Assembly: GCA_036489885.1 (NCBI GenBank)
Contig: DASXEW010000003.1
Coordinates: forward strand, 1-64,000
Source: Candidatus Baltobacteraceae bacterium
Lineage (GTDB): Bacteria > Vulcanimicrobiota > Vulcanimicrobiia > Vulcanimicrobiales > Vulcanimicrobiaceae
DNA length: 64,000 nt
Reading direction: 5' to 3'
The notes below the pieces were generated by a model, which saw only the letters and a program-made list of their open reading frames with translations, had not been told where the DNA came from and ran no database searches. A program made the position numbers and the translations under genes. Positions 1-64,000 of this stretch are shown here, in pieces (position 1 is the first letter of the stretch; every line of letters begins with the position of its first letter).

Positions 1-476
1 GTCTCGGCATTGAATGCCTCGGGATGCGTTTCCGGATAGCACGCCGCGCCGATGCAAAACGCGTACTCTTTGGAAAGCATCGCGATCAGCTCCACAGCGT
101 GCGCGAAGCCGCCCTTCGAAGCGCTGAAAGCTTCTTCTCCCTTTGGAGGGTCGCCGCGTAACGCCATGATGTTTTCGATGTTGGCTGCCGCTAAGTCGTC
201 GAACAGCGTCCGTAGCTCGTCGCGCGTCGCGCCCACGCACGTGACGTGCGCCATGACATCGAGGCAAAGCTCGTTGCGGATACGCTTCGCAAGCTCAACC
301 GTGCGGGCTCGAGTCGAACCTCCTGCGCCGTAGGTAATCGAAACGAAGGCCGGCTGCAAGGTCCGCAGCTGCGCGATCGCGTCGAAAAGCAAGCGCACGC
401 CCTCGTCGTTCCTCGGCGGGAAGAACTCGAAGGAGAAAAACGGCTGCCGCTGCTCGAGCGACTCGGTGATGCGCAC
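1..476 (-). CDS. metF: Methylenetetrahydrofolate reductase, N-terminal part (cut by window edge)
   Basis: Reduces 5,10-methylene-THF to 5-methyl-THF, the methyl donor for methionine synthesis. The reading frame starts with GTG at 474-476 and stays open to the window edge, so only about 158 N-terminal residues are present. Seen near the N-terminus is PFFSFEFFPPRNDEG, the family's opening strand, followed by SITYGAGGSTR, the H-V-T-C-V-G segment, the flavin-site segment NIMALRGDPP, and near the edge IGAACYPETHPEA. This order and spacing match MTHFR. It lies 9 bp after fliP on the same strand, so it is probably read from the end of the flagellar operon. Its C-terminal half is not in the window. 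Confidence 0.93.
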   Translation of the reverse strand, partial: MRITESLEQRQPFFSFEFFPPRNDEGVRLLFDAIAQLRTLQPAFVSITYGAGGSTRARTVELAKRIRNELCLDVMAHVTCVGATRDELRTLFDDLAAANIENIMALRGDPPKGEEAFSASKGGFAHAVELIAMLSKEYAFCIGAACYPETHPEAFNAE

Positions 477-485
477 TACCTATAA

Positions 486-1130
486 TTATCGGAAGCTGGT
501 GGTCACCCCCGCACAAACGACGGCCCAGCCGTCGACGGTGACGAACAGCAACAGCTTGAGGGGCAACGAAACGATCGGCGGGCTCAGCATCATCATGCCG
601 AGACTCATCAAAATACCGGCGACCGCGAGATCGATCGCGAGAAACGGAAGATAGAGAGCCACGCCGATTGCAAATGCACTGCGCAACTCGCCAACCACGA
701 AGGCCGGAATCAGTACGGCAATCTCGGCCGGCGATCGGTGCGCGACGCGTGCGAACAACGCCAGATCTCGTGCGCGCGTCTGCCGGATCATGAATTGCCG
801 TAGCGGTTCGATGGCACGTGCGACAAACGCGCTCTGTGAAAGACGGCCGTGTGCGTACGGCTGCAGCGCATCGTGCTGGATCGCGTGAATCGTCGGAGTC
901 ATCACCAGGACCGTCAGAACGATCGCCAATCCTGTAAGGACCATGCTCGGCGGAACCGTCGGCGAGCCGATCGCCGAACGCACCAGCGATAGCACGACGA
1001 CGATGCGCACGAACGAGGTCGTCATCACTGCGAAAAACGGGACGATCGAAAGCAGCGTTAGGCCGGCCAGCGCATCCAGCGGCAGGGACGCGCGCGTATG
1101 CGCGAAGAGGGCGAAAAGATCGTCCACCAC
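486..1130 (-). CDS. fliP: Flagellar type III export gate protein FliP
   Basis: Inner-membrane component of the FliPQR export gate through which rod, hook and filament subunits leave the cell. The 214-residue protein has the family hallmarks: an N-terminal membrane stretch with TSFVRIVVVLSLVR, the central FMIRQTR segment, and a C-terminal hairpin with LMSLGMMMLSPPIVSLPLK followed by LLLFVTVDGW. It is shorter than the ~245 residues of enteric FliP because only a short stretch precedes the first membrane helix and no long cleavable signal peptide is seen. FliQ, FliR, FlhA and FlhB are not in this window. The gene follows fliN by 45 bp and precedes metF. Confidence 0.93.
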   Translation of the reverse strand: MVDDLFALFAHTRASLPLDALAGLTLLSIVPFFAVMTTSFVRIVVVLSLVRSAIGSPTVPPSMVLTGLAIVLTVLVMTPTIHAIQHDALQPYAHGRLSQSAFVARAIEPLRQFMIRQTRARDLALFARVAHRSPAEIAVLIPAFVVGELRSAFAIGVALYLPFLAIDLAVAGILMSLGMMMLSPPIVSLPLKLLLFVTVDGWAVVCAGVTTSFR

Positions 1131-1175
1131 GCCATGATGGAGGCCGTAAATTACGCCGGGATGACCGCGAGCGGT

Positions 1176-1442
1176 CTAGGGGGTTTCGGGGCGGTCGATC
1201 AGCTCCGTAATGCGGACGCCGAAATTATCGTCGATCGCCACAACCTCGCCACGCGCAACGAGCTTGTTGTTGACGAGCAGGTCGACGGGACCGCCGGCCA
1301 GGCGATCGAGCTCGACAACGGAGCCGGTGCCGAGCTTGAGAATGTCGCGGACATTCATCTTCGCCTTGCCCAATTCAGCAGTCACCTGAAGCGAAACGTT
1401 CAGGAGCAGGTCGAGATTTTTGCCGTTCTCCGAAATTCTCAT
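1176..1442 (-). CDS. fliN: Flagellar switch protein FliN (SpoA domain)
   Basis: C-ring protein at the base of the flagellar motor. The 88-residue product is essentially one SpoA (surface presentation of antigens) domain: LLLNVSLQVTAELGKAKM, then ILKLGTGSVVELDRLAG, then VDLLVNNKLVARGEVVAIDD and FGVRITEL. It starts at the ATG that overlaps the fliM stop (ATGA). The frame continues upstream but those residues lie inside fliM and look non-coding. At 88 residues it lacks the N-terminal extension of many FliN proteins. Confidence 0.93.
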   Translation of the reverse strand: MRISENGKNLDLLLNVSLQVTAELGKAKMNVRDILKLGTGSVVELDRLAGGPVDLLVNNKLVARGEVVAIDDNFGVRITELIDRPETP

Positions 1443-2215
1443 ATCAGTTCGTGTACCTTGAAGGCGGATCGGTCGCCGAGCACGCCGCCTTCGCCCGCAG
1501 CGATTGGGTCGCGCCCCACGTTCAGCGTCGCGTACGGGCCCACCTTGGTGTCCTGGGGGATCACATCGCCGGGTGTCAGACCCGCAATTGTAAAGATATT
1601 GAATGCGGCGAGACTGAGCTGCGCCGAGCACTCGATGGAGCAATCCTCGAGTACCTCAAAACCGATCGTCGGTCCGATTTTCGAGACGTTCTCGCTCACC
1701 GCAATACCGATCACGGCATCAAGCGGCGAGGGAAGTCGCAGCTCACAATATGCACGACGCGGCGCCGGAAGTCGCGTTCGAACAACCGCACCGTTGCACG
1801 TTCCACGAATCGACGTGAGGCGGTCCGCAAGCTCTGCAACAAAGCGTTCTAAAACGCGCACCTCCATAGCCGAAAGCAGTTTCTCGCATTCCACCGGACT
1901 TTCGCCGAACGCACGTCCAACGATGCTTCGAGCGGCTTTCGGTGCAATCACGACGCTCAAATCACCCGCATCGACCGTCATATCGAAAACAAAATTTCCG
2001 TCGTAAAGTCTCGCCCATGTCACCGTTTCCAAATGAACGGGCGGGAACGCGTCGACGGCAATAGGCTCGGCGAAGATCTCGGATACGCACGATTCAACGG
2101 CCCGAGCGATCGCGTCGATCAAACACAGATCGAACGGTACGCGTCTTTCGAAACGCACGTTCCGTACGCGACCGTCGTTCGCATCTTGCGTCCACACGAG
2201 CTCGCGAACGATCAC
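1439..2215 (-). CDS. fliM: Short FliM-like flagellar switch protein
   Basis: C-ring switch component expected to bind FliG and FliN. The 258-residue protein ends in a SpoA domain (about residues 190-258; FTIAGLTPGDVIP, then VGPYATLNVG) preceded by a CheC/FliM-like middle domain (about 40-185; ARSIVGRAFGESP). FliM proteins are usually about 330 residues and begin with an EIDALL-type CheY-binding peptide. Here the N-terminus begins MIVRELVWTQDANDG and no such motif is visible. Overlap with fliN on one side and with the rod gene on the other supports its place in the switch/rod operon. A generic SctQ-like name is possible, but the neighbours are flagellar. Confidence 0.8.
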   Translation of the reverse strand: MIVRELVWTQDANDGRVRNVRFERRVPFDLCLIDAIARAVESCVSEIFAEPIAVDAFPPVHLETVTWARLYDGNFVFDMTVDAGDLSVVIAPKAARSIVGRAFGESPVECEKLLSAMEVRVLERFVAELADRLTSIRGTCNGAVVRTRLPAPRRAYCELRLPSPLDAVIGIAVSENVSKIGPTIGFEVLEDCSIECSAQLSLAAFNIFTIAGLTPGDVIPQDTKVGPYATLNVGRDPIAAGEGGVLGDRSAFKVHELI

Positions 2216-2928
2216 TTGAGTAAGTCGAACGCTCCACGCGCAAACGCGTTTTGCGAGCGTTCGATCGTGCCCAACGCGCGCATCGCGAGGTAGGCATCCT
2301 GTAGACGCGAAACGGCAACATCTGCATCAAGCCGCCCTAGTGCACGCCGCTGCGTTTCGATCGGCAAGAAACTTCCGTCGTTCGGCGATCCGACGAACGG
2401 AATGGTACTCGTGGGAGCGTGAACGTGCGTCGCATTGATACGCTCGAGACGAGTCCCCGCGGGAAAGCGCGCCAGTGCGACGCGCCCGACGACGACGCGT
2501 TCGACGCTCGACTGGCCGGTCTTCGGATCGAACACGGAGCGCGCGTATCCAAACACGCCGTCGGGTTCGACGCGAATGTCTTGCGCTCGCCCTAAGAGCA
2601 CATCGTTCTTCTCAATCTCCAGCACGCGCGGCACGCCCGACGCATCGCCCTCGACAAATCCAAGCACGGGCGTTCCATCACTGCTCTCGAGAACGCCGTC
2701 GCGCACCGCTAGCGCTCCATCGCGCGTGTACGCCGGCCGCGCACCATCACCCGCAACGAAGTACGCATCCGAAGGCAACGCCACCGACAGCGGATCGTTC
2801 GTCAGCTCCGCACGCTCCGGCCGCAACGCATCGGAGAAATTCGGCTGCGCACCGCCGGTAAAGACCATGCGCAAATCCTCAGCCCGCCGATCGACATTCT
2901 CGATCGCGTTCGCAATCCCAAGATTCAT
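2212..2928 (-). CDS. Flagellar basal-body rod protein, FlgF/FlgG family
   Basis: Subunit of the flagellar rod or hook-proximal axial structure, exported by the type III apparatus. The 238-residue product has the family core NDPLSVALPSDAYFVAG followed by YTRDGALAVRDGVLES (in FlgF/G this reads NPLDVAI...G.GFF and YTRDG), and an amphipathic C-terminal helix with LQDAYLAMRALGTIERSQ as in the flg_bbr_C domain. Start chosen at ATG 2926-2928, which overlaps the previous gene's stop. The N-terminal heptad region is short and unusual, so FlgF and FlgG cannot be separated by eye. Confidence 0.83.
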   Translation of the reverse strand: MNLGIANAIENVDRRAEDLRMVFTGGAQPNFSDALRPERAELTNDPLSVALPSDAYFVAGDGARPAYTRDGALAVRDGVLESSDGTPVLGFVEGDASGVPRVLEIEKNDVLLGRAQDIRVEPDGVFGYARSVFDPKTGQSSVERVVVGRVALARFPAGTRLERINATHVHAPTSTIPFVGSPNDGSFLPIETQRRALGRLDADVAVSRLQDAYLAMRALGTIERSQNAFARGAFDLLK

Positions 2929-3149
2929 AGTGCGTACCTCACTTGCACCAGCGCCTTTTCCACGGCGTCGCGAATCGCCGGCGGACAAAACGCCACAATC
3001 TGCGACCGCCGCTCCCCACGCACGACGTACAGACACACCCGTCCTTGCGGCACGTCGAATACGAACCGTGTCGCCTTGGGCTGCGCCCGCAACCGCGCCA
3101 CAATGTCGCCGGCTAACGAAGTAAGCTTAGCCCTTCGCTCCCCCGACAC
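2925..3149 (-). CDS. Small unidentified protein of the flagellar operon
   Basis: I do not recognise this gene. Its frame ends with a 4-bp ATGA overlap onto flgF/G, and its last 65 or so residues look protein-like: IVARLRAQPKATRFVFDVPQ, GRVCLYVVRGERRSQIVAFC, then an amphipathic helix. A GTG at 3147-3149 gives 74 residues. The frame stays open to an ATG at 3428 (167 residues), but that extension is crossed by strong inverted repeats and has an unusual composition, so I treat it as probably untranslated. In this position other flagellar operons often carry fliK, fliJ or a chaperone; the strand-rich stretch is vaguely like a FliK C-terminal domain, but that is only a guess. Confidence 0.45.
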   Translation of the reverse strand: MSGERRAKLTSLAGDIVARLRAQPKATRFVFDVPQGRVCLYVVRGERRSQIVAFCPPAIRDAVEKALVQVRYAL

Positions 3150-3459
3150 TCTCTTCGTAGGGAGGTCAGTCGCGGTGACATTTCCCGACGGACGCTCCAA
3201 CTTTTTCGGGAGCCATGGATGGCGAAACGAAAAAGTGGGCGAGCAGACTTTTCCACGATGGAAAAGTCGAGCGCTCCGGAGGGGGGTGTTACCGGGCTGA
3301 GCGACCGCGCGAGAACAATCGGTTCGCGCAAGGTGCAATGCGTCATACCACGCTTGCGATAGGGCACGGCGATCAACACCCGGCGATCGTACGGCTACAA
3401 GGTCGAACTTCGCGGCGACTGCATGCATGATACGCAGTCTAGCGGCGCGATGTTATCGT
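3150..3459 (-). other. Structured stretch with strong inverted repeats inside the flagellar operon
   Basis: This ~310-bp stretch lies between the lytic transglycosylase gene and the small unknown gene. It contains a perfect 10-bp inverted repeat GACTTTTCCA-CGA-TGGAAAAGTC at 3246-3268. Just beside it is a 9-bp pair ACTTTTTCG (3200-3208) / CGAAAAAGT (3228-3236). Flanking CTCCC/GGGAG pairs add further possible stems. No recognisable riboswitch consensus was found by eye. It may be a structured leader, a processing site or an internal attenuator. The overlapping long open frame on the minus strand makes a coding explanation possible but less likely. Confidence 0.5.
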
Positions 3460-4035
3460 TTATTGTCCGGTTTTGTACTGTTTATACGTGTCGAGAACGT
3501 TCTTGACGTACGATTGCGTCTCGGGATACGGCGGCACGCCGTTATACTTGTCGACGGCTTCAGGACCCGCGTTGTACGCAGCGACTGCGTTCGTGAGATT
3601 GCCACCGAAACGATCGAGCAGTGTGCGGAGGTACTTCGTGCCCCCGGCAACGTTCTGCGATGGATCGTAGCTGTTGGTCACGCCGACGTCCGCCGCGGTT
3701 TGCGGCATGAGCTGCATGAGCCCTTGCGCGCCGGCGCTCGATGTCGCGTTCGGATCGAATGCTGATTCGTTCGCCATGACGGCGCGGATGAGATCCGGGT
3801 CGACGCCTTGCGATGCGCTGTTAGACTGGACGAGCTGCTCGATAGCCGGCGTTGCTTGCGGCTTACCGGCGCCACCCTCTTGACCCGCCATCTGCTGCTG
3901 CACCATCGACGCGAAGCGCCCGCTGGGGACGTTCGAGATGGTGGGCGTCGTCGGCTGGTCCTGAGGGTCGACCCCGAAAATCTGGTCGATCCGAGCCTGG
4001 ATGCGCATAATCCCGGTGTCAAAGTCCATGCTCAT
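3460..4035 (-). CDS. Lytic transglycosylase (SLT domain) of the flagellar operon
   Basis: Peptidoglycan-cleaving enzyme that probably opens the wall for rod assembly, a job done in other bacteria by FlgJ-type muramidases. The 191-residue protein has an N-terminal region of about 75 residues with MRIQARIDQIFGVDP, then a C-terminal SLT domain: ANESAFDPNATSSAGAQGLM carries the catalytic Glu90, followed by MQLMPQTA, NVAGGTKYLRTLLDRFGGN and VAAYNAGPEAV, all classic motifs. No signal peptide is evident, which fits export through the flagellar apparatus. It starts in an ATGA overlap with fliI. Confidence 0.9.
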   Translation of the reverse strand: MSMDFDTGIMRIQARIDQIFGVDPQDQPTTPTISNVPSGRFASMVQQQMAGQEGGAGKPQATPAIEQLVQSNSASQGVDPDLIRAVMANESAFDPNATSSAGAQGLMQLMPQTAADVGVTNSYDPSQNVAGGTKYLRTLLDRFGGNLTNAVAAYNAGPEAVDKYNGVPPYPETQSYVKNVLDTYKQYKTGQ

Positions 4036-5252
4036 ATTCTATCGGCAAGGTGGTGGAGCGCGTCTAGGGTCCGAGCGATAAGCTCTGGTTGAGAATCTTG
4101 CCGGAGGAACTCCTCGAGGACCGGTTCCAGGGGTTCCGGAGGGGCCAAGCCCAGCTCGCGAGCCTCGCGGGCGCCCTCGAAGCGCGCCAGAGCGGCCCGG
4201 ACGCGCACCGCGGCGACGAGTTGCAGGGGGTCGACGACGGCCGGCATTGGGCGGCTCAGGCTCGCCGGGACGTCGATCGCCGGGAAGGCCCCCCGCTCGG
4301 CCCGCTCCCGTGAGAGAACGAGATGCCCGTCCAGATGCGAGCGGGCAGCTTCCGCGAGGGGATCCGAAGGGTCGGCGACGTCCGAAAGCACCGTTGCGAG
4401 TAGCGTCACGGATCCGCAGGTAGTCGCGCCTGCACATTCGCACAACTCCGCGAGCCGCGCATAGACGGTCGGAGGGTAGCCTCCGCGCCCGGGCGGCTCA
4501 CCACAGGAAAGCGCAATCTCGCGCAAGGCATGTGCATAACGGGCCAAGCTATCCAGGATGATGACGACGTCGAGCCCGCATTCGCGCAAACGGCATGCCT
4601 GCGCCATCGCAAGCTCCGTCGCAGCGATTTGCTCGCCGGCGGTGCGATCGGCGGGCGCGCAGACGATTGTGGTGCGCGCGTTCATGATTGCGAAATGCCG
4701 CTCCGCTTCCGTGCCGCGCTCGCCGATCAACGCGACCACTACCGCATCCGCCTTTACATCGCGCGCAATTGTCTGAAGCAACGATGATTTTCCGGCGCCG
4801 GGCGGACCGAAAATGCCGAGCCGCATTCCGCACGCGAACGTCAGCAATCCATCAATCGCGCGAACTCCGGTCCATAGTGGACGCGAAAATGCGCGTCGCT
4901 TCAGGGGTGACGGCGCGACCAGATAACGCGTGATCGAAAAGCGCGAACCGTTCGGCGCGGGCCGGCCATCGAGTGGTCGTCCGATGCCGTCGACCGCGCG
5001 TCCGCACAGGCTCGTTCCAAGGACCGTGTAATCGCCAAAATCTTCACGCTCGACGACGTCACCTAACGCTACGCATCGCGCATCGTCCAGGACGGATAAC
5101 ACCGTGCGCGCGCCTTCAACGGCAACGACAACCGCAGCAGCGTTTCGTCCGCGAGCGCGAATCGAAACGCGATCGCAGAGACGAACGCCGCGCAAGTTTG
5201 CTTCGATTCGATGGGCCCGAGTCGAGGTAACGCGCCCGCGAACTGCGATCAC
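4032..5252 (-). CDS. fliI: Flagellum-specific ATPase FliI
   Basis: Hexameric ATPase that unloads substrates and chaperones at the flagellar export gate. Start taken at GTG 5250-5252, overlapping the fliH stop (GTGA), giving 406 residues; the open frame runs further upstream but inside fliH. Walker A GPPGAGKS is at residues 149-156, the segment LIGERGTEAERHF follows, and Walker B is VVIILDSLARYAHALREI. The family's SRPMPAVVDPLQLVAA segment is near the C-terminus. The N-terminal region is shorter than in enteric FliI. Neighbouring fliH encodes its regulator. Confidence 0.93.
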   Translation of the reverse strand: MIAVRGRVTSTRAHRIEANLRGVRLCDRVSIRARGRNAAAVVVAVEGARTVLSVLDDARCVALGDVVEREDFGDYTVLGTSLCGRAVDGIGRPLDGRPAPNGSRFSITRYLVAPSPLKRRAFSRPLWTGVRAIDGLLTFACGMRLGIFGPPGAGKSSLLQTIARDVKADAVVVALIGERGTEAERHFAIMNARTTIVCAPADRTAGEQIAATELAMAQACRLRECGLDVVIILDSLARYAHALREIALSCGEPPGRGGYPPTVYARLAELCECAGATTCGSVTLLATVLSDVADPSDPLAEAARSHLDGHLVLSRERAERGAFPAIDVPASLSRPMPAVVDPLQLVAAVRVRAALARFEGAREARELGLAPPEPLEPVLEEFLRQDSQPELIARTLDALHHLADRI

Positions 5253-5659
5253 GCCATTGCCCGTTCGATGGCCGCGTGAAGCCTGCGTCCGAGTGATGCG
5301 TCGATTTCCGTGCCGTCCCATTCGATTTTGAGGTCGCCGCGCGAGCTGCTAACGGCGACGTCTTCGAATCCGTACCGTTCTTTGAGCCGGAGCACGATGC
5401 GTGCAACGTCGATTGGAGCAAGCAGCAGCTCGCGTCCGATGACTTCGGCCGCAATTTCCTCGAGCAATCGTCGCAGTGCGGCTTCGAATCGTTCGAGCGT
5501 CTGTACCCCAAGAAGCCGGTCCTCGGGTTCTTCGTCTTCCGCGACTTCTTCGGGCACTTGCACTTCGGGCAACGGCTGCGCTATTAACGGCGAAATCAGC
5601 GGTGATGCGGCGCGACTCTCGCGCAGAATCTCAGCCAGACTCTTGAACTCCGGGCTCAT
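5249..5659 (-). CDS. fliH: Short FliH-like export ATPase regulator
   Basis: Expected to bind and inhibit FliI and to link it to the C-ring. The identification rests on position between fliF and fliI and on the helical, acidic character of the 136-residue product: a Glu-rich linker (EEVAEDEEPEDR) is followed by a long helix (LERFEAALRRLLEEIAAEVI) and the FliH/V-ATPase-E-like segment LLAPIDVARIVLRLKERYG. FliH is usually over 200 residues, so this is a reduced version. Four-base overlaps join it to both neighbours. Confidence 0.7.
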   Translation of the reverse strand: MSPEFKSLAEILRESRAASPLISPLIAQPLPEVQVPEEVAEDEEPEDRLLGVQTLERFEAALRRLLEEIAAEVIGRELLLAPIDVARIVLRLKERYGFEDVAVSSSRGDLKIEWDGTEIDASLGRRLHAAIERAMA

Positions 5660-7113
5660 CGGGCGATCGGCTCGGTATCGAGAGCTGCAACGAGGCGAGT
5701 CGGCTTACGTGAAAGCCGCGTGACGATTGCGCGACGCACGTCACTCGGATATAGCTCGAGCACGGCAGCCGCAAGCGGCGAGGGCAGGCGCGCAATTATC
5801 GCGGCAGCGACGTGCGGTGGTTCGGCGCGTAACATTGCAAAAATATCTTCAGGAGACGCAGCTCCGTTCGAAGGCGTGTCCCGTTCGAGGCGCACACGGC
5901 GAACGGCATCGTTCAGAAACGCAAAAGCCGGGCGCGCGGCTACGCGCACGATGACAATGACCATGACTGCGAGTGCGACGCCTGGAAGCGCCTCACCGAG
6001 AATGCCCAACGCATAGGCCAAGGGTTGTGGCGCGACGCCGTACGGGCGGTCGAACGCAACCGCTTCGATGGACAACTTATCGCCGCGCCCGGGATTGTAG
6101 CCGCTCGCTGCGCCCGCGACCTCGCGGATCTTCTCGATGTCGAGCGAGCGTCGTGCATCGACGATTACCGCGATCGAAATGCGCGCAAGGGTCCCCGCGG
6201 CGAGCGTCGTGTGTTCCTCGTGTACGTCGCTTCCGCGATCTTCGGTCGTGGCCCGGCGTGAGTAGCTCTTCTTCTCGCCGCTGAAGCGCTCGTCCAAATC
6301 ACGGCGCGAGACTGCGGCTCCTAGATCCGGACTGCGTTTGACATCGTGCGACTCCGTTGCTGATGTAGTTCGCTCGACGTGGACGCGTACGATCGTCGCT
6401 CCGGTCCCGAAGGCAGCATCAAGTGCGCTTTGCAGCGCAGTCTGGGGGCCGGATTCGTCGTCGTCTTGATGACCGTCGTACGCGCCACGGTCGTCGACCA
6501 CGGTCACGTGCGCGGAATCGAGACCCGCGACGCCCGAAGCAACGAAGGCGCGAACGGCGTCGAGCGTTGAGTCCGTCAGCGTCTGACCAGGCTCGGCCGT
6601 CAGCCGCACGCTCGCACTCGCCGGGGTTGACGGTTCATCCGCGAACACGCCGCTGCGCGCCGGCGCGATAATGACGCGGGCATCGGCAATCCCACCGAGG
6701 CCACGCAAACCTTTTTCAAAATCGCCCTCGAGCCCGGCACGCGTTTGGGCATCGAGAATTGCTTGAGGCGTTAGCGTTCCGACACTCGATAGGGCCTCGC
6801 TCGTTCCGACGACGTGCGCATGCGGAACGCCGGCGAGCGCAAGACGCGCCAGCAGCGTGCTGCGCTGCTTTGCGTCGACCCGGACATTATCGTGACTCGC
6901 CACGAACACGACGCTCCAGGCAGAAAGCTGAGCGTCGACTTCCGCAAGTTGATCCGGCTTGAGCGAGTTTGCAAAGAGCGCGACGCGCGTGTCGCGTCCG
7001 AGCAGTGCAATGAGAGCGGCCGCGAGGACAATTGCAAATGCACAAGCACCGAGACCGATGCGGACGCGCGGCTCGAGCGAATTCCAACGCTCGACTAGCG
7101 AACCTACATTCAC
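5656..7113 (-). CDS. fliF: Flagellar MS-ring protein FliF with a FliG-middle-domain-like C-terminus
   Basis: Forms the membrane MS-ring on which rotor and export gate assemble. The 485-residue protein has an N-terminal membrane helix (IGLGACAFAIVLAAALIALL), ring-building domains with NSLKPDQLAEVDAQLSAW and RAGLEGDFEKGLRGLGGI, a spacer, and a second membrane helix near 370-400 (VALAVMVIVIVRVAA). After it come about 70 residues that differ from the usual short FliG-binding tail: EDIFAMLRAEPPHVAAAIIA then RLPSPLAAAVLELYPSDVRR resembles the EHPQ-containing FliG middle domain. No separate fliG is present in this operon, so part of FliG may be fused here. It overlaps fliE and fliH. Confidence 0.87.
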   Translation of the reverse strand: MNVGSLVERWNSLEPRVRIGLGACAFAIVLAAALIALLGRDTRVALFANSLKPDQLAEVDAQLSAWSVVFVASHDNVRVDAKQRSTLLARLALAGVPHAHVVGTSEALSSVGTLTPQAILDAQTRAGLEGDFEKGLRGLGGIADARVIIAPARSGVFADEPSTPASASVRLTAEPGQTLTDSTLDAVRAFVASGVAGLDSAHVTVVDDRGAYDGHQDDDESGPQTALQSALDAAFGTGATIVRVHVERTTSATESHDVKRSPDLGAAVSRRDLDERFSGEKKSYSRRATTEDRGSDVHEEHTTLAAGTLARISIAVIVDARRSLDIEKIREVAGAASGYNPGRGDKLSIEAVAFDRPYGVAPQPLAYALGILGEALPGVALAVMVIVIVRVAARPAFAFLNDAVRRVRLERDTPSNGAASPEDIFAMLRAEPPHVAAAIIARLPSPLAAAVLELYPSDVRRAIVTRLSRKPTRLVAALDTEPIAR

Positions 7114-7391
7114 ACCTGCATCCCGAGCAACGTCGAAACCGCTTGGGTCGCGCGTCCGGCTGCGACGGCTGCAAGCTGCAGCATCACGTCGGCGCTAGCA
7201 CGCTCGACCATCATCTCGACGAGGCCACCGCGCTGAACGGCAAAAGCGTGTTCGGCGCGCTCCGCGCGATCTAGCACGGCTCCCGCGCCGTCGAGGACGG
7301 TTTGAAACGAGCCCTTCTCGAGCGGAGCGATCGTTGGCGTTTCATCGATGCCGCCGGGCGCGCTATCCGGCTGGAGTTGGCTAACACTCAC
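7110..7391 (-). CDS. fliE: Flagellar hook-basal body adaptor FliE
   Basis: Connects the MS-ring and export gate to the first rod subunits. The 93-residue protein has the family pattern: a variable N-terminus, then GSFQTVLDGAGAVLDRAERA, and a C-terminal helix DVMLQLAAVAAGRATQAVS followed by TLLGMQV, matching the FliE end (...K.V.AYQEIMRMQV). It sits in the common flgB-flgC-fliE-fliF order with 4-bp overlaps. Confidence 0.9.
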   Translation of the reverse strand: MSVSQLQPDSAPGGIDETPTIAPLEKGSFQTVLDGAGAVLDRAERAEHAFAVQRGGLVEMMVERASADVMLQLAAVAAGRATQAVSTLLGMQV

Positions 7392-7711
7392 GGCCGGTCC
7401 AGATCGATTGCTCGTTCCGCAATGCGTTTGCCGACATCGAAGATGGACGCGTTTGCCTCGTACGAGCGCTGCGCGTCGAGCATGGAGATCATCTCGGTCA
7501 GCGCGTCGACAGGTTCGCTGCTCTCGCGAACATGCGGCTCACCATCGTTATCAAACGGAACGTCGTCTTCGAAGTCGGCGACCAGGCGGTGATATTCGTG
7601 TCCCGGAGTCGAGGCTTGCGCCGCGGCGACGTTGCGCGCGGAGAGCTCGAGCAGCGTACGCTGGCGTTCCATCCCTGACGCGCCGGCCGCGAGGATATCG
7701 AATTCGCTCAC
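7388..7711 (-). CDS. flgC: Flagellar proximal rod protein FlgC
   Basis: Rod subunit. The 107-residue product starts like a rod protein (FDILAAGASGMERQRTLLEL, then SARNVAAAQASTPGHEYHR, corresponding to the conserved ...L...A.NIAN..T) and ends with DALTEMISMLDAQRSYEANA followed by SIFDVGKRIAERAIDL, the FlgC/FlgG C-terminal helix. It is shorter than the usual ~135 residues because the central region is reduced. Overlaps flgB and fliE by 4 bp. Confidence 0.9.
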   Translation of the reverse strand: MSEFDILAAGASGMERQRTLLELSARNVAAAQASTPGHEYHRLVADFEDDVPFDNDGEPHVRESSEPVDALTEMISMLDAQRSYEANASIFDVGKRIAERAIDLDRP

Positions 7712-7896
7712 CGTGCCACGATCTTCAGCTCGTTGAGATGCGCACGCAGTGCGCCGAGCAACGCCTCTTCGAAAAGCGCCGTCGTACCGATCTCGGCCAT
7801 GTGCCGCTCGTCGCCGCCCTGCTGCGCAAGCGACGTTAACCGATCGCGCGCCTGGATTGCCCGCGCCCCCGCCACGGAAAAATCATTTGCTTCCAT
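7708..7896 (-). CDS. flgB: Truncated or reduced flagellar rod protein FlgB
   Basis: First gene of the operon. With start ATG 7894-7896 the product is 62 residues, about half a normal FlgB. Its position directly before flgC and the C-terminal stretch (LFEEALLGALRAHLNELKIV) suggest FlgB, whereas the N-terminal rod motif with the N-x-A-N signature is not visible. An earlier in-frame ATG (7911) adds only a few residues, and further upstream the sequence is repeat element. The gene may have lost its 5' part to the adjacent repeat, or be a truly minimal FlgB. Confidence 0.55.
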   Translation of the reverse strand: MEANDFSVAGARAIQARDRLTSLAQQGGDERHMAEIGTTALFEEALLGALRAHLNELKIVAR

Positions 7897-7945
7897 ACGC
7901 CGCAGCATACGACGATGTGGATTTCCGCGATGTTGCTCTCCCGTT

Positions 7946-8102
7946 GTCATGGTGAGCGTAGCTACGCCTCGCATGTCATGGTGAGCGTAGCTGCGCGCAG
8001 CGCAGCGTAGTCGAACCACCGCGATGGTCACTAATACTCGCGACGTTTGCGCTGTCCCTCGACTACGCTGCGCTTCGCGCAGCTACGCTCGGGATGACAA
8101 AG
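7946..8102. repeat. GTCATCCCGAGCG-type palindromic repeat cluster
   Basis: Between flgB and the GNAT gene. Two degenerate direct copies (GTCATGGTGAGCGTAG at about 7947 and 7976) are followed by an inverted copy (TCCCTCGACTACG...CTACGCTCGGGATGACA, 8056-8100). The inverted arms can form a long hairpin. This is the same repeat family seen ten more times in the window. Confidence 0.85.
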
Positions 8103-8116
8103 AGGGGTTCCGACCT

Positions 8117-8602
8117 CTATCTGATGCGTAGCTCGTAAACGAGTTCGTCTTCCGTTGTTCCGTCGGGCCAGTTTTTTGATTCCGTGCGTACGAACTCGAA
8201 TCCGAACGGGCGATTCGCCTTTGCGGAGATCTCGTTGCTCACGCGGTGACTGACGACGATCTTCTCGACCTGTGCATGCGCACGCACCCAATCGAGCCGC
8301 GCGTTGTAGAGTAGTCGCGAGAACCCGCGCTTGCGATACTCAGGGGCAATATATGACATTGCGAATACCGCAGTTTTCTCACTTGGATCGAGACGCCACG
8401 TAAAGGCGGCCGTGATTCCGACGAGCCGCTCGCCATCGAACAAGCCGAAGACTTGCTTCTTCTCGTCGCCTCTAAGCAGCTCGCGCCACTCGTCATCCGT
8501 CTGCGCAGACTCCTTGGCGTACGACATCAAGAACACACCCGGTTCGCTTTGCAGCGCGTGAAGCCGCATTGCGCGGAATGGTTCCCATTCGTCCGGGCGC
8601 AT
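8117..8602 (-). CDS. GNAT-family N-acetyltransferase
   Basis: Acetyl-CoA-dependent acyltransferase of unknown substrate. Strand 1 is followed by MRPDEWEPFRAMRLHAL; the central strands (VFGLFDGERLVGITAAFTW) lead to the CoA-binding segment IAPEYRKRGFSRLLYNARLD (R/Q-x-x-G-x-G/A-like), and the C-terminus has FGFEFVRTESKNWPDG. The start is uncertain: ATG 8600-8602 is the first Met outside rpsI and gives 161 residues, but the family's first strand (ITIRAM) lies just upstream, so a non-ATG start overlapping or abutting the rpsI end is possible. Located after the rplM-rpsI pair on the same strand. Confidence 0.8.
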   Translation of the reverse strand: MRPDEWEPFRAMRLHALQSEPGVFLMSYAKESAQTDDEWRELLRGDEKKQVFGLFDGERLVGITAAFTWRLDPSEKTAVFAMSYIAPEYRKRGFSRLLYNARLDWVRAHAQVEKIVVSHRVSNEISAKANRPFGFEFVRTESKNWPDGTTEDELVYELRIR

Positions 8603-8618
8603 CGCCCGGATCGTGATA

Positions 8619-9020
8619 TTAGCGCTTACTGAACTGGAAGCGTTTGCGGGCGCGCTTGCGTCCGTATTTCTTCGACTCTTTTTCACGCGGGTCGCGCGTG
8701 AGGAGTCCGTTGCGGCGCAAGACTTCGCGCAGCGATTCGTCCATCGAGACGAGCGCGCGAGCGATACCGTGACGCACGGCGCCGGCTTGACCGGCGATTC
8801 CGCCGCCTTCCGTCTTAACGACCACGTCGAAACGGCTGAGGCTTTGCGTGACGTCGAGCGGCTGACGAACGATCTGCTTGAGGCTATCGCGCGTGAAATA
8901 ATCGTCGAGCGGCTTCTTATTGATCGTGATCTGCCCGGAACCCAGCGCGAGTTTTACGCGCGCGACCGAACGCTTGCGGCGTCCGGTACCTAAAAATATA
9001 TCGTCGTTTGGTTGCATCAC
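8619..9020 (-). CDS. rpsI: 30S ribosomal protein S9
   Basis: Small-subunit ribosomal protein whose C-terminal tail reaches the P site. The 133-residue protein shows [40 protein letters not shown], the [19 protein letters not shown] loop, and the basic tail [13 protein letters not shown] ending in KR as expected. Translation can start at GTG 9020 (4-bp overlap with rplM) or the following ATG 9017. It forms the usual rplM-rpsI pair. Confidence 0.97.
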
Positions 9021-9442
9021 GGAAGAGGTTGTGGTTTCTGGGCGTCATGCCCGTGCTCAGCACCGGCGTACACCTTGAGGCGGCGGAGCAGCGAGGCGCG
9101 CATCTTATTCGGCGCGAGCATCCCGCGGACGGCCAGCTCAACGAGACGTTCGGGCTTCTTGTCGTGGACTTCGCGCGCCGTCTCAGTCTTCAGGTTGCCC
9201 ATATACTGGTTGTGGCGGCGATACAGCTTCTGATCCCATTTGCGCCCGCCCAGCTCGACTTGTGACGCGTTCAAGACCACGACATGGTCTCCGTCATCGA
9301 TGTGCGGCGTCCAGGTCGGTTTATGGCGCCCTGAAAGAGCACGCGCGATGCGAACGGCAAGCGTTCCAAGGCGTGCGCCGGCAGCATCGACGATATACCA
9401 GTCGTGCTTCGTTTCTGCGGTTTTCTGCTGATACGTGCGCAT
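9017..9442 (-). CDS. rplM: 50S ribosomal protein L13
   Basis: Large-subunit assembly protein. Start set at ATG 9440-9442 ([10 protein letters not shown]), giving 141 residues, the normal length. Conserved segments are [51 protein letters not shown] and [11 protein letters not shown], with [16 protein letters not shown] at the C-terminus. Overlaps rpsI by 4 bp. Confidence 0.97.
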
Positions 9443-9493
9443 GGACAACCAAGGTAGTATACGGACCGGCACCCCTAGCGTCAAGGGGTTGCC

Positions 9494-10276
9494 TTAAGCA
9501 CTAGAATAAGCAGTCGCTGGCCGATGATATGAGTCGAACGCGTTGTAGCGCACGCCGGCGAGATACAGTCCACTCGGGGGTGCGGTATAGCCGGCTCGGC
9601 GGCGGTCCCTCGAGGCGATGATCCCGGGGATCTCGTCGGGCGGGCGCCGGTGGGTCGCAATTTCGATTGCGGTCCCCATGAGGATGCGGACCATCCGGTG
9701 CAAAAATCCCTCGGCGGCGATTCGTACTCGAATGAGCTCACCGTCGCGTTCCACCTCGAACGCATTCACCGTACGTTCGGTCCCACCGAACTCCGGGAGC
9801 ACGCCGCAGAACGCGAGGAAGTCGTGCGTTCCCACAAATTCTTGGCCGATGCGCGCGAGCAGCTCCTCGTCGATCGGACGATGAACGTGATGGGTCCATC
9901 TGCGCAGCACGGCCGAGGGCATCGGGCGATTCAGAATGACGTACTCGTAAATGCGCTCGTACGCATCGAAGCGCGCGGAAAAATCTTTGGCTGCGAAATC
10001 CGCTTCGCGAACGCTGATGTCGTGCGGCAGCGTTGCGTTGAGTGCAATCGCTAAGCGCTCGACCGGAAACTGACGCGGCGTTTTAAACGAGACGACTTGG
10101 CCCGTCGCGTGAACGCCCGCATCGGTTCGGCCCGCAGCTGCGACCGAGATCTCGGCGTGAAAGAGCGCGCACAGTGCGCCTTCCAACACGCCGGCCACGG
10201 TTCGCAGCTGGGGCTGAAATTGAAACCCGTGGAAATCGGTACCGTCGTATTCAACGACGAGGCGATACGTCGGCAC
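9494..10276 (-). CDS. truA: tRNA pseudouridine(38-40) synthase
   Basis: Converts uridines 38-40 of the tRNA anticodon arm to pseudouridine. The 260-residue protein starts with GTG and has VEYDGTDFHGFQFQP, the catalytic loop GRTDAGVHATGQVVSF with Asp52, RFDAYERIYEYVILNR, and the C-terminal AEGFLHRMVRILMGTAIEIA segment, all typical. In many bacteria truA lies close to rplM-rpsI, as here. Confidence 0.96.
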   Translation of the reverse strand: MPTYRLVVEYDGTDFHGFQFQPQLRTVAGVLEGALCALFHAEISVAAAGRTDAGVHATGQVVSFKTPRQFPVERLAIALNATLPHDISVREADFAAKDFSARFDAYERIYEYVILNRPMPSAVLRRWTHHVHRPIDEELLARIGQEFVGTHDFLAFCGVLPEFGGTERTVNAFEVERDGELIRVRIAAEGFLHRMVRILMGTAIEIATHRRPPDEIPGIIASRDRRRAGYTAPPSGLYLAGVRYNAFDSYHRPATAYSSA

Positions 10277-10289
10277 CGCTACGGAATCT

Positions 10290-10730
10290 CTACGCGGGGA
10301 CCCGGCGAGGAACCGGGCGCTTCTCGTCGAGGTCGAGCAGATCGGCCCACGCGGTTACGTCGGTGCGATCGGGCGCGACTTGTCCGCGCAATTCGAGAAA
10401 ATACTTCTCGCCGTCGGAGCCGGCAGCCGGACCATAGTCGAGCCATTCACGATTGAACTTTTCGATATCGGCGGCATTCTTCTTCGCGATAGCAGCCTTG
10501 AAGAAATCATCCGTTGCCGCGTCGCTCTTCTTGATGGCGTCGAGGAGCGCGTTCCCATCGATGTTCAGGAACTCGAAGAGGTGCTGATCCATCGGGCAAT
10601 CGTAGCGGTATTCGCCGAGCTTGCCGTCGAGCGACGCTTTGCCTTTGTCGACCGTGCGCGCGACTTGCACCAAACCGAGGTGCTTTTCACGGACGCTGCG
10701 TGGATATGAAGTGGTAAGATCCATTGTCAC
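10290..10730 (-). CDS. DUF5069 domain protein
   Basis: Function unknown. The 146-residue protein matches the DUF5069 family as I know it: DLTTSYPRSVREKHLGLVQV, ARTVDKGKASLDGKLGEYRY, CPMDQHLFEFLNIDG, and in the C-terminal half FNREWLDYGPAAGS. No membrane segment or signal peptide. It sits 13 bp before truA and 30 bp after the amidase gene, all on one strand. Confidence 0.8.
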   Translation of the reverse strand: MTMDLTTSYPRSVREKHLGLVQVARTVDKGKASLDGKLGEYRYDCPMDQHLFEFLNIDGNALLDAIKKSDAATDDFFKAAIAKKNAADIEKFNREWLDYGPAAGSDGEKYFLELRGQVAPDRTDVTAWADLLDLDEKRPVPRRVPA

Positions 10731-10760
10731 TCCCGTTATCAGAGGTAGGGTTGGCGACGC

Positions 10761-11936
10761 CTACGACCGGCCTGCGGCGGTGACGGTTTCAGGGGCGGCC
10801 AGACCTTGCTCGACGCGTGCCGCGATCTCGAGGAGACGCCCGTCGGCACCCGCCGGCGCGACAATTTGCATCGAGAATGGAAGCTTGGTGGCCGCATCGT
10901 CGCCGATCGGCACCGCGATCGCCGGAAGTCCGAAGAAGGTCACGGGCGCAAGCGGTGTCGGGTCACCGGTTGAGCCGAATTCGGGCGCCAGATTCGCGCA
11001 CGGCATGATGACCGCGTCGACGGAATTGAAGATCCCCGCAATCTCGGGACGCTTCGCTTCACGCCAGGCGCGCAGCGAGCGATACGCCGCATAGTCGATC
11101 GCCTTTCCGGTTGCGAGAACCTTCGCAACCCACTCGGGCACCGGCTTACCGGCTAGCCACGCACCCGACGACATCCATGTCTCAGCTGCTTGCAGCCGCG
11201 CCGTGTACGACGCTGCTTCTTCAAACGATGCCGGCAACGCAACATCGTTAATGCTCAAGCCGCTTTCGCGCAAGCGCGCGACCGCTCGTTCGATCGCGCT
11301 GCGCGTTGCAGGTTCGATGATGTTCGTCATGTAGCCGAGCGCAAGACCGATGCGCGGTGACGACGGCGCACGATCTTCGAGTGAAAAGAGCGCCTCAGCT
11401 GCGCGACGCGCGATCGCGACGTCGGCTGCGATGATTCCGATCGTATCGAGCGACGGTGCGCACGGCGCCATACCGACCGTCGGAATACGTCCCCAACTCG
11501 GCTTGTAACCGACGACGCCGCAATATGCCGCGGGACGCTCGACCGAGCCGAGTGTTTGCGTACCGAGCGCGAACGGCACATCGCCGGCGCCGACGGCGGC
11601 TGCGCTGCCTGCGCTCGAGCCACCGGGTGAACGCGCGGGATCGCGCGGATTGCGCGTTACGGCGGGATCGCGAAACGCAAGCGCGGTCGTGTGCGTCTTG
11701 CCGATGGGAATTCCGCCGGCGGCACGCAGCGCCGAAACACACCATGCGTCGACGACCGGCTGATGGGTGAGAAAGTCGACGCCGTACGACGTCGGAAATC
11801 CGGCCACGTCGATGATGTCTTTGACGCCGAAGTGCATTCCGCCGAGCGGCAAGTGCGCAAATGATTGTGCCGAAGGCGGCGAGTCATCGCGGACGACCCA
11901 AGACAAGTACAGATCGCTGGTCGGCTTTGCCATCAC
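10761..11936 (-). CDS. Amidase-signature family hydrolase
   Basis: Hydrolyses an amide of unknown identity through a Ser-cisSer-Lys triad. The 391-residue protein shows the triad regions: Lys39 in FGVKDIIDV, the Ser-rich loop SPGGSSAGSAAAVGAG at residues 103-118, and the nucleophile Ser131 in GTQTLGSVERPAAYCG. The nucleophile loop normally reads GTDTGGSI/VR-PA; here Gln replaces Asp and Leu-Gly replaces Gly-Gly, so substrate or activity may differ. It is too short and lacks neighbours for GatA. Overlaps lysS by 4 bp. Confidence 0.88.
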   Translation of the reverse strand: MMAKPTSDLYLSWVVRDDSPPSAQSFAHLPLGGMHFGVKDIIDVAGFPTSYGVDFLTHQPVVDAWCVSALRAAGGIPIGKTHTTALAFRDPAVTRNPRDPARSPGGSSAGSAAAVGAGDVPFALGTQTLGSVERPAAYCGVVGYKPSWGRIPTVGMAPCAPSLDTIGIIAADVAIARRAAEALFSLEDRAPSSPRIGLALGYMTNIIEPATRSAIERAVARLRESGLSINDVALPASFEEAASYTARLQAAETWMSSGAWLAGKPVPEWVAKVLATGKAIDYAAYRSLRAWREAKRPEIAGIFNSVDAVIMPCANLAPEFGSTGDPTPLAPVTFFGLPAIAVPIGDDAATKLPFSMQIVAPAGADGRLLEIAARVEQGLAAPETVTAAGRS

Positions 11937-13414
11937 TGTCCATCTCCAAGCGGCCGTTGCAACGGGAAGAGCAAGACATCCCGAATCGATGTATTGTCCG
12001 TAAGCAGCATGACGAGTCTGTCGATGCCGATTCCGATTCCGGCGGTTGCGGGCATGCCATATTCGAGCGCGGTAACGAAATCCCAGTCCGGATCGGGGAC
12101 TTCTTCGTCGCCCCCGGCACGTTCGACGACTTGCGCTTCGAAGCGCGCGCGCTGATCGTCGGGGTCGTTCAGCTCCGAGAACGCGTTCGCTATCTCAAAG
12201 TGATGGCAGAACAGCTCGTAGCGGTCGGTTAGGTCGGGATCGCCGGGCAGCCGCTTCGCGAGCGGCGAGAGCACGACCGGATAGTCGTACACGAAGGTGG
12301 GATCGAGGAGATGCGGCTCGACGACGCTCTCGAAGATCTTGTCGAGCGAATGCGCGTGTGAGGGCGAGAAACCCAACCCCAGCTCGCCCATGATCGCCTG
12401 CGCGCCGTCGGGCGAAAGCAGCCGCTCGCGCGGAAGACCGCCGTATTTTTGCAGCGCTTCGAGAAACGCGATGCGTGCAAAGGGGCGCTTGAACGAAATC
12501 TGACGTCCGCGATAGACGAGTGCGTCGCTGCCGTGCACTTGCTCGACGAGATGCGCCATCAGCTCTTCGTTAAATGCCATCATATCGTCTTTGGACCAGT
12601 AGGCCGCGTACAATTCGAGCATCGTGAATTCGGGGAAGTGCGTGGTGTCGATGCCTTCGTTGCGGAACGTGCGCCCGATCTCGTAGACGCGTTCGAGGCC
12701 GCCCACCACCAGACGCTTGAGATTGAGCTCGGTCGCGATGCGCAAATCGACCTCGATATCGAGCGCATTCATATGCGTCTTGAAGCGCCGCGCCGCTGCC
12801 CCGCCGGCAACGTTGAGCAAGACGGGCGTCTCGACTTCGAGAAAATCCCGTGCGTCGATGAAGCGCCGCATCTCGGCGATGATCCGGCTGCGCTTGATGA
12901 AGGTGTCGCGCACCTCCGCATTCATGATGAGATCGACGTAGCGTTGCCGGTAGCGTTTCTCAACGTCGACCAGCCCATGCCACTTGTCGGGCAGCGGTGC
13001 GAGCGCCTTACCGAGCACGTCGAAGCTCGTCGCGCGTAACGTCAACTCGCCCATCTTCGAGCGAAAGACGTGGCCGCGCACGCCGATCAAGTCACCGCGG
13101 TCGAGCGCTGCAAAGGCCGCAAACGGCTCGTCACCCAGCTCGTCCTTCCGTATATAGATCTGGATTTTGCCGCTGCGATCGACCAGATCGGCGAAAAAAG
13201 TCTTGCCGGCGCTGCGAATCGACATCAGGCGGCCCGCGAGTGCAAAATCATCCGCCGGCGCTGGGTCGGCGACGGTTAGCTGCGCATAGCGAACCAGCAG
13301 GTCGCGCGCGTGCGCGCTAACCTCGTAGCGCAGGGTCGCAAACGGATCGATCCCGTGCGCCCGCAGTTCCGCAAGATTCGCGCGGCGGGCCTTGACGAGA
13401 TCGGCTTCGCTCAC
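11933..13414 (-). CDS. lysS: Lysyl-tRNA synthetase, class II
   Basis: Charges tRNA-Lys. The 493-residue protein has an N-terminal OB-fold anticodon-binding domain (about 55-150; FALAGRLMSIRSAGKTFFAD), a class II catalytic core with motif 2 (YEIGRTFRNEGIDTTHFPEF) and motif 3 (ATAGIGIGIDRLVMLLTDN) and the C-terminal end RDVLLFPLQRPLG. Length is normal. Placed between greA and the amidase with 4-bp overlaps; greA-lysS neighbourhoods are common. Confidence 0.97.
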   Translation of the reverse strand: MSEADLVKARRANLAELRAHGIDPFATLRYEVSAHARDLLVRYAQLTVADPAPADDFALAGRLMSIRSAGKTFFADLVDRSGKIQIYIRKDELGDEPFAAFAALDRGDLIGVRGHVFRSKMGELTLRATSFDVLGKALAPLPDKWHGLVDVEKRYRQRYVDLIMNAEVRDTFIKRSRIIAEMRRFIDARDFLEVETPVLLNVAGGAAARRFKTHMNALDIEVDLRIATELNLKRLVVGGLERVYEIGRTFRNEGIDTTHFPEFTMLELYAAYWSKDDMMAFNEELMAHLVEQVHGSDALVYRGRQISFKRPFARIAFLEALQKYGGLPRERLLSPDGAQAIMGELGLGFSPSHAHSLDKIFESVVEPHLLDPTFVYDYPVVLSPLAKRLPGDPDLTDRYELFCHHFEIANAFSELNDPDDQRARFEAQVVERAGGDEEVPDPDWDFVTALEYGMPATAGIGIGIDRLVMLLTDNTSIRDVLLFPLQRPLGDGQ

Positions 13415-13920
13415 GAAGCTTTCTTGCCGGCTGCCTTCTTCGCCATCTTATTAACGGCTTCGATTTTATACTGAACTTTGCCGCGCGGCGTTTCGACGTC
13501 GATCGTGTCGCCTTTGCGTTTGCCGATGAGAGCCAAACCCAGCGGCGATTCATTTGAAAGGCGCTTGTTCGGCGGATCCGATTCAGCCGAGCCGACGATC
13601 GAGAAATCGAAAGCGTCGCCGCTTTTGAGATCTTTCACGCGTACGGACGCGCCGAGCTGAACGTCTTCGGAAACCGATCCGGATGCATCGATGAGCCGCG
13701 CATTGCGAATCATCTGCTCGATCCGAATGATGCGACCTTCGACGAACGCTTGTTCTTGCTTGGCGTCTTCGTACTCGGCGTTTTCGGAGATGTCGCCAAA
13801 TTCTTTGGCTTGCCGAATGCGGTCGTTGACTTCCTTACGATGGACCGTCTTGAGTTCGTCAAGCTCAAGTTCGAGCTTTTCTAAGCCCTCTTTTGTAAGG
13901 ACGATGTCTTTGTCGTTCAA
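13411..13920 (-). CDS. greA: Transcription elongation factor GreA
   Basis: Rescues backtracked RNA polymerase by stimulating transcript cleavage. Start chosen at TTG 13918-13920, with a GGAGG ribosome-binding site a few bases upstream; this gives NDKDIVLTKEGLEKLELELD, the normal N-terminus, and 169 residues. The coiled-coil with the acidic tip GDISENAEYEDAKQEQAF is intact, followed by the FKBP-like domain (FSIVGSAESDP, SPLGLALIGKRKGD). A Lys/Ala-rich tail (MAKKAAGKKAS) is added at the C-terminus. The open frame upstream of the TTG is not coding. Confidence 0.95.
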   Translation of the reverse strand: MNDKDIVLTKEGLEKLELELDELKTVHRKEVNDRIRQAKEFGDISENAEYEDAKQEQAFVEGRIIRIEQMIRNARLIDASGSVSEDVQLGASVRVKDLKSGDAFDFSIVGSAESDPPNKRLSNESPLGLALIGKRKGDTIDVETPRGKVQYKIEAVNKMAKKAAGKKAS

Positions 13921-13934
13921 CGGAACCCTCCGAA

Positions 13935-15227
13935 TCAGCCCCCGATGTTCCCAGCCGCCGGGCTCTGTCCCTTCCGCATGCGCTCGCGCACAGCGTACCC
14001 TAACGTAATCGGCAATCCCAAACCTAGGGCCACAACGATGCACCAGCGCGTCGCGGGTGCCGCTTGCACGATTGCGACCGTCAGAATGACGACCAACGCC
14101 AGCGCGCCGGCAGCCGCGAAAAGAGGGGTGCCCTGGGGTCGCAAGCGTAGCGCGGCGAGACAACTAATCAAAAACAGCAACCCCAGAAATACTGCCGACC
14201 CATTCAGAACGAGTGCAAGGCGATCGTTCGCGCTTGGCACCAGGCCAACGATTGCCATAGCAAGCAGCGAAGCGACGGTGACGGCGACCAGCGCGACATC
14301 CGGATCGCGCGTCCGCGCGCCGAGCGCTCCCAGCGCACCCGGCAACACGCCGTCGCGTCCCATCGCGTAGACGCTGCGAACGAGATAGAGCAATGTCGTC
14401 TCGAGCGTCGCGGCGAGCGACACGAGCACCGTGACGACGAGCAAGGTACGCCACATGCCGCCCAGCCGTTCCCCGACGAATGCGAGCACGTCGGTTTGAT
14501 TTGCGGCCAGCCCCTCGACGCCGCCGGCATGCATGTACGCAAGCGTGCAGACGATCAAGAAGACCGCGGTCACGAGCAAGCCGACGATGCCGCCGATGCC
14601 CGCGACGCGCGCGGCATCGCGCGTCTCCTCAGACGTCGACGCGGTTACTTCCCAACCGTCGACCATCCAAATGCCGAGCACCATCGCTTCGATGAAGCCG
14701 ATTGCGCCGAGCGAATGCGCGGAGGGCATTGCCGGAGCCGATGCGGGCGCATGCGCCATCCCCGCAAAGGCGCTCGCGGCCAAGACGACCAGCTCTGCGA
14801 TCAGCAACACGGCCGCAACGCGCGCCGAAGATCGAATGCCCAGATACAACACGAGCGCGATCGCGACGATCCAAGCGCAACCGATCGCGGCGCTCCACAG
14901 CGTCGAGTCGACAAGTGAGGGCGCGAAGAGCGCAAGCGTATAGGTTCCGGCCGGAATCGCGGTCGCAAGCACTGCGAAAAAGTTCGCGACGATCAAGATC
15001 CACGCCGTGTACGCGCCGATGCCTTCGCCGAATGCGCGCCGCGCCCAACCATACGAAGATCCCGCATCCGGATACTGCGTGATCAGCTGCATGAACGCGA
15101 TCGCAACGAGCAGCAACACGATCGTCGTACCGAGCAACGCCAGGATCGTTAGCGAGCCGGCGGCCGCGACCATGACGCCAAGCGTGCTCGCAAGCGAAAA
15201 CGCCGGCCCCATTGACGCCGACGCCAA
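13935..15227 (-). CDS. APC-family amino acid permease
   Basis: Probable secondary transporter for amino acids or related amines. The 430-residue protein has about 12 hydrophobic segments, the APC helix-1 motif SMGPAFSLASTLGVM, YPDAGSSYGWARRAFGEGIG (helix 3 region) and an acidic site WEVTASTSEETRDAARVAG after helix 6. The first listed start is TTG 15227, but family-like residues (LRRVLSLFDLSVLASAS) continue upstream to a CTG at 15263 that would overlap the preceding gene, so the true N-terminus may be about 12 residues longer. Substrate is not evident. Confidence 0.88.
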   Translation of the reverse strand: MASASMGPAFSLASTLGVMVAAAGSLTILALLGTTIVLLLVAIAFMQLITQYPDAGSSYGWARRAFGEGIGAYTAWILIVANFFAVLATAIPAGTYTLALFAPSLVDSTLWSAAIGCAWIVAIALVLYLGIRSSARVAAVLLIAELVVLAASAFAGMAHAPASAPAMPSAHSLGAIGFIEAMVLGIWMVDGWEVTASTSEETRDAARVAGIGGIVGLLVTAVFLIVCTLAYMHAGGVEGLAANQTDVLAFVGERLGGMWRTLLVVTVLVSLAATLETTLLYLVRSVYAMGRDGVLPGALGALGARTRDPDVALVAVTVASLLAMAIVGLVPSANDRLALVLNGSAVFLGLLFLISCLAALRLRPQGTPLFAAAGALALVVILTVAIVQAAPATRWCIVVALGLGLPITLGYAVRERMRKGQSPAAGNIGG

Positions 15228-15255
15228 AACCGAAAGATCGAAGAGCGAGAGAACC

Positions 15256-16176
15256 CTACGCAGTGGCTGTTGCGTTCAGCTCGATCAGACGCGGACGCAA
15301 ATTCAACTGTGCGATCGCGTGCTTGTAATCATCCGGAACGATGTCGTCGGGACGTTTGCCGAGAAATGCAACGAGAGCAGCTTCGACCACGTTCGTTCCG
15401 AACGAGCGCCCGCCGAAATCGGGCGTGCTCGTTACCAGACGGCTAACGCCGCGCGCGCGTAAATCCTCGATGTCGCGCGCCGTGACGGTGTTCGTCAGTA
15501 CCAGCTTGCCGTCGAGACGGTCGGGCATGAACGAACGCATGAAATGGAAGTCGCCCGCAATGATCGCGGCCTCTTCGTAATATTGCGGGTATTTCGGTTC
15601 CGGCGGCCGCTCTTGTTTCTTTCCGGTCGGATAGAAGAATTGGAACGGCAGCTTGCACGCGTCGGGTAGATAGCGCCGGGCAAGCGCCTCAAACTCAGCG
15701 AGGCCACGCACCGGCTTGTCGAGATCGAGCGCAAAGATGAAATCGCCAAAAAGGACGTCGGCGCCCGCATCGACGAGTGCTTGCGCCATCCCGAACCGGT
15801 CGAGCGCACTTACCATCAGTACTTTGCGGCCGCGTAAATCGAGGCCCAAATCATTCTGAAGATATGAGACCGCCTGCCGCTCGAGCGTGTTCTTCAGTCC
15901 GCTTCCGTCGACGACGGGCGTTCTCGTTGCAGCGCCGAGGAGCCGCAATCCATCGCGAAGCGCGTAGCGATCGCTTCCCGCGTACAAATAGACATCGATT
16001 CCACCCAGGCCGATTGCATCGACCTTACCGTCAAGCTCTTTGATCTTCGCAAGCGCGGCATCGAGCACGCCGTCCATCCCGATTCGCTCGATCCTGAACT
16101 GCTCGCCCAGAAGTTCGATGTTCGCTTTATGATCGCGCGTCGACGAACCGAGCGAGACAGAGACGATGTGCTTCAC
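15256..16176 (-). CDS. Conserved protein of the type often auto-named quinate 5-dehydrogenase
   Basis: Function uncertain. The 306-residue protein begins at GTG 16176 (GTGA overlap) with IVSVSLGSSTRDHKANIELL, then DAIGLGGIDVYLYAG, TPVVDGSGLKNTLER and a Rossmann-like middle (RGRKVLMVSALDRFGMAQAL). I recall this family from some Firmicutes and Chloroflexi under the label quinate 5-dehydrogenase, but I see no experimental basis for that name. It directly follows an acyl-ACP reductase homologue with a 4-bp overlap, so the two are probably co-translated and act in one pathway. No membrane helices or signal peptide. Confidence 0.65.
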   Translation of the reverse strand: MKHIVSVSLGSSTRDHKANIELLGEQFRIERIGMDGVLDAALAKIKELDGKVDAIGLGGIDVYLYAGSDRYALRDGLRLLGAATRTPVVDGSGLKNTLERQAVSYLQNDLGLDLRGRKVLMVSALDRFGMAQALVDAGADVLFGDFIFALDLDKPVRGLAEFEALARRYLPDACKLPFQFFYPTGKKQERPPEPKYPQYYEEAAIIAGDFHFMRSFMPDRLDGKLVLTNTVTARDIEDLRARGVSRLVTSTPDFGGRSFGTNVVEAALVAFLGKRPDDIVPDDYKHAIAQLNLRPRLIELNATATA

Positions 16177-17309
16177 GCTGACAATCCTGCCTTGTCATCC
16201 CGAGCGAAGTCGAGGGACCGCGACTTGGCTGCCTCCCGAGTCCGTTTTATTTGTTCGGATGTTATTGCAAGATCGAACGCGCGCATGTCGGCGAACTCGA
16301 ATCCGGCACCTTTGGCCAGCTTTTCGATCTCGATGACTTTCTCGACGTTGACGCCGCGCCCCAGCGTGAACGACTCCAAGCGATCGCAAAGCGCAAGCGT
16401 CATCGTCTCCGACATGCACGCAAGCGCAGTTCCGCGCGGCAAGCCCAAATCGAACTCTTTGTCCGGCTCGCGCACGCGCATCCATTTCGGATCGCCCGGC
16501 ATACGCATGTTGCCGCCTTCGATCACGAGCACGTCGGGACGTTCGGTTGCGACGCGGCGCGAGACGTCGTGCGGCAATGATATCTCGCACACGACCGCAC
16601 CCGAACGCAGATCTTCCGGCTGGATGATTTCTTGCGTCGACGACGTTGCCGTCAGGATCATATCGCCTTCGCGCACGGCACGCGAAAGATCGGTCGTGTA
16701 CGACGATGCGCAGGGCAGCCCGCTCGCAATCGACTCGTGGTATTTGCGCAAACGCGTTTCATTGCGTGCAACGAGAATGATTTCACGGACGCGCGGCGCG
16801 ATCAATCGAACGCACGCCGATCCGATCGAGCCCGTCGCACCGACGACGACCGCTGTCGCTTGCGAAGCATCGAGCTCCATCTCGTCGGCGCCGCGGAACA
16901 GGCTCGCAACGCCCGACGCAATCGTCAGCGAGTTCCCGGTCGTTACGGGAATCGAGACGCGCTCGGCAATCGTCACGCCACCGTCACCAACGACCCCGGT
17001 GAACGCTCCGAGGCCGGCGACTTGTGCGCCCAGCTCGATGCCGATTTCGATCGCACGCACGATGCGTGCATACACTTCCTCGCGCGGAAATTCGAGCATC
17101 TGGGCCGGCAAGAGCGGCGCGGCAACGAACCAGCCCTCGGTCGTCCGGCCATCAGGCGCGCGGACGCCCGTTATGTGCGCCGCGGCGTATGAGGGCATCC
17201 ACTCGAGGATCTTCGCAATGATCGGACGTCCTTTGCCGGCAGCGCCCGGCTCGTACCGGGCGACGTCGTCAAACGACACCGGATGTATGACGAAGCAGAA
17301 CTTGCCCAT
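16173..17309 (-). CDS. Homologue of cyanobacterial acyl-ACP reductase (fatty aldehyde-forming)
   Basis: Cyanobacterial AAR reduces acyl-ACP to fatty aldehyde. Start ATG 17307-17309 (MGKFCFVIHPVSF) gives 378 residues. Seen here: GLGAFTGVVGDGG and PVTTGNSLT (AAR has LGGFTSI and TTGNTHT), the NADPH loop GATGSIG at 157-163, and Cys298 in ALACMSETMTLAL, aligning with the thioester-forming Cys of AAR (ACFAEAMLL). The last ~20 residues (KSRSLDFARDD) are encoded by an inserted palindromic repeat. Databases often label such proteins shikimate dehydrogenase. No aldehyde deformylating oxygenase gene is nearby, so the fate of any aldehyde is unknown. Confidence 0.75.
   Translation of the reverse strand: MGKFCFVIHPVSFDDVARYEPGAAGKGRPIIAKILEWMPSYAAAHITGVRAPDGRTTEGWFVAAPLLPAQMLEFPREEVYARIVRAIEIGIELGAQVAGLGAFTGVVGDGGVTIAERVSIPVTTGNSLTIASGVASLFRGADEMELDASQATAVVVGATGSIGSACVRLIAPRVREIILVARNETRLRKYHESIASGLPCASSYTTDLSRAVREGDMILTATSSTQEIIQPEDLRSGAVVCEISLPHDVSRRVATERPDVLVIEGGNMRMPGDPKWMRVREPDKEFDLGLPRGTALACMSETMTLALCDRLESFTLGRGVNVEKVIEIEKLAKGAGFEFADMRAFDLAITSEQIKRTREAAKSRSLDFARDDKAGLSA
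16191..16223. repeat. GTCATCCCGAGCG-type repeat inside the 3' end of a gene
   Basis: A short copy of the dispersed repeat (GTCATCCCGAGCGAAGTCGA) lies within the last codons of the acyl-ACP-reductase-like gene. Read in the gene's frame it encodes SRSLDFARDD. It shows that these repeats enter coding sequence and are tolerated near C-termini. Confidence 0.85.
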
Positions 17310-17373
17310 GCCGCGCGTCCCCTTCGGGCCGCTCGCGCGGGACCCCGCCCAGTGGGCTGCGAAGCCCGCCGCC

Positions 17374-18039
17374 ATGCAGACATTGAGCGAAATCGAAGAG
17401 CTTTATCGCGTTCCATCGCCCGCTCCGGCGCCGCAAGCCCTCGCCGTCGACGGAGCGACACTGTGGATGGGGTCGCTCGAAACGAGACGCATCTACGGCG
17501 TTGATTCGCGGCAAGGCCGCGTCTTCGAAGAAAATGAGGCGCCCGGCAGACCGATCGGCATGTGCGTCGTCGGTGACGAGCTGCGCGTACTGTGCAGTGA
17601 GAACGGCAAAGAAGACAATCGATACGTTCGTCGCTACGTCCCCGGCCACGGCTTCAAAGATAAAGACAAGTTTGCATGTCCGGAAGACACTGGTTCATTC
17701 ATCGCGTACGATGGTGATTTTCTGTATCTCAGTCAGCGCTTCCAAAAACGCATCCTCGAGATCGACGACAAAGGGTGTGAGATTCGTGTCGTTGCGGAAA
17801 TTCCGCGCGAAATTACCGGCATGACGATTTTCGGTGGCTGCTTCTATCTTGCGACATCAGCCGGTATGGATTCGGGCGACTATCGGATTACGAGAGTCGA
17901 CGCACGCAAAGGGACGCCGGAGATCAACGATCTCGCAAGCGTCCCCTTCGAAGCGCGTTCGCTCTGCCACGACGGCCAGCGCTTCTGGACGAATCAGCGC
18001 TGGGAAGCACAATTCGTCGCGTTCAAACTGCCGGAGTAA
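17374..18039 (+). CDS. Beta-propeller-like (SMP-30/NHL-type) protein
   Basis: Unidentified soluble protein of 221 residues. It has repeating strand motifs typical of propellers: ALAVDGATLWMGSLETRRIY, GRPIGMCVVGDELRVLCSEN, GSFIAYDGDFLYLSQRFQKR, EITGMTIFGGCFYLATSAG, ARSLCHDGQRFWTNQRWEAQ. Start set at ATG 17374, because an upstream in-frame ATG at 17310 abuts the divergent reductase start and adds residues that look non-coding. No signal peptide. The gene is divergent from the reductase homologue and convergent with the VOC gene. The much longer upstream open frame is antisense to the reductase operon. Confidence 0.7.
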   Translation: MQTLSEIEELYRVPSPAPAPQALAVDGATLWMGSLETRRIYGVDSRQGRVFEENEAPGRPIGMCVVGDELRVLCSENGKEDNRYVRRYVPGHGFKDKDKFACPEDTGSFIAYDGDFLYLSQRFQKRILEIDDKGCEIRVVAEIPREITGMTIFGGCFYLATSAGMDSGDYRITRVDARKGTPEINDLASVPFEARSLCHDGQRFWTNQRWEAQFVAFKLPE

Positions 18040-18042
18040 ACG

Positions 18043-18423
18043 CTAGTCGCGTCCGCCTTTGCGCTGGTGCAGAATGAAACTGTTGCCTTCGCTATCTTCG
18101 GCGAACGCCATTACGCAGACGGGCGAGTCCTCGATGTGATCGTTGACTTTCACGCCTTTTGATTTGTAATAGTCGACGGCCGTGCGGACGTCGTCGACGG
18201 CGAAGAGGGCCCATCCGCTCGCATGCCACGAGCCGTCGTCCATCTTCCAAAGACCAAACGTCGTTCCGTCGGCGAACGTGAACTCGCCGCCGTTGGGGCC
18301 ATAATCTTGGGTCAGGTTCAGACCCATCGTCTCCGTATAGAATTTTTTCGCGCGCTCCGCGTCTTTGACCAAATAGGTCGTGATGTCGATGCCGCGGATC
18401 GTCGCGGTTTGGGTGGCTGCCAT
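18043..18423 (-). CDS. VOC (glyoxalase/bleomycin-resistance) family protein
   Basis: Small metalloenzyme-like or binding protein of 126 residues. The fold's pattern is clear: IDITTYLVKDAERAKKFYTE then TMGLNLTQDYGPNGGEFTFA for the first beta-alpha-beta-beta-beta module and WALFAVDDVRTAVDYYKSKG, VCVMAFAEDSEGNSFILHQR for the second. The ATG at 18423 has a GGGAG ribosome-binding site. It is divergent from a WYL regulator with an inverted repeat between them, so regulation by that protein is likely. Substrate unknown. Confidence 0.88.
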   Translation of the reverse strand: MAATQTATIRGIDITTYLVKDAERAKKFYTETMGLNLTQDYGPNGGEFTFADGTTFGLWKMDDGSWHASGWALFAVDDVRTAVDYYKSKGVKVNDHIEDSPVCVMAFAEDSEGNSFILHQRKGGRD

Positions 18424-18479
18424 CTCAAAGCTCCCGTCTGGTGAGGTGGGTGTCTTGTTCAAGCCTACCGAATCATACC

Positions 18480-18494
18480 TGACATCTGCTGTCA
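18480..18494. promoter_or_regulatory. Candidate operator between VOC gene and WYL regulator
   Basis: A perfect 5-bp inverted repeat with 5-bp spacer, TGACA-TCTGC-TGTCA, sits in the 95-bp gap between the two divergent genes, 24 bp before the regulator's GTG start. Placement and symmetry suggest an operator for the adjacent WYL protein; no binding data exist here. Confidence 0.45.
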
Positions 18495-18518
18495 TATTTA
18501 AAAGGGTAGGCTGAACGG

Positions 18519-19460
18519 GTGAAATCGGCGCGTCTTCTGCGGATACTGCTGCTGCTTCAAACGAAGAGTCCCCGCTCGGCGCGCGAGCTTGCGGACGAGC
18601 TCGAGGTCTGCGAGCGGACGGTCTACCGCGATGTCGAGGCGCTCGGGGCCGGTGGGGTCCCGATCTTCGCGACTCGCGGAGCCCAGGGCGGCATTCATCT
18701 GATGGAAGGCTACCGCCGCGCGATTGCGGAGCTCGACGAGGACGAGATTCACGCGCTGTACGTCTCCGGCAGCGATCCGCTCGCCGATCTCGGCTTCGGC
18801 TCGCCGCTCCAACGTGCACGCGAAAAACTTTCGGGTGCGCTTTCCGAGCGTCAGAAGAACATCGCCGAAAAGGCACGGACGCGCATCCGTGTCGATCAGC
18901 GCCGCTGGGGGCAAACCGAAGCGCCGACGGAAACGCTCGGGCTCGTGCGGCGCGCGGTTTGGGACGATCGCCGCATCGAGATCGCGTACCGCGATCGCAA
19001 CGGAACGCGCTCGACGCGCGAGATCGATCCACTGGGTCTCGTTTCGAAGACCGGTATCTGGTACGTCGTCGCCCGCTCGGGCAGCGAGCTACGAAGCTTC
19101 CGCGCGGATCGCATTCTAACGGTAAGGGCGACCGACGCGCACTTCGAACGTCCACGCGATTTCGATTTGGACGCTTACTGGTCGCAAAGCTCGCGCAACT
19201 ACGAGGGCATGCACGAACGCTTGCCGGTAACTGTCCGCGCGAATCGCACCATGCTCGACACACTCACGGCATATTGGACGCCCAAGAGCATCGATGAGAA
19301 CGCGGCGCAGTGCGTGGTGCGTTTCGAGTTTCCGGCCCGCGGCGCCGCGATTCAGCAGATCCTTGCGTGGGGCAAGAGCGTCACGATTCTCGAGCCGCTC
19401 GACCTCGTCGACGACATTGTCGCGCTCGCGCGCGACGTGCTCGGCCACTATGCCGGCTAG
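18519..19460 (+). CDS. HTH-WYL domain transcriptional regulator
   Basis: DNA-binding protein whose WYL domain senses a small ligand or nucleic acid. The 313-residue protein starts with GTG; the N-terminal winged helix is LLRILLLLQTKSPRSARELA then DELEVCERTVYRDVEALGAG (HTH_11 type). The WYL domain spans about 145-220: IAYRDRNGTRSTREIDPLGL then KTGIWYVVARSG, then SFRADRILTVRAT. A C-terminal WCX-like segment follows. It is divergent from the VOC gene and overlaps the following lipoprotein gene by 11 bp, suggesting that one mRNA carries both. Confidence 0.92.
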   Translation: MKSARLLRILLLLQTKSPRSARELADELEVCERTVYRDVEALGAGGVPIFATRGAQGGIHLMEGYRRAIAELDEDEIHALYVSGSDPLADLGFGSPLQRAREKLSGALSERQKNIAEKARTRIRVDQRRWGQTEAPTETLGLVRRAVWDDRRIEIAYRDRNGTRSTREIDPLGLVSKTGIWYVVARSGSELRSFRADRILTVRATDAHFERPRDFDLDAYWSQSSRNYEGMHERLPVTVRANRTMLDTLTAYWTPKSIDENAAQCVVRFEFPARGAAIQQILAWGKSVTILEPLDLVDDIVALARDVLGHYAG

Positions 19461-19875
19461 ACTTCTGGCAATCGTGCTGGCCGCACTGACTGCGTGTTCC
19501 ACGCCACGCATGCCGTTGGAACGCGCGCCGGTTGCTTACGGCGGATCAGAGCCAATGGTCGCCGCCGAGGTGCGTGCAAACGCTGCGCCGCCAGTCATTC
19601 AATCGATCTGGATATCAGGAAAGACGTTCAAGGGCGGCGATCTGGTGCGCATTCGCGTGACCGCCTCCACGAACGTTGCCGTCGTCGAGATGCGTACGTT
19701 TTACGGTGGACGAGCGCTCATCAAGCACGACTTCGGAAAGTTTGGCTGCGCGTATCACGTTCCGGTGCTGCCGCCATTCGCACGTATTCCGTACACGATC
19801 ACGTTTCATTTCGTCGCGCGCGACTCCGCGGGCACACCGGTCGGGGAAGACGCCGCCATCGATATTAAGGGTTAA
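19450..19875 (+). CDS. Small predicted lipoprotein
   Basis: Unknown function. The 141-residue protein has a lipoprotein signal, MPARLLAIVLAALTACSTP, with lipobox L-T-A-C (Cys16). The mature part is rich in beta-strand residues (IQSIWISGKTFKGGDLVRIR, VAVVEMRTFYGGRALIKHDF) and may be an immunoglobulin-like or immunity-type fold. ATG 19450 overlaps the end of the WYL gene. Membrane anchoring is inferred from the lipobox only. Confidence 0.75.
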   Translation: MPARLLAIVLAALTACSTPRMPLERAPVAYGGSEPMVAAEVRANAAPPVIQSIWISGKTFKGGDLVRIRVTASTNVAVVEMRTFYGGRALIKHDFGKFGCAYHVPVLPPFARIPYTITFHFVARDSAGTPVGEDAAIDIKG

Positions 19876-19876
19876 G

Positions 19877-19941
19877 CTTGTCATCCCGAGCGTAGTTCGA
19901 CTTCGCGCGCGTGCCGCGCGCTACGCTCAGGGTGACAACGA
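19877..19941. repeat. GTCATCCCGAGCG-type palindromic repeat
   Basis: Fills the gap between two convergent genes. GTCATCCCGAGCGTAG at 19881 is matched by the inverted CTACGCTCAGGGTGACA ending at 19937; the inner arms GCGCGCG..CGCGCGC complete a hairpin. It may serve as a bidirectional transcription stop. Confidence 0.85.
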
Positions 19942-19943
19942 GG

Positions 19944-21155
19944 CTAACGATAAGGGCCCAGATGGGCTGCGCGTAACTGCGCCGCGAGCGCGCGCGTATC
20001 GGGATCGGCACTGTACTCGCTGAGCTCCTCGTCGTCGACGCGATCCAAATGCTGCATCGCAACGAAAGCATCGAGCTGTAAGCCCGTAAGCGAGTAGGAA
20101 TAAAAGTACCCCGCCGCTGACCCAACGATCACGAGCGCGCCGATTGCAAGCGTCTGGGCGTGCCACCGGCGTAAGTCGAGCACTTGGGCGGAGAGTCCGG
20201 CAAGCGCGATCCATCCGAGTGTCGAGGGCGTCACGTACCGCAACGCCAGCGCCGCGTCAACGCCGTTCCCGGCGCGTCCGGCCGCTTCAAAACATGCCGC
20301 GCTTAGCGCAAACGCTGCAAGCGCGTACCACGGTCGTGCAGGCACGCCTTGCGCGAGCGCGATGCGCATACAGTACACAAAGGCCACGATCAGCGCAGCT
20401 CCCGCGATCTCCGCTACGATTCGTCCCGCCCAAGCTCCGAGCGGATCGCCAAGATAGACCAAGATGAACTGCGCGATGCCAAGCGGAGAAGAGAGCGAAC
20501 CCCATCCGTTTTCAAACTGCGGCGCATGATAGCCGATCGAGAAGAACACCGCGAAGATCGCGCCAAGCGCGCACCACGCCGCCAACAGTCCGCGGCAGCG
20601 AATCAGCATGACGATCCCAGCGATCCATGCGCCGAATCCGAAGATCAGAGAGCTCGAGGCAGCCACGGCGGCAAGTATCGCTACGATGAAACCCAGTGGT
20701 TTGCGCGTCCGCAGTAAAACGACGACCGCGACTACGAAGAAATTCACCAGAAACCACGACATCTGAAATCCCCACAGCCAATTCTCGGCTTGTAGCAGCG
20801 AGAAAAATAACAAGCTGCTGATTCCAAACCACCACGCGCGGCGCTCGCCTTCGATGCTCGATCCGAGAATGAAGAGCACGACTTGCGTTGCCAGCGCAAT
20901 CAACACGTTCACCAAAGCCTCGATACGTACGTTCCAACCGTCGAGCTGCGCCAGCGCCAGCATCAGCAGGCTCGGCACGAAACTGCGGTGCGCTTGCTGC
21001 TGCGCCCATAGATCGCTGAGGTGCAACGTGCCGGCATGCAACGCGAGAACAAGCGGCGCGAACGTCCATTCGTCGAACATCGGCACGTTGATGACGAGGC
21101 CCGCAGCGAGCGCGAAGATTGCCGGGGCGCACAGCCACGGCCAGACCCGCGTCAC
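19944..21155 (-). CDS. Polytopic membrane protein, possibly GT-C-like
   Basis: Unidentified 403-residue inner-membrane protein with around ten hydrophobic helices. After the first helix comes VPMFDEWTFAPL, an acidic pair in the first periplasmic loop as in GT-C glycosyltransferases, then a helix-rich body (AENWLWGFQMSWFLVNFF, IAQFILVYLGDPLGAWAG). The soluble C-terminus is short. No clear family motif beyond this. It overlaps the upstream SRPBCC gene by 4 bp. The glycosyltransferase reading is an inference. Confidence 0.6.
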   Translation of the reverse strand: MTRVWPWLCAPAIFALAAGLVINVPMFDEWTFAPLVLALHAGTLHLSDLWAQQQAHRSFVPSLLMLALAQLDGWNVRIEALVNVLIALATQVVLFILGSSIEGERRAWWFGISSLLFFSLLQAENWLWGFQMSWFLVNFFVVAVVVLLRTRKPLGFIVAILAAVAASSSLIFGFGAWIAGIVMLIRCRGLLAAWCALGAIFAVFFSIGYHAPQFENGWGSLSSPLGIAQFILVYLGDPLGAWAGRIVAEIAGAALIVAFVYCMRIALAQGVPARPWYALAAFALSAACFEAAGRAGNGVDAALALRYVTPSTLGWIALAGLSAQVLDLRRWHAQTLAIGALVIVGSAAGYFYSYSLTGLQLDAFVAMQHLDRVDDEELSEYSADPDTRALAAQLRAAHLGPYR

Positions 21156-21610
21156 ACGCGCGTCTTGGAAGCCAACGCTTCGGCTTCGCGCTTGAGGCCG
21201 GCCAGCATCATCTCGCTATTCTCTTGCACCTTGCGCTGCAAGGTCGGCCCGATCAGCTCCGCCAGCGTCGGTACGCCGAAATCGTAGTCGACGTCGAGCA
21301 CGACGCGCGTCGTTCCGTCGCCGACGTCATCGAACGTCCACGTGCCCTCGAACTTGTCGAGATCGCCTTCCGTCAATTTGTACTCGATGCGCGTACGCGC
21401 GTCATCGAACCGGTCTTCTTCCGTCCATTCGATCGGCGCTTCTTCAACCAGCGTCTTCCAGCGCGTCAAGATCGCGTCGTCGCGGCGTTCGAGCACGGTC
21501 ACCGATTCGACGTCGGGCATGAACTCCGGAAAACGCTCCTGATCCTTCGCAAGCTCGTAGACGTCGCGCGCCGGAGCAGCGACGACGATCTCAACTTTTA
21601 CGTACGCCAT
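21152..21610 (-). CDS. SRPBCC-family (polyketide cyclase/COQ10-like) protein
   Basis: Hydrophobic-ligand-binding fold of unknown partner. The ATG at 21608-21610 gives 152 residues: VKVEIVVAAPARDVYELAKD, QERFPEFMPDVESVTVLERR, and the long C-terminal helix (LIGPTLQRKVQENSEMMLAG) are typical of the COQ10/START-like group. The longer frame upstream is antisense to the aminotransferase end and is not used. Lies 2 bp after the aminotransferase gene and overlaps the membrane-protein gene. Confidence 0.85.
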   Translation of the reverse strand: MAYVKVEIVVAAPARDVYELAKDQERFPEFMPDVESVTVLERRDDAILTRWKTLVEEAPIEWTEEDRFDDARTRIEYKLTEGDLDKFEGTWTFDDVGDGTTRVVLDVDYDFGVPTLAELIGPTLQRKVQENSEMMLAGLKREAEALASKTRV

Positions 21611-21612
21611 CG

Positions 21613-22878
21613 CTAGGTGAGAACGCCTAGCTTCGTTTGCGCCGTCGCAACCGCGCCGCGCAGTGCCGTAAGGGCGCGCTCGACTTCGGACTCCGTTACG
21701 ATCAGCGGCGGTTCGAGACGAATGACGCGCTGCTGGTTCAGCGTCCACGCGGCCGTAACGCCGGCCTTGAGCATCTCCGGAATGATCGTGCCCGCGTAAC
21801 CTTCGTGCACGAGCTCGACGCCGACGAGCAAGCCGCGTCCACGCACTTCGCGGATTACGCCGGGATACGCTTGCGCGATCGCATGCGCACCGGTCAGAAG
21901 CTGTTCGCCGCGCGCCTTTGCGTTGGCGACCAAATCTTCGTCGCGCAATACGTCGAGCGCAGCCAACGCCGCGACGCATGCAAGCTCACCGCCGCCGAAC
22001 GTTGAGGTGTGCAGCAGCGGCGCTTTTCCGTACGCCGCATTCCATGCGGCCGGACGCGCTACGATTGCGCCAATGGGAATGACGCCACCGGATAGTCCCT
22101 TGGCCAGCGTCATCACGTCCGGAACGACGCCGTCGAATTCGCACGCGAACATCACGCCGCACCGCCCGAGTCCGGTTTGAACCTCGTCAGCGACGAGAAG
22201 TGCGCCGGCACGCTCGCACAGCTCGCGCGCGCGTGAAAGATATCCGGAGGGCGGAACGTTGATCCCGCCTTCGCCTTGAATCGGCTCGACGATAAAGCAG
22301 GCCGCATCCTCGAGCACACCCGCGAGCGCTTCTGCATCACCGAACGGAACGTGCACGACGTCTTCCAGCAGCGGACGAAACCGCTCCTGAAACGTCTCGC
22401 GTCCGCTGACCGACAACCCACCCAGCGTTTTGCCGTGGAATGCATCCTGCGTCGCGACAATCTTCGAGCGCCGTGTTGCGGCGCGCGCGAGCTTGAGCGC
22501 GCCCTCGACGGCTTCGGTCCCGCTGTTGCACAGAAACGAGTATTGCAAATCGCCGGGCGTCAGCTCTGCCAGACGCTTTGCGAGCCTTCCGAGCTGCGCG
22601 TTGAACATCGTCTTGCCGGAGAGCGACATCTCATCGAGCTGCCGGCGCACCGCTTCGACCACGCGCGGATGACTATGGCCGATCGTAAAGACGCCGTACC
22701 CGCCCGCAAAATCGAGATATGCTTTGCCGGCGTGGTCGACGATCGTCGTCCCGTGCGCGCTCACTTCGAGCGGCGAGCCCGAAAGCTTCATCACGCGCGC
22801 GAGCGGCGGATTTACATATTCGCGATAGTTCTCGTACGTCTCATCGTAGAGCGACTGCTTCGCATCTTCGGCAATCAC
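21613..22878 (-). CDS. Class III PLP aminotransferase (acetylornithine/putrescine type)
   Basis: Transfers an omega- or alpha-amino group using PLP. The 421-residue protein has CNSGTEAVEGALKLARAATR, the pocket segment DAFHGKTLGGLSVSG, FIVEPIQGEGGINVPP, LLVADEVQTGLGRCGVMFAC and the PLP lysine in MTLAKGLSGGVIPIGA. Extra N-terminal residues (YDETYENYREYVNPPLARVM) resemble putrescine aminotransferase (PatA/YgjG) more than ArgD, but the substrate cannot be fixed from sequence alone. Adjacent to dusB and the SRPBCC gene. Confidence 0.9.
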   Translation of the reverse strand: MIAEDAKQSLYDETYENYREYVNPPLARVMKLSGSPLEVSAHGTTIVDHAGKAYLDFAGGYGVFTIGHSHPRVVEAVRRQLDEMSLSGKTMFNAQLGRLAKRLAELTPGDLQYSFLCNSGTEAVEGALKLARAATRRSKIVATQDAFHGKTLGGLSVSGRETFQERFRPLLEDVVHVPFGDAEALAGVLEDAACFIVEPIQGEGGINVPPSGYLSRARELCERAGALLVADEVQTGLGRCGVMFACEFDGVVPDVMTLAKGLSGGVIPIGAIVARPAAWNAAYGKAPLLHTSTFGGGELACVAALAALDVLRDEDLVANAKARGEQLLTGAHAIAQAYPGVIREVRGRGLLVGVELVHEGYAGTIIPEMLKAGVTAAWTLNQQRVIRLEPPLIVTESEVERALTALRGAVATAQTKLGVLT

Positions 22879-23891
22879 TACGCAGCCTTTTGACGTTCGG
22901 CTTCGAGCCGTTCGACCGTCGCTTCGACGAGCGCCAGCGTCTCGGCCGCAGTCGGCGTGCGCATGACCAGCTCGCGAAGATCGCTTGCGCTCGTGAATCC
23001 CTTGAGATAATAGCCGAGATGTTTGCGCATTTGCGGAACCGCGCGCGACTCACCAAGCTCGTCAACCATAATGCGATAGTGATGGATTGCGAAGCGCAGG
23101 CGTTCGACCGCATTCGGATACGGCAGCGGCTCGCGGCCTTCCATCAGTGCGCGTACGCCTGAGGCAAGCCAAGGATTGCCGAGAATCGCCCGGCCGAGCA
23201 TGACCGCATCGACGCCGCTTTCACGCATGCGGCGCATGGCATCGTGCGGATCGCTCAGATCGCCGTTCCCGATGATGGGAATGTCGACTGCAGCCTTCAG
23301 ACGGCGAATCTGCTCCCAGTCGGCGCTGCCCTTATAGAATTGCTTGGCCGTCCGCGCGTGGAGCGTCAAGGCTTGCACGCCGACGCTCTGTGCGCGCTTC
23401 GCGACGTCGATGAAGACCATCTCGCTTTCGCTCCAGCCGAGGCGCATTTTCATCGTCACCGGACAATCGACGGCCTCGACGACCGCTTTCATGATCGCTT
23501 CGCAGCGCTCCGGATCGCGCAGGCAGGCGCTGCCGCCTTCCGTCTTGGTGATCTTTGGCGCGGGACAGCCGAAATTGATGTCGACGATATCAGCGCCGCA
23601 CTCGCGCACGACTTTCGCCGCCAATGCCATGACGGCCGGATCGCTGCCCCACAACTGCGTCGAAACCGGCCGCTCGACGCCGTGTTGATCGATCATCTCC
23701 ATCGTGCGCTTGGCGCCGTATTGCAACGCGTTCGACGAAACGAACTCCGTAACGGTCAGCCCGAAACCGAACGGCTTGTACAGCGCGCGCATCGTCCGGT
23801 TCGTCACGCCCGACATCGGCGCCAGGACGATCGGCGGCCAAATCTCATGGCCTCCGATTTTGAGAGGTTTCGGAACCGTCATGATGCCCAT
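22878..23891 (-). CDS. dusB: tRNA-dihydrouridine synthase (DusB type)
   Basis: FMN enzyme that reduces uridine in the tRNA D-loop. The family segments are present: PPIVLAPMSGVTNRTMRAL, DIVDINFGCPAPKITKTEGG with the catalytic Cys, TMKMRLGWSESE, LTLHARTAKQFYKGSADWEQ, IIGNGDLSDP and VMLGRAILGNPWL. Two ATGs (23891 and 23882) are possible starts, giving 337 or 334 residues. The region immediately upstream is a dispersed palindromic repeat, and its GGGATGAC end may act as a weak ribosome-binding site. The longer frame reading into the repeat is spurious. Confidence 0.95.
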   Translation of the reverse strand: MGIMTVPKPLKIGGHEIWPPIVLAPMSGVTNRTMRALYKPFGFGLTVTEFVSSNALQYGAKRTMEMIDQHGVERPVSTQLWGSDPAVMALAAKVVRECGADIVDINFGCPAPKITKTEGGSACLRDPERCEAIMKAVVEAVDCPVTMKMRLGWSESEMVFIDVAKRAQSVGVQALTLHARTAKQFYKGSADWEQIRRLKAAVDIPIIGNGDLSDPHDAMRRMRESGVDAVMLGRAILGNPWLASGVRALMEGREPLPYPNAVERLRFAIHHYRIMVDELGESRAVPQMRKHLGYYLKGFTSASDLRELVMRTPTAAETLALVEATVERLEAERQKAA

Positions 23892-24020
23892 GTCATCCCG
23901 AGCGTAGCGCTCGATGCGAAACGAGAGCGCGTAGTCGAGGGACAGCCGCAATGGGAGACGTCAACGATTATCTTTGTCCCTCGACTACGGCGCTTCGCGC
24001 CTACGCTCGGGATGACAAAC
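23890..24020. repeat. Pair of inverted GTCATCCCGAGCG-type repeats
   Basis: Lies between coaX and dusB. GTCATCCCGAGCGTAGCG at 23892 is followed about 90 bp later by the inverted form TCCCTCGACTACG...CTACGCTCGGGATGACA ending near 24018. The two can pair over a long distance. It supplies the 5' flank of dusB. Confidence 0.87.
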
Positions 24021-24045
24021 GTGACCAAGCCGCGACGCTGATGCA

Positions 24046-24846
24046 TCATCGTCGCACCGTGGCAGCGACTTCCGCTTCCCAAAACATCTTGAGGCCTTCG
24101 AGGGCGAGCGACTTATCGACGATTTGGACGATATTCGTGTTGTCCGCAACGATGTCGGCGAGGCCACCCGTCGCAATAACGCGTGCATCGGGTCCAAGCT
24201 GCTCCTTGAAGCGCGCGACGACGCCTTCCGTTTGACCGACGAAACCGTACACGAGACCCGATTGCAGTGATTCAGTCGTTTCGCGGCCGATCGGCGAGCT
24301 GGGCGGCTCGAAGGCGACCTGCGGAAGCTTTGCGGCACGCGCGACCAGCGCATCGATCGAGATCTGAATTCCGGGCGCAATCGCCGTCCCGAGAAATGCT
24401 CCGTCGCGCGAGATCGCCGAAAACGTCGTGGCCGTACCGTAACCGATCACGATCGCGGGCACGCCGTATTTTCCGCGGGCGCCGATAGCGGCTGCGAGCA
24501 TGTCGGAACCCAGCTCGTTCGGACGCTCGGTGCGCACTTCCATCAAATGCTGCGCGCGCGCGTTCAGCATGAGCGGATCGGATTTGAAATAACGCCGGCA
24601 GCAGTCGCGCAAGTCCCGATTGACTTGCGGAACGACGCTCGACATCGCAATTCCGCGAACCGCGCCGAGCGCAATCCCTTCGGAAGCGAAGAGCGAGGTG
24701 AACAGGACCCCGTATTCATCGCCGGTTCGAGGACGGATGGTCGTGACGCGCCACTGCGCAACCATTTCGAGTCCGAGTCCCGAGGCGGGCACGCCGTAGA
24801 ATCCGAGTTTCGTATCGGTGTTGCCGACGTCGATGCACAGCAGCAT
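24046..24846 (-). CDS. coaX: Type III pantothenate kinase
   Basis: First step of coenzyme A synthesis. Start ATG 24844-24846 (MLLCIDVGNTDTKLGFY) gives 266 residues. Phosphate-1 motif DVGNTDTKLG, the TGDEYGVLF segment, ERPNELGSDMLAAAIGARGK (GADR-type loop with Asp), the phosphate-2 motif GYGTATTFSAISRDG and the C-terminal VIATGGLADIV are all present. It lies next to coaBC, the later enzyme of the same pathway, with a 1-bp gap. Confidence 0.95.
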   Translation of the reverse strand: MLLCIDVGNTDTKLGFYGVPASGLGLEMVAQWRVTTIRPRTGDEYGVLFTSLFASEGIALGAVRGIAMSSVVPQVNRDLRDCCRRYFKSDPLMLNARAQHLMEVRTERPNELGSDMLAAAIGARGKYGVPAIVIGYGTATTFSAISRDGAFLGTAIAPGIQISIDALVARAAKLPQVAFEPPSSPIGRETTESLQSGLVYGFVGQTEGVVARFKEQLGPDARVIATGGLADIVADNTNIVQIVDKSLALEGLKMFWEAEVAATVRR

Positions 24847-24847
24847 G

Positions 24848-26059
24848 CTAGTTACGCTCTGCGCGGAGCGACTTGATTGCGTCCCAAAACCGCGTCGCCA
24901 GCTCGCGCTTGCGTCCGCGGCCGAGCGGAATGCGACCCGCATCGCCGTGCAAGAGCACAAGCTCGTTCTCGCCGGTGCCAAAGCCGCGCTCTCCGGCGAC
25001 GTCATTGACGGCGATCGCATCCAGGTGTTTGCGGCGCAGCTTCTCGCGCGCGTTCGTTTCGTGCGCCTGCGTCTCAGCGGCAAAGCCGATCAGGTACGTG
25101 CCGTTCTTCTGCCCGCCGATCGCGGCCAGAATGTCGGGATTACGAACGAGCGCGACGCTCTCGTCCGCTTCGCCGGCTTCCTTTTTGATTTTCTGCGCAT
25201 GCGCTTGGGCCGGACGCCAATCCGCGACGGCGGCCGCGGCGATGACGATCGTCGCTTCCTTGGCAAGCGGAACGGTGGCGTCATACATCTCTTGCGCGGT
25301 CGTCACGCGATGCGTGCGCGCCGCCTCGGGTGGATCGGCATTCGTCGGACCTAGGACGAGATCGACGACCGCGCCGCGCGCCAAAGCTTCGCGCGCAATC
25401 TCGATGCCGGTCGTACCCGTCGACGCATTCGAGATGAAGCGCACCGGATCGATCGGTTCGCGCGTCGGCCCCGCCGTGATGACGACGCGTTCGCCGCGCA
25501 GCTCATTTCCGCGCGCAACGACGGCTTCGATCGCCGCCAATATCTTCGACTCGTCGGCAAGCCGGCCGATGCCGTGCTCGCGCTCCGCGAGAAATCCTGA
25601 TTCCGGCTCGACGAACTCGATGCCGCGCGCTCGCAGCGTGCGCATGTTCTCGATCGTGGCTGCATTCATGTACATCGCCGCATTCATCGCGGGTGCGATG
25701 ACGATCGGAATCGTCGCCGCGAGCGCCGCGTTCGTCAGCAAGTCGTCGGCGATGCCTTGCGCGAGCTTGGCGATCACGTTCGCCGTCGCCGGCACGATCG
25801 CCATCACGTCGGCTTCGCGCACCAGCCGGATGTGCGGAATCTTTTCTTGCTCGTCCCACAGCGAGGTGTGGACGCGATTGCGCGTGAGCGCCGCAAACGT
25901 GAGCGGCGCAATAAAACGCTGAGCGTCGTCGGTCATAACGACGTTTACATCGGCGCCGCGCTGGACGAGCGTACTCGTCAACGCCGCTGCTTTGTACGCG
26001 GCTATCCCGCCGCATACACCCAGGAGAATTCTAATCGTGCTCGGCCTCCGCGCCTGCAC
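24848..26059 (-). CDS. coaBC: Bifunctional phosphopantothenoylcysteine decarboxylase/synthetase
   Basis: Joins cysteine to 4'-phosphopantothenate and decarboxylates the product to 4'-phosphopantetheine. N-terminal flavin domain: ILLGVCGGIAAYKAAALTST, PATANVIAKLAQGIADDLLT and IAPAMNAAMYMNAATIENM (the PXMNXXMW-type loop). C-terminal synthetase domain: VVITAGPTREPIDPVRFISN then ASTGTTGIEIA and LDAIAVNDV. The start is unclear: no ATG precedes ILLGV; GTG 26059 inside the FHA gene gives 403 residues with a plausible short leader. Any longer frame is shadow. Confidence 0.93.
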   Translation of the reverse strand: MQARRPSTIRILLGVCGGIAAYKAAALTSTLVQRGADVNVVMTDDAQRFIAPLTFAALTRNRVHTSLWDEQEKIPHIRLVREADVMAIVPATANVIAKLAQGIADDLLTNAALAATIPIVIAPAMNAAMYMNAATIENMRTLRARGIEFVEPESGFLAEREHGIGRLADESKILAAIEAVVARGNELRGERVVITAGPTREPIDPVRFISNASTGTTGIEIAREALARGAVVDLVLGPTNADPPEAARTHRVTTAQEMYDATVPLAKEATIVIAAAAVADWRPAQAHAQKIKKEAGEADESVALVRNPDILAAIGGQKNGTYLIGFAAETQAHETNAREKLRRKHLDAIAVNDVAGERGFGTGENELVLLHGDAGRIPLGRGRKRELATRFWDAIKSLRAERN

Positions 26060-26354
26060 CGGCTCGAATGACACGTAAGAGCGTCCGCCCGATCGTAAAT
26101 GGCGTGCCGATTTCCAGCTCCGCATCGCCGCTGAGCGGCTTGCCGCCCAGACGCGTCCCGTTGCGGCTTGCGAGATCCTCGATGTGCAAGCTGCCTTGGT
26201 CCGAAGCGTACAGCCGCGCATGCTTGCGCGAGACGTAGCGGTCGATCGTGATGCACGCGGTCGCGACGCGTTCGTCGCGGCCGATCGTGATCTCGTGATC
26301 GAACTCCCAGGTCTTGCCGTCCAGCGGCCCGCTCATGATCTCGAGGATGTACAC
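26031..26354 (-). CDS. FHA-domain protein
   Basis: Phosphothreonine-binding module; 107 residues, a single FHA domain. Motifs: WEFDHEITIGRDERVATACI, the GR followed by YVSRKHARLYASDQGSLHIE (S-x-x-H) and DLASRNGTRLGGKPL (N-G). No other domain or membrane segment. It lies between the YnbB-like gene and coaBC, overlapping the latter. Its kinase partner is not in the window. Confidence 0.92.
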   Translation of the reverse strand: MYILEIMSGPLDGKTWEFDHEITIGRDERVATACITIDRYVSRKHARLYASDQGSLHIEDLASRNGTRLGGKPLSGDAELEIGTPFTIGRTLLRVIRAGAGAEAEHD

Positions 26355-26363
26355 GTCGAAAAC

Positions 26364-27683
26364 CTACCGTTGCTCGCCCTTCTGTCCCTTCATAACTGCA
26401 TCGGCAGCAGCGATGGCTCCGAGGGCGACGTGCTCGGCGAGCGTCCCGCCTTGCAAATAGACTTGGAACGGCGGCCGCAGGGGGGCGTCGCAGGAAAGCT
26501 CCGCGGTCGATCCGGCGATAAACGCGCCGCTGGACATGATCACGGGATCAACGTACCCGGGAACCGCCCCCGGCTCCGGTGCGAAGCGCGCGTTGACGGG
26601 CAGCACGCGCTGCAGCCCACGCGCAAAGGCAATCAGCGCTTCCGGAGTTCCGAGCGTAATCGCTTGCACCATATCGGTGCGCGGTTCGCCGCCGCGCGGT
26701 TCGACCTCGAAGCCAAGCTCGGAGAAGAGCGTCGCCGCGAAATCGAGGCCGCGTAGCGATTCGCCGACGAGCGCAGGTGCCGAAAATAGTCCTTGCAGCA
26801 GCGCACGGCCAAACCCGAGCGTCGAGCCGAGCGCGTCACGCAAACCGGGCGCGTACAAGCGCGCTGCAGTTCGTTCGATGACGTCCTTCCGTCCGATCAC
26901 GTAGCCGCCGGCGGGCGCGAGGCCGCCGCCGATGTTTTTGATCAGCGAACCTGCGATCGCATCGGCGCCGACTTCGAGCGGCTCGCGTTCTTCGACGAAC
27001 TCACCGTAGCAGTTGTCGACGATGATCCGCGCGTTCGGAGAGAACGAGCGCACGACGTGCACGAGCTCTTCGATCTCCGCGATCGACATCGATGGGCGCG
27101 GATTGTAACCGCGCGAGCGTTGCACGAAGATCGTACGCGCCGGCGTCGTCGCGAGAACTTCCGCGAGCGCGCCGGGTTCGAAACGTCCGTTACCATCGAG
27201 CGCAACTTCCGCATATCCAATGCCTTGCGACGCAAGCGAATTCGGTGCGGACGTGAGCGCGTAATGCAGCGTGTCGTACGGACGTCCGGCTGCACACACG
27301 ATCGTCTCACCGGGTGCGGTGCAGGCCGAAAGCGCCGTCAGAATTGCGTGTGTGCCGCTTGCGAAATTCAAGCGTGCGAGCGCACGTTCGCCACGGAAAA
27401 TGCGCGCCAGCAACGCTTCGTAGTGCTCGCGTGCCGCATCGTCGTAGCCGTAGCCGAGCGTTCCGGCCAGATCTGATTCGGCCAGACCTTCTTTCAGAAA
27501 AGCGCCGATGACACGCATACGAATGCGCGCGCGCAATGCGACGTCACGCGGCTGCAGCATCGACGCCGCAGCTCGCGCAGCATGCGCTACCTCGGGCCCG
27601 CACGCGGCGTGCTCGAGGATCGCTTCTATGAGGTCGCTAGAGTTTTCGTATGACGGCTTCGACTCGGCCGACGATTGTAACAT
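26364..27683 (-). CDS. YnbB-like PLP enzyme (methionine gamma-lyase-related, PF06838)
   Basis: Fold-type I PLP protein of uncertain reaction; relatives are annotated aluminium-resistance protein or cystathionine beta/methionine gamma-lyase-like. The 439-residue protein has YGYDDAAREHYEALLARIFR, LARLNFASGTHAILTALSAC, VQRSRGYNPRPSMSIAEIEE, the PLP-site region IIVDNCYGEFVEEREPLEVG and ADAIAGSLIKNIGGGLAPAG with the Schiff-base Lys, and MVQAITLGTPEALIAF. Start ATG 27683 overlaps the lexA 3' end by 47 bp; no later start exists before conserved sequence. Confidence 0.88.
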   Translation of the reverse strand: MLQSSAESKPSYENSSDLIEAILEHAACGPEVAHAARAAASMLQPRDVALRARIRMRVIGAFLKEGLAESDLAGTLGYGYDDAAREHYEALLARIFRGERALARLNFASGTHAILTALSACTAPGETIVCAAGRPYDTLHYALTSAPNSLASQGIGYAEVALDGNGRFEPGALAEVLATTPARTIFVQRSRGYNPRPSMSIAEIEELVHVVRSFSPNARIIVDNCYGEFVEEREPLEVGADAIAGSLIKNIGGGLAPAGGYVIGRKDVIERTAARLYAPGLRDALGSTLGFGRALLQGLFSAPALVGESLRGLDFAATLFSELGFEVEPRGGEPRTDMVQAITLGTPEALIAFARGLQRVLPVNARFAPEPGAVPGYVDPVIMSSGAFIAGSTAELSCDAPLRPPFQVYLQGGTLAEHVALGAIAAADAVMKGQKGEQR

Positions 27684-28269
27684 CGTCCGCGTAAATTGGC
27701 GTCATAGAGCGGTTCTCCGGTTGGAGCCGGATCCGGCTCGGTTCGCGGTAGAAGCGCTTGACGGTTGCTTCCCCGTCAAGCATCGCAACCACGATCTCAC
27801 CGTTCTTGGCATCCGGCGACGGCCTCACGACAATCAGATCGCCGTCCAAGATCGCGGCGTCGACCATTGAGTCGCCGCTGACCTTTAAGATGAAGGCGTT
27901 CGGATCGCGGACGAAGCCGGTCGGCAGCGCGAAAGTGTCCTCCACGTTCTCAACCGCCGTGATCGGAACGCCGGCTGCGACCTTACCGACGATGGGCACG
28001 TGCGCGACTTGCCCGTTTTCGTTGCGTGCGCGCTCGAGCGGCCGTGAGGCGCTTCCGCTTGGGACGAGCGCCCGGGGCTTAGTCGGATCGCGTTTGAGCA
28101 ATCCGCGGCGTTCGAGCGTCTTGAGATGGGACTGGACGGTCGACGAGGACGAGAGTCCCACCCGTTCGCCGATCTCGCGGACTGACGGCGGATAGCCACG
28201 CTCGGCCGTAAAGGCGCAAATGACGTCGAGAATCCGCTGTTGTCGGTCCGTTGTAACTGTTTCCGGCAA
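27637..28269 (-). CDS. lexA: SOS repressor LexA
   Basis: Represses DNA-damage genes until RecA-stimulated self-cleavage. The 210-residue protein has an N-terminal winged helix (ILDVICAFTAERGYPPSVRE then IGERVGLSSSSTVQSHLKTL), the cleavage site Ala99-Gly100 in GKVAAGVPI, and the Ser134 (SGDSMVD) and Lys171 (EATVKRFY) dyad. The helix-turn-helix is of the Gram-positive type that recognises CGAAC-N4-GTTCG, and such sites occur in its own upstream region. The gene is divergent from a small LysM-protein gene. Confidence 0.97.
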   Translation of the reverse strand: MPETVTTDRQQRILDVICAFTAERGYPPSVREIGERVGLSSSSTVQSHLKTLERRGLLKRDPTKPRALVPSGSASRPLERARNENGQVAHVPIVGKVAAGVPITAVENVEDTFALPTGFVRDPNAFILKVSGDSMVDAAILDGDLIVVRPSPDAKNGEIVVAMLDGEATVKRFYREPSRIRLQPENRSMTPIYADDVTIVGRVEAVIRKL

Positions 28270-28280
28270 AAGTTCCCCCC

Positions 28281-28324
28281 TGTGTCATCCCGAGCGTAGG
28301 CGCAAAGCGCCGTAGTCGAGGGAC
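28281..28324. repeat. GTCATCCCGAGCG-type palindromic repeat in the lexA leader
   Basis: GTCATCCCGAGCGTAGGCG at 28284, then GCGCAAAGCGC as the loop side and CGTAGTCGAGGGACA. It lies in the untranslated leader predicted for lexA, about 12-55 bp before the start codon. Confidence 0.85.
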
Positions 28325-28395
28325 AGAGATAAGTGCCATGCAGCTGGCACGACAGCGGCCTACGGTAGGGTCAGACTGGCCGCTCAATTGCTTTC

Positions 28396-28424
28396 ACCAT
28401 ATCAAGAACCGGGTAAAAAGGCAA
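28396..28424 (-). promoter_or_regulatory. Predicted lexA promoter
   Basis: On the minus strand a -35-like TTGCCT (28419-28424) is followed after 17 bp by a -10-like TATGGT (28396-28401). The SOS box at 28422-28435 overlaps the -35 by three bases, which would give autoregulation. Predicted by eye only. Confidence 0.55.
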
Positions 28425-28435
28425 ACATACGTTCG
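28422..28435. promoter_or_regulatory. SOS box 1 (Gram-positive type)
   Basis: CAAACATACGTTCG matches the CGAAC-N4-GTTCG consensus with one mismatch. It lies between the divergent promoters of lexA and the LysM gene, overlapping the lexA -35 and ending 8 bp before the -35 of the LysM gene. Confidence 0.8.
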
Positions 28436-28443
28436 AAGAAGTC

Positions 28444-28473
28444 TTGACGGCAAGCAAGCGGCCGAGGTACAAT
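28444..28473 (+). promoter_or_regulatory. Predicted promoter of the LysM gene
   Basis: TTGACG (28444-28449), 18-bp spacer, TACAAT (28468-28473): close to a housekeeping sigma consensus. It is bracketed by two SOS boxes, so LexA would block it from both sides. The expected transcript starts near 28480. Confidence 0.75.
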
Positions 28474-28481
28474 CTTGGGGA

Positions 28482-28495
28482 CGAACAGACGTTTG
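28482..28495. promoter_or_regulatory. SOS box 2 (Gram-positive type)
   Basis: CGAACAGACGTTTG matches CGAAC-N4-GTTCG with one mismatch. It sits just downstream of the -10 of the LysM gene, over the expected transcription start, a classic repressor position. Confidence 0.8.
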
Positions 28496-28521
28496 CCACT
28501 ATATATAGCGAGGACAAAGTA

Positions 28522-28809
28522 ATGTTGGCGACCCGAAAGACCCGATTCACCCTGATGCCGCTGATCGCGCTCGGGACCTTGAGTCTGGCAGTCTCGATCC
28601 CAACTCTCGCGAGCGGCCATCTTTACGCCGCAAGCCCGCAGCGCTACGAAACGGTCGTAGTGAAGCGCGGCGACGACCTCTGGACGCTGGCCGCGGCCAG
28701 GACGGCCTCCGGTAGCGACGTGCAAGCCACGATCGACCGCGTCATGGCCGACAATCATCTCGACACCGCCACACTGCAACCGGGACAGCAGATCCGAATC
28801 CCGATCTAA
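28522..28809 (+). CDS. Small LysM protein, YneA-like SOS cell-division inhibitor candidate
   Basis: In Bacillus, YneA is a LysM protein that halts division during the SOS response and lies divergently to lexA. Here a 95-residue product starts at ATG 28522 with GAGGAC upstream, has an N-terminal hydrophobic segment (FTLMPLIALGTLSLAVSIPT) and a C-terminal LysM domain (RYETVVVKRGDDLWTLAAAR ... LDTATLQPGQQIRIPI). Divergent placement and two LexA boxes around its promoter support the same role. The YneA assignment is by analogy of layout and domain, not by strong sequence identity. A + strand terminator follows. Confidence 0.8.
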   Translation: MLATRKTRFTLMPLIALGTLSLAVSIPTLASGHLYAASPQRYETVVVKRGDDLWTLAAARTASGSDVQATIDRVMADNHLDTATLQPGQQIRIPI

Positions 28810-28831
28810 ATCGTCGCCGTGTGATGGTTAA

Positions 28832-28862
28832 CGGGCCGCGTAAGCGGCTCGTTTTCTTTTTG
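28832..28862 (+). terminator. Rho-independent terminator after the LysM gene
   Basis: GGGCCGC-GTAA-GCGGCTC forms a short GC-rich stem-loop followed by TTTTCTTTTT. It lies 22 bp after the LysM stop codon. Confidence 0.85.
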
Positions 28863-28865
28863 CGA

Positions 28866-29096
28866 CTAAGGCCGTCGCACGATCACGACGTTATGTCCGC
28901 TGTGGCGATCGAGGAAGTTCAGCGCCTCGTCCATCCACGTATCGAGTCCTGATTGCAGATGACGCGCGACTTCTTGCACGACGTGCTGTTTGTTGCGCAA
29001 CCAAACCAGCTCGGAGCGCGTCGTCGCCGGCCAAATCGTATCCTCACACTCTTCACAGTGATAACCGTGTTTCACGTTGCAGCGCTTCTCTAGCAA
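28866..29096 (-). CDS. Small hypothetical protein with a possible zinc site
   Basis: Unrecognised. A 76-residue frame (MLEKRCNVKHGYHCEECEDT ...) contains Cys6, His13/Cys14 and Cys17, a possible metal site, followed by an amphipathic helical half (HVVQEVARHLQSGLDTWMDE). It lies between two terminators, convergent to the LysM gene, and begins just after the terminator of the next operon, so it would need its own promoter, which I cannot point to. Amino acid use looks protein-like, but there is no independent support. Confidence 0.45.
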   Translation of the reverse strand: MLEKRCNVKHGYHCEECEDTIWPATTRSELVWLRNKQHVVQEVARHLQSGLDTWMDEALNFLDRHSGHNVVIVRRP

Positions 29097-29098
29097 AC

Positions 29099-29134
29099 GA
29101 AAAGGGCCCGGCCGAAGCCGAGCCCTTTGTTTTG
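29099..29134 (-). terminator. Terminator after the lipoprotein/receptor operon
   Basis: On the minus strand AAAGGGCTCGGC-TTCG-GCCGGGCCC is followed by TTTTCGTTT: a strong stem with a stable TTCG loop. It lies 13 bp after the lipoprotein stop codon. The flanking A tract on the other side makes it possibly bidirectional. Confidence 0.9.
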
Positions 29135-29147
29135 TGTCCTGGTGTCT

Positions 29148-30578
29148 CTACTTGACGGGCGCCTTTGCCTTGAGTGCAGCGGCCGGCATGCGGTGGAGCG
29201 CTCTTCCAAGCTTCCGCGCATGAAGCAGCGGCAGGTTGGCGTTGCAGTCACCCGCTGCAGCGATCGTGCAGGTAGCTGTCGAGATCGACAGGTCCGCACT
29301 TCCCGCCGCGCCGAGCAACGTCGGCGAGGTCTTCCCGCTGCTGCTGGCTGCTTGCGTACCGTATTGCAACTCGTAGATCGGGTAATCAGCGTAGACCACT
29401 TGCGTGACTATCTGATCGCCCGCGGCAGTCGAGGTACAAGCCGGCAGCGTACCGCCGATCACGCATCCGGCCGGATTCGGCCCGATCGTGTCCGACAGCG
29501 TGCACACGAGTCCGGTGCAGCCAATGCCGTTACCACCGTTGACGGCCTCCAACGTGTAGTAGATTCCGCCCCCGCCACCGGCCGTAGCCGCCGCGGGGTA
29601 GTCGATGACTTCGACAAGCGCTTCCGTCCATGCGCCGGCCGGCGGCACAAGAGTGACGGTTCCGCCGCCGGTGCCATCCGGAACGAATCCCGGAGCAGCT
29701 CCCGCCGTTCCAAGATCAACAACGCCGGGCAACGCGAACGACCCCGATGCAGTCGTCGTTCCGGAATTCGCCGGAATACTGACTGAGAGACCGTACGTTC
29801 CGGCAGCCGCTGCGGGTGCCGGCATCATGAACACGTCGATGCCCAAGCTAATGCCGTTACCGACATCGTCTGAGTCAAAGGCAATGTTCTGCCCGTTGCT
29901 GTCTCTGCTGTACTGGATCGCCGGCGGACCGCCCCACGCTGCGTCGAGCTGGTTCGGATCGCAAGCCGGCGCCGTTGCGCAGCCCGCGTTGACCGTATCC
30001 CAGAGCGGCACGGGGTAGGGATTGACCGAGAACGGCGTACCATCCGACCCCGGGCCGATGATGCCCAGAAGCGCGGCGTAGTCACCCTGTCCAACGGAGT
30101 TGTACGGTTCAAGCCCGAGACCGAAAACGCCGCCGGATTGGCCGAACGTCGTTTGCGCAGTGCCTCCGCAATTGAACGCTGAGTTCTGCGTGGTGCTCGT
30201 GATTGTCGTGGTGGTCTCCGCCGTCGCAGAGCCGAAAGCCGCGGTCGAGCAGGGATCAAAACCCTCGACCGAGCCCGAGGCATCCGCGCTTCCGGCGGCG
30301 ATTGCCACCGGAAGCGTGATGGTCGGAGAGTTCAGCAGCGTACCGCTGCCGCCAGGCAACGTGCTGCCGGCCGGCTGACGGTACGTCGTAACCACGTTCA
30401 GACCGCCGTTGGCAGTACCGAACAAGTTAACCGTACCGACAGCAAACTGCAGAACGTTGCTGGGGATGCTGGCATGGTTAGTTGGTGCGGGTGCATTTGA
30501 TCCATTTGCCGACCCGCATCCGACGAGAGCGAACGAAGCGATCGCCCCTAATGCAATGAGCTTGTTGATATTAGTCAT
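29148..30578 (-). CDS. Secreted lipoprotein paired with a TonB-dependent receptor
   Basis: Unknown function; probably surface- or periplasm-exposed. Start taken at ATG 30578 (MTNINKLIALGAIASFALVG then Cys21), a good lipoprotein signal; an in-frame ATG at 30590 adds four residues. The 476-residue protein is rich in Gly, Ala, Ser, Thr and beta-branched residues, with several Cys pairs (DPCSTAAF, CTGLVC, CTIAAAGDC). It follows the receptor gene almost without gap, so both come from one mRNA, like SusC/SusD-type pairs, although it does not resemble SusD helical repeats. A terminator follows. Confidence 0.75.
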   Translation of the reverse strand: MTNINKLIALGAIASFALVGCGSANGSNAPAPTNHASIPSNVLQFAVGTVNLFGTANGGLNVVTTYRQPAGSTLPGGSGTLLNSPTITLPVAIAAGSADASGSVEGFDPCSTAAFGSATAETTTTITSTTQNSAFNCGGTAQTTFGQSGGVFGLGLEPYNSVGQGDYAALLGIIGPGSDGTPFSVNPYPVPLWDTVNAGCATAPACDPNQLDAAWGGPPAIQYSRDSNGQNIAFDSDDVGNGISLGIDVFMMPAPAAAAGTYGLSVSIPANSGTTTASGSFALPGVVDLGTAGAAPGFVPDGTGGGTVTLVPPAGAWTEALVEVIDYPAAATAGGGGGIYYTLEAVNGGNGIGCTGLVCTLSDTIGPNPAGCVIGGTLPACTSTAAGDQIVTQVVYADYPIYELQYGTQAASSSGKTSPTLLGAAGSADLSISTATCTIAAAGDCNANLPLLHARKLGRALHRMPAAALKAKAPVK

Positions 30579-30590
30579 GCGCCATTCCAT

Positions 30591-33500
30591 TTAAAACGAC
30601 CGCGAATAATAGACTTGGAGATAGAAGGGCTGTTGTGGCCCCACCGATGCTCCGCTGGTGTAGTTGGCATTCGAGAGCAAATATCCACCGTTGGTGAAGG
30701 CATTTGCCGCCGAGGGAATCACTGGGACGCAGCCCCGATTTCCAGCTCCAACCTGATTCGCGCATGAACCGTAGTTCGTCTGCGGTCCCGATATGCCCGT
30801 GGCTACCGGTTGGTAGTACGGGTTCACGATCGGAATCGTGTTGACGAACGCGTTGCCGAAGAGGTTGAACATCTGGACACCGATGGTGTTACGCGACCAC
30901 TTGTACTGCAACGTAAGATCTGCGTTCAAATTGAAGTGTGAAAGCAGACTTCCGCTCGCGACGCCAAGGCCGACGCCGCGGTTTGCCGCGATGTTCGGTT
31001 GAAGCGCGCTGCCCGGGTTCGCCGGATCGTAGTAGTTGGTCGCAATCGCGGCTCCCGGAGAGCCGATGAGGCTGCCCGTGTTGCCGAGACCGCTGCTGAC
31101 GGCCGGACCGAAATCCACCTGCGGGATATTCATGTTCGTGCCGTTCGCCAGCGTCGCCGCAACGTAGTTGCCCAAGTTGTACGGATAGCCGACGTTCATC
31201 TGAAGTTGTGGGCTGATGCTGAAACCGTTCTTGAAGTTCTCAACGCCGCCGATGCGGATCGAGAACGGTGAGACGAAGTCAGCGCGGTACAGATCGCCGA
31301 GTGCGACTGACGGCGGCGGAATGATCGGGAACGCGTTTTCGTAGCTGGTGAACGGCTCAGTCGTCGTTAGGACGTTCTGATACGTTGCAGCGAAGAAACC
31401 GGAGAATCCGACAGCCCGCTGTGGCGTCGTAAGGTCGAACTCAACTCCGCTCGTCTTTTCGTAACCTTCGTTTGTGGTTGCGAAGATACCGAGCACCGGA
31501 TTGATGATCGTACCGATCGGCAGCCCTGAGCCCGTTCGCACGAACGGCGAGAGCCGCAGACCCCAACCATTCGTGAAGAGATGGTTGTAGCTGAAGTCCC
31601 AGTTATTGTAGATAGCCGGAGCCGAGTTGCCGGCGTCCGGCGCCTCGATGTTGTCGCCTTCCCAATATAGGGCTTGCGCGTAGCTCTTGCAGTTCCAGGT
31701 GGTCGTTGCCAACCAGCCGCACTGCTGGACACCGTTCGCCGGGACGTTCAGATACGGTTCGTATCCGTACATACCGAACGGGGTGCCGGCAAACTGCGCG
31801 TCCGCGAAGACCGCGGAGCGGCCGTAGCTGAAGCGCAGCGAGTCGTTCGAGCCCATCTCATACGAGACGGACATGCGCGGCTCGGCCACCGTCGGGGATA
31901 GGAAGTTCGATCCCCAGGACGAGTTGAGGACGTCGAACGGATTGTTGATCGGAACCGTCGAGCCCGCGGCCACGCCGTAGGCGATACAGGAACCCGAGCA
32001 GATACCGCTCGCCGGCGGCCCTTGCCCCGGCAGCGAGTTGGTCCAGTGCGTGTTCTGCCCTTCCTCGCGGAAGCCGACGTCGAAGCGCAGACGGTCCGTT
32101 GGATTGTACTGGAAGCGAATACCCATGCCGTAGTTTTGGAAGATGGCATTTGTGTAGTTGATGCCCCAGTTCGGAATACGCGGCAAGCAGTTCGACGCGT
32201 ATCCGGCCGGAACCGCAACCGACGAACAATCCCGCTGCGGTATGTTAACCGCGTTGGCTCCGAAGTAGTTGTAGACGTAGCCACCCGGCAGCCAGTCGCC
32301 GATGAACGGCGCATTGGCAAGGCCGCCCGGATCGAGTCCGGTACCGTAGACCATGTAGTCCGGGTTGACGTTGTTCCAAACCGGGCGAATGAAATTGTAC
32401 TGACCGTTCAGCGTAACCGTTAGGTTCGAGCCGAATTGATGCAGCAAGTCCATGTTGACGCCCGAGGTCGGACCACCGACGCTACTCGTTTCGCCAACGC
32501 CGCCTGCGCCGTTAGCCCAAGCGCCGAGTGTGTGGGTGTCGTCGCTGTCGGACAGCGTTTCCCAGTTGTAGTACCGCAGCGCTAGGTACGTATTGGAGCT
32601 GAGGTTGTTGTCATATTCCAACTTGAGGAAACGCGTCTGGTTCGAGAACAGCTGCTGCGGCGACGTCGCCAGCGTGTTCGTTGCCGGCACGCCGGGAGCC
32701 AGGCCGACGAGTCCCGAGTACTGCGCTGGCGTTAGGGCCCCGCCGGTGACGCCGGCTGCGATCGCATAACCGAACGAGTTCTGCGTTGTGAAGTCGTACG
32801 GATAGTATGTATTGTCGAGCGCAGTCGACGTCAGGAACCCCTGCTGCGAGGTATTCATATAGAGCACTTGCAGCTGTTGGCTGTTGTCCTTACCGAACTT
32901 GAAGAAGAAGTTGTTGAGCAATTGGTCGTTCCGCAAACTCTGAGTTGGGAACGCAGCCAAGTATGCTTGCGGCGTACCGCCCGAATAACCGTAATACGGC
33001 GTCAGGCGCTCACCGTTGTATGAGATGTAATCCGAGAAGCGATTGTCGGGAGTCGAAAAGCCGTAGTTGATGCCGAGCTGGTGATCGAAATTCGGACCAC
33101 CGACACCGAGAAACAGCTCGCCGGAACCCGGACCGCTGCCGCGCTGCGGGACGATGTTGATGACGCCCGCGCCGACGCCGGCTTGCGTTGCGTCCGCAGC
33201 ACCTTCGACGACTTGAACGTTACCGACGCCGTTCATAAGTCCGAACGAACCATTTCCGTTAAGGAACGGCTCGCGGAACGGAACGCCGTCCATCTGATAT
33301 CCGACTTCCCAGGCCGCCGCACCGCGGATCGTCACCTGGGTCGAGTACGCCATGCTGTTGTTGGTCAGGGTCACACCCGGAACCGACAAAAGCGCCGCAT
33401 TTTCGTTCGACGAGTATTTGTTACCGGTCGATTGAACTATTTGCGTTTGGTTGATCGTATATTGATCGGTGGTTTGCGTCGGTTGGTATGCACTCGAAAC

Positions 33501-33902
33501 GCTACGCGATGTTACGCGCGCAATCGTTGCGAGATGCGGTTCGAGCGAAACCGCGCCGATCGAGTTCGTTTGGTCACCGAATACGGTGACGCCCGGAATG
33601 TTGACCGTGTCGTGACCCGGTGCGGTCACGCTGATCGAGTACGTGTCGACACTGACACCCAGGACCGTAAAGTGCCCCGAAGAGTCGGTCGTTGCCGAGT
33701 ATGAATTGCTCGGCGACTTCGCCGAGACGCTGGCACCGCTGATCGGTGCGCGCGTCGTCGAGTCAAGGACTGTACCGCTGAGCGTGCCATAGACACCGCC
33801 CGCAGCGAACGCCGATGGCGTAGTTAGTGCAAGAATCGCCACAGCTAACAGTGACGCGATTACGCACTTAACCGACGCACGGCGTATCCGTGTGAGTCGC
33901 AT
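30591..33902 (-). CDS. TonB-dependent outer-membrane receptor with carboxypeptidase-regulatory-like domain
   Basis: Active-transport channel in the outer membrane. Start ATG 33900-33902 has a GGAGG site 5 bp upstream and gives 1103 residues. Signal peptide 1-34 (VAILALTTPSAFAA), a CarbopepD_reg-like domain at about 40-120 (YGTLSGTVLDSTTRAPISGA), a plug at about 150-270 (SVPGVTLTNNSMAYSTQVTI, YQMDGVPFREPF, GAGVINIVPQRGSG), then a long barrel ending YYSRSF with terminal Phe, the outer-membrane insertion signal. The layout resembles Oar-type receptors. Its presence shows that the host is diderm. Substrate is unknown; a lipoprotein gene follows directly. Confidence 0.9.
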   Translation of the reverse strand: MRLTRIRRASVKCVIASLLAVAILALTTPSAFAAGGVYGTLSGTVLDSTTRAPISGASVSAKSPSNSYSATTDSSGHFTVLGVSVDTYSISVTAPGHDTVNIPGVTVFGDQTNSIGAVSLEPHLATIARVTSRSVSSAYQPTQTTDQYTINQTQIVQSTGNKYSSNENAALLSVPGVTLTNNSMAYSTQVTIRGAAAWEVGYQMDGVPFREPFLNGNGSFGLMNGVGNVQVVEGAADATQAGVGAGVINIVPQRGSGPGSGELFLGVGGPNFDHQLGINYGFSTPDNRFSDYISYNGERLTPYYGYSGGTPQAYLAAFPTQSLRNDQLLNNFFFKFGKDNSQQLQVLYMNTSQQGFLTSTALDNTYYPYDFTTQNSFGYAIAAGVTGGALTPAQYSGLVGLAPGVPATNTLATSPQQLFSNQTRFLKLEYDNNLSSNTYLALRYYNWETLSDSDDTHTLGAWANGAGGVGETSSVGGPTSGVNMDLLHQFGSNLTVTLNGQYNFIRPVWNNVNPDYMVYGTGLDPGGLANAPFIGDWLPGGYVYNYFGANAVNIPQRDCSSVAVPAGYASNCLPRIPNWGINYTNAIFQNYGMGIRFQYNPTDRLRFDVGFREEGQNTHWTNSLPGQGPPASGICSGSCIAYGVAAGSTVPINNPFDVLNSSWGSNFLSPTVAEPRMSVSYEMGSNDSLRFSYGRSAVFADAQFAGTPFGMYGYEPYLNVPANGVQQCGWLATTTWNCKSYAQALYWEGDNIEAPDAGNSAPAIYNNWDFSYNHLFTNGWGLRLSPFVRTGSGLPIGTIINPVLGIFATTNEGYEKTSGVEFDLTTPQRAVGFSGFFAATYQNVLTTTEPFTSYENAFPIIPPPSVALGDLYRADFVSPFSIRIGGVENFKNGFSISPQLQMNVGYPYNLGNYVAATLANGTNMNIPQVDFGPAVSSGLGNTGSLIGSPGAAIATNYYDPANPGSALQPNIAANRGVGLGVASGSLLSHFNLNADLTLQYKWSRNTIGVQMFNLFGNAFVNTIPIVNPYYQPVATGISGPQTNYGSCANQVGAGNRGCVPVIPSAANAFTNGGYLLSNANYTSGASVGPQQPFYLQVYYSRSF

Positions 33903-34066
33903 GCTGCCTCCAGATTGTTCCAATGGGGAAAGGCAAACTAAACAAGTGGGCGGCCCCGAGGGCCCCCTGCTCGCTCCGCGCCTTTCGTTTATGTGACGGG
34001 CTTAACCCTCTTAATACGCAGGGCAAGCACAAGAATACATTTCCTTACTTTTTCTGGATATTTGGC
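33903..34066. other. Intergenic stretch upstream of the receptor gene
   Basis: A 164-bp gap between the sucD stop and the receptor start. It holds the receptor's GGAGG ribosome-binding site and a GC-rich self-complementary run (GGCCCCGAGGGCCCCC, 33951-33968 region) in the likely leader. The AT-rich part near 34000-34060 is where a promoter is expected, but no convincing -35/-10 pair was found. Confidence 0.5.
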
Positions 34067-34951
34067 TCAGGCATGGACTAAATTGCCGAGCTTCTTTTTA
34101 AGCAACTTCGGGATGTCCGAAGGCCGGTCGGCGACTGGGACTCCGGCAGCTTCGAATGCCGCGACTTTGCTTTGCGGCGTCCCGGTGTTCCCCGAAATGA
34201 TGGCGCCGGCGTGGCCCAAACGTTTGCCCGGCGGCGCCGAGCGTCCACCGATGAAAGCGACGGCCGGGATGCCGGCCATGTGTTCCTTTATGAAGGCGGC
34301 CGCGTCTTCTTCATCTGAACCGCCGATTTCGCCGCAGATCACGAGCGCCTCAGTCAGCGGATCGCTCTTGAACTCGCGCAGCGCATCGACGAACGTGGTC
34401 CCGATGATCGGGTCGCCCCCGATACCGACGCAGGTCGACTGGCCGAGGCCCGCCTTCGTAAGATTGTCCACGATCTCGTAGGTCAAGGTCCCGGAGCGCG
34501 AGACCATGCCGACCTTGCCCGGCGCGAAGATGTGGCCGGGCATGATCCCGACCAGAGCCTTGCCCGGCGAGACGAGGCCGGGGCAGTTCGGCCCCAGGAT
34601 CTGCATCCCAGGGGTCGTCGCCACAATCTTGAGCATGTCGGTCGCCGGGATCCCCTCGGTGATGCAGACGCAGAAGCCGATCCCGGCGTCGTAGGCTTCG
34701 TAGAGCGCGTCGGCCGCGAACTGCGGCGGGACGAAGATGATCGAATGGGTCGCCCCGGTCGCCTCGACGGCGGCTTTAACGGTGTCGAAGACCGGCTGGC
34801 CGGTCTCGATCTTGCTTCCGCCCTTGCCGGGCGTCACACCGCCGACGACGTTCGAGCCGTACGCGATCATGCGGCTCGCGTGGAAACCGCCCTCGCGACC
34901 GGTGATCCCCTGAACGATGACGCGCGAGTTCTTATCGAGCCAAATCGACAT
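34067..34951 (-). CDS. sucD: Succinyl-CoA synthetase alpha subunit
   Basis: Forms succinyl-CoA or, in the TCA direction, succinate with NTP. The 294-residue protein shows [92 protein letters not shown] and the phosphohistidine in [13 protein letters not shown]. The ATG overlaps the sucC stop. Confidence 0.97.
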
Positions 34952-36126
34952 CAGGCGGCTCCCTTCGCGGCAGCGACGGCCTTGGCGGCGCCGTCGTCCA
35001 TCGTCTCGACCGACGCGATTCCGGCCTTGGCCAGAATTTCGCGGCCTTCTTTTTCATTGGTCCCGGTCAGCCGCACGACCAGCGGCACTTTCCGCAGCGA
35101 GTTGCCCGAGAGAGCTTCGACGATCCCCGCCGCGACTTGGTCGGCGCGCGTTATCCCGCCGAAGATGTTAATGAACATCGCCTTAACTTTCGGATCGCTC
35201 ACGATCAGCTCATAGCATTTGCGCACGCGTTCGGCTTGCGCACCACCGCCGACGTCGAGAAAGTTTGCAGCGGAACCGCCGGCGGTGCGAATCGCGTCCA
35301 TCGTTCCCATGCCGAGCCCGGCGCCGTTGGCCATCACGCCGATGTCGCCGTCGAGCCGCGCGTAGTTCGAACGTCCGAGACCAATCGCAACGGCTTTGGC
35401 TTCGTCCTCGTTGTCGGGCGATTCGTTTTCTTTCTCCCACGCGGCAAGCTCGGGATGTTTGTAGAGCGCGTTGTCGTCCAGCTCGACTTTCGCATCGGAT
35501 GCGATGACGCGCCCGTCTTTGGTGAGCACGAGCGGATTGATCTCGATCAGATTCGCACCGTAGTCGAAAAACAGTTTGTAGATGGCGCCTGCGATCGCGG
35601 GCCATTCTTTCGCGTATCCGGCCGGAAGCTTCGAGGCAAAAAACAGAAGCCGCGCTTCGAACGGCGAGTATCCTACTGCAGTATCAACCCAATATTTCGA
35701 AAGCGCGTGCGGATCTTTATCCGCAACCTCTTCGATGTCCATGCCGCCTTGCGCGGTAACGATGAACACGGGACGCTTCGTACTGCGATCGATCGTGACC
35801 GAAACATAGGCCTCGTGCGCGATTGCAACTTTCTCTTCGACGAGCAACGACTTGACGAGCTCGCCTTGCGGATTCTGAATTCCGCGCAGCGTCGTGCCGA
35901 TCAGCGCAGCAGCGATTTTCTTTCCGTCATCTGCATTGTCGGCGAATTTGATTCCGCCGGCTTTGCCGCGCCCACCCATCTGCACTTGAGCTTTGAGCAC
36001 CCACGAACCGGGATTCGCGGCGATGAACGATGCAACGTCGTCCGCGGTACGCGCATGCTCTCCGCGCGGAACCGGAATGCCGACACGCTTAAAGAGCTCT
36101 TTGCCTTGGTATTCGACTAACTTCAT
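34951..36126 (-). CDS. sucC: Succinyl-CoA synthetase beta subunit
   Basis: ATP-grasp partner of SucD. Start ATG 36124-36126 ([20 protein letters not shown]) gives 391 residues, the usual length. [98 protein letters not shown] and [15 protein letters not shown] are present. The longer frame upstream of this ATG is not coding. Divergent from the thioredoxin-fold gene. Confidence 0.97.
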
Positions 36127-36216
36127 TTCGACACGCCCGCCGTTCCCGATAGTAGCAAGATTGTGCACGCGTTTAGGCAGGAGAACTTGCCGGACCCTTC
36201 CGACGTTAGTCTCACT

Positions 36217-37311
36217 ATGAAACGCTTGTCCTCGGTGGTCCTGATCGCAGCGCTTTTCTTGGTACCGACGTTGGTGACGGCGGCCGAACCGGATTCCATC
36301 CTGTCCTTCGACGGCGGCAGCGGATGGCTCAATGGCGCTCCGATTTCCATCGCCGATTTGCGCGGGAAAGTCGTGCTCGTCGACTTCTGGGAGTACACGT
36401 GCATCAATTGCTTGCGCACGCTCCCGTATCTGCGCGAATGGTATAAGCGTTACGCGGCGGACGGTTTCGTCATCATCGGTGTCCACACGCCGGAGTTCAC
36501 GTTCTCCTCCGACCCGAAGAACGTTGAAGCGGCAACGAAGCGGCTCGGCGTAACTTGGCCGGTCGTTCTCGATGACAAAGACGTAATCTGGAACCGCTAC
36601 GGCACCACCACATGGCCGCACGAGCTGCTTTTCGATCAAACCGGAAAACGTAACGACAGCGTGATCGGCGAGGGCGGCTATACCGAAACCGAACAGCGGA
36701 TCCAATATCTGCTCAAGCGCGCGAATCCGTCGCTACAATTGCCGCCGATCATGGCGCTGTTGCCGGAAGACAACTACTCGAAGCCGGGCGCCGTGTGTTA
36801 TCCCAAGACCGAAGAGACGTTCGTCGGCGGGCCGCATGCAAACGTGGGAAACGCTCCGCCGCAAGCTGCGAACGGTGGTCTGTTCGACTCGCAATCGTCG
36901 CTCCAGGGCCTTACGAGCGCGATGTACTACGACAAGGGCTCGCACACGGACGGCAAGATCTATCTGCAAGGCGGCTGGCGCAAAGTGGAACAAGGACTCG
37001 TATCAGTCGACGGCCGCCCGCATGTCGCGCTCAAGTACCACGCCATTCAGGTCGTCGGCGTCATGCGTCCGGAAAAAGGCGCGGTAACGGTCATCGTTAC
37101 GCAAGACGGAAAACCCGTTGCGCACGATGATGCGGGCCCCGACATTCAATACGATGCGCAAGGACGCTCGTACATGACGGTCGATGCGCCGCGTGCCTAC
37201 ACGATCATCAACAATAAGAAGTGGGGTACGCACGATCTCACGCTCGAGCCGCAAGGCTCAGGCGTCGGCATGTTCAGCTTCGACTTCGAATCCTGCGAAG
37301 TCCCGAACTAG
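36217..37311 (+). CDS. Exported thioredoxin-fold protein with DipZ-type C-terminal domain
   Basis: Extracytoplasmic thiol protein. ATG 36217 opens a signal peptide (MKRLSSVVLIAALFLVPTLV then TAA). The TlpA/AhpC-like domain at about 30-175 holds the redox motif in VDFWEYTCINCLRTLPYLRE (C-x-x-C is CINC), FVIIGVHTPEF and TTTWPHELLFDQTGK. The second half (about 215-364; MYYDKGSHTDGKIYLQGGWR ... GVGMFSFDFESCEVP) corresponds to the C-terminal domain of DipZ/CcdA-fusion proteins, here without the CcdA membrane part. 364 residues. An upstream AGGAG with TTG 36187 in frame is an alternative start. Confidence 0.88.
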   Translation: MKRLSSVVLIAALFLVPTLVTAAEPDSILSFDGGSGWLNGAPISIADLRGKVVLVDFWEYTCINCLRTLPYLREWYKRYAADGFVIIGVHTPEFTFSSDPKNVEAATKRLGVTWPVVLDDKDVIWNRYGTTTWPHELLFDQTGKRNDSVIGEGGYTETEQRIQYLLKRANPSLQLPPIMALLPEDNYSKPGAVCYPKTEETFVGGPHANVGNAPPQAANGGLFDSQSSLQGLTSAMYYDKGSHTDGKIYLQGGWRKVEQGLVSVDGRPHVALKYHAIQVVGVMRPEKGAVTVIVTQDGKPVAHDDAGPDIQYDAQGRSYMTVDAPRAYTIINNKKWGTHDLTLEPQGSGVGMFSFDFESCEVPN

Positions 37312-37339
37312 TCGAGGCGGCCAACGCGATGGAGCTTAT

Positions 37340-37384
37340 TTTGTCATTCCGAGCGTAGCGCCGAAAGCGCGTAGTCGAGGAATC
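37340..37384. repeat. GTCATCCCGAGCG-type palindromic repeat
   Basis: GTCATTCCGAGCGTAGCGCC followed by GAAAGCGCGTAGTCGAGGAA. Lies between the convergent thioredoxin-fold and acyl-CoA dehydrogenase genes, next to a terminator. Confidence 0.85.
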
Positions 37385-37391
37385 GGGACAA

Positions 37392-37422
37392 TAAAAAAAT
37401 CAGAGCCCTTGCGAGCTCTGAT
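37392..37422 (-). terminator. Rho-independent terminator for the acyl-CoA dehydrogenase operon
   Basis: Read on the minus strand: ATCAGAGC (37415-37422), an 8-nt loop, GCTCTGAT (37399-37406), then a run of seven T. It lies about 90 bp after the acyl-CoA dehydrogenase stop. Confidence 0.85.
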
Positions 37423-37509
37423 TCCGTAGCTTCCAGAGAAGCATTTTCACGAAAGTGGTGCCTACAGTCTAGCAACTGCCGTCGCCGCCGTCAACGGTTC
37501 GGGCCTTTC

Positions 37510-38655
37510 CTATTCCAGCCTTCCGAGTAAAGCGCGCGCGATGATCATCTGCTGAATCTCTGAGGTGCCTTCGTAGATCTCGGTGATCTTCGCGTCGCGA
37601 TAGTAGCGCTCGACCGGGAAGTCGCTCATGAATCCGTAGCCCCCGTGAATTTGCACGGCTTCCGATGCGTGCTCGCGCGCCTTCGTCGACGCAAATAGTT
37701 TTGCCATGCTGGCTTCGACGGCAAACGGTTTGCCGGCGTCGCACAGCGCAGCCGCGCGGTACGTCGCGAGCTGCGCGGCATTCAAATCAGCGGCCATGCG
37801 CGCGATCTTGAACGAGATCGCTTCGAACGCACCGATCGGCTTGCCGAAAGCTTCGCGATCTTTTGCAAATTGAACCGATGCGTCGAGACATGCACCAAGA
37901 ATGCCGCACGCCTGCGAGGCAATGCCGATGCGGCCCGACGTCAGTGTGCCGAGCGCGCTGCGCAAGCCTTCGCCTTCGCCGGCGAGCAACGCACTTACCG
38001 GAATCTCAACGTCATCGAAAGCGATGTCGCACGTGTTGCTAGTGTGAATGCCGAGTTTGTTCGAGAGGTTCTCGATCACCATGCCCTTCCAGGGATGATC
38101 GATCAGAAACGCAGAGATGCCGCGCACGCCCTCACCGCCGGTTCGAAACATCCCCATGATCACCGCGGAGTAGCCGCCGTTCGAACACCACTGTTTGCGA
38201 CCGTTCAGAATGAACGCGTCGCCCTTGCGCCGCGCGGTTGCACGTAACGCGGCGGCGTCCGAACCGACTTCGGGCTCCGTGAGCGCAAATGCCGCGATCG
38301 CATCGCCGGTCGCGAGCATCGGTAAATATTTCTTTTTCTGCGCGTCGGTGCCGAGGCGCATGATCGCCGCGCAAATCATGACGTGCACGGAGAGCGTCAC
38401 CGCTGCGCCGGCATCGACTTTCGCGATCTGCTCGACTGCGAGCGCGTAACTCACGTAGTCTGCGCCGACGCCGCCATATTCTTCCGGGATGACGATGCCC
38501 ATTAGGCCGGCTTCCGTCATCTTCGTGAAAAGCGCGCGCGGAAACGTGTGACCGCGATCCCACTGCGCGATATGCGGTGCGATTTCGCGCTTGGCAAACT
38601 CCGCTGCCAGCTCCGCAATCGCGCGCTGGTCGTCGGTCAGCTCGAATTGTGCTAT
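37510..38655 (-). CDS. Acyl-CoA dehydrogenase
   Basis: FAD enzyme oxidising acyl-CoA to enoyl-CoA. Family core: GLMGIVIPEEYGGVGADYVS, FALTEPEVGSDAAALRATAR, NGRKQWCSNGG, TSGRIGIASQACGILGACLD, HGGYGFMSDFPVERYYRDAK and ITEIYEGTSEIQQMIIARAL with the catalytic Glu (YEGTSE). The first ATG in frame (38520) would delete the N-terminal helix; clearly homologous residues (QFELTDDQRAIAELAAEFA) continue to 38655, where the only start is ATA overlapping the hbd stop (ATAG), giving 381 residues, the family length. A single base change or error from ATG is likely. Confidence 0.92.
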   Translation of the reverse strand: MAQFELTDDQRAIAELAAEFAKREIAPHIAQWDRGHTFPRALFTKMTEAGLMGIVIPEEYGGVGADYVSYALAVEQIAKVDAGAAVTLSVHVMICAAIMRLGTDAQKKKYLPMLATGDAIAAFALTEPEVGSDAAALRATARRKGDAFILNGRKQWCSNGGYSAVIMGMFRTGGEGVRGISAFLIDHPWKGMVIENLSNKLGIHTSNTCDIAFDDVEIPVSALLAGEGEGLRSALGTLTSGRIGIASQACGILGACLDASVQFAKDREAFGKPIGAFEAISFKIARMAADLNAAQLATYRAAALCDAGKPFAVEASMAKLFASTKAREHASEAVQIHGGYGFMSDFPVERYYRDAKITEIYEGTSEIQQMIIARALLGRLE

Positions 38656-39527
38656 ACGGGGACCGCCTCGGCGCTGACTTTGCGGCCGTTCTCATACGCG
38701 TAGAAACCGCGGCCCGTCTTGCGCCCGTACCAACCGGCGTCGACGTATTGGCGCAACAACGCGCACGGGTTGTACTTCGGGTCGCCAAGACCGTCGTACA
38801 ACACTTCCATGATTGCAAGGCACGTATCGAGGCCGATCAGATCGGCGAGCTCGAGGGGACCCATCGGATGATTGAGTCCGAGCTTCGCAACGGTGTCGAT
38901 CGCATCCGGAGTACCGACGCCTTGGAACAAAGCGAAGACCGCTTCATTAATAAGCGGCATCAAAATTCGATTGGCAATAAAGCCCGGCATGTCGCGCGAC
39001 TCGGCCGTCGTCTTGCCGAGATCGGCTGCGAGATCGTGGACGAACTTCGCCGTCGCGTCTGTCGTTTGAATCGCGCGGATGACTTCGACCAGCTTCATGA
39101 CCGGAACCGGATTCATGAAGTGCATTCCGATCACGCGCCCCGGATTGTCGCAGACGGCGGCCAGCTTCGTGATCGAGATCGAGGACGTGTTGCTGGCAAG
39201 AATCGTTTCGGGCGCCGTCGATTCGTTGAGCTTGCGGAAGATTTGCAGTTTGAGCTCGAGGTTCTCGGTCGCAGCTTCGATCGCGATTGCAACGTCGAGA
39301 TTCGTGAAGTGCGGCCGCGCGTCGATGTGCGAGAGAACCCGTCCCCGCTCGTCGGCCGTCATCCGGCCTTTCTCAACGGCGCGATCGAGATTCGATTCGA
39401 TCGAACGTATGCCGTGCTCGATGAACTTCTCTTCGCGATCGTTGAGCAGCACTTCGTGTCCGGTTTGCGCGCAAACTTGCGCGATCCCGGATCCCATCTG
39501 CCCGGCGCCTATAACTAAGATCCGCAT
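38652..39527 (-). CDS. 3-hydroxybutyryl-CoA dehydrogenase
   Basis: NAD(P)-dependent oxidation of 3-hydroxyacyl-CoA, or the reverse in butyrate-type pathways. The 291-residue protein has the Rossmann motif VIGAGQMGSGIAQVCAQTG, ASNTSSISITKLAAV, GMHFMNPVPVMKLVEVIRA with the catalytic His, RDMPGFIANRILMPLINEAV and NHPMGPLELADLIGLD. Single-domain length matches Hbd/PaaH rather than the FadB fusion. Joined to the acyl-CoA dehydrogenase gene by an overlap; a thiolase gene lies upstream beyond the repeat. Confidence 0.95.
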   Translation of the reverse strand: MRILVIGAGQMGSGIAQVCAQTGHEVLLNDREEKFIEHGIRSIESNLDRAVEKGRMTADERGRVLSHIDARPHFTNLDVAIAIEAATENLELKLQIFRKLNESTAPETILASNTSSISITKLAAVCDNPGRVIGMHFMNPVPVMKLVEVIRAIQTTDATAKFVHDLAADLGKTTAESRDMPGFIANRILMPLINEAVFALFQGVGTPDAIDTVAKLGLNHPMGPLELADLIGLDTCLAIMEVLYDGLGDPKYNPCALLRQYVDAGWYGRKTGRGFYAYENGRKVSAEAVPV

Positions 39528-39660
39528 GTTATTTCAGCGGCACGCTTCGCGGGCCGAACCTCCACAAGAGCAGCGAGACGATTTTCGGGCCGAGCCCTCC
39601 ACAGCAGGTTCACTAGTGACTTGCTCCCCATTGTGTCTTCTGACCATAGCGCTCCCACGT

Positions 39661-39932
39661 ATGTCATCCTGAGCGTAGCGCTCCGCAGGAGCGCGAAGTC
39701 GAAGGGCGAGCCCGAATGATGCGGGCAGCGAAACACTGCGGCAAGGTCGAGGGCACGATCATGCCCGCAAGTTCGGACGATCGTTCCTCTACCCGGACGA
39801 CTACGACGCGCCCTTCGACTTCGCAACGCGGCGCGTTGCTACGCTCAGGATGACATCGGGGTAATCGTGCCGTGCGGCGGCCCTTTGCGCGAAATCAACT
39901 GCACGCGCTAATCGAACGTGCGCCCGTTCATC
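39661..39932. repeat. Composite repeat element, copy A (diverged)
   Basis: Fills most of the 407-bp gap between hbd and the thiolase gene. Order: GTCATCCTGAGCGTAGCG (39662), a ~90-bp core with GGCAGCGAAAC and AAGGTCGAGGGCACGATC, the inverted terminal repeat ending CTACGCTCAGGATGACA (39854), then GGCGGCCCTTTGCGCGAAATC (39877) and an end block ATCGAACGTGCGCC (39911) that stops at the thiolase stop codon. The same order recurs at 49406-49802 and 51227-51607. The rest of the gap (39528-39660) shows no gene. Confidence 0.8.
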
Positions 39933-39934
39933 CA

Positions 39935-41284
39935 TCACTCCACTCTTACCAGGACGGCGTCACCTTGGCCGCCGCCGCTGCAGATCGCGGCAATGCCGAG
40001 TCCGCCGCCGCGCCGGCGCAGCTGATGAATCACCGTGCCGACGATACGTGCGCCCGATGCTCCGATCGGGTGGCCCATCGCGACTGCGCCGCCTTGCAGG
40101 TTGACGCTATCGGCGCTGAGACCTAAGCGCTGCGAAGAGCTCAGGACGACTGCCGAAAATGCTTCGTTGATTTCCCATACCGCGATGTCGCTGCGCGAGA
40201 GACCTTGCTGGTCGAGCAGTTTTTGCGCGGCCATCGCCGGCGTTAAGGCGAGATATGGCGGATCCCATGCAGCCGTCGCATGATCGACGATCGTCGCGAG
40301 CACTTCGGCGCCTTGGCTTTTCGCGTACGCCGGATCTGCGATCACGAGTGCGGCTGCACCGTCGTTGACGCCCGGCGCGTTGCCGGCCGTAACCGACCCG
40401 CCTTTGTCGATCGGCGGAAGCTTGGCCATCGCAGCGACGTTCGCGTCGCCGCGCACCGCTTCGTCGCGATCGACGAGCGTCACGGCAATCTCACCGTGCG
40501 CGTGCGCATCGAGATACGGCGAATATTTTTGCGGATCCGGCACCATCGTGTGCGGCGGCGTATGCGACCAGACGCTCGAGCTACCGTTTCCACCCGCAAG
40601 AACGGGGACGCGTGGCGGCACGCGTGTGGGAACGATCTCGACGACGATCTTGCCCTTCTGTTTCACAGCAACGCGAATCGGCACGATCTCGTCGGAAAAA
40701 TAGCCGGCTTCGCGCGCTTGCGCCGCGCGCTGGTGACTGCGGTACGCGAATTCATCTTGCATCTCACGCGTCAAGCCCAACTCGGCTGCGACTTGCGCGC
40801 CTTGCGATGCCATCGTCACGTCGAAGAAAAAGTCCCACAAGCCGTCGTGGACCATCAAATCGACGAGCTTACCGTCGCCGAACCGATAGCCGCTGCGCGC
40901 GCCCGGGAGCGCGTAAGGGGCATTGGACATCGACTCCATCCCGCCGGCGACGATCAGCCGGTAGTCGCCGCTGTCGACCAGACGCGCCGCCATGACGACG
41001 GCGAGCATGCCGGAGGCGCAGACCTTGTTCACGGTCTCGCTGGTGACGGTCTTGGCAAGCCCTGCTTTATAGGAAGCTTGGCGCGCGGGCGCTTGCCCGG
41101 CCCCGCCCTGTAAGACCTGCCCCATCACGACGTGGTCGACGTCGGCGCGGTCGACTTTGGCGCGCTCGAGCGCAGTGCGGATGGCTTCAGCTCCCAGCGT
41201 CGTCGCGGGAAGCGCGGCGAGGGCGCCGCCCAAGCGGCCGAACGGCGTACGCGTCGCGGCCAGAACTACGGCTTTTCCATTCAT
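39935..41284 (-). CDS. Acetyl-CoA acetyltransferase (thiolase)
   Basis: Condenses or cleaves acetoacetyl-CoA or longer 3-ketoacyl-CoA. Motifs: AATRTPFGRLGGALAALPAT, nucleophile in VNKVCASGMLAVVMAARLV, GGMESMSNAPYALPGARSGY, WEINEAFSAVVLSSSQRLGL, GGAVAMGHPIGASGARIVGT and ICSGGGQGDAVLVRVE. At 449 residues it exceeds the usual ~392; the extra ~55 residues lie between about 205 and 280 (KGKIVVEIVPTRVPPRVPVL, then SSSVWSHTPPHTMVPDPQKY). Partner of the hbd and acyl-CoA dehydrogenase genes downstream. Confidence 0.95.
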   Translation of the reverse strand: MNGKAVVLAATRTPFGRLGGALAALPATTLGAEAIRTALERAKVDRADVDHVVMGQVLQGGAGQAPARQASYKAGLAKTVTSETVNKVCASGMLAVVMAARLVDSGDYRLIVAGGMESMSNAPYALPGARSGYRFGDGKLVDLMVHDGLWDFFFDVTMASQGAQVAAELGLTREMQDEFAYRSHQRAAQAREAGYFSDEIVPIRVAVKQKGKIVVEIVPTRVPPRVPVLAGGNGSSSVWSHTPPHTMVPDPQKYSPYLDAHAHGEIAVTLVDRDEAVRGDANVAAMAKLPPIDKGGSVTAGNAPGVNDGAAALVIADPAYAKSQGAEVLATIVDHATAAWDPPYLALTPAMAAQKLLDQQGLSRSDIAVWEINEAFSAVVLSSSQRLGLSADSVNLQGGAVAMGHPIGASGARIVGTVIHQLRRRGGGLGIAAICSGGGQGDAVLVRVE

Positions 41285-41306
41285 GTTCTCGATGACCCCG
41301 GAGTGG

Positions 41307-42182
41307 TTATTTTGGCTGCAGTTGGGTGCACACGATCCGCTCGTCGGCCGCGCACGACTGGCATTCGAACTGCACGGTCACGTGCGAGATCGCGAACTCG
41401 TCGCGCATCGCGCGATCGACGCTTTGCAAGATCTGCGTTGCGTCGCTGATGCTGCGATCCGGCAAGAGGATGTGCGCCGAAAGCGCGTAGTTTCCGGTTC
41501 CGAGCGTCCAGACGTGCAGGTCATGCACGCCGACGATCCCGTCGACCCGGCGAATGCGATCCTGAACGCGCTCGACGTTGACGTGCGCTGGGACGCTTTC
41601 GAGCAGCACGTCGCTGGCTTCGAGAACGATGCGCACCACGCCGACGACGATAACGGCTGCAATCCCAATCGAGAGCAATGGGTCGATCCACGACCAGCCG
41701 AAGCGCCAGATCACGAGCGCCCCGAGGATGACGCCGAACGACGAGAGCGCGTCGCCGAGCACGTGCAGCGTCGCCGCGCGCATGTTCAGGTTCTCGTGCA
41801 TCTTGCGCGCCAGCACGATGCTGAGCGCAGCATTCACGATCAGCGCGAACGCAGCGAATGCCGCCATCAACGGACCTTCGGGAATAACCGGGTTCATCAA
41901 CCGGCGCACCGCCTCGACGACGATGAACACCGTGATCGCAAAGAGTAAGCCGCCGTTGAGCAGTGCCGCAAGAATTTCGGTGCGCCCGAAACCGAAGGTT
42001 TGGCGCCGTGTTGCGGGCCGCGAAGCGAGATGCATCGCGGCTAGTGCAATCAGCAGGGCGATCGCATCCAAGAACACGTGCGCGCTATCGGTCAGGAGCG
42101 CAAGCGAGTGCGCAAGAAATCCGCCCGCGCACTCGATCGCAGCAACGAGCGTGGTCGCGATGAACGCCACGCGCAGCGTCAT
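41307..42182 (-). CDS. Cation diffusion facilitator (CDF) metal exporter
   Basis: Proton-driven export of Zn2+, Co2+ or related ions. The 291-residue protein has six membrane helices, the metal-site motif LTDSAHVFLDAIALLIALAA (H-x-x-x-D) in helix 2 and HVLGDALSSFGVILGAL (H-x-x-x-D) in helix 5, and a C-terminal cytoplasmic domain (VDGIVGVHDLHVWTLGTGNY). The H-x3-D pair is typical of Zn-transporting members (ZitB/CzcD group). Overlaps the following methyltransferase gene by 4 bp. Confidence 0.93.
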   Translation of the reverse strand: MTLRVAFIATTLVAAIECAGGFLAHSLALLTDSAHVFLDAIALLIALAAMHLASRPATRRQTFGFGRTEILAALLNGGLLFAITVFIVVEAVRRLMNPVIPEGPLMAAFAAFALIVNAALSIVLARKMHENLNMRAATLHVLGDALSSFGVILGALVIWRFGWSWIDPLLSIGIAAVIVVGVVRIVLEASDVLLESVPAHVNVERVQDRIRRVDGIVGVHDLHVWTLGTGNYALSAHILLPDRSISDATQILQSVDRAMRDEFAISHVTVQFECQSCAADERIVCTQLQPK

Positions 42183-42763
42183 GACACGACCGCCTTGAAT
42201 CCTAGGATTGCGAGCATTACGCCAAACGTCACGAACGTGCGCGTCTCCGCGCGCACGATGACGCCGGCATCATAGGAGCCCATCCGTGACGCGGACGCTT
42301 TTGGAATGCGCGGCCAGACGCGCGCCACGCGTGAAGCATACTCATCAAAGCTCGCGCCGAACGTCGCCCGCAGAAAATTCTCTTCGTGCGGCACGATCGT
42401 TATGTAGATGGCGAGCATCATAGCCAAGCTGATCACAATGAGCACGTAGCGGTCCGTCTCGGAGTTGTTCCCGGTGAACGCGATTGCGAAGCCCAACGCC
42501 GTGAGAAAGTTTCCGATATAAAGCGGATTGCGAACGTAGGCGTATGGCCCGGCGGTGACGAGCTGCGGCGCCGTCACCTGATCGGCACGCGTCGTCGTTC
42601 CCGAATAGCCGACCGCCCAGCAGCGAATCGCCTCGCCTGCAAGCGCGAGCGGCAGCCCGGCGAGAATTGACGTTAGGTTCGGCTTTCCGAAAATCGCCAG
42701 AATGAGCGCCGGGATCGCAAGCAGCGCGCCGCGGTTCTTAAAGACGAAGGCACGAACGCCCAT
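42179..42763 (-). CDS. Isoprenylcysteine carboxyl methyltransferase-like membrane protein
   Basis: Membrane methyltransferase-like protein of unknown substrate. Start ATG 42761-42763 overlaps the rmd stop and gives 194 residues. Helices in the N-terminal part lead to the ICMT/PEMT signature VTAGPYAYVRNPLYIGNFLT and the C-terminal EENFLRATFGASFDEYASRV, both typical. Bacterial homologues are not linked to prenylated proteins. Confidence 0.85.
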   Translation of the reverse strand: MGVRAFVFKNRGALLAIPALILAIFGKPNLTSILAGLPLALAGEAIRCWAVGYSGTTTRADQVTAPQLVTAGPYAYVRNPLYIGNFLTALGFAIAFTGNNSETDRYVLIVISLAMMLAIYITIVPHEENFLRATFGASFDEYASRVARVWPRIPKASASRMGSYDAGVIVRAETRTFVTFGVMLAILGFKAVVS

Positions 42764-43683
42764 CAGGCGGGGACTTCTGCGCGCGCTTCCTCGTAGACTT
42801 CGCGTAGCGAATCCGCAAGGCTGATGCGCGGCGACCATCCGGTCGTGCGCTTGAGTTTGCTCGGATCGCCAACCGAGCGCAGCACTTCGCCGCTTGTGCG
42901 CATCAGCTCGGGATCCTCACGAATCTCGACCGGTACGCCCGCAATGTTGACGAGCCGCCGCAAGACCTCGCGCATTTTGACGGCCTGTCCGCTGCAAACG
43001 TTGTAGACTTCGCCGCTCGAGCCCCGATCCGCAAGTGCAATGTACGCGGCGACGACGTCGCGCACGTCGAGAAAATCGCGTTCGCTCTCGACGTTGCCGA
43101 CGTTGAGCACGCGATCTTGTCCACTTGCAATCTTCGCCAGACGGTGCGCGAAGGCGGGGACCGCGAAGCGCGCATCTTGTCCGGCGCCGATGTGATTGAA
43201 TGCTCGCGAGATGACGGCATCGATCCCGTACGAGTGATGCCAGCCAAGAACCAGCGCTTCGCCGGCAGCTTTCGAGGCTGCGTACGGATTGGTGGGACGC
43301 GGCGGAAGCGTTTCGCGCAGCGGCATGTCCTCTTGCGAACGGCGCCCGTAAACTTCGGCAGAACTGACGAACAGCAATCGCGGCTTGAGTTCGCGCAAGG
43401 CTTCGAGCAGATACGCCGTACCGTCGACGTTTACGCGATACGTCGTCACAGGATCTTCGATCGAAACCGGAACGAACGACTGTGCCGCAAGATGATAGAC
43501 GACCTCAGGCTGCACCATCTCGACGACGGCGCGAACGTTCTCGGCGTCGGTTAGATCGAGTGGGAGATGTTGATCGTCGCCGTGCGAGGGCGCAGCGGAA
43601 ATGACGTCGTCACCACGCTCGCGCAACGCAGCAACAAGTCGCCGCCCAACAAAGCCACTCCCCCCGGTAACCAAAACTCGCAT
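42763..43683 (-). CDS. rmd: GDP-6-deoxy-D-mannose reductase (RMD-type NAD-dependent epimerase/dehydratase)
   Basis: Reduces GDP-4-keto-6-deoxy-mannose to GDP-D-rhamnose. The 306-residue short-chain dehydrogenase has VTGGSGFVGRRLVAALRERG, HLAAQSFVPVSIEDPVTTYR, VSSAEVYGRRSQEDMPLRET, the catalytic YAASKAAGEALVLGW (Tyr-x3-Lys) and RAFNHIGAGQDARFAVPAFA. It lies directly after gmd, which makes the keto intermediate, so the specific function is likely. The alternative, GDP-fucose synthase, has a different C-terminal region. Confidence 0.85.
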   Translation of the reverse strand: MRVLVTGGSGFVGRRLVAALRERGDDVISAAPSHGDDQHLPLDLTDAENVRAVVEMVQPEVVYHLAAQSFVPVSIEDPVTTYRVNVDGTAYLLEALRELKPRLLFVSSAEVYGRRSQEDMPLRETLPPRPTNPYAASKAAGEALVLGWHHSYGIDAVISRAFNHIGAGQDARFAVPAFAHRLAKIASGQDRVLNVGNVESERDFLDVRDVVAAYIALADRGSSGEVYNVCSGQAVKMREVLRRLVNIAGVPVEIREDPELMRTSGEVLRSVGDPSKLKRTTGWSPRISLADSLREVYEEARAEVPA

Positions 43684-43699
43684 ACGGCTACGTTACGCT

Positions 43700-43740
43700 T
43701 GTCATCCCGAGCGTAGGCGCGTAGCGCCGTCGAGGGACAG
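43700..43740. repeat. GTCATCCCGAGCG-type palindromic repeat
   Basis: GTCATCCCGAGCGTAGGCG at 43701 with GCGCCGTCGAGGGACA. Fills the gap between gmd and rmd and could form a small hairpin within their shared transcript. Confidence 0.85.
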
Positions 43741-43746
43741 CCACGA

Positions 43747-45732
43747 TCACAAGACGGGCGTCAGCGCTCGCAAACGCGCGACATCGGCACGAACCATCAT
43801 CTCGGCAAGCTCCTCGACTGGAACCTTTGGCTCCCAACCCAAGATGCGCTTCGCTTTAGACGGATCACCGACGAGCATGTCGACTTCCGCGGGACGATAG
43901 AAGCGCGGATCGACGACGACATACTTCTCCCAGTCCAAGTCGACGCACGCAAATGCCAAGCGGACGAACTCTTTGACCGTGTGTGTGCGGCCCGTCGCGA
44001 GCACAAAATCTTCGGGCGTGTCGTGCTGCAGCATCATCCACATACCGCGCACGTAGTCGAGCGCGTAGCCCCAATCGCGCTTTGCGTCGAGGTTCCCGAG
44101 TCGCAATTCTTTCGCAAGGCCAAGCTTGATGCGAGCGACACCGTCACTGATCTTGCGGGTCACAAACTCTTTGCCGCGACGCGGAGAGTTGTGAATTATG
44201 CATTCACCGACGCCCGCGTGAAATCGTTGCGAACCCGTCTGAAGATCGTACAGCCAATCATCATAGCCAGGAAGATCTACTTTACGCTTAACTTCTGCAC
44301 GGTCTTTGAGCATATGCGCACCAACACCGTTGGCGTTCGGAGACCGCAGGTTGATCGAGTAGAAGGGGCCCGGCCTCTCAGGCGGGCCGACCTCGACATT
44401 GAGGATGCACGCTTGCTTCAACGCTCTCGACATCCACCACAAACCCATTGCGAGGACTGGCGAGTTCGTCGACTTGAGACCGTCCGTCGCGTTGTAGCCC
44501 TCGAGGAAAGCCTTCCATGCGCTCTCGTCGGAATTTAGGATCACGCGAGGAACCCTCTTGAATCCCGTCTCGGTGTAACACTCCTCGCGTAGCCATTCGA
44601 TGTAGCGGCCGGCTCCGTTAAGTGCCAGCGCCCCAATTATGCGGCCGGGAACAAACCCTGAAGACGTTGCGCTGTACGTTGTAAAGCCACACGTCACTCG
44701 CTCCCAAGCCCCCGCGAAATACTCACGAAGACGCGGATCGCGGTTCGTGAACTTCGCGTGCGCGCCGCCGCCTTCTTTGGTATAGGCGCTGCAATCGCCG
44801 ACAAAAGCTCCCAACATCCACGCCTCGTCGAGCGTAATCGACGTTCGACTGGGGACTTCCGGAAGCAATGCCTGCTGCACGCGATCACCAACGGCAACAT
44901 CACGATTCATCCGTTCACCGTCGGCCATGAAGACGACGTGATCTCCCGTTGTCGTGACAGTGCCACAGCGAGCTTCGATACGAGCTACGTTCTTGTCTAC
45001 GAAGTTCCGACCGGTCCGGCGGTACGCTGTCGCACCAAGTACCTGTGTAAATTGCTCTCCGTCCCAGACCTCGAGATCGGAGAAATCGAAGCGCTGATGC
45101 GTTGCACCCTTTTCTCGAACGCTGACGACCTCTTCGATCGGAACGATATCGACAAAGCCGTTCCTACGAATTATGACCGGCGTGTTTCCCGGGACGGACT
45201 CGTGATTGAAGCAAATTCCGCTTGCGGCAAAGATGTCGAAGCTCTCACGGTAGTTGACCGTAATGTAGTGGCCGTAGACCTTCGCGACGCCGTACGGGCT
45301 ACGCGGATGAAACGGCGTGTTCTCGGTTTGCGGAACCTCGCGTACTTTACCGAACATCTCGGAGCTCGAGGCTTGATAGAAGCGAATCTTCGGATCGACC
45401 GCACGGATCGCTTCGAGTACGCGCGTGACGCCGAGCGCCGTAAATTCGCCGGTGAGTACCGGTTGCGTCCACGAGGTCGGAACGAACGACTGCGCCGCGA
45501 GATTATAAATTTCATCGGGGCGGATCGTTGCAACGATCGTCGTGATCGAGCTTTGATCGAGCAGATCGCCCGAGACGATCTCGACGCGGTCAACGATGTG
45601 CTCGATGCGTTCGTGTACGTCGGTGCTCGAACGCCGCGTCATCCCGGCGACACGATACCCTTGCTCTAACAAGAATTCGGCCAGGTACGATCCGTCCTGG
45701 CCGGTGATTCCGGTTATCAGCGCAGTTTTCAC
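43747..45732 (-). CDS. gmd: GDP-mannose 4,6-dehydratase interrupted by an intein
   Basis: Converts GDP-mannose to GDP-4-keto-6-deoxy-mannose, precursor of GDP-rhamnose and GDP-fucose. The precursor has 661 residues. N-extein 1-178 carries TGITGQDGSYLAEFLLEQGY, QASSSEMFGKVREVPQTENT (Glu125) and SPYGVAKVYGHYITVNYRES (Tyr147, Lys151). The conserved motif FNHESPRRGKEFVTRK is split after FNHE by a 337-residue intein (179-515). The C-extein resumes with SPRRGKEFVTRKISDGVARI and ends normally. Without the intein the enzyme is 324 residues, the family size. Splicing is needed for activity because the split motif is in the nucleotide-sugar-binding region. Operon with rmd. Confidence 0.95.
   Translation of the reverse strand: MKTALITGITGQDGSYLAEFLLEQGYRVAGMTRRSSTDVHERIEHIVDRVEIVSGDLLDQSSITTIVATIRPDEIYNLAAQSFVPTSWTQPVLTGEFTALGVTRVLEAIRAVDPKIRFYQASSSEMFGKVREVPQTENTPFHPRSPYGVAKVYGHYITVNYRESFDIFAASGICFNHESVPGNTPVIIRRNGFVDIVPIEEVVSVREKGATHQRFDFSDLEVWDGEQFTQVLGATAYRRTGRNFVDKNVARIEARCGTVTTTGDHVVFMADGERMNRDVAVGDRVQQALLPEVPSRTSITLDEAWMLGAFVGDCSAYTKEGGGAHAKFTNRDPRLREYFAGAWERVTCGFTTYSATSSGFVPGRIIGALALNGAGRYIEWLREECYTETGFKRVPRVILNSDESAWKAFLEGYNATDGLKSTNSPVLAMGLWWMSRALKQACILNVEVGPPERPGPFYSINLRSPNANGVGAHMLKDRAEVKRKVDLPGYDDWLYDLQTGSQRFHAGVGECIIHNSPRRGKEFVTRKISDGVARIKLGLAKELRLGNLDAKRDWGYALDYVRGMWMMLQHDTPEDFVLATGRTHTVKEFVRLAFACVDLDWEKYVVVDPRFYRPAEVDMLVGDPSKAKRILGWEPKVPVEELAEMMVRADVARLRALTPVL
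44188..45198 (-). mobile_element. Intein with LAGLIDADG homing endonuclease in gmd
   Basis: Encodes residues 179-515 of the gmd precursor. Block A is SVPGNTPVIIRR starting with Ser as nucleophile; block B GTVTTTGDHVVFM contains T-x-x-H (Thr262, His265); the endonuclease motifs are MLGAFVGDCSAY (Asp313) and KAFLEGYNATDGL (Asp417), so both acidic catalytic positions are present; block F is LYDLQTGSQRFHAG; block G is ECIIHN ending His514-Asn515, with Ser516 as the +1 residue. All splicing residues are in place, so it should splice. Such elements spread by cutting intein-free alleles. Confidence 0.92.
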
Positions 45733-45737
45733 GAAGC

Positions 45738-46415
45738 TCAGTTCATCATCAAGACGTTTTCGCCGGTCTCATCGAACAGGAACCGCGTCTCGTACATGTC
45801 GGTCCCGTCGTCGCGGACGATCTTCGATTGTATCGTCAAGCGATGCATCGGCTTGTTCTGATAACGAACGAGGCCCGAATAGAAGAATTGCACCAGCGGC
45901 GTCGACTTGCCGTCAGGGTTCGCGAGCCGGTTGCGCGCCACGAGCATATCGAGCAGTTTGCGCTGCAGCACCATCGGAATCAGGCGCTGCGCGTCGTCCT
46001 CGCTCATCTTGACCGCGACGAGCTCTTCTTGCGCCTTATTCGTTTCCTCGGGGGGTTTGTCCGAAGAGTAGCGCATTATGGCGTCCCAGTCGTCGGCCGG
46101 AATGCCCGAGTAGCGAACGCCGAAGCGCGTCACCGCTTTGCCCGCGTGCGTGACCTTGTCTTTCCAAACCGGCTTCACGCGCATGCGCACCGTGCGTTGA
46201 TCGAGAGTCGCGCGCACTTCGAATTCGGGCTGTTCGACGTCGGTCTGCGTCAAAAAGCACATTCCGCCGGCGCTGATGTCGAGGCCGATGGCAGGATGCA
46301 TCGTCTGACCGCCGTCCATCGTGTAGGTCGCGCGATAGCCTTTTTTCTTACGCGGAAATTTCCGGCGGTTAACCTCTTTACCGGTAAACCACGCCAGCAG
46401 CTCGGGAAGGGGCAT
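45738..46415 (-). CDS. PilZ-domain (cyclic di-GMP-binding) protein
   Basis: Probable c-di-GMP effector. The 225-residue protein has an N-terminal RRKFPRKKKGYRATY stretch (the R-x-x-x-R part) and LDISAGGMCFLTQTDVEQPE (the D/N-x-S-x-x-G part), followed by a PilZ barrel (VRMRVKPVWKDKVTHAGKAV). The C-terminal half (about 115-225) is mixed alpha/beta and unassigned. No membrane segment. It lies 5 bp upstream of gmd, so cyclic di-GMP control may touch surface-glycan or motility functions; that link is inference. Confidence 0.85.
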   Translation of the reverse strand: MPLPELLAWFTGKEVNRRKFPRKKKGYRATYTMDGGQTMHPAIGLDISAGGMCFLTQTDVEQPEFEVRATLDQRTVRMRVKPVWKDKVTHAGKAVTRFGVRYSGIPADDWDAIMRYSSDKPPEETNKAQEELVAVKMSEDDAQRLIPMVLQRKLLDMLVARNRLANPDGKSTPLVQFFYSGLVRYQNKPMHRLTIQSKIVRDDGTDMYETRFLFDETGENVLMMN

Positions 46416-46459
46416 TTACTGTGCGATTCTGGACCGCACGCCACTGGGCCCTGCGGCGG

Positions 46460-47455
46460 TCAGGCGAGGAATTTGCTGAGCCCGCGTGGTGCGTCGCTGT
46501 CAACACCGGCGGCGCGCCCCACGAAGAGCGCCAGCGCCTGCCCGGTGACCAGCCACGCCAGCGTATTGAACGCTTCGGGGGTCTTTGGCCCCAAGAGGGG
46601 GAGCTCGCCGAGCTTCGCGCCGATCACGAAGCGCAACGCGCCGGCGGCCTCTGCCTCACGCATCGGACGCTCGACGATATCGCGCGAGGTCTCGTCGAGG
46701 ATGCCGATCAGCGTGCACGATTTGTCGAGGATCGCGGAGCTGCCATGACGGAACTCTCCCGCCGGAAACCCCTCGGCGTGCACGTAGGTGGCTTCTTTCA
46801 TCTTCAGCGCAAGTTCGTAAGCGATCGGCACGCTGTAACCGGCACCCACGATCGCGACGGCGCGCGAGCGCGCGACGGACTGTGCCATCGTATCGACCTC
46901 GTGCCAACCATCGCTCGCGAACCAGCGTTCGACGTCGTCTGCGGTTTGGCGCAAGGTCTGTGCGGTGCGGTTACGATGTCCCGCGATCAGCGCAGCGCTC
47001 CACAGCAGAATCGCGGCCATTGCCGTGACGCTCTTGCTGGCGGGGACCGCCGTCTCGGGACCTGCGCTGACATCGATCGCAAGCGAGGCGCGCGCTGCGA
47101 GCGGCGAATCGGCCACATTGGTGAGCGCGACGGTTGCCCGGGGCGTCAAGATATCGAGCGCGCTCAGCAAATCGCTCGAGCGTCCGCTTTGCGAAAGCGC
47201 AACGACGCAGCCGTTGCGATAGACCTCACGATCGAAGCGTGCTTCGGTCGCGGCGAGTGCGCTTGCTGCGATGCCGCGACGCCGAAGCGCTAGCGCGCCG
47301 AGCTGCGCGACGAACAGCGAGCTTCCGCTTCCGACCAAACACACGGGTCCGCTGCCGATCGCACGTGCCAACTCTTCGGCCTTTGAGGAGTCCGCAATCC
47401 GGCGCCACACCAAGGGCTGCTCGCGAATCTCGCGCTCGAATCGTTCGCCCGGCAT
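46460..47455 (-). CDS. SIS-domain sugar-phosphate isomerase-like protein
   Basis: Two tandem SIS (sugar isomerase) domains in 331 residues: VCLVGSGSSLFVAQLGALAL and VVALSQSGRSSDLLSALDIL in the first, VAIVGAGYSVPIAYELALKM then KEATYVHAEGFPAGEFRHGS in the second. This is the layout of the C-terminal half of GlmS and of AgaS-type deaminases, without the glutaminase domain. It is probably an amino-sugar phosphate deaminase/isomerase; exact substrate unknown. Adjacent to a DacB-like cell-wall enzyme, possibly hinting at cell-wall amino-sugar turnover. Confidence 0.88.
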   Translation of the reverse strand: MPGERFEREIREQPLVWRRIADSSKAEELARAIGSGPVCLVGSGSSLFVAQLGALALRRRGIAASALAATEARFDREVYRNGCVVALSQSGRSSDLLSALDILTPRATVALTNVADSPLAARASLAIDVSAGPETAVPASKSVTAMAAILLWSAALIAGHRNRTAQTLRQTADDVERWFASDGWHEVDTMAQSVARSRAVAIVGAGYSVPIAYELALKMKEATYVHAEGFPAGEFRHGSSAILDKSCTLIGILDETSRDIVERPMREAEAAGALRFVIGAKLGELPLLGPKTPEAFNTLAWLVTGQALALFVGRAAGVDSDAPRGLSKFLA

Positions 47456-48661
47456 CTAACTCCTAATCAAACGCGAAAGCAATTGACCTTCAAAACGATC
47501 GAGATCGTCATCGTCGCCGGTCCAGTCGTCCACCATGAACGCGAACGTGATCGTGCCGTGGCGCGTCGGCATCAGATAACCGGCGAGCGAGCTTGCGAAA
47601 AGACGATTGCCGTCCTTCGCGTAGGTCCGGCCCCGCGCCGGCATCCCGGCGAACGAGTTGCGAATCGTCCCGCGCACGCCGGCGAGCGGCAATGCAGCCA
47701 CAATCGTGTCGCGGTTCGAGCTGCGCCAATCGACTTGAAAAACGTGCACGAGCGTGTGCGGCGAGAGCCGATCGTAGATCGAAACGCCCGAACCGTCGTA
47801 AATCGCGGTGTTGAGCGCGGGATTTATTCCGATCGAACGCAGCCAGCGCTCTTCATGTTTCGCGCCGTTCCCCGCCGTGCCGGGTATTCCGTGCGCAGCG
47901 ACGCCCATCGACTTGATCAGCATTTCGGCGATCAGATTGTCGCTCGGATACCACATTGAAGCTAGGTATTGCGTGAGCGGTTTGGACTCGTGCGTCCACA
48001 CGACGTGATATGCGCTTGGCGGCGGACGTACGTAAACGTCGCTCGGGATGACGTCCGGGAGCGAGACGCCGCGCGTACGCAGGTCGCGCGCGAGAATCGC
48101 AAGCGCAACGTGTTCGGGATCGACGCGCGGCTGGCGATCGGCGACGTTATCCTGATAGCACAGCGCCGTTAGCGCCGGCGCGTACGCTTCACCGATGTCG
48201 TCGAGCGTCCAGCCGTATCCGTAACGTTCCTGATCGAAGCGGCTCGTATCCGCGTCAATCTCGGAAATCGGCCCGAAGTTCGCAGCCGCGACCGCGGCGG
48301 CCGCATCATCGAGATCGCTCGCGCTCAAGAGCGGATCGCCGCCGCCGATCAGCACCAGCTTCGTCGTCGTCCCGTCCGTAAGCGTCGCGACTTGCGTCGT
48401 GAACGTGAAGTTCGGCCCCAGCATCGCAAGGGCGCTTGACCCGGTGATCACCTTGAGCGTGCTGGCCGGCATGAATGCATCGTCGGACTTATGCGCGTAC
48501 AGCACGCGCCCACTGCGCGTGTCGACCGCGAGAAAACCGACGTGCGCTCCGCGCAGGGTCTTGGCCGTCGCTAGCATGCGATCGACGTTCGCGTGGAGTT
48601 TCGCAATCTGCGCGGGCGTCCACGGCAATACCGCGAGCAACAGCGCCAGAAACGCGATCAT
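47456..48661 (-). CDS. DacB/PBP4-type D-alanyl-D-alanine carboxypeptidase (S13)
   Basis: Trims or cleaves peptidoglycan peptides in the periplasm. The 401-residue protein starts with a short signal-like helix (MIAFLALLLAVLPWTPA). The active-site motifs are S-x-x-K in FMPASTLKVITGSSALAMLG (Ser67, Lys70), S-x-N in MWYPSDNLIAEMLIKSMG, and a KTG-like KDG in RTYAKDGNRLFASSLAGYL. The middle insert typical of S13 is present but short. Replacing Thr by Asp in KTG is unusual and may alter activity. Overlaps kamE. Confidence 0.88.
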   Translation of the reverse strand: MIAFLALLLAVLPWTPAQIAKLHANVDRMLATAKTLRGAHVGFLAVDTRSGRVLYAHKSDDAFMPASTLKVITGSSALAMLGPNFTFTTQVATLTDGTTTKLVLIGGGDPLLSASDLDDAAAAVAAANFGPISEIDADTSRFDQERYGYGWTLDDIGEAYAPALTALCYQDNVADRQPRVDPEHVALAILARDLRTRGVSLPDVIPSDVYVRPPPSAYHVVWTHESKPLTQYLASMWYPSDNLIAEMLIKSMGVAAHGIPGTAGNGAKHEERWLRSIGINPALNTAIYDGSGVSIYDRLSPHTLVHVFQVDWRSSNRDTIVAALPLAGVRGTIRNSFAGMPARGRTYAKDGNRLFASSLAGYLMPTRHGTITFAFMVDDWTGDDDDLDRFEGQLLSRLIRS

Positions 48662-49386
48662 GCAGCGCGCTCGATGAGCCGGCGGGCGATGAACGTCGCG
48701 ACCTCGCTAGGCAGCGTTCCGCGCCCGAACCCGGCGTCATAGCCGAGCTCAGCGGCCAGCAGATTCGTGACGCGCGGACCGCCGCACAAGAGCAGAATGC
48801 GATCGCGTATGCCGGCTTCTTCGAGACGTTCGGCGAGCGCGGTGAAGTTGAGGACGTCGCTGCCTTTTTGCGTGACGACCTGCGAGGCGAGGATGACGTC
48901 GAGCTCGCGCTCGCGCGCAATGCGCACCATATCTTCAACTGCGACCTGCGCGCCGAGGTTGAGCGTTTCGAACATCGCGTAACGCTCGAGCCCGTAGTCG
49001 CCTTTGTAGCCTTTCATATTAAGGATCGCGTCGATTCCGACCGTGTGCGCGTCGGTACCGATGCACGCACCCGCGACGCGGACTTTGCGCCCAAAGCGCT
49101 CGCGCAAGAGTCCGTCGACCTCTTCCATTGCCATCGGCCGTTCGCGCGGAATGGCAGCCGCGATGTTGTCGACCGCGACCGATGCCTTCGTGCGCGCGTA
49201 CACGACGAAGAACGAAAAGCCGCGCGCGATCTCGCGCCCTTCAGCCACCGCAACGTCGGTGAACCCCATTTGCGCGACGAGCCGGCGCGCAGCTTCGTCC
49301 GCTGCTTCGCTCCACTCGAGCGGCAACGTGAAACTCAACTGAACGACGCCGTCGTCCTTGGTGTCACCGTAGGGACGAACGTTCAT
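48658..49386 (-). CDS. kamE: Lysine 5,6-aminomutase beta subunit
   Basis: Cobalamin- and PLP-binding subunit that migrates the epsilon-amino group of D-lysine or beta-lysine from C6 to C5. The 242-residue protein has an N-terminal dimerisation region and a Rossmann B12 domain with GTDAHTVGIDAILNMKGYKG (D-x-H-x-x-G at Asp112, His114, Gly117, base-off cobalamin), the NMKG segment thought to hold the PLP lysine, GDYGLERYAMFETLNLGAQV, ASQVVTQKGSDVLNFTAL and LLLCGGPRVTNLLAAELGYD. The partner kamD is 2.2 kb upstream, separated by the fic island. Confidence 0.93.
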   Translation of the reverse strand: MNVRPYGDTKDDGVVQLSFTLPLEWSEAADEAARRLVAQMGFTDVAVAEGREIARGFSFFVVYARTKASVAVDNIAAAIPRERPMAMEEVDGLLRERFGRKVRVAGACIGTDAHTVGIDAILNMKGYKGDYGLERYAMFETLNLGAQVAVEDMVRIARERELDVILASQVVTQKGSDVLNFTALAERLEEAGIRDRILLLCGGPRVTNLLAAELGYDAGFGRGTLPSEVATFIARRLIERAA

Positions 49387-49405
49387 GCTCGGACCGCGGC
49401 CCCTC

Positions 49406-49802
49406 TGTCATCCCGAGCGTAGGGCCACGCTGTGGCCCGAAGTCGAGGGACCGTTCCAATCGCGCAGGCAGCGAAACGATGCGCCAAGGCCGAGGGCTCG
49501 ATCGTGCCCGCAAATCGCAAAGATCGTTGCGCTACCCGAATCACTTCAGCCGTCCCTCGACTACGTTCGCTGCGCTCACTACGCTCGGGATGACAAACAT
49601 GCGTGGCGCTACGCTCGGGATGACAAACATGCGTGGCGCTACGCTCGGGATGACAAACATTCTTGGCGCTACGCTCGGGATGACACCAACGTGATTCGCA
49701 GCATGAGGCGGCCCGCAGCTTGTCCCGAGCGCAGCGTAGCGAAGTCGAGGGGCGCGAAATCGACTGCGCGTTGCAATCGAACTTGCGCCAGATCATCGCG
49801 CC
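49406..49802. repeat. Composite repeat element, copy B (left side of the fic island)
   Basis: Order: GTCATCCCGAGCGTAGGGCC (49407), core with CGCAGGCAGCGAAACGATGC and GATCGTTGCGCTACCCGAAT, the inverted terminal repeat, then a short tandem array of GGCGCTACGCTCGGGATGAC in ~30-bp steps, CCAACGTGATTCGCA, GAGGCGGCCC (49705-49714), a further partial repeat, and the end block GCGCGAAATCGACTGC through CATCGCGCC. Bases 49406-49714 match 51227-51505 almost base for base, except for one extra 30-bp unit. The end block carries the fic stop codon. Confidence 0.9.
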
Positions 49803-50929
49803 ACCGAAGCGTGCAGGTTGGACAGGGAATAACTCGTGCTTCTACCACCTGCGGGATCCTTTTTGAGGATCCCCTTTTCAACGAGTGCTTCAATGTCGCG
49901 TAGCGCTGTGTCGTGAGATGCTTTTGTCATTTTTGCCCATTTCGTGGACGTCAGCTTACCTTCGAATCCGTCCAATAGGTTGTTGACCATGATCCGCTGC
50001 CGCTCGTTCAGCGACGCGTCGCGGTGAACTTCCCAAAAATTCGCCTTTGACAGAACGTCTTTCAGTTCTGTCTCGGCTGCTTCGAATGCGCGGCCGAGAC
50101 AGCTGAGGAACCAATCGAGCCAAGGCGTGACGTCAAGATCACCCTTTTGCATTGCTTCGAGCAGATCATAGTACTTGTCGCGCTCCTTACGTATTTGCGA
50201 TGACATGCTGTAGAAGCGCTGCGACGTTTGCTCGGACCTAGTCAGCAGCAGGTCGGTGATAGCGCGCGCGATGCGACCGTTGCCGTCCTCGAATGGATGA
50301 ATCGTCACAAACCAAAGATGAGCAATGCCTGCCTTCAGGACGATATCCATGTCCCCGGCTTCGTTGAACCACCGCAGAAAGGAACGCATCTCGTCATCGA
50401 CGCGATCGGCGATAGGCGCCTGATAATGAACCTGTTTTCGGCCGATCGGTCCGGATACCACTTGCATCGGACCGTCTGCGTCCGTCCGCCACGCACCCAC
50501 GCTGATCTTGTGAATCCCACTGTGTCCGGTTGGAAAAAGCGCCGCATGCCAACCAAAGAGCCGCGCCTCCGTCAAAGGCTCGCTATATCGTTGCGTCGCG
50601 TCGAGCATCATCTCGACGACGCCATCGACGTTCCGGTCGGCTGGAGTTAAGGCGCCGATATCGACGCCGAGACGACGCGCGATGGACGATCGTACTTGAT
50701 TCTTGTCGAGCCTCTCGCCTTCGATCTCGTTCGATTTGAGAATTTCTTCCGTTAGGCTCTCGAGGGTCGCCTCGGTTTGGAGCGTGAAGCCAAGCGCCGT
50801 CATTCTACCAAGCAAGCGCCCTTGCAGATGCCGGACGGCAGCTAGGTGACCAGCCAGCCGTTCTGAGTTCATCCGGAAATTCGGCCATTCCGGACGCTCG
50901 TGGATATATCGCGGCGGCAATATACGCAT
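49793..50929 (-). CDS. Fic-domain AMP-transferase with N-terminal inhibitory motif and C-terminal winged helix
   Basis: Probably transfers AMP (or another nucleotide part) to a target protein. The 378-residue protein has the inhibitory helix S/T-x3-E-G in LKSNEIEGERLD (Ser66, Glu70, Gly71; class II, N-terminal), the core HPFEDGNGRIAR with His211, and a C-terminal winged-helix-like region (WAKMTKASHDTALRDIEALV then EKGILKKDPAGGRSTSYSLS). The DUF4172-like N-terminus fits class II Fic proteins that often regulate themselves. It sits alone between two copies of the composite repeat and interrupts the kamD-kamE pair. Confidence 0.93.
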   Translation of the reverse strand: MRILPPRYIHERPEWPNFRMNSERLAGHLAAVRHLQGRLLGRMTALGFTLQTEATLESLTEEILKSNEIEGERLDKNQVRSSIARRLGVDIGALTPADRNVDGVVEMMLDATQRYSEPLTEARLFGWHAALFPTGHSGIHKISVGAWRTDADGPMQVVSGPIGRKQVHYQAPIADRVDDEMRSFLRWFNEAGDMDIVLKAGIAHLWFVTIHPFEDGNGRIARAITDLLLTRSEQTSQRFYSMSSQIRKERDKYYDLLEAMQKGDLDVTPWLDWFLSCLGRAFEAAETELKDVLSKANFWEVHRDASLNERQRIMVNNLLDGFEGKLTSTKWAKMTKASHDTALRDIEALVEKGILKKDPAGGRSTSYSLSNLHASVAR

Positions 50930-50968
50930 AACTTGCGTATATTATATCACTTTTCTGCGCAGGGGCAA
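50922..50968 (-). promoter_or_regulatory. fic promoter with operator-like palindrome over the start codon
   Basis: On the minus strand TTGCCC (50963-50968), 16 bp, TATAAT (50941-50946). The perfect 7-bp inverted repeat ATACGCA-TAACT-TGCGTAT (50922-50940) covers the start codon at 50927-50929. Transcription would start only a few bases before the ATG, so the mRNA is nearly leaderless. The palindrome suggests repression, possibly by the winged helix of Fic itself. Confidence 0.65.
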
Positions 50969-51014
50969 TTATTCTACGCAGATTTTGCGTCGATTAAGGC
51001 CCTTATTCTACGCA
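50969..51014. repeat. Two direct repeats upstream of the fic promoter
   Basis: TTATTCTACGCA occurs at 50969-50980 and again at 51003-51014. They share the TACGCA core with the palindrome at the fic start, so they may be extra binding sites of the same regulator. The surrounding 100 bp is AT-richer than the rest of the window. Confidence 0.55.
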
Positions 51015-51107
51015 AGAGCGAATTCAGCAGTCGGCCTGGCGATTGTCGGGCCAAGCCCCCACGGCATAAGCATTGTAGACTTGCTCACGATCGTATCGCG
51101 ATTTCTC

Positions 51108-51226
51108 GTCATCCCGAGCGTAGGGCCCCCCGATTGTGTCATCCCGAGCGTAGGGCTCCCCGATTGTGTCATCCCGAGCGTAGGGGCCCCCCGATTGTGT
51201 CATCCCGAGCCTAGGGCTCCCGATTG
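51108..51226. repeat. Tandem array of a 30-bp GTCATCCCGAGCG unit
   Basis: Four near-identical units begin at 51108, 51138, 51168 and 51199 and run into the composite element at 51227. Each is GTCATCCCGAGCGTAGGG plus CCCCGATTGT-like linker. Units differ by single bases or one-base indels. The linkers are alike, which argues against a CRISPR array. Confidence 0.9.
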
Positions 51227-51607
51227 TGTCATCCCGAGCGTAGGGCCACGCAGTGGCCCGAAGTCGAGGGACCGTTCCAATCGCGCAGGCAGCGAAACGA
51301 TGCGCCAAGGCCGAGGGCTCGATCGTGCTCGCAAATCGCAAAGATCGTTGCGCTACCCGAATCACTTCAGCCGTCCCTCGACTACGTTCGCTGCGCTCAC
51401 TACGCTCGGGATGACAAACCTCCGTGGCGCTACGCTCGGGATGACAAACATGCGTGGCGCTACGCTCGGGATGACACCAACGTGATTCGCACCCTGAGGC
51501 GGCCCTTTGCGCGAAATCGACTGCCCGTTGCAATCGAACGTGCGCCAGGTCATCGCGCCCTGAATCGACTGCCCATTGCAATCGAACGTGCGCCAGGTCA
51601 TCGCGCC
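51227..51607. repeat. Composite repeat element, copy C (right side of the fic island)
   Basis: Starts GTCATCCCGAGCGTAGGGCC (51228), same core and inverted terminal repeat as copy B, then CCAACGTGATTCGCA, GAGGCGGCCCTTTGCGCGAA, and an end block present twice in tandem (about 51514-51559 and 51562-51607; shared text ATTGCAATCGAACGTGCGCC / GTTGCAATCGAACGTGCGCC with CATCGCGCC). The second end block contains the kamD stop codon. Confidence 0.9.
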
Positions 51608-53055
51608 GCTGAGGCATGTCGCAGCATTTCTTCAAAAGGATTCCAATAACCGTCAGCTTTTGCGAAGACGCCTTCGTAACCGCGTCCGCCGGCCGGCGTG
51701 CGCGAAACATCGGCAAACACACGCGCTTCGATTGCAGCTTCGAGTCCGATTTCAGCGACGTGACGCAGTCGCGTGCGCGCAGCCTCGAGCACGTGACGGG
51801 CACGGTGCTCGATGATCCCGCCGCGCTTGATTTCCAGCTCGTCACCGAGATGCCGCGCCGTTCCCATCACGTAGCGCGCGCCTCCGATGGAGAGCGCACG
51901 ATCGCCGAGCAGCGGCGTGTGAATCGCTTCGGTCAGCATTCCGCATAGATGAATCGTCTGATGCGTCATCACCGATGTTAGATCGAACATTCCATCCATC
52001 AGGTGCCCTTTGAAAATGTCGCCCGTCATGTGTTTGGTCGGCGGCATATACTTCAGCGGCGCATCGGGGAAGATCTGGCGCGTCAGCTGCGCTTGCGCGA
52101 GCTGGAAAAGAAACCCGTCTTCCAAATCCGGATCGATCTCGAAGGCGTCGCCCAGACCAAGCTGTTTATCGGGCAAGCCCGCACGATGCGCGAACTCTTC
52201 GTTGATGAATTGCGATGCGAGCACGGAAGGTGCTTGCTCGACCGCGTCGGCGGTCGTGAGGTAATTATCCTCGCCCGTGTTGATGATGATCCCGGCGTGC
52301 GCATTGAGCATGCGCGAGAAGTGTTGATCGACGAACGTGCGCCGCATGTTGATGTCGCGAAAGAGAATCCCGTACATCGAGTCGTTGAGCAGCATGTCGA
52401 GCCGCTCGAGTGCCGCAAGCGCCGCGATTTCTGGCATGCACAAGCCGCTCGCGTAATTGGTGAGCATCACGTAGCGCCCGAGCCGTTCGCCGGCTTCATC
52501 GAGCGCTTCACGCATGATGCGAAAATTTTCTTGCGTTGCGTAGGTGCCGCCGAAGCCTTCGGTCGTCGCGCCTTCGGGGACGAAATCGAGCAGCGATTGC
52601 CCCGTCGAGCGGATCACCGCGATGATCTGTGCGCCGGCCTCGGCTGCCGCGACTGCTGCGATACGGTCTTCGTAGATGTTGCCGCTCGCGACGATGACGT
52701 AGAGCAAGGGCGGCGCACCTTGCGGCAAGCGGTCGAGCAAGGCTTGCCGGTCGTTCCGCTGCGTCTCGATCGCGTGGAGCGCGGAGCCCGCCCGCCGTTC
52801 GATTTCCGCGCGCCCCAGTTCCAAGGCCATTGCCCCGGCGACGCCATGCGGCAGCCGCTCACCGAGCGCATCGACAACCACGTTCGCGCGGGGGACGCTA
52901 TCGGCGCCGGCGCCGGCCTCGCCAAGTAAGCGAGCGATAGCCCGCTCGACCGCTACGGTCGAGTGGGCAGCGATGAATGCGGCAACGGGATCGACGATCC
53001 GGCGCGCCAGGTCGCGGCACTCCATGACGGCATCCCAATCGAGCTCCAGCTGCAT
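51598..53055 (-). CDS. kamD: Lysine 5,6-aminomutase alpha subunit
   Basis: Catalytic TIM-barrel subunit of the B12/PLP aminomutase. Start ATG 53053-53055 (MQLELDWDAVMECRDLARRI) has a GGGAG upstream and gives 485 residues. Conserved parts: LLYVIVASGNIYEDRIAAVA, AQIIAVIRSTGQSLLDFVPE, GGTYATQENFRIMREALDEA, LTNYASGLCMPEIAALAALE, NSMYGILFRDINMRRTFVDQ-like stretch (here NDSMYGILFRDINMRRTF), INTGEDNYLTTADAVEQAPS, and PPTKHMTGDIFKGHLMDGMF. The C-terminus ends AAR inside a repeat. kamE, usually adjacent, lies beyond the fic island. Confidence 0.95.
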   Translation of the reverse strand: MQLELDWDAVMECRDLARRIVDPVAAFIAAHSTVAVERAIARLLGEAGAGADSVPRANVVVDALGERLPHGVAGAMALELGRAEIERRAGSALHAIETQRNDRQALLDRLPQGAPPLLYVIVASGNIYEDRIAAVAAAEAGAQIIAVIRSTGQSLLDFVPEGATTEGFGGTYATQENFRIMREALDEAGERLGRYVMLTNYASGLCMPEIAALAALERLDMLLNDSMYGILFRDINMRRTFVDQHFSRMLNAHAGIIINTGEDNYLTTADAVEQAPSVLASQFINEEFAHRAGLPDKQLGLGDAFEIDPDLEDGFLFQLAQAQLTRQIFPDAPLKYMPPTKHMTGDIFKGHLMDGMFDLTSVMTHQTIHLCGMLTEAIHTPLLGDRALSIGGARYVMGTARHLGDELEIKRGGIIEHRARHVLEAARTRLRHVAEIGLEAAIEARVFADVSRTPAGGRGYEGVFAKADGYWNPFEEMLRHASAAR

Positions 53056-53100
53056 CGGCGAAACCTTGCTCCCTTCCGGCAGTATCTCCCGGTGAAAGCC

Positions 53101-53721
53101 ATGGGACCGCGCGATGAAGCCCTCGTCAAAAACGTCCTTGCAGGCGACCACGAACAATTCGCCGTTCTGGTCGACCGGTATAAACGCGGCATCGGGAATT
53201 TCATCGGCGCCAGCGTCCGCTCGTCATCCGACGTAGCCGATATCTCGCAAGAAACGTTCATGCGCGCGTACGCGCACCTCGGCACGTACAATCCGCAGCT
53301 CGGCAAGTTTTCGACCTGGCTCTATCACATCGCGCGCAATGTCGTGCGCACGCATCTCGGCAAAGCACAGCGCCGTCCCACGACGCAAGAGTTGGCTGAA
53401 GAACAGACGCTCGAAAACACGCTTCCCGATATGTCGATCGAAGCCGATCCGGCCGGCGGCGTCTTACGCTCCGAAGCTGAAGCGGAAGTTCGCGCAGCGC
53501 TCGCGCTGCTGCCGGAACGCACGCGCACCGTTCTGGCGCTACGCTACTACGACAACATGGACTATCAAACGATCGCGCAGACGATGGGACTGTCGCTCGG
53601 CAACGTAAAGACGTTGATTCACCGTGGCAAGCTCGCGCTTGCGCACAAGCTCCGTCAGGCAGAGACGGAAGCCAGCAGCTTTCGCGCCTTGAGTATGATG
53701 CATGCGTTGCAACACGTCTGA
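53101..53721 (+). CDS. ECF-type RNA polymerase sigma factor
   Basis: Directs RNA polymerase to stress or envelope promoters. ATG 53101 gives 206 residues. Region 2: HEQFAVLVDRYKRGIGNFIG, SSSDVADISQETFMRAYAHL, FSTWLYHIARNVVRTHLGKA. Region 4: LALLPERTRTVLALRYYDNM, DYQTIAQTMGLSLGNVKTLI. It is followed, with overlap, by a zinc-finger anti-sigma gene, the usual arrangement. The earlier frame start at 52963 is antisense to kamD and not used. Confidence 0.93.
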   Translation: MGPRDEALVKNVLAGDHEQFAVLVDRYKRGIGNFIGASVRSSSDVADISQETFMRAYAHLGTYNPQLGKFSTWLYHIARNVVRTHLGKAQRRPTTQELAEEQTLENTLPDMSIEADPAGGVLRSEAEAEVRAALALLPERTRTVLALRYYDNMDYQTIAQTMGLSLGNVKTLIHRGKLALAHKLRQAETEASSFRALSMMHALQHV

Positions 53722-54241
53722 AAATCTTTTCGACGGTCTGCTCGACGGGACGCTGAGCACGCTGCAGCGTCACAACGTCGAAACGCATCTCGCGAGCTGC
53801 GCGCGCTGCACGTCGGTGCTTGAAGAACTGCGCGTCATCGACGCGTTGCTGTTGACGCCGCGCCTGCTCGAGTCCGTTCCGAACTTCACGCAGAAAACGA
53901 TGGCCGAGATTCGCACGATGCCGGCTCCGAAACCGGCGGCGCCGCGTCTTCCGCTGTGGATGGCGTTCGGATTCTATCTGCTCGTGTCGTGGCTCGGAAT
54001 CGGAACGTGGATTGCATTCGGACGTCCCAACGCGCACGGACTGTTCTCGCTTGCGCTCGGCTTGCTCGATCACAGCTCGCGCGCAGTTCAGGACGTTGCC
54101 CGGGTGGTCGCCGCCGGCGTCGGATCGACCGGGATCGCGAGCATCGTCGCGCTCGTACTCGGCGTCGACATTTTGCTGATTGCGCTTGCGTTCTTTGCGC
54201 CGCGCGTCATCTCGCGCATGGCGCGCAACGAGCCGGTCTGA
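53702..54241 (+). CDS. Membrane anti-sigma factor with zf-HC2 domain
   Basis: Holds the ECF sigma inactive. The 179-residue protein starts inside the sigma gene's end; its zinc-type N-terminus has Cys3 and VETHLASCARCTSV (H-x3-C-x2-C), then helices, then two membrane segments (LPLWMAFGFYLLVSWLGIGT and VALVLGVDILLIALAFFAPR). The sensing segment between or after the membrane helices is not recognisable. It overlaps the next gene (TGATG). Confidence 0.9.
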   Translation: MRCNTSENLFDGLLDGTLSTLQRHNVETHLASCARCTSVLEELRVIDALLLTPRLLESVPNFTQKTMAEIRTMPAPKPAAPRLPLWMAFGFYLLVSWLGIGTWIAFGRPNAHGLFSLALGLLDHSSRAVQDVARVVAAGVGSTGIASIVALVLGVDILLIALAFFAPRVISRMARNEPV

Positions 54242-55083
54242 TGCGCCGTAAGGCACTTCTCGTGATCGTCGCCATCTTCGCCGTCGGGATGCTCTCGCAT
54301 CGTTCGTGGCCATCGGCACCGCGCCACTGGTTCCATCATGGCGCGAACTACATGTTCCGCGACGTCACGGTTGGGCCGGGCGAAGTCGTCTACGGCAATC
54401 TGAACGTGTTATTCGGCAACGCAACGATCGACGGCCGCGTCGACGGCGATCTCAACGTCTTCGGTGGCAGCTGCGACACGACCAATGGCACGGTCGAAGG
54501 TGAGCTCAATTGCGTGCAGACGGCGTCGGTCGGCGCGATCGCTCCCTGGATCGGAAGCGCGTTCGAAGACATTCCGTTCGCGGGCGAATCCAAGCACCTC
54601 TCGATGACGCTCGCCTGGAACTTCATCATCTTTCTGATGTTCTTGCTGTTCCCGATGCGCGCACGCTTGGCGCTCGCGCGCGCTGAGACGCAGCCGGGAC
54701 TCGCAGCCATGGTCGGCCTGCTGGCGTTCGTCGCAGTGGTGCCGCTTGGGATTTTATTGGCGCTTTCGATCATCGGAATTCCACTGATCGTCATCGAGCT
54801 GGCCGCGGTCTTTGCGGGCGTCTGCATCGGCCAAGCTGCAATCGCATTGCTCGTCGGCCGACGTCTCTCGGAGCTGGTGCGCCCGAATACGACACCGTCA
54901 CCGCTTGCGGCATTGCTGCTCGGGTTGATCGTCGTCAGCGCAGCAGAAATCGTCCCAGGCATGGGCTGGCTCGTGACGGCGCTGATGGTTCTCGTCGGCC
55001 TCGGCGCTGCGATTCTCGGATTCGTTCCCTCTGCCATGGCAGGGGTGCGCCAGCCCATTACTGGGCCGCCGATGACGCGCTAA
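54241..55083 (+). CDS. Membrane protein with bactofilin-like beta-helix segment
   Basis: Third gene of the sigma operon, likely the envelope component it controls. The 280-residue protein has an N-terminal signal or membrane helix (KALLVIVAIFAVGMLSHR), a polymer-forming segment with the bactofilin-like repeat pattern (EVVYGNLNVLFGNATIDGRV then DGDLNVFGGSCDTTNGTVEG, alternating V/L with G-D/N turns), then four or so membrane helices (AWNFIIFLMFLLFPMRARLA, GIPLIVIELAAVFAGVCIGQ). Start ATG 54241 overlaps the anti-sigma stop. Function beyond this is unknown. Confidence 0.8.
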   Translation: MRRKALLVIVAIFAVGMLSHRSWPSAPRHWFHHGANYMFRDVTVGPGEVVYGNLNVLFGNATIDGRVDGDLNVFGGSCDTTNGTVEGELNCVQTASVGAIAPWIGSAFEDIPFAGESKHLSMTLAWNFIIFLMFLLFPMRARLALARAETQPGLAAMVGLLAFVAVVPLGILLALSIIGIPLIVIELAAVFAGVCIGQAAIALLVGRRLSELVRPNTTPSPLAALLLGLIVVSAAEIVPGMGWLVTALMVLVGLGAAILGFVPSAMAGVRQPITGPPMTR

Positions 55084-55143
55084 AGGGCGCCTCTGGTCCC
55101 CCGCGAAACGAGGCCGACGCCCCGCGCTTCGGAGGATGTTCTC

Positions 55144-55584
55144 TTGGGTTTGACCGTCACCGGTATCTCGCAGACAACCGACATCAAAGGGTTGGAGAAA
55201 GCGCTGCAAGATGCGGGATTTCCGCTCGATCCGATTCAGCTCGTCTCTCCGGACGATAGCGACAAGCATCTCACGGACGTTGAGAGCGATCAGCGCATCG
55301 ATACGCGCTTGATGCTCGGTGGCGGACAAGGCACGGGCGTCCCCGGTCTTTCGGGTGGACGTTCGGATTACGATCTTCCCGGCCACAGCACATATTTTCG
55401 CAACGAAGAGCTGTGGGATCGTCTCGATGATTTCGAGATCCCTGACGACGAGATCGAAAATTATCTCGAAGCGCTCGCGGCCGGCCGCAGTGTGGTCGCA
55501 TATTTTGCCGGAAAGCTAGACAACGTCCCCAAGGTCGAAGCGCTCTTCCGCTCCTCGGGTCTTTCAAAAGTAAAGACGTTCTAA
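55144..55584 (+). CDS. Hypothetical protein after the sigma operon
   Basis: Not recognised. TTG 55144 has GGAGG eight bases upstream and yields 146 residues: VTGISQTTDIKGLEKALQDA, a Gly-rich middle (LMLGGGQGTGVPGLSGGRSD) and a C-terminal alpha/beta unit (EIENYLEALAAGRSVVAYFA, GKLDNVPKVEALFRSSGLSK). The C-terminal pattern is a little like general-stress YflT-type domains, but this is weak. Its place after the ECF operon suggests stress control. Confidence 0.75.
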   Translation: MGLTVTGISQTTDIKGLEKALQDAGFPLDPIQLVSPDDSDKHLTDVESDQRIDTRLMLGGGQGTGVPGLSGGRSDYDLPGHSTYFRNEELWDRLDDFEIPDDEIENYLEALAAGRSVVAYFAGKLDNVPKVEALFRSSGLSKVKTF

Positions 55585-55588
55585 CGAC

Positions 55589-55804
55589 CTAGACTGCCAC
55601 CCGAATAAGCTCGACTTCTCCCGGCTCGGGTATCGGAAGTTGCTCGTCGCGAAGTGTTTCGATGTAGTCTGCGATAGCAGCAGGGGCGCCGGCCAACAGT
55701 TCATCGCGCGAATCAGCCGCAAGCACTAGGCCCGGCAGGTTAGGTGCCATCGCGCTCCAACTGCCGTCGTCGGCCCGCTCGAGTATGATCGGGTAGGAGC
55801 TCAT
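55589..55804 (-). CDS. hicB: HicB-type antitoxin
   Basis: Antidote of the HicA RNase. The 71-residue protein is a partial RNase H-like HicB fold: YPIILERADDGSWSAMAPNL, PGLVLAADSRDELLAGAPAA, IADYIETLRDEQLPIPEPGE. It has no added HTH or RHH DNA-binding domain, so autoregulation would need another mechanism. ATG 55802-55804 overlaps the hicA stop. Confidence 0.88.
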   Translation of the reverse strand: MSSYPIILERADDGSWSAMAPNLPGLVLAADSRDELLAGAPAAIADYIETLRDEQLPIPEPGEVELIRVAV

Positions 55805-56004
55805 CGTGGCCTCCAAGTTCCATCGATTTGTTTCAAGATAGTTGCAACTGTCCCCGCCGCTAGATCTCTCGAACCATGATCCGGGATGGACAACAGATAC
55901 GGATACTTGGGATGATGATAGATACGATGAGACGCGCGCGAGCCATACCGCAAGAATGCCCAACCTTTACTCTCCGCATATGCAATAAGATCCCTGACTT
56001 TCAC
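55801..56004 (-). CDS. hicA: HicA-type mRNA interferase toxin
   Basis: Double-stranded-RNA-binding-fold toxin that cleaves mRNA. GTG 56002-56004 gives 67 residues: VKVRDLIAYAESKGWAFLRY then GSRASHRIYHHPKYPYLLSI with the catalytic His in the S-H segment, and AAGTVATILKQI at the C-terminus. hicA precedes hicB as usual. A palindromic repeat sits just upstream at 56034-56090, in the promoter region. Confidence 0.88.
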   Translation of the reverse strand: MKVRDLIAYAESKGWAFLRYGSRASHRIYHHPKYPYLLSIPDHGSRDLAAGTVATILKQIDGTWRPR

Positions 56005-56033
56005 AGAAAAGGCAGTGCCCGCCCACGACCCGT

Positions 56034-56090
56034 TGTCACCCCGAGCGTAGGGACGCGAAGCGTCCTGTAGTCGAGGGGCCGCACTTGTCG
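56034..56090. repeat. GTCATCCCGAGCG-type palindromic repeat
   Basis: GTCACCCCGAGCGTAGGGAC at 56034, GCGAAGCGTCC, TGTAGTCGAGGGGC. Between hicA and the divergent coiled-coil gene. Confidence 0.85.
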
Positions 56091-56147
56091 CGCTACCGCA
56101 GTGCGTGAATAGAGGCGGGGAGGGTCGGCTTTGGGGAAAATACGGAC

Positions 56148-56429
56148 ATGAGCGCGCAACCGCTGGAAGCCCGGATGGCCCGCATCGAAGGCGCATTCGA
56201 TCAGATCGATAAGCGCTTGGATTCGTTCGAGCACCGCGTGGTCGCGAGCTTCGCCCAGGTGGACGCGCGCTTCGCGCAAATCGATGGACGATTTGCGCAA
56301 CTCGAAACTCGATTCGATTTGCGCCTCGGCCGTATCGAGCAGGTCCTGGAATCTCGGTTCACGTGGCTCATTGGCCTCATGCTCGGAACTTGGGTCAGCT
56401 TAATGCTGGCCGTTCTCTTTCACCGATAG
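56148..56429 (+). CDS. Small coiled-coil membrane protein
   Basis: Unknown function. The 93-residue product has a heptad-type coiled coil (RIEGAFDQIDKRLDSFEHRV, then FAQVDARFAQIDGRFAQLET, with a seven-residue repeat F-A-Q-x-D/E-x-R) and one C-terminal membrane helix (WLIGLMLGTWVSLMLAVLF). Similar small proteins occur beside many bacterial toxin or transposon genes but without clear role. The repeat is visible at DNA level too. Confidence 0.75.
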   Translation: MSAQPLEARMARIEGAFDQIDKRLDSFEHRVVASFAQVDARFAQIDGRFAQLETRFDLRLGRIEQVLESRFTWLIGLMLGTWVSLMLAVLFHR

Positions 56430-56472
56430 CCTGACAATCGCGCATACGTTCGTCGCGCTCCTTTGGCTCGCG

Positions 56473-58110
56473 ATGTTGTGGTATGCCGCTCCGCTCTTAT
56501 CGCGCGAAGAGAGCGCCGACGTTCCGTCGCGCTTGCGCGGCATGCTCGTTTTGCTGCTGGCGATTCCGCTCGTGCTCGCGACGCTCCACGCGCTCACGTT
56601 CGTGGGAGTACTCCTCGCAGCTGCGATGCTGTGCGGGCTGCGCGCATACATCGCTCGTAAAAAGACGACGGCGTTCGATCCCTGGGAAAGTTTGGCAGCC
56701 GCCGTTACGCTGATCGTTGCCTCTCCATACGTTCCGCGCGCACCGACGGACGGCGATTCGCTCGCGTATCATTTGCCGAACGCCATCGCGTGGGTTCAAT
56801 CCCATTCGCTTGATCCCACCTGGATGCGCTACTGGTGGTATCCGCCGGGTTCAGAGGCGAGCATTTCCGGCGTCGTTGCCGCGGGCGGACTTTGGATCAC
56901 GGGCGCGGTTTCGTTGCTGACCGCCGTCATGTTGAGCACACGGCTCGTCGCGTGGTTGCGCACGCTCGACGTACCCGCGCCGGCAGCCACTGCACTGAGC
57001 GCCGCCTTCATCACGATCAGTACCGTTGCGTTTCAAACATACGATCAGCGCAACGATCTCATATTGGCCGCGTGGTTTCTCGAGGCACTCTGGATGCTGC
57101 GCATCCCGGATCGGATGGCAATCGTCCCGATCATCGTGCTCGCGCTCGTAAAACCGTACGGCTGGGCGTACGCGCTGGTCGCATTCGTCTGCATGGGTCG
57201 TCCGCGTATGCTTGTCGGCTTAATCCCGCTTGGGCTTTGGTCGCTGCACGACGCATTGCTCTCGCCTCACGCGTTCAACTCGATCGGATCGACGAACGCG
57301 ATAGGTTCGTGGTCGACGACGATCCTCGGAAATTTCCCGAGCTCACTCGGGGTGCTGGCGCTCGCTGTGGGTGCACGCGGACCTGCAATGGTCGTTTTCT
57401 TTCTGGCGCCGATTTTCGCAATTTTCGCGCGCGGCGAAGTGCGTCGCCTCGCGATCATCGGCATCGTTTCGATGGTCTTGTTTCTCTTGAGCCCTTTCGG
57501 CTATGCGAACAATCTACCGCAGCTCGCGCTCGGCTGGTCGTTACGATACGATCTGCCCGCACTCGTGCTCGGCGTTCTTTGCATAGCGCCACTCGCGCGC
57601 CGAATGTCGCTCATCGTCGTTATACTTTCGATCGTAAGCGCGCTCGCCGGTTTCGCGCGACTGCTCTATATTCTCAATCACGATCCAACGATACTCGTCG
57701 CCGTCGCCTTCGCGTGCACCGCGGGGATTGCAGCGTGTCTCGCATTCCTACCGCACATGCGACGCGCCTCGGGCCTGCTCGGCGGAGCTGCTGCATTTGC
57801 ACTCTTCTTCTACGGAAGCAGCGTCGCGTCTACGAACGCGGTGTCTTTCTACGGCGATTCGCATTCAATCTACGCGTGGTTTCACGCGCATCCGCACGCG
57901 GCCGAAAGCGTCAACTTCCGTGCGGGGACGCTCTTGATGCTCGCGCCTGAGGTCCGCATCACCGACGCTGACGGCATCGATTGCGAAGGCGCGCGAAGGC
58001 AGAAAGCATGGATCGTCGTCGGAACCGGTGACATTCGAGCGCAGGACGCCCGCGGCTGTGGGCGCGTGCTCTTCGAAGACGCCGACGCCATCGCGGTCTT
58101 CCCGCGCTAA
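56473..58110 (+). CDS. Polytopic membrane protein, GT-C glycosyltransferase-like
   Basis: Probable lipid-linked-sugar transferase at the inner membrane. The 545-residue protein has around a dozen hydrophobic helices. After the early helices comes APTDGDSLAYHLPNAIAWVQ, an acidic D-x-D-like loop of the GT-C type, then WMRYWWYPPGSEASISGVVA. A C-terminal soluble part (about 460-545; GTLLMLAPEVRITDADGIDC) lies outside. ATG 56473 is used; hydrophobic residues (IAHTFVALLWLA) continue upstream in frame to a CTG at 56431, so the real N-terminus may be longer. Substrate unknown. Confidence 0.75.
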   Translation: MLWYAAPLLSREESADVPSRLRGMLVLLLAIPLVLATLHALTFVGVLLAAAMLCGLRAYIARKKTTAFDPWESLAAAVTLIVASPYVPRAPTDGDSLAYHLPNAIAWVQSHSLDPTWMRYWWYPPGSEASISGVVAAGGLWITGAVSLLTAVMLSTRLVAWLRTLDVPAPAATALSAAFITISTVAFQTYDQRNDLILAAWFLEALWMLRIPDRMAIVPIIVLALVKPYGWAYALVAFVCMGRPRMLVGLIPLGLWSLHDALLSPHAFNSIGSTNAIGSWSTTILGNFPSSLGVLALAVGARGPAMVVFFLAPIFAIFARGEVRRLAIIGIVSMVLFLLSPFGYANNLPQLALGWSLRYDLPALVLGVLCIAPLARRMSLIVVILSIVSALAGFARLLYILNHDPTILVAVAFACTAGIAACLAFLPHMRRASGLLGGAAAFALFFYGSSVASTNAVSFYGDSHSIYAWFHAHPHAAESVNFRAGTLLMLAPEVRITDADGIDCEGARRQKAWIVVGTGDIRAQDARGCGRVLFEDADAIAVFPR

Positions 58111-58150
58111 GGGCCTTTCCGCCCGAGGCGACGGCGTGATAGGGTTGTGT

Positions 58151-58708
58151 ATGGAGAACACCGCCATGGCACGAAGCACCGCCCTGCGCTACGAAGATCT
58201 CGCCTCGTTCCCGGACGACAACCTGCGCCGCGAGATCCTAAGCGGCGAGCTCTACGTGACGCCATCGCCGACCTTGCGTCATCAACATGTCGTCGGACAG
58301 ATCTTCAGGGTATTGGCAGACTACGCGGATGGAGCGGATGGCCGGGCGATCGTTGCACCGCTCGACACCGCGCTGAGCGCACAGAACGTCGTTGAGCCCG
58401 ATGTCGTCTTCGTTGCGGCCGATCGGATGCACACGCTCGGGCGTAAGGGTATTTTTGGGGTCCCGAGTCTCGTGGTAGAAGTGCTCTCGCCCGGTACGAA
58501 GATCGTCGATCGCGGAAGTAAGCGCGAAATCTATGCGCGATTCGGCACCCCTGAATACTGGATCGTCGACCCGGACGCCAACACGATCGAGCGCTGCAGT
58601 CGTCCAGCCGGCGACTGCTATGAAGAGAACGTCACCTTCGAATCGGACATGGCCGCAGCGACACTGCCCGGTCTCACGCTAACCTTCGATAAGATTTTCA
58701 GCGCGTAG
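58151..58708 (+). CDS. Uma2-family (DUF820) restriction-endonuclease-fold protein
   Basis: Family of unknown role with a PD-(D/E)XK nuclease fold. The product (185 residues from ATG 58151, or 180 from ATG 58166) shows YEDLASFPDDNLRREILSGE, LYVTPSPTLRHQHVVGQIFR, NVVEPDVVFVAADRMH (E-P-D), GVPSLVVEVLSPGTKIVDRG (E-V-x-S) and REIYARFGTPEYWIVDPDAN with the catalytic Lys region before it. These proteins are often found in multiple copies in genomes. Confidence 0.9.
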   Translation: MENTAMARSTALRYEDLASFPDDNLRREILSGELYVTPSPTLRHQHVVGQIFRVLADYADGADGRAIVAPLDTALSAQNVVEPDVVFVAADRMHTLGRKGIFGVPSLVVEVLSPGTKIVDRGSKREIYARFGTPEYWIVDPDANTIERCSRPAGDCYEENVTFESDMAAATLPGLTLTFDKIFSA

Positions 58709-59348
58709 TCTTCGCTCGCGACGTCCCCTTCCACTCAGCGGGCGCAACGAACGGCGGTGGCTCGCCCTCGCCAGTCTGCGCACGGTGCAAACCTTCGCGC
58801 GCATTTACACTTCCGGGATCAACTGCAATCGCGCGCTGGAAATACTGTATTGATCCGTTGCGATCGCCGTTGAGGAGCGCTTGATTTCCGGCCGCAAGCA
58901 ACAGCGTCTCTGAAAGCGGTTCGAACTGCAGGGCCTGATCGTAGTCCTTGAGCGCCGTCTGCCATTGGATGCGACGATGCGCCGGCTCGACGTAGCCGGT
59001 TTCCGCATCGAGCTGTCCTAAGCGCCAAAGCGCGTCAGCGAGCGCGACCTGATCGATGCGGTCGCGTTCGAGACGCTCAACGAGCTGTTCGTCGAGCGCA
59101 GTAGCGTCACGATAATTACCGGCCTTGTCGAGCGCATCGATTTGCGCACGCACCGTCAGGACATCAGCCACAGAATTCTGCGGGAAAAACGCGAGCGCGC
59201 GCGCCGGACGATCGCCAAGCGTACTTGCGATCAGCCGGGGAACGGAGATTCGCGCACCGGCTTGTCCGGTCGCTCCCTCTGCGATGACCTGTATCGCAGC
59301 CGCCGCGATCACGGCGATGCCAAAGGCTATCGCGCCAAGCGCCTTCAC
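58698..59348 (-). CDS. Membrane-anchored TPR protein
   Basis: Unknown function; protein-protein scaffold. GTG 59346-59348 overlaps the rmlD stop (GTGA) and gives 216 residues. An N-terminal membrane helix (ALGAIAFGIAVIAAAAIQVI) is followed by about 170 residues of tetratricopeptide-like helices (GNYRDATALDEQLVERLERD, VALADALWRLGQLDAETGYV, SETLLLAAGNQALLNGDRNG then SIQYFQRAIAVDPGSVNARE). The C-terminus is short and Pro-rich. It overlaps the Uma2 gene's end on the opposite strand by 11 bp. Confidence 0.8.
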   Translation of the reverse strand: MKALGAIAFGIAVIAAAAIQVIAEGATGQAGARISVPRLIASTLGDRPARALAFFPQNSVADVLTVRAQIDALDKAGNYRDATALDEQLVERLERDRIDQVALADALWRLGQLDAETGYVEPAHRRIQWQTALKDYDQALQFEPLSETLLLAAGNQALLNGDRNGSIQYFQRAIAVDPGSVNAREGLHRAQTGEGEPPPFVAPAEWKGTSRAKTTR

Positions 59349-60220
59349 GAAGCCCCAACGGAAAGACGTGCGGCGATGTAGCGCTGCAGTCCGTCCTGCC
59401 ACGACGGCATCGTAATGCCGATTTTTGCGAGCGCTTCATGCGCAAGCGCGCTATACGTCGGACGTTTCACGTTTGATGCGAAATCGCGATAGGACGCGGG
59501 CGTTATCTCCGTCGAGAGCCCGGCTAGACGCAGCGCTTCCTTCGCATACTCGAACCAGCTGCAGTGTCCGGCGTTGGTCACATTGTATAGGCCGTACGCC
59601 TCGCGCTCGATTACTTGCCGGATCGCAAGAGCGACATCACTCGCGAATGAAGGCGAAAATATAACGTCGGTGACAACGCGCGGCGTCTCGCCGTTTTCAG
59701 CTTGTTTTATGATGCGATTGACGAACGTGTGACCCTTTTGCGTCGCAGTGCGGAGTCCGTAAAGACCGCTGGTACGGAAGACGAACGCCTTGGGACGACT
59801 CAGTGCCGCCAGTTCGCCCGCCCGCTTGGATTCGCCGTACACGTTTACCGGTGCCGGCTCATCGCGTTCGGAATACGGCCTGCCGGCATCGCCTGCAAAA
59901 ACATAGTCCGAGCTAATCGTGGCAAAGGCCGCGTCGATCCTCACGCACGCGGCCGACAACCGGTCGACAGCAGTTGCATTGACGGCGAAGGCACGGTCGG
60001 GATTCTGCTCGCATTGATCGACGTTATGATACGACGCCGTGTTGATCACGATTGTCGGCTTGACGCGCGCGAATGCCTCCTCGACGGACGCATCGCTCTC
60101 GATCTCGATCGCCGTGTGATCGAGGCCGGTGACGCCACAATCTTCGAATACGCGCGTGAGTTCGGTACCGAGTTGCCCCGACGAACCAATGACCAAGGGA
60201 TGGCCCAGAAGTTGTGTCAA
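59345..60220 (-). CDS. rmlD: dTDP-4-dehydrorhamnose reductase-type enzyme
   Basis: Reduces a 4-keto-6-deoxy sugar nucleotide, probably dTDP-4-dehydrorhamnose. TTG 60218-60220 has AGGAGG at ideal distance and gives 291 residues. Motifs: PLVIGSSGQLGTELTRVFED (NAD(P)H), VINTASYHNVDQCEQNPDRA, ATISSDYVFAGDAGRPYSER, the catalytic YGESKRAGE (Tyr-x3-Lys), FRTSGLYGLR and SWFEYAKEALRLAG. No rmlABC in the window, so the exact substrate is inferred. Divergent from the FkbM gene. Confidence 0.87.
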   Translation of the reverse strand: MTQLLGHPLVIGSSGQLGTELTRVFEDCGVTGLDHTAIEIESDASVEEAFARVKPTIVINTASYHNVDQCEQNPDRAFAVNATAVDRLSAACVRIDAAFATISSDYVFAGDAGRPYSERDEPAPVNVYGESKRAGELAALSRPKAFVFRTSGLYGLRTATQKGHTFVNRIIKQAENGETPRVVTDVIFSPSFASDVALAIRQVIEREAYGLYNVTNAGHCSWFEYAKEALRLAGLSTEITPASYRDFASNVKRPTYSALAHEALAKIGITMPSWQDGLQRYIAARLSVGAS

Positions 60221-60260
60221 ACGGCCTCCTGCGGTGAGATCATTTCTCGGTCGCTCTGCC

Positions 60261-61082
60261 GTGACTCTCTCGAAAGTCCCTGCGATTCGCAACAGCTTGG
60301 CTGCCTTGCGGAGACTCGCGCGTCAGCGGCATACTCGAACACTCCAGCGCTTTTCCGATCTGCAAGCATTTGAGCGAAAAGTACTTTCGCAAAACGCCGA
60401 GGACGGTCTCATTCATGAAATACTGTTTCGTATCGGGGAGGACCGCTATTTCGTCGAGTTCGGCGTCGGCGACGGCATCGAGTGCAACACGGCTCTTCTT
60501 TCATTGCATTACGGATGGCGCGGCCTCGTCATAGAAGCGGACGCGACGAACGCGGAGCGCCTGCGCGAGCGCTATCGCGGCCTTTCGGTCGAAGTGCGCT
60601 CGGAATTCGTTACACGCGAGAGTATCGTAACGATCTTTCGCACGGCAGACGTCCCCAGCGAGTTCGACCTTCTTTCGATCGACATCGACGGTAATGACTA
60701 CTGGGTTTGGGAAGCGCTTGACGCATACCGTCCGCGCCTTGCCATCATCGAATATAATGCGAGCATTTCACCGGACCGCTTTTGGGTGATGCGGTACAAC
60801 GCCAAGCACGTGTGGGAAAAGACGCTGTACTATGGCGCCAGCATCCGTGCCCTCACGTTCCTTGCCGAAAAAAAGGGTTACGCGCTGATCGGTACCGACT
60901 CGCAAGGCGTAAACGCGTTTTTCGTGCGACGCGACCTGCTTGCCAAATCCGGGTTCCCCGAACGCGCGCCCAAAGACGTCTATCGAAAACCCGGCGGCAT
61001 TTGGCGGCTCTTCCCCGCGCAGATCGGGCCATCGGTTACCGACGCCGCGCAACTCTCCGACGCCGCGGTATGCGGAAGGTGA
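60261..61082 (+). CDS. FkbM-family SAM-dependent methyltransferase
   Basis: O-methylates a sugar or similar acceptor. GTG 60261 gives 273 residues; the frame further upstream is inside divergent rmlD. SAM motif I: RYFVEFGVGDGIECNTALLS, then LVIEADATNAERLRERYRGL and LLSIDIDGNDYWVWEALDAY, then RLAIIEYNASI. The C-terminal part (IRALTFLAEKKGYALIGTDS, VNAFFVRRDL) matches the FkbM group. It overlaps the glycosyltransferase gene. Confidence 0.87.
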   Translation: MTLSKVPAIRNSLAALRRLARQRHTRTLQRFSDLQAFERKVLSQNAEDGLIHEILFRIGEDRYFVEFGVGDGIECNTALLSLHYGWRGLVIEADATNAERLRERYRGLSVEVRSEFVTRESIVTIFRTADVPSEFDLLSIDIDGNDYWVWEALDAYRPRLAIIEYNASISPDRFWVMRYNAKHVWEKTLYYGASIRALTFLAEKKGYALIGTDSQGVNAFFVRRDLLAKSGFPERAPKDVYRKPGGIWRLFPAQIGPSVTDAAQLSDAAVCGR

Positions 61083-63055
61083 GCGCTCTGGTCTACTCCA
61101 TCATCATTCCCGGTCGCAACGAAAGCGCACGCATCGAGAGCACGCTCGACGATTTTGCGAAGACCTTCTACGATTCGGAGATCATCGTCGTCCTCAATGG
61201 TTGCACGGACGCAACGCCTGCCATCGTTCGCGGCCTGAGGGCGCAGTTTTCGAACATCGTCGTGGTCGAGATCGAAGACGCAGTCGGGAAAGGCGGCGCG
61301 GTGCGGGCCGGCATGCTCGTCGCCAAGGCTCCTGTCGTTGCGTACGTCGATGCCGATCACGCGACGAGCGCGGCCGAACTTCGCCGTTTGTGCGAATCGC
61401 TCGACGGTGACGGAATCGTTGCGTCCCGCTGGTGCAAAGGCGCGATTGTCGAGGTAGCGCAACCCTTTGCCCGACGGATTGCAAGCCGTGTGTTCAATGC
61501 TCTCGTGCGCGCAGCCTTCGGCTTGCGGTTTACCGACACGCAATGTGGGGCCAAGGTTTTTCGGACCGCGTCGATTCGCGACGTTCTGCCTTATGTTGAG
61601 ACATCGAACTTTGCATTCGACGTGGACCTGCTCTTTGCGATGAAGAATGCCGGGATGAACGTGCGCGAGGTACCGACGGTTTGGCGAGACGTTGAAGGCT
61701 CGCGCCTCAATCTCGTCCCGGCCTCGGCGCGCATGTTCGCTGCAATCGTGCGCTTGCGAATTCGAAACTCGTTCTTGCGCTGGGTTGTACCCGCATTCGA
61801 CCGGTTGTTTCCTACGTCGCCAATGCGCTCGCACTCGGGATTGAATATCCTCATCTTGAACTGGCGTGATCCCGAGCATCCGCAAGCCGGAGGCGCCGAG
61901 AAGTACTTGCACGAGATGGCGCGACGCTGGGTTGCGTCGGGCCATGCGGTTGAATGGCTGACGGCACGTTTCCCCGGGGCCGCTTCGACAACCACGATCG
62001 ATGGTGTTCGCGTTATGCGCGTCGGGAACGCGATGTCCGTGTACGCGCTCTTGCCGATCGCATACTTAAGGAAGTTCCGCGATAGATTCGACGTCGTCAT
62101 CGACGCGGAGAACGGGATTCCGTTCTTCAGCCCACTCTTCTCGATGAAGCCGAAGATCTGCCTCGTCTTTCACGTCCACCAGCAGGTGCTCAAGAAGTAT
62201 CTGCCTGCCGCAATCGGCAGCATACTGATCTGGGCCGAATCGTGGCTGATGCCCCGGCTTTATCGAACCAGCAAATTCGTCACGATCTCAAACGATACAC
62301 GCGAAGCAATGCACGCAATCGGCATTCCGCGGCAATCGGTTGACATCGTTTATAGCGGCGTCGACGCCGAAATGGTTCCCGGCACGAAATCGCTGGTCCC
62401 ATTGTTTGCCTACGTCGGTCGCTTGAAAGTGTATAAGCGCGTCGAGTGCATCATCGAAGCATTCTCCGCAGTGCGCGCCGCCTTTCCAAATGCAATGCTG
62501 CACATTGCCGGAGACGGCGACGACCGTGGACGCCTCGAGGAATGCGCACTCCGGCTAGGACTCGCGGAGAGTGTCGTCTTCGAAGGCTTAGTATCGCAGC
62601 AACGCAAGGTCGAGCTCTTGCAATCTGCGTGGGCCTACGTCTCCGCGTCGGAGATCGAGGGTTGGGGCATCGGCGTCATTGAGGCCAACGCGTGCGGCAC
62701 CCCTGCTCTCGTGTACGGGGTTCCAGGTTTGCGTGAAGCGGTCATCGATGGCGTGAGCGGCTTAGTTATCGAAGACGGGTCGGATCTTTCACCCGCGCTC
62801 CTCTCTATCGTGCGAGATGAACCGCTCCGGCGCCGGCTCGAATCCGGCGCAGTTTCTCGCGCTCGAGAATTCTCGTGGGACGCAGCCGCTCAGGCCATGG
62901 TTGACGTCGCGATGCACGCGGTGATCGGCGACTATTACGGCCTGGCGCATCTCTCGGGCGAGTGGAGTCTCATCAAGCGGGTTCGCAATGACGGCGACTC
63001 GATAGCGCTTGCGAAGATTCCGCTAGTGAGCGAGCGAAAGACAGCCGGTGGATGA
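61070..63055 (+). CDS. Fused GT2-GT4 glycosyltransferase
   Basis: Two sugar transferases in one 661-residue chain. The GT2 half (about 1-235) has VYSIIIPGRNESARIESTLD, AYVDADHATSAAELRRLCES (D-x-D), FTDTQCGAKVFRTASIRDVL and FDVDLLFAMKNAGMNVREVP, as in dolichol-phosphate-mannose-type enzymes. The GT4 half (about 250-620) has LILNWRDPEHPQAGGAEKYL, YVGRLKVYKRVECIIEAFSA and WGIGVIEANACGTPALVYGV (E-x7-E-like), as in GT-B enzymes. ATG 61070 or GTG 61079 (GTGA overlap with the FkbM stop) are possible starts. Likely builds a cell-surface glycan. Confidence 0.88.
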   Translation: MRKVSALVYSIIIPGRNESARIESTLDDFAKTFYDSEIIVVLNGCTDATPAIVRGLRAQFSNIVVVEIEDAVGKGGAVRAGMLVAKAPVVAYVDADHATSAAELRRLCESLDGDGIVASRWCKGAIVEVAQPFARRIASRVFNALVRAAFGLRFTDTQCGAKVFRTASIRDVLPYVETSNFAFDVDLLFAMKNAGMNVREVPTVWRDVEGSRLNLVPASARMFAAIVRLRIRNSFLRWVVPAFDRLFPTSPMRSHSGLNILILNWRDPEHPQAGGAEKYLHEMARRWVASGHAVEWLTARFPGAASTTTIDGVRVMRVGNAMSVYALLPIAYLRKFRDRFDVVIDAENGIPFFSPLFSMKPKICLVFHVHQQVLKKYLPAAIGSILIWAESWLMPRLYRTSKFVTISNDTREAMHAIGIPRQSVDIVYSGVDAEMVPGTKSLVPLFAYVGRLKVYKRVECIIEAFSAVRAAFPNAMLHIAGDGDDRGRLEECALRLGLAESVVFEGLVSQQRKVELLQSAWAYVSASEIEGWGIGVIEANACGTPALVYGVPGLREAVIDGVSGLVIEDGSDLSPALLSIVRDEPLRRRLESGAVSRAREFSWDAAAQAMVDVAMHAVIGDYYGLAHLSGEWSLIKRVRNDGDSIALAKIPLVSERKTAGG

Positions 63056-63438
63056 TCCGGCGCAACAATCCTTTCATCGATTTTGATCAACTCGAAGGGA
63101 GCATTCGTACGCACGCGGAGCAGCTGCGCGTGCAAGGCTACGCTTCGCCCGACGAGGTTCTCGCGCAGTATCGCGCCGCGGAAGCCTATCTCGATCGCGC
63201 CGAAGAGCTCAACCAGCCTCGATCGCGCATTCCGCGCCGCTTCGCGCCCTTGTTGCGTTTTGGGTCGATGGGACAGCTCTTCCTCAAGGCATACAACCTC
63301 GCGTTGCTTCCAACACGCCGATCGAACGCATTGCAAATCGAGGCGCTCCGCGAGCTGCTCGGGGCCGGACTCACGTTAACCAAACGGATTGAGGACCTCG
63401 AGCGTGAGATCGAACGCCTCCGAAACAAGGGCGAGTGA
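63052..63438 (+). CDS. Hypothetical coiled-coil protein in the glycan cluster
   Basis: Not recognised. The 128-residue, helix-rich protein has a C-terminal coiled coil (LLGAGLTLTKRIEDLEREIE then RLRNKGE) and an acidic N-terminal helix (FDQLEGSIRTHAEQLRVQGY). ATGA overlap with the GT2-GT4 gene and GTGA overlap with the following GT4 gene suggest co-translation. Small coiled-coil proteins of this type sometimes accompany glycosyltransferases that methylate or size O-chains, but nothing specific is seen. Confidence 0.75.
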   Translation: MIRRNNPFIDFDQLEGSIRTHAEQLRVQGYASPDEVLAQYRAAEAYLDRAEELNQPRSRIPRRFAPLLRFGSMGQLFLKAYNLALLPTRRSNALQIEALRELLGAGLTLTKRIEDLEREIERLRNKGE

Positions 63439-64000
63439 AGCGCAGCATCGCCCTCCTCACGCCGTGGTACGGCCCGGAGTGCACGGGCGGAGCCGAATCG
63501 CTTGCGCGTGAGCTCGCCGAGCGTCTCTCCGTGGAAAATAAAGTCACAATCCTAACGACAACGTCGCGTTCGTTCTTGCACGACTGGGACAAAGATTTTC
63601 ACAAGGCCGGACGCTCGAAGGAAGGGTCGAAGGACGTTTTACGATTTCGCGTCCGAAGGCGCGATCGTAGGATATTCAACGACCTCAACACGTCGCTCCT
63701 CGAGCTTCCGCAAGAACGCTGGGGCGAGGTTGCTCGCAGCCGGTCGTTCACCGATCCGTTCATCGAGAACTCGATCAACTCGCCGGACCTGGAGAATTAT
63801 CTAGCACGAGAGAGTGCATCGCACTATGATGCCGTCCTCGCGCTTCCGTATCTCTACGGTGTTGTCGTCCGCGGCATCGCTGCAGCGAGCGGGCCTGTAC
63901 ATCTCGTTCCATGTCTGCATGACGAAGCGTATGCGCGAATACCGCACATCGAAGACGCGTTTCACAAGGCACGAACGCTGCTCTTCAACAGCGCAGGCGA
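63435..64000 (+). CDS. GT4-family glycosyltransferase, N-terminal part (cut by window edge)
   Basis: GTG 63435-63437 overlaps the preceding stop; the frame is open to the window end (188 residues). The N-terminal donor-independent domain is seen: IALLTPWYGPECTGGAESLA, then LAERLSVENKVTILTTTSRS, and later YDAVLALPYLYGVVVRGIAA with VHLVPCLHDEAYARIPHIED, all typical of GT-B (GT4) N-domains with the Gly-Gly-Ala-Glu loop. The nucleotide-sugar-binding half lies beyond the edge. Confidence 0.88.
   Translation, partial: MKRSIALLTPWYGPECTGGAESLARELAERLSVENKVTILTTTSRSFLHDWDKDFHKAGRSKEGSKDVLRFRVRRRDRRIFNDLNTSLLELPQERWGEVARSRSFTDPFIENSINSPDLENYLARESASHYDAVLALPYLYGVVVRGIAAASGPVHLVPCLHDEAYARIPHIEDAFHKARTLLFNSAG

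Follow-up and report, generated by a model that had tools for sequence, protein, structure and literature searches.

A LexA-type operator region between lexA and a divergent YneA-like LysM gene, conserved in an outer-membrane-bearing class of Vulcanimicrobiota

Organization of the lexA-LysM region

The window (the whole stretch of 64,000 nt analysed here) belongs to a source genome of 3.48 Mb in four contigs. It contains a lexA gene and, adjacent to and divergent from it, a gene for a small LysM protein, with two LexA-type boxes and the promoter-like hexamers of both genes lying in between (Table 1). The lexA product reaches 226.6 bits with TIGR00498 (cut-off 110.95), is also matched by PF00717 and PF01726, and has the Ala-Gly, Ser and Lys residues used in self-cleavage, so that domains, equivalog cut-off and self-cleavage residues all identify it as LexA. 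Its recognition-helix segment is GLSSSSTVQSHL. Together with the Pfam match of the divergent product (PF01476, 8.8e-09), this bears out an earlier note on this DNA, which had placed a small LysM protein divergently from lexA.

Table 1. Coordinates of the lexA-LysM locus in the window
Feature	Position	Strand	Remarks
lexA	27637..28269	-	210 aa, TTG start; TIGR00498, PF00717, PF01726
Dispersed repeat copy in lexA 5' leader	28283..28332	.	Own-genome matches; incidental, outside the switch
Candidate lexA -10, TATGGT	28396..28401	-	Weak consensus; 17 bp on from the -35
Candidate lexA -35, TTGCCT	28419..28424	-	3 bp in common with box 1
Putative LexA box 1, CAAACATACGTTCG	28422..28435	.	Same box type in first place in class loci
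Predicted LysM gene -35, TTGACG	28444..28449	+	Class consensus TTGACA
Predicted LysM gene -10, TACAAT	28468..28473	+	Class consensus TAAAAT
Putative LexA box 2, CGAACAGACGTTTG	28482..28495	.	At or just after the expected LysM-gene transcription start
YneA-like protein gene	28522..28809	+	95 aa; PF01476; NF010723 below cut-off; modelled LysM
Terminator-like hairpin and T-run after LysM gene	28830..28853	+	Single-gene transcript

Each box has one mismatch to CGAAC-N4-GTTCG, a type that we take to be the Gram-positive LexA box consensus, and both fit CGAACN4GTTYG exactly, on opposite strands. Scanning positions 28200-28900 for promoters returned a single promoter-like site (TTGACG from 28444, an 18-bp spacer and TACAAT up to 28473; 10/12 matches, 0.2 expected). 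The two one-mismatch boxes around a near-consensus LysM promoter are thus present as earlier described, in a placement that is conserved class-wide, and the overlap of the left box with the predicted lexA -35 also holds, three bases being common to box 1 and TTGCCT (28424-28419). At up to one mismatch, the motif occurs 11 times in the window, where 7.84 +/- 2.66 occurrences are expected; the count reached 11 in 16 of 100 shuffles. As the window alone gives no enrichment over chance, the case is made from conservation in relatives. The only exact CGAACN4GTTCG of the window lies at 46918-46931, distant from lexA.

The repeat in the lexA leader has another copy at 23968-24017 and about 54 further copies genome-wide; the own-genome search gave 55 rows, one of them the query itself, and the rest match about the same stretch. 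Its start motif is absent from the relatives L009, L094 and L108. Positions 29151-30590 encode a 480-aa secreted-looking protein for which neither Pfam nor NCBIfam gave a match, and positions 30594-33923 a 1110-aa protein with the look, by eye, of a TonB receptor and no NCBIfam match.

Conservation of the predicted operator within the class

The class of the window comprises families f1-f3 of Eremiobacterota/Vulcanimicrobiota, of which 66 genomes were sampled. A TIGR00498 profile search of 98 genomes of the phylum gave LexA over cut-off in 83, 63 of these in the class; 80 loci were fetched, 62 from the class, and the window was added, giving 63 class loci. Where loci from the LexA similarity search came from contigs already included (for example L013 and L081), they were counted once only. 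One genome has a LexA fragment only (G093) and two are without LexA (G094, G095); all three are incomplete and none has a YneA-like match. The lexA-LysM pair is present in G008 (L094).

At least two boxes with up to one mismatch lie near lexA in 63/63 class loci, and in 62 of them a pair is found 50-70 bp apart, mostly 58-61 bp, the exception being L063, with a spacing of 132 bp. No pair of this spacing appeared in 12,600 mononucleotide-shuffled regions. At four f1 loci (L070, L077, L085 and L087) the first pair reported by the script includes a weaker site next to box 1. The divergent LysM gene is found in 62/62 testable class loci: pattern extraction gave 61/63, L099 has a divergent LysM protein that the pattern missed (NF010723 match at G040:C14:17941-18183), and the contig of L071 ends 277 bp upstream of lexA. 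Many f1 loci (L052, L054, L055, L057, L058, L061, L062, L064 and others) show a third box about 40 bp past box 2.

The anatomy of the region was compared in the 59 loci, window included, whose boxes are 57-63 bp apart. The LysM promoter sits between the boxes, usually as TTGACA-17/19-TAAAAT, its -35 at 5-10 bp (mostly 7-8) from box 1 and its -10 at 6-12 bp (mostly 8) from box 2; hexamers in the lexA direction are weaker (6-9/12 matches). LexA would cover the start site of the LysM gene when bound to box 2, and the lexA -35 when bound to box 1. The placement of the predicted boxes and its conservation exceed chance, and control of lexA and the LysM gene by a common putative LexA operator region is well supported. 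It is hardly credible that the boxes are chance matches or sites of another regulator. Such a reading could draw on the window-only motif count, but it is opposed by the frequency of the pair in the class as compared with the shuffles, by boxes that track the LexA recognition segment and by further boxes at recA and dnaE2.

LexA type and the other classes of the phylum

A survey of lexA neighbourhoods across the phylum had been proposed in the earlier note. Boxes and LysM gene proved to be class-wide, and neither a box nor a divergent LysM gene was found at any of 22 lexA loci (20 genomes) of the other classes, a survey that covered the stronger LexA matches of those genomes and in which three loci have little upstream sequence (L112, 536 bp; L120, 222 bp; L129, 769 bp). 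Matches to the YneA profile outside the class fall within open frames 148 to 1254 aa long, on contigs other than those of the LexA matches.

The LexA proteins differ in the same way. The recognition segment SS[ST]ST[VI] is found in 63/63 class proteins, and SSSSTV in 2/18 other-class proteins. Because the recognition segment differs outside the class along with the missing box and LysM gene, repressor type, predicted box and LysM gene co-occur, two other-class LexAs excepted. Class LexAs appear competent for cleavage, with [AV]AG in 63/63, GDSM in 59/63 and [VI]KR in 58/63.

The YneA-like protein

The divergent product has a basic N-terminal tail, one transmembrane segment (TM, about residues 9-31) and a single LysM domain (residues 44-95), which is the order of YneA; the TM was called from a hydrophobic stretch and a modelled helix, in a part of low confidence (pLDDT 49-62). 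The structure model has a mean pLDDT of 72.4, rising to 83-87 in the LysM part, which is modelled as strand-helix-helix-strand and has LysM domains as its best structural matches (4xcm, E 9.6e-04; 4uz2). Against NF010723, the YneA profile, the protein scores 51.5 bits (E 7.4e-14), under the cut-off of 60. The best score in the phylum is 59.3 bits, with 0/98 genomes over the cut-off, and in the control rings 1/14 genomes passes it. Identity to six Bacillota LysM proteins linked to lexA is 22-31%. Since the score is under the NF010723 cut-off and the TM motif differs from that of the Bacillota relatives, the protein is YneA-like by sequence and not shown to be YneA. The label given to it earlier thus stands for layout, TM and LysM match, and is weakened by the profile score and the TM motif.

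Nine positions (L11, P13, P27, V47, G50, W54, N78, G88 and P94) are invariant in 61/61 class proteins. Most of them have D at position 51 (91%) and T at position 52 (85%), and from the GDT motif we infer that D46-T47 of Bacillus subtilis YneA correspond to D51-D52 of the window protein. The f3 proteins have VW where others have LW.

Across 18 genomes, mean identity is 67% in the 23-residue TM and 58% in the LysM part. For BamA in the same genomes (18 of 20 were usable, with signal segments anchored on the first mature strand) it is 20% (ungapped) to 29% (aligned) in the signal segment and 69% in the mature part, a thin comparison as BamA is the only protein taken as yardstick. As the TM is more conserved than the LysM domain and, by far, than the BamA signal peptide, the alignment suggests a specific membrane partner for it. 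The LxP...P motif of the TM was not seen in the aligned Bacillota proteins, so the partner could differ from theirs. One could also think of an ordinary cleavable signal peptide releasing a soluble periplasmic LysM protein, and a site resembling that of signal peptidase does occur in some genera (VHA/AP in genus g2). The excess of identity over the BamA signal segment, by that single-protein yardstick, and the invariance of L11, P13 and P27 make this quite improbable, and we favour a retained membrane anchor.

Host envelope and proposed mechanism

BamA-family matches are present in 98/98 genomes of the phylum, 25 of them over the cut-off, which points to outer-membrane machinery. The cultured relative Vulcanimicrobium alpinus (NCBI: alpinum) is described as Gram-negative, with an LPS outer membrane and thin peptidoglycan, its cells being rods or filaments of 1.5-92 um (PMC9758169), and WPS-2 genomes are termed diderm in PMC6664022. 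Division inhibitors linked to lexA are reported in PMC6851548 as a Gram-positive feature. The earlier note found a LysM protein in an outer-membrane host unexpected. The surprise about the periplasm was overdrawn, as SidA of Caulobacter, according to PMC4211646, acts on FtsW in such a cell; the unusual part is the lexA-LysM pair outside Gram-positives. Searches of the open-licence literature gave no paper on LexA in Eremiobacterota or Vulcanimicrobium and, judging by the listings, none on a diderm lexA-LysM pair.

The likeness to Bacillus yneA claimed before was confirmed for the layout, the mechanism of YneA being given in PMC13396833. According to that source, the TM of B. subtilis YneA binds TM7 of FtsW, and peptidoglycan binding by its LysM domain (D46, T47, I81) is required for the block of septal synthesis. 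As in the B. subtilis lexA-yneA pair, the window gene is divergent from lexA, it codes for a small single-TM protein with its LysM domain, of conserved fold, outside, and boxes lie in the common promoter region. In contrast to B. subtilis, the window host has an outer membrane and the protein misses the NF010723 cut-off; the invariant LxP...P also sets the TM of the class apart from the aligned Bacillota proteins. Rv2719c/ChiZ of Mycobacterium tuberculosis is likewise a LysM protein linked to lexA and a predicted binder of FtsW TM7 (PMC13396833), but it is Gram-positive in the sense of the literature, and we liken it by description. SosA (Staphylococcus) and DivS (Corynebacterium) are, in PMC6851548, small membrane division inhibitors linked to lexA, but they are without a LysM domain. 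SidA is an SOS-induced inner-membrane FtsW inhibitor of a diderm (PMC4211646), but with 29 aa and no LysM it differs from the 95-aa window protein, which does not belong to the SidA type. The locus in this class is a variant, in a diderm, of an arrangement known from Gram-positives.

From these features we infer that LexA binds the boxes, that both genes are induced, and that the LysM product stays in the membrane, targets FtsW and arrests division, as follows. In the undamaged cell, LexA dimers would occupy box 1, covering the lexA -35 at a point shortly before the LysM -35, and box 2, covering the start site of the LysM gene, and would hold down lexA and the LysM gene. DNA damage would lead to RecA-triggered self-cleavage of LexA, freeing both genes. 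The LysM protein would then be anchored in the inner membrane by its sequence-specific TM helix, with LysM in the periplasm, and most likely dock on the septal peptidoglycan synthase (FtsW or a partner). By binding new glycan it would stall septation until repair ends, as YneA does in Bacillus. Judging by these analogies, inhibition of division by the LysM protein is likely, and FtsW is our best guess for the partner of the TM. We give a probability of about 0.72 to this explanation as a whole, namely a LexA-operated divergent promoter with a LysM product that arrests division in the FtsW-type manner.

Alternatively, the LexA-controlled product could protect or remodel peptidoglycan after damage, as partner of a hydrolase or as an envelope stress tether, and not inhibit FtsW. 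The private TM motif and the low YneA score are compatible with this, as is the cell wall hydrolase activity reported for ChiZ in PMC6851548. The protein has, however, no catalytic domain, only TM and LysM being found by Pfam and in the structure model, and its layout, size and topology fit the lexA-linked division inhibitors as the sources above describe them; we consider this alternative improbable and retain arrest of septation.

Origin of the lexA-LysM pair

In a search bounded by its peptide patterns, the window LexA matched a Candidatus Eremiobacterota MAG protein at 81% identity and a further 16 loci, recorded under Eremiobacterota, WPS-2, Vulcanimicrobiota or unclassified bacterium, at about 70%; Bacillota came next, at up to 58%. 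Of 25 non-phylum matches, 24 are Bacillota and one is from Desulfuromonadaceae. The class recognition segment also resembles that of Bacillota LexA. A divergent LysM protein was found by pattern in 10/24 of the Bacillota loci of this search, most Clostridium ones being without it.

These Bacillota affinities, and the confinement of the pair to one class of the phylum, would agree with its transfer into the class from a Bacillota-like donor rather than retention from a common Bacillati ancestor. In the LexA tree, however, the class sequences group as a single clade (96/97) that stands apart from the Bacillota rows instead of among them, with Bacillota on one side of a branch (93/95). Support for placing the class next to the other classes is weak (84/70) and the branches are long, so that the tree does not decide between transfer and descent, and we hold transfer as a tentative idea with somewhat less than even odds. 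NCBI taxonomy places the phylum in Bacillati. It is tempting to speculate that the lexA-LysM checkpoint is an ancestral module of Bacillati (Terrabacteria) and not a Gram-positive invention, working in the presence of an outer membrane as a LysM tether that acts from the periplasm on septal peptidoglycan synthesis, and kept by one diderm class with its own TM interface, although we regard this as rather unlikely.

The near-perfect conservation of the pair in a diderm class takes the lexA-LysM checkpoint to two-membrane cells, and its class-wide presence allows a test of whether the checkpoint preceded the loss of the outer membrane. Vulcanimicrobium alpinum is a cultured relative in which the checkpoint could be tested.

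Boxes at other genes

In the genome of the window, CGAACN4GTTYG has 51 strand-matches against 33 for a reversed control. Upstream of recA, or of an ftsY-recA pair, a box is present in 16/16 f1/f2 loci, and 11 of these 16 have the same N4, AGGA, so that another conserved element may exist there. No recA box was found in the 14 f3 loci, one of which has only 21 bp upstream. In L196 and other f1/f2 recA loci an exact box precedes the ftsY-recA pair (FtsY named by eye); that of L196 is flanked by GTTCGATTCC, and its AGGA centre recurs in f1/f2. For the conserved CGAACAGGAGTTCG upstream of ftsY-recA, ARAGORN found no tRNA or tmRNA gene in the 4/30 loci given to it.

Other own-genome boxes lie 16 bp upstream of an error-prone DnaE gene, 31 bp upstream of uvrA, 61 bp upstream of mraZ (L159, G000:C3:375283), at the head of the division and cell wall cluster, and near the gene of a RecA-domain protein, presumably resembling ImuA, where the box is located within the longest open frame. 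The own genome, where these boxes were first seen, was excluded when they were counted in the class. At dnaE2, 3 of 17 testable loci have an exact box and 5 have one at up to one mismatch, 12 of the 30 loci having no upstream sequence. At uvrA the figures are 1/29 and 2/29, and this mostly boxless gene was rejected as proof of class-wide boxes; at mraZ they are 4/30 and 6/30, too few for a general feature, though the box is perhaps real in some genera. Shuffle expectations are 0.47 for mraZ, 0.42 for uvrA and 0.19 for dnaE2, all computed with the own genome included. Through an mraZ box LexA may act directly on division genes; an FtsW over cut-off is encoded on the strand of the boxed mraZ, at a distance of 10 kb.

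The lack of f3 recA boxes and the mostly unboxed uvrA mean that the regulon varies. Since the boxes at recA, dnaE2, uvrA and mraZ vary across the class, the predicted core of the regulon consists of lexA and the LysM gene, and its periphery is variable.

Two more own-genome boxes were noted. One is 42 bp upstream of the gene of a B12-dependent ribonucleotide reductase with an intein and a LAGLIDADG domain (L153, G000:C1:982615). The other is a perfect palindrome, CGAACATATGTTCG, 13 bp upstream of the gene of a 142-aa protein that matches nothing in Pfam or NCBIfam (L167, G000:C3:1611420), possibly a new SOS gene.
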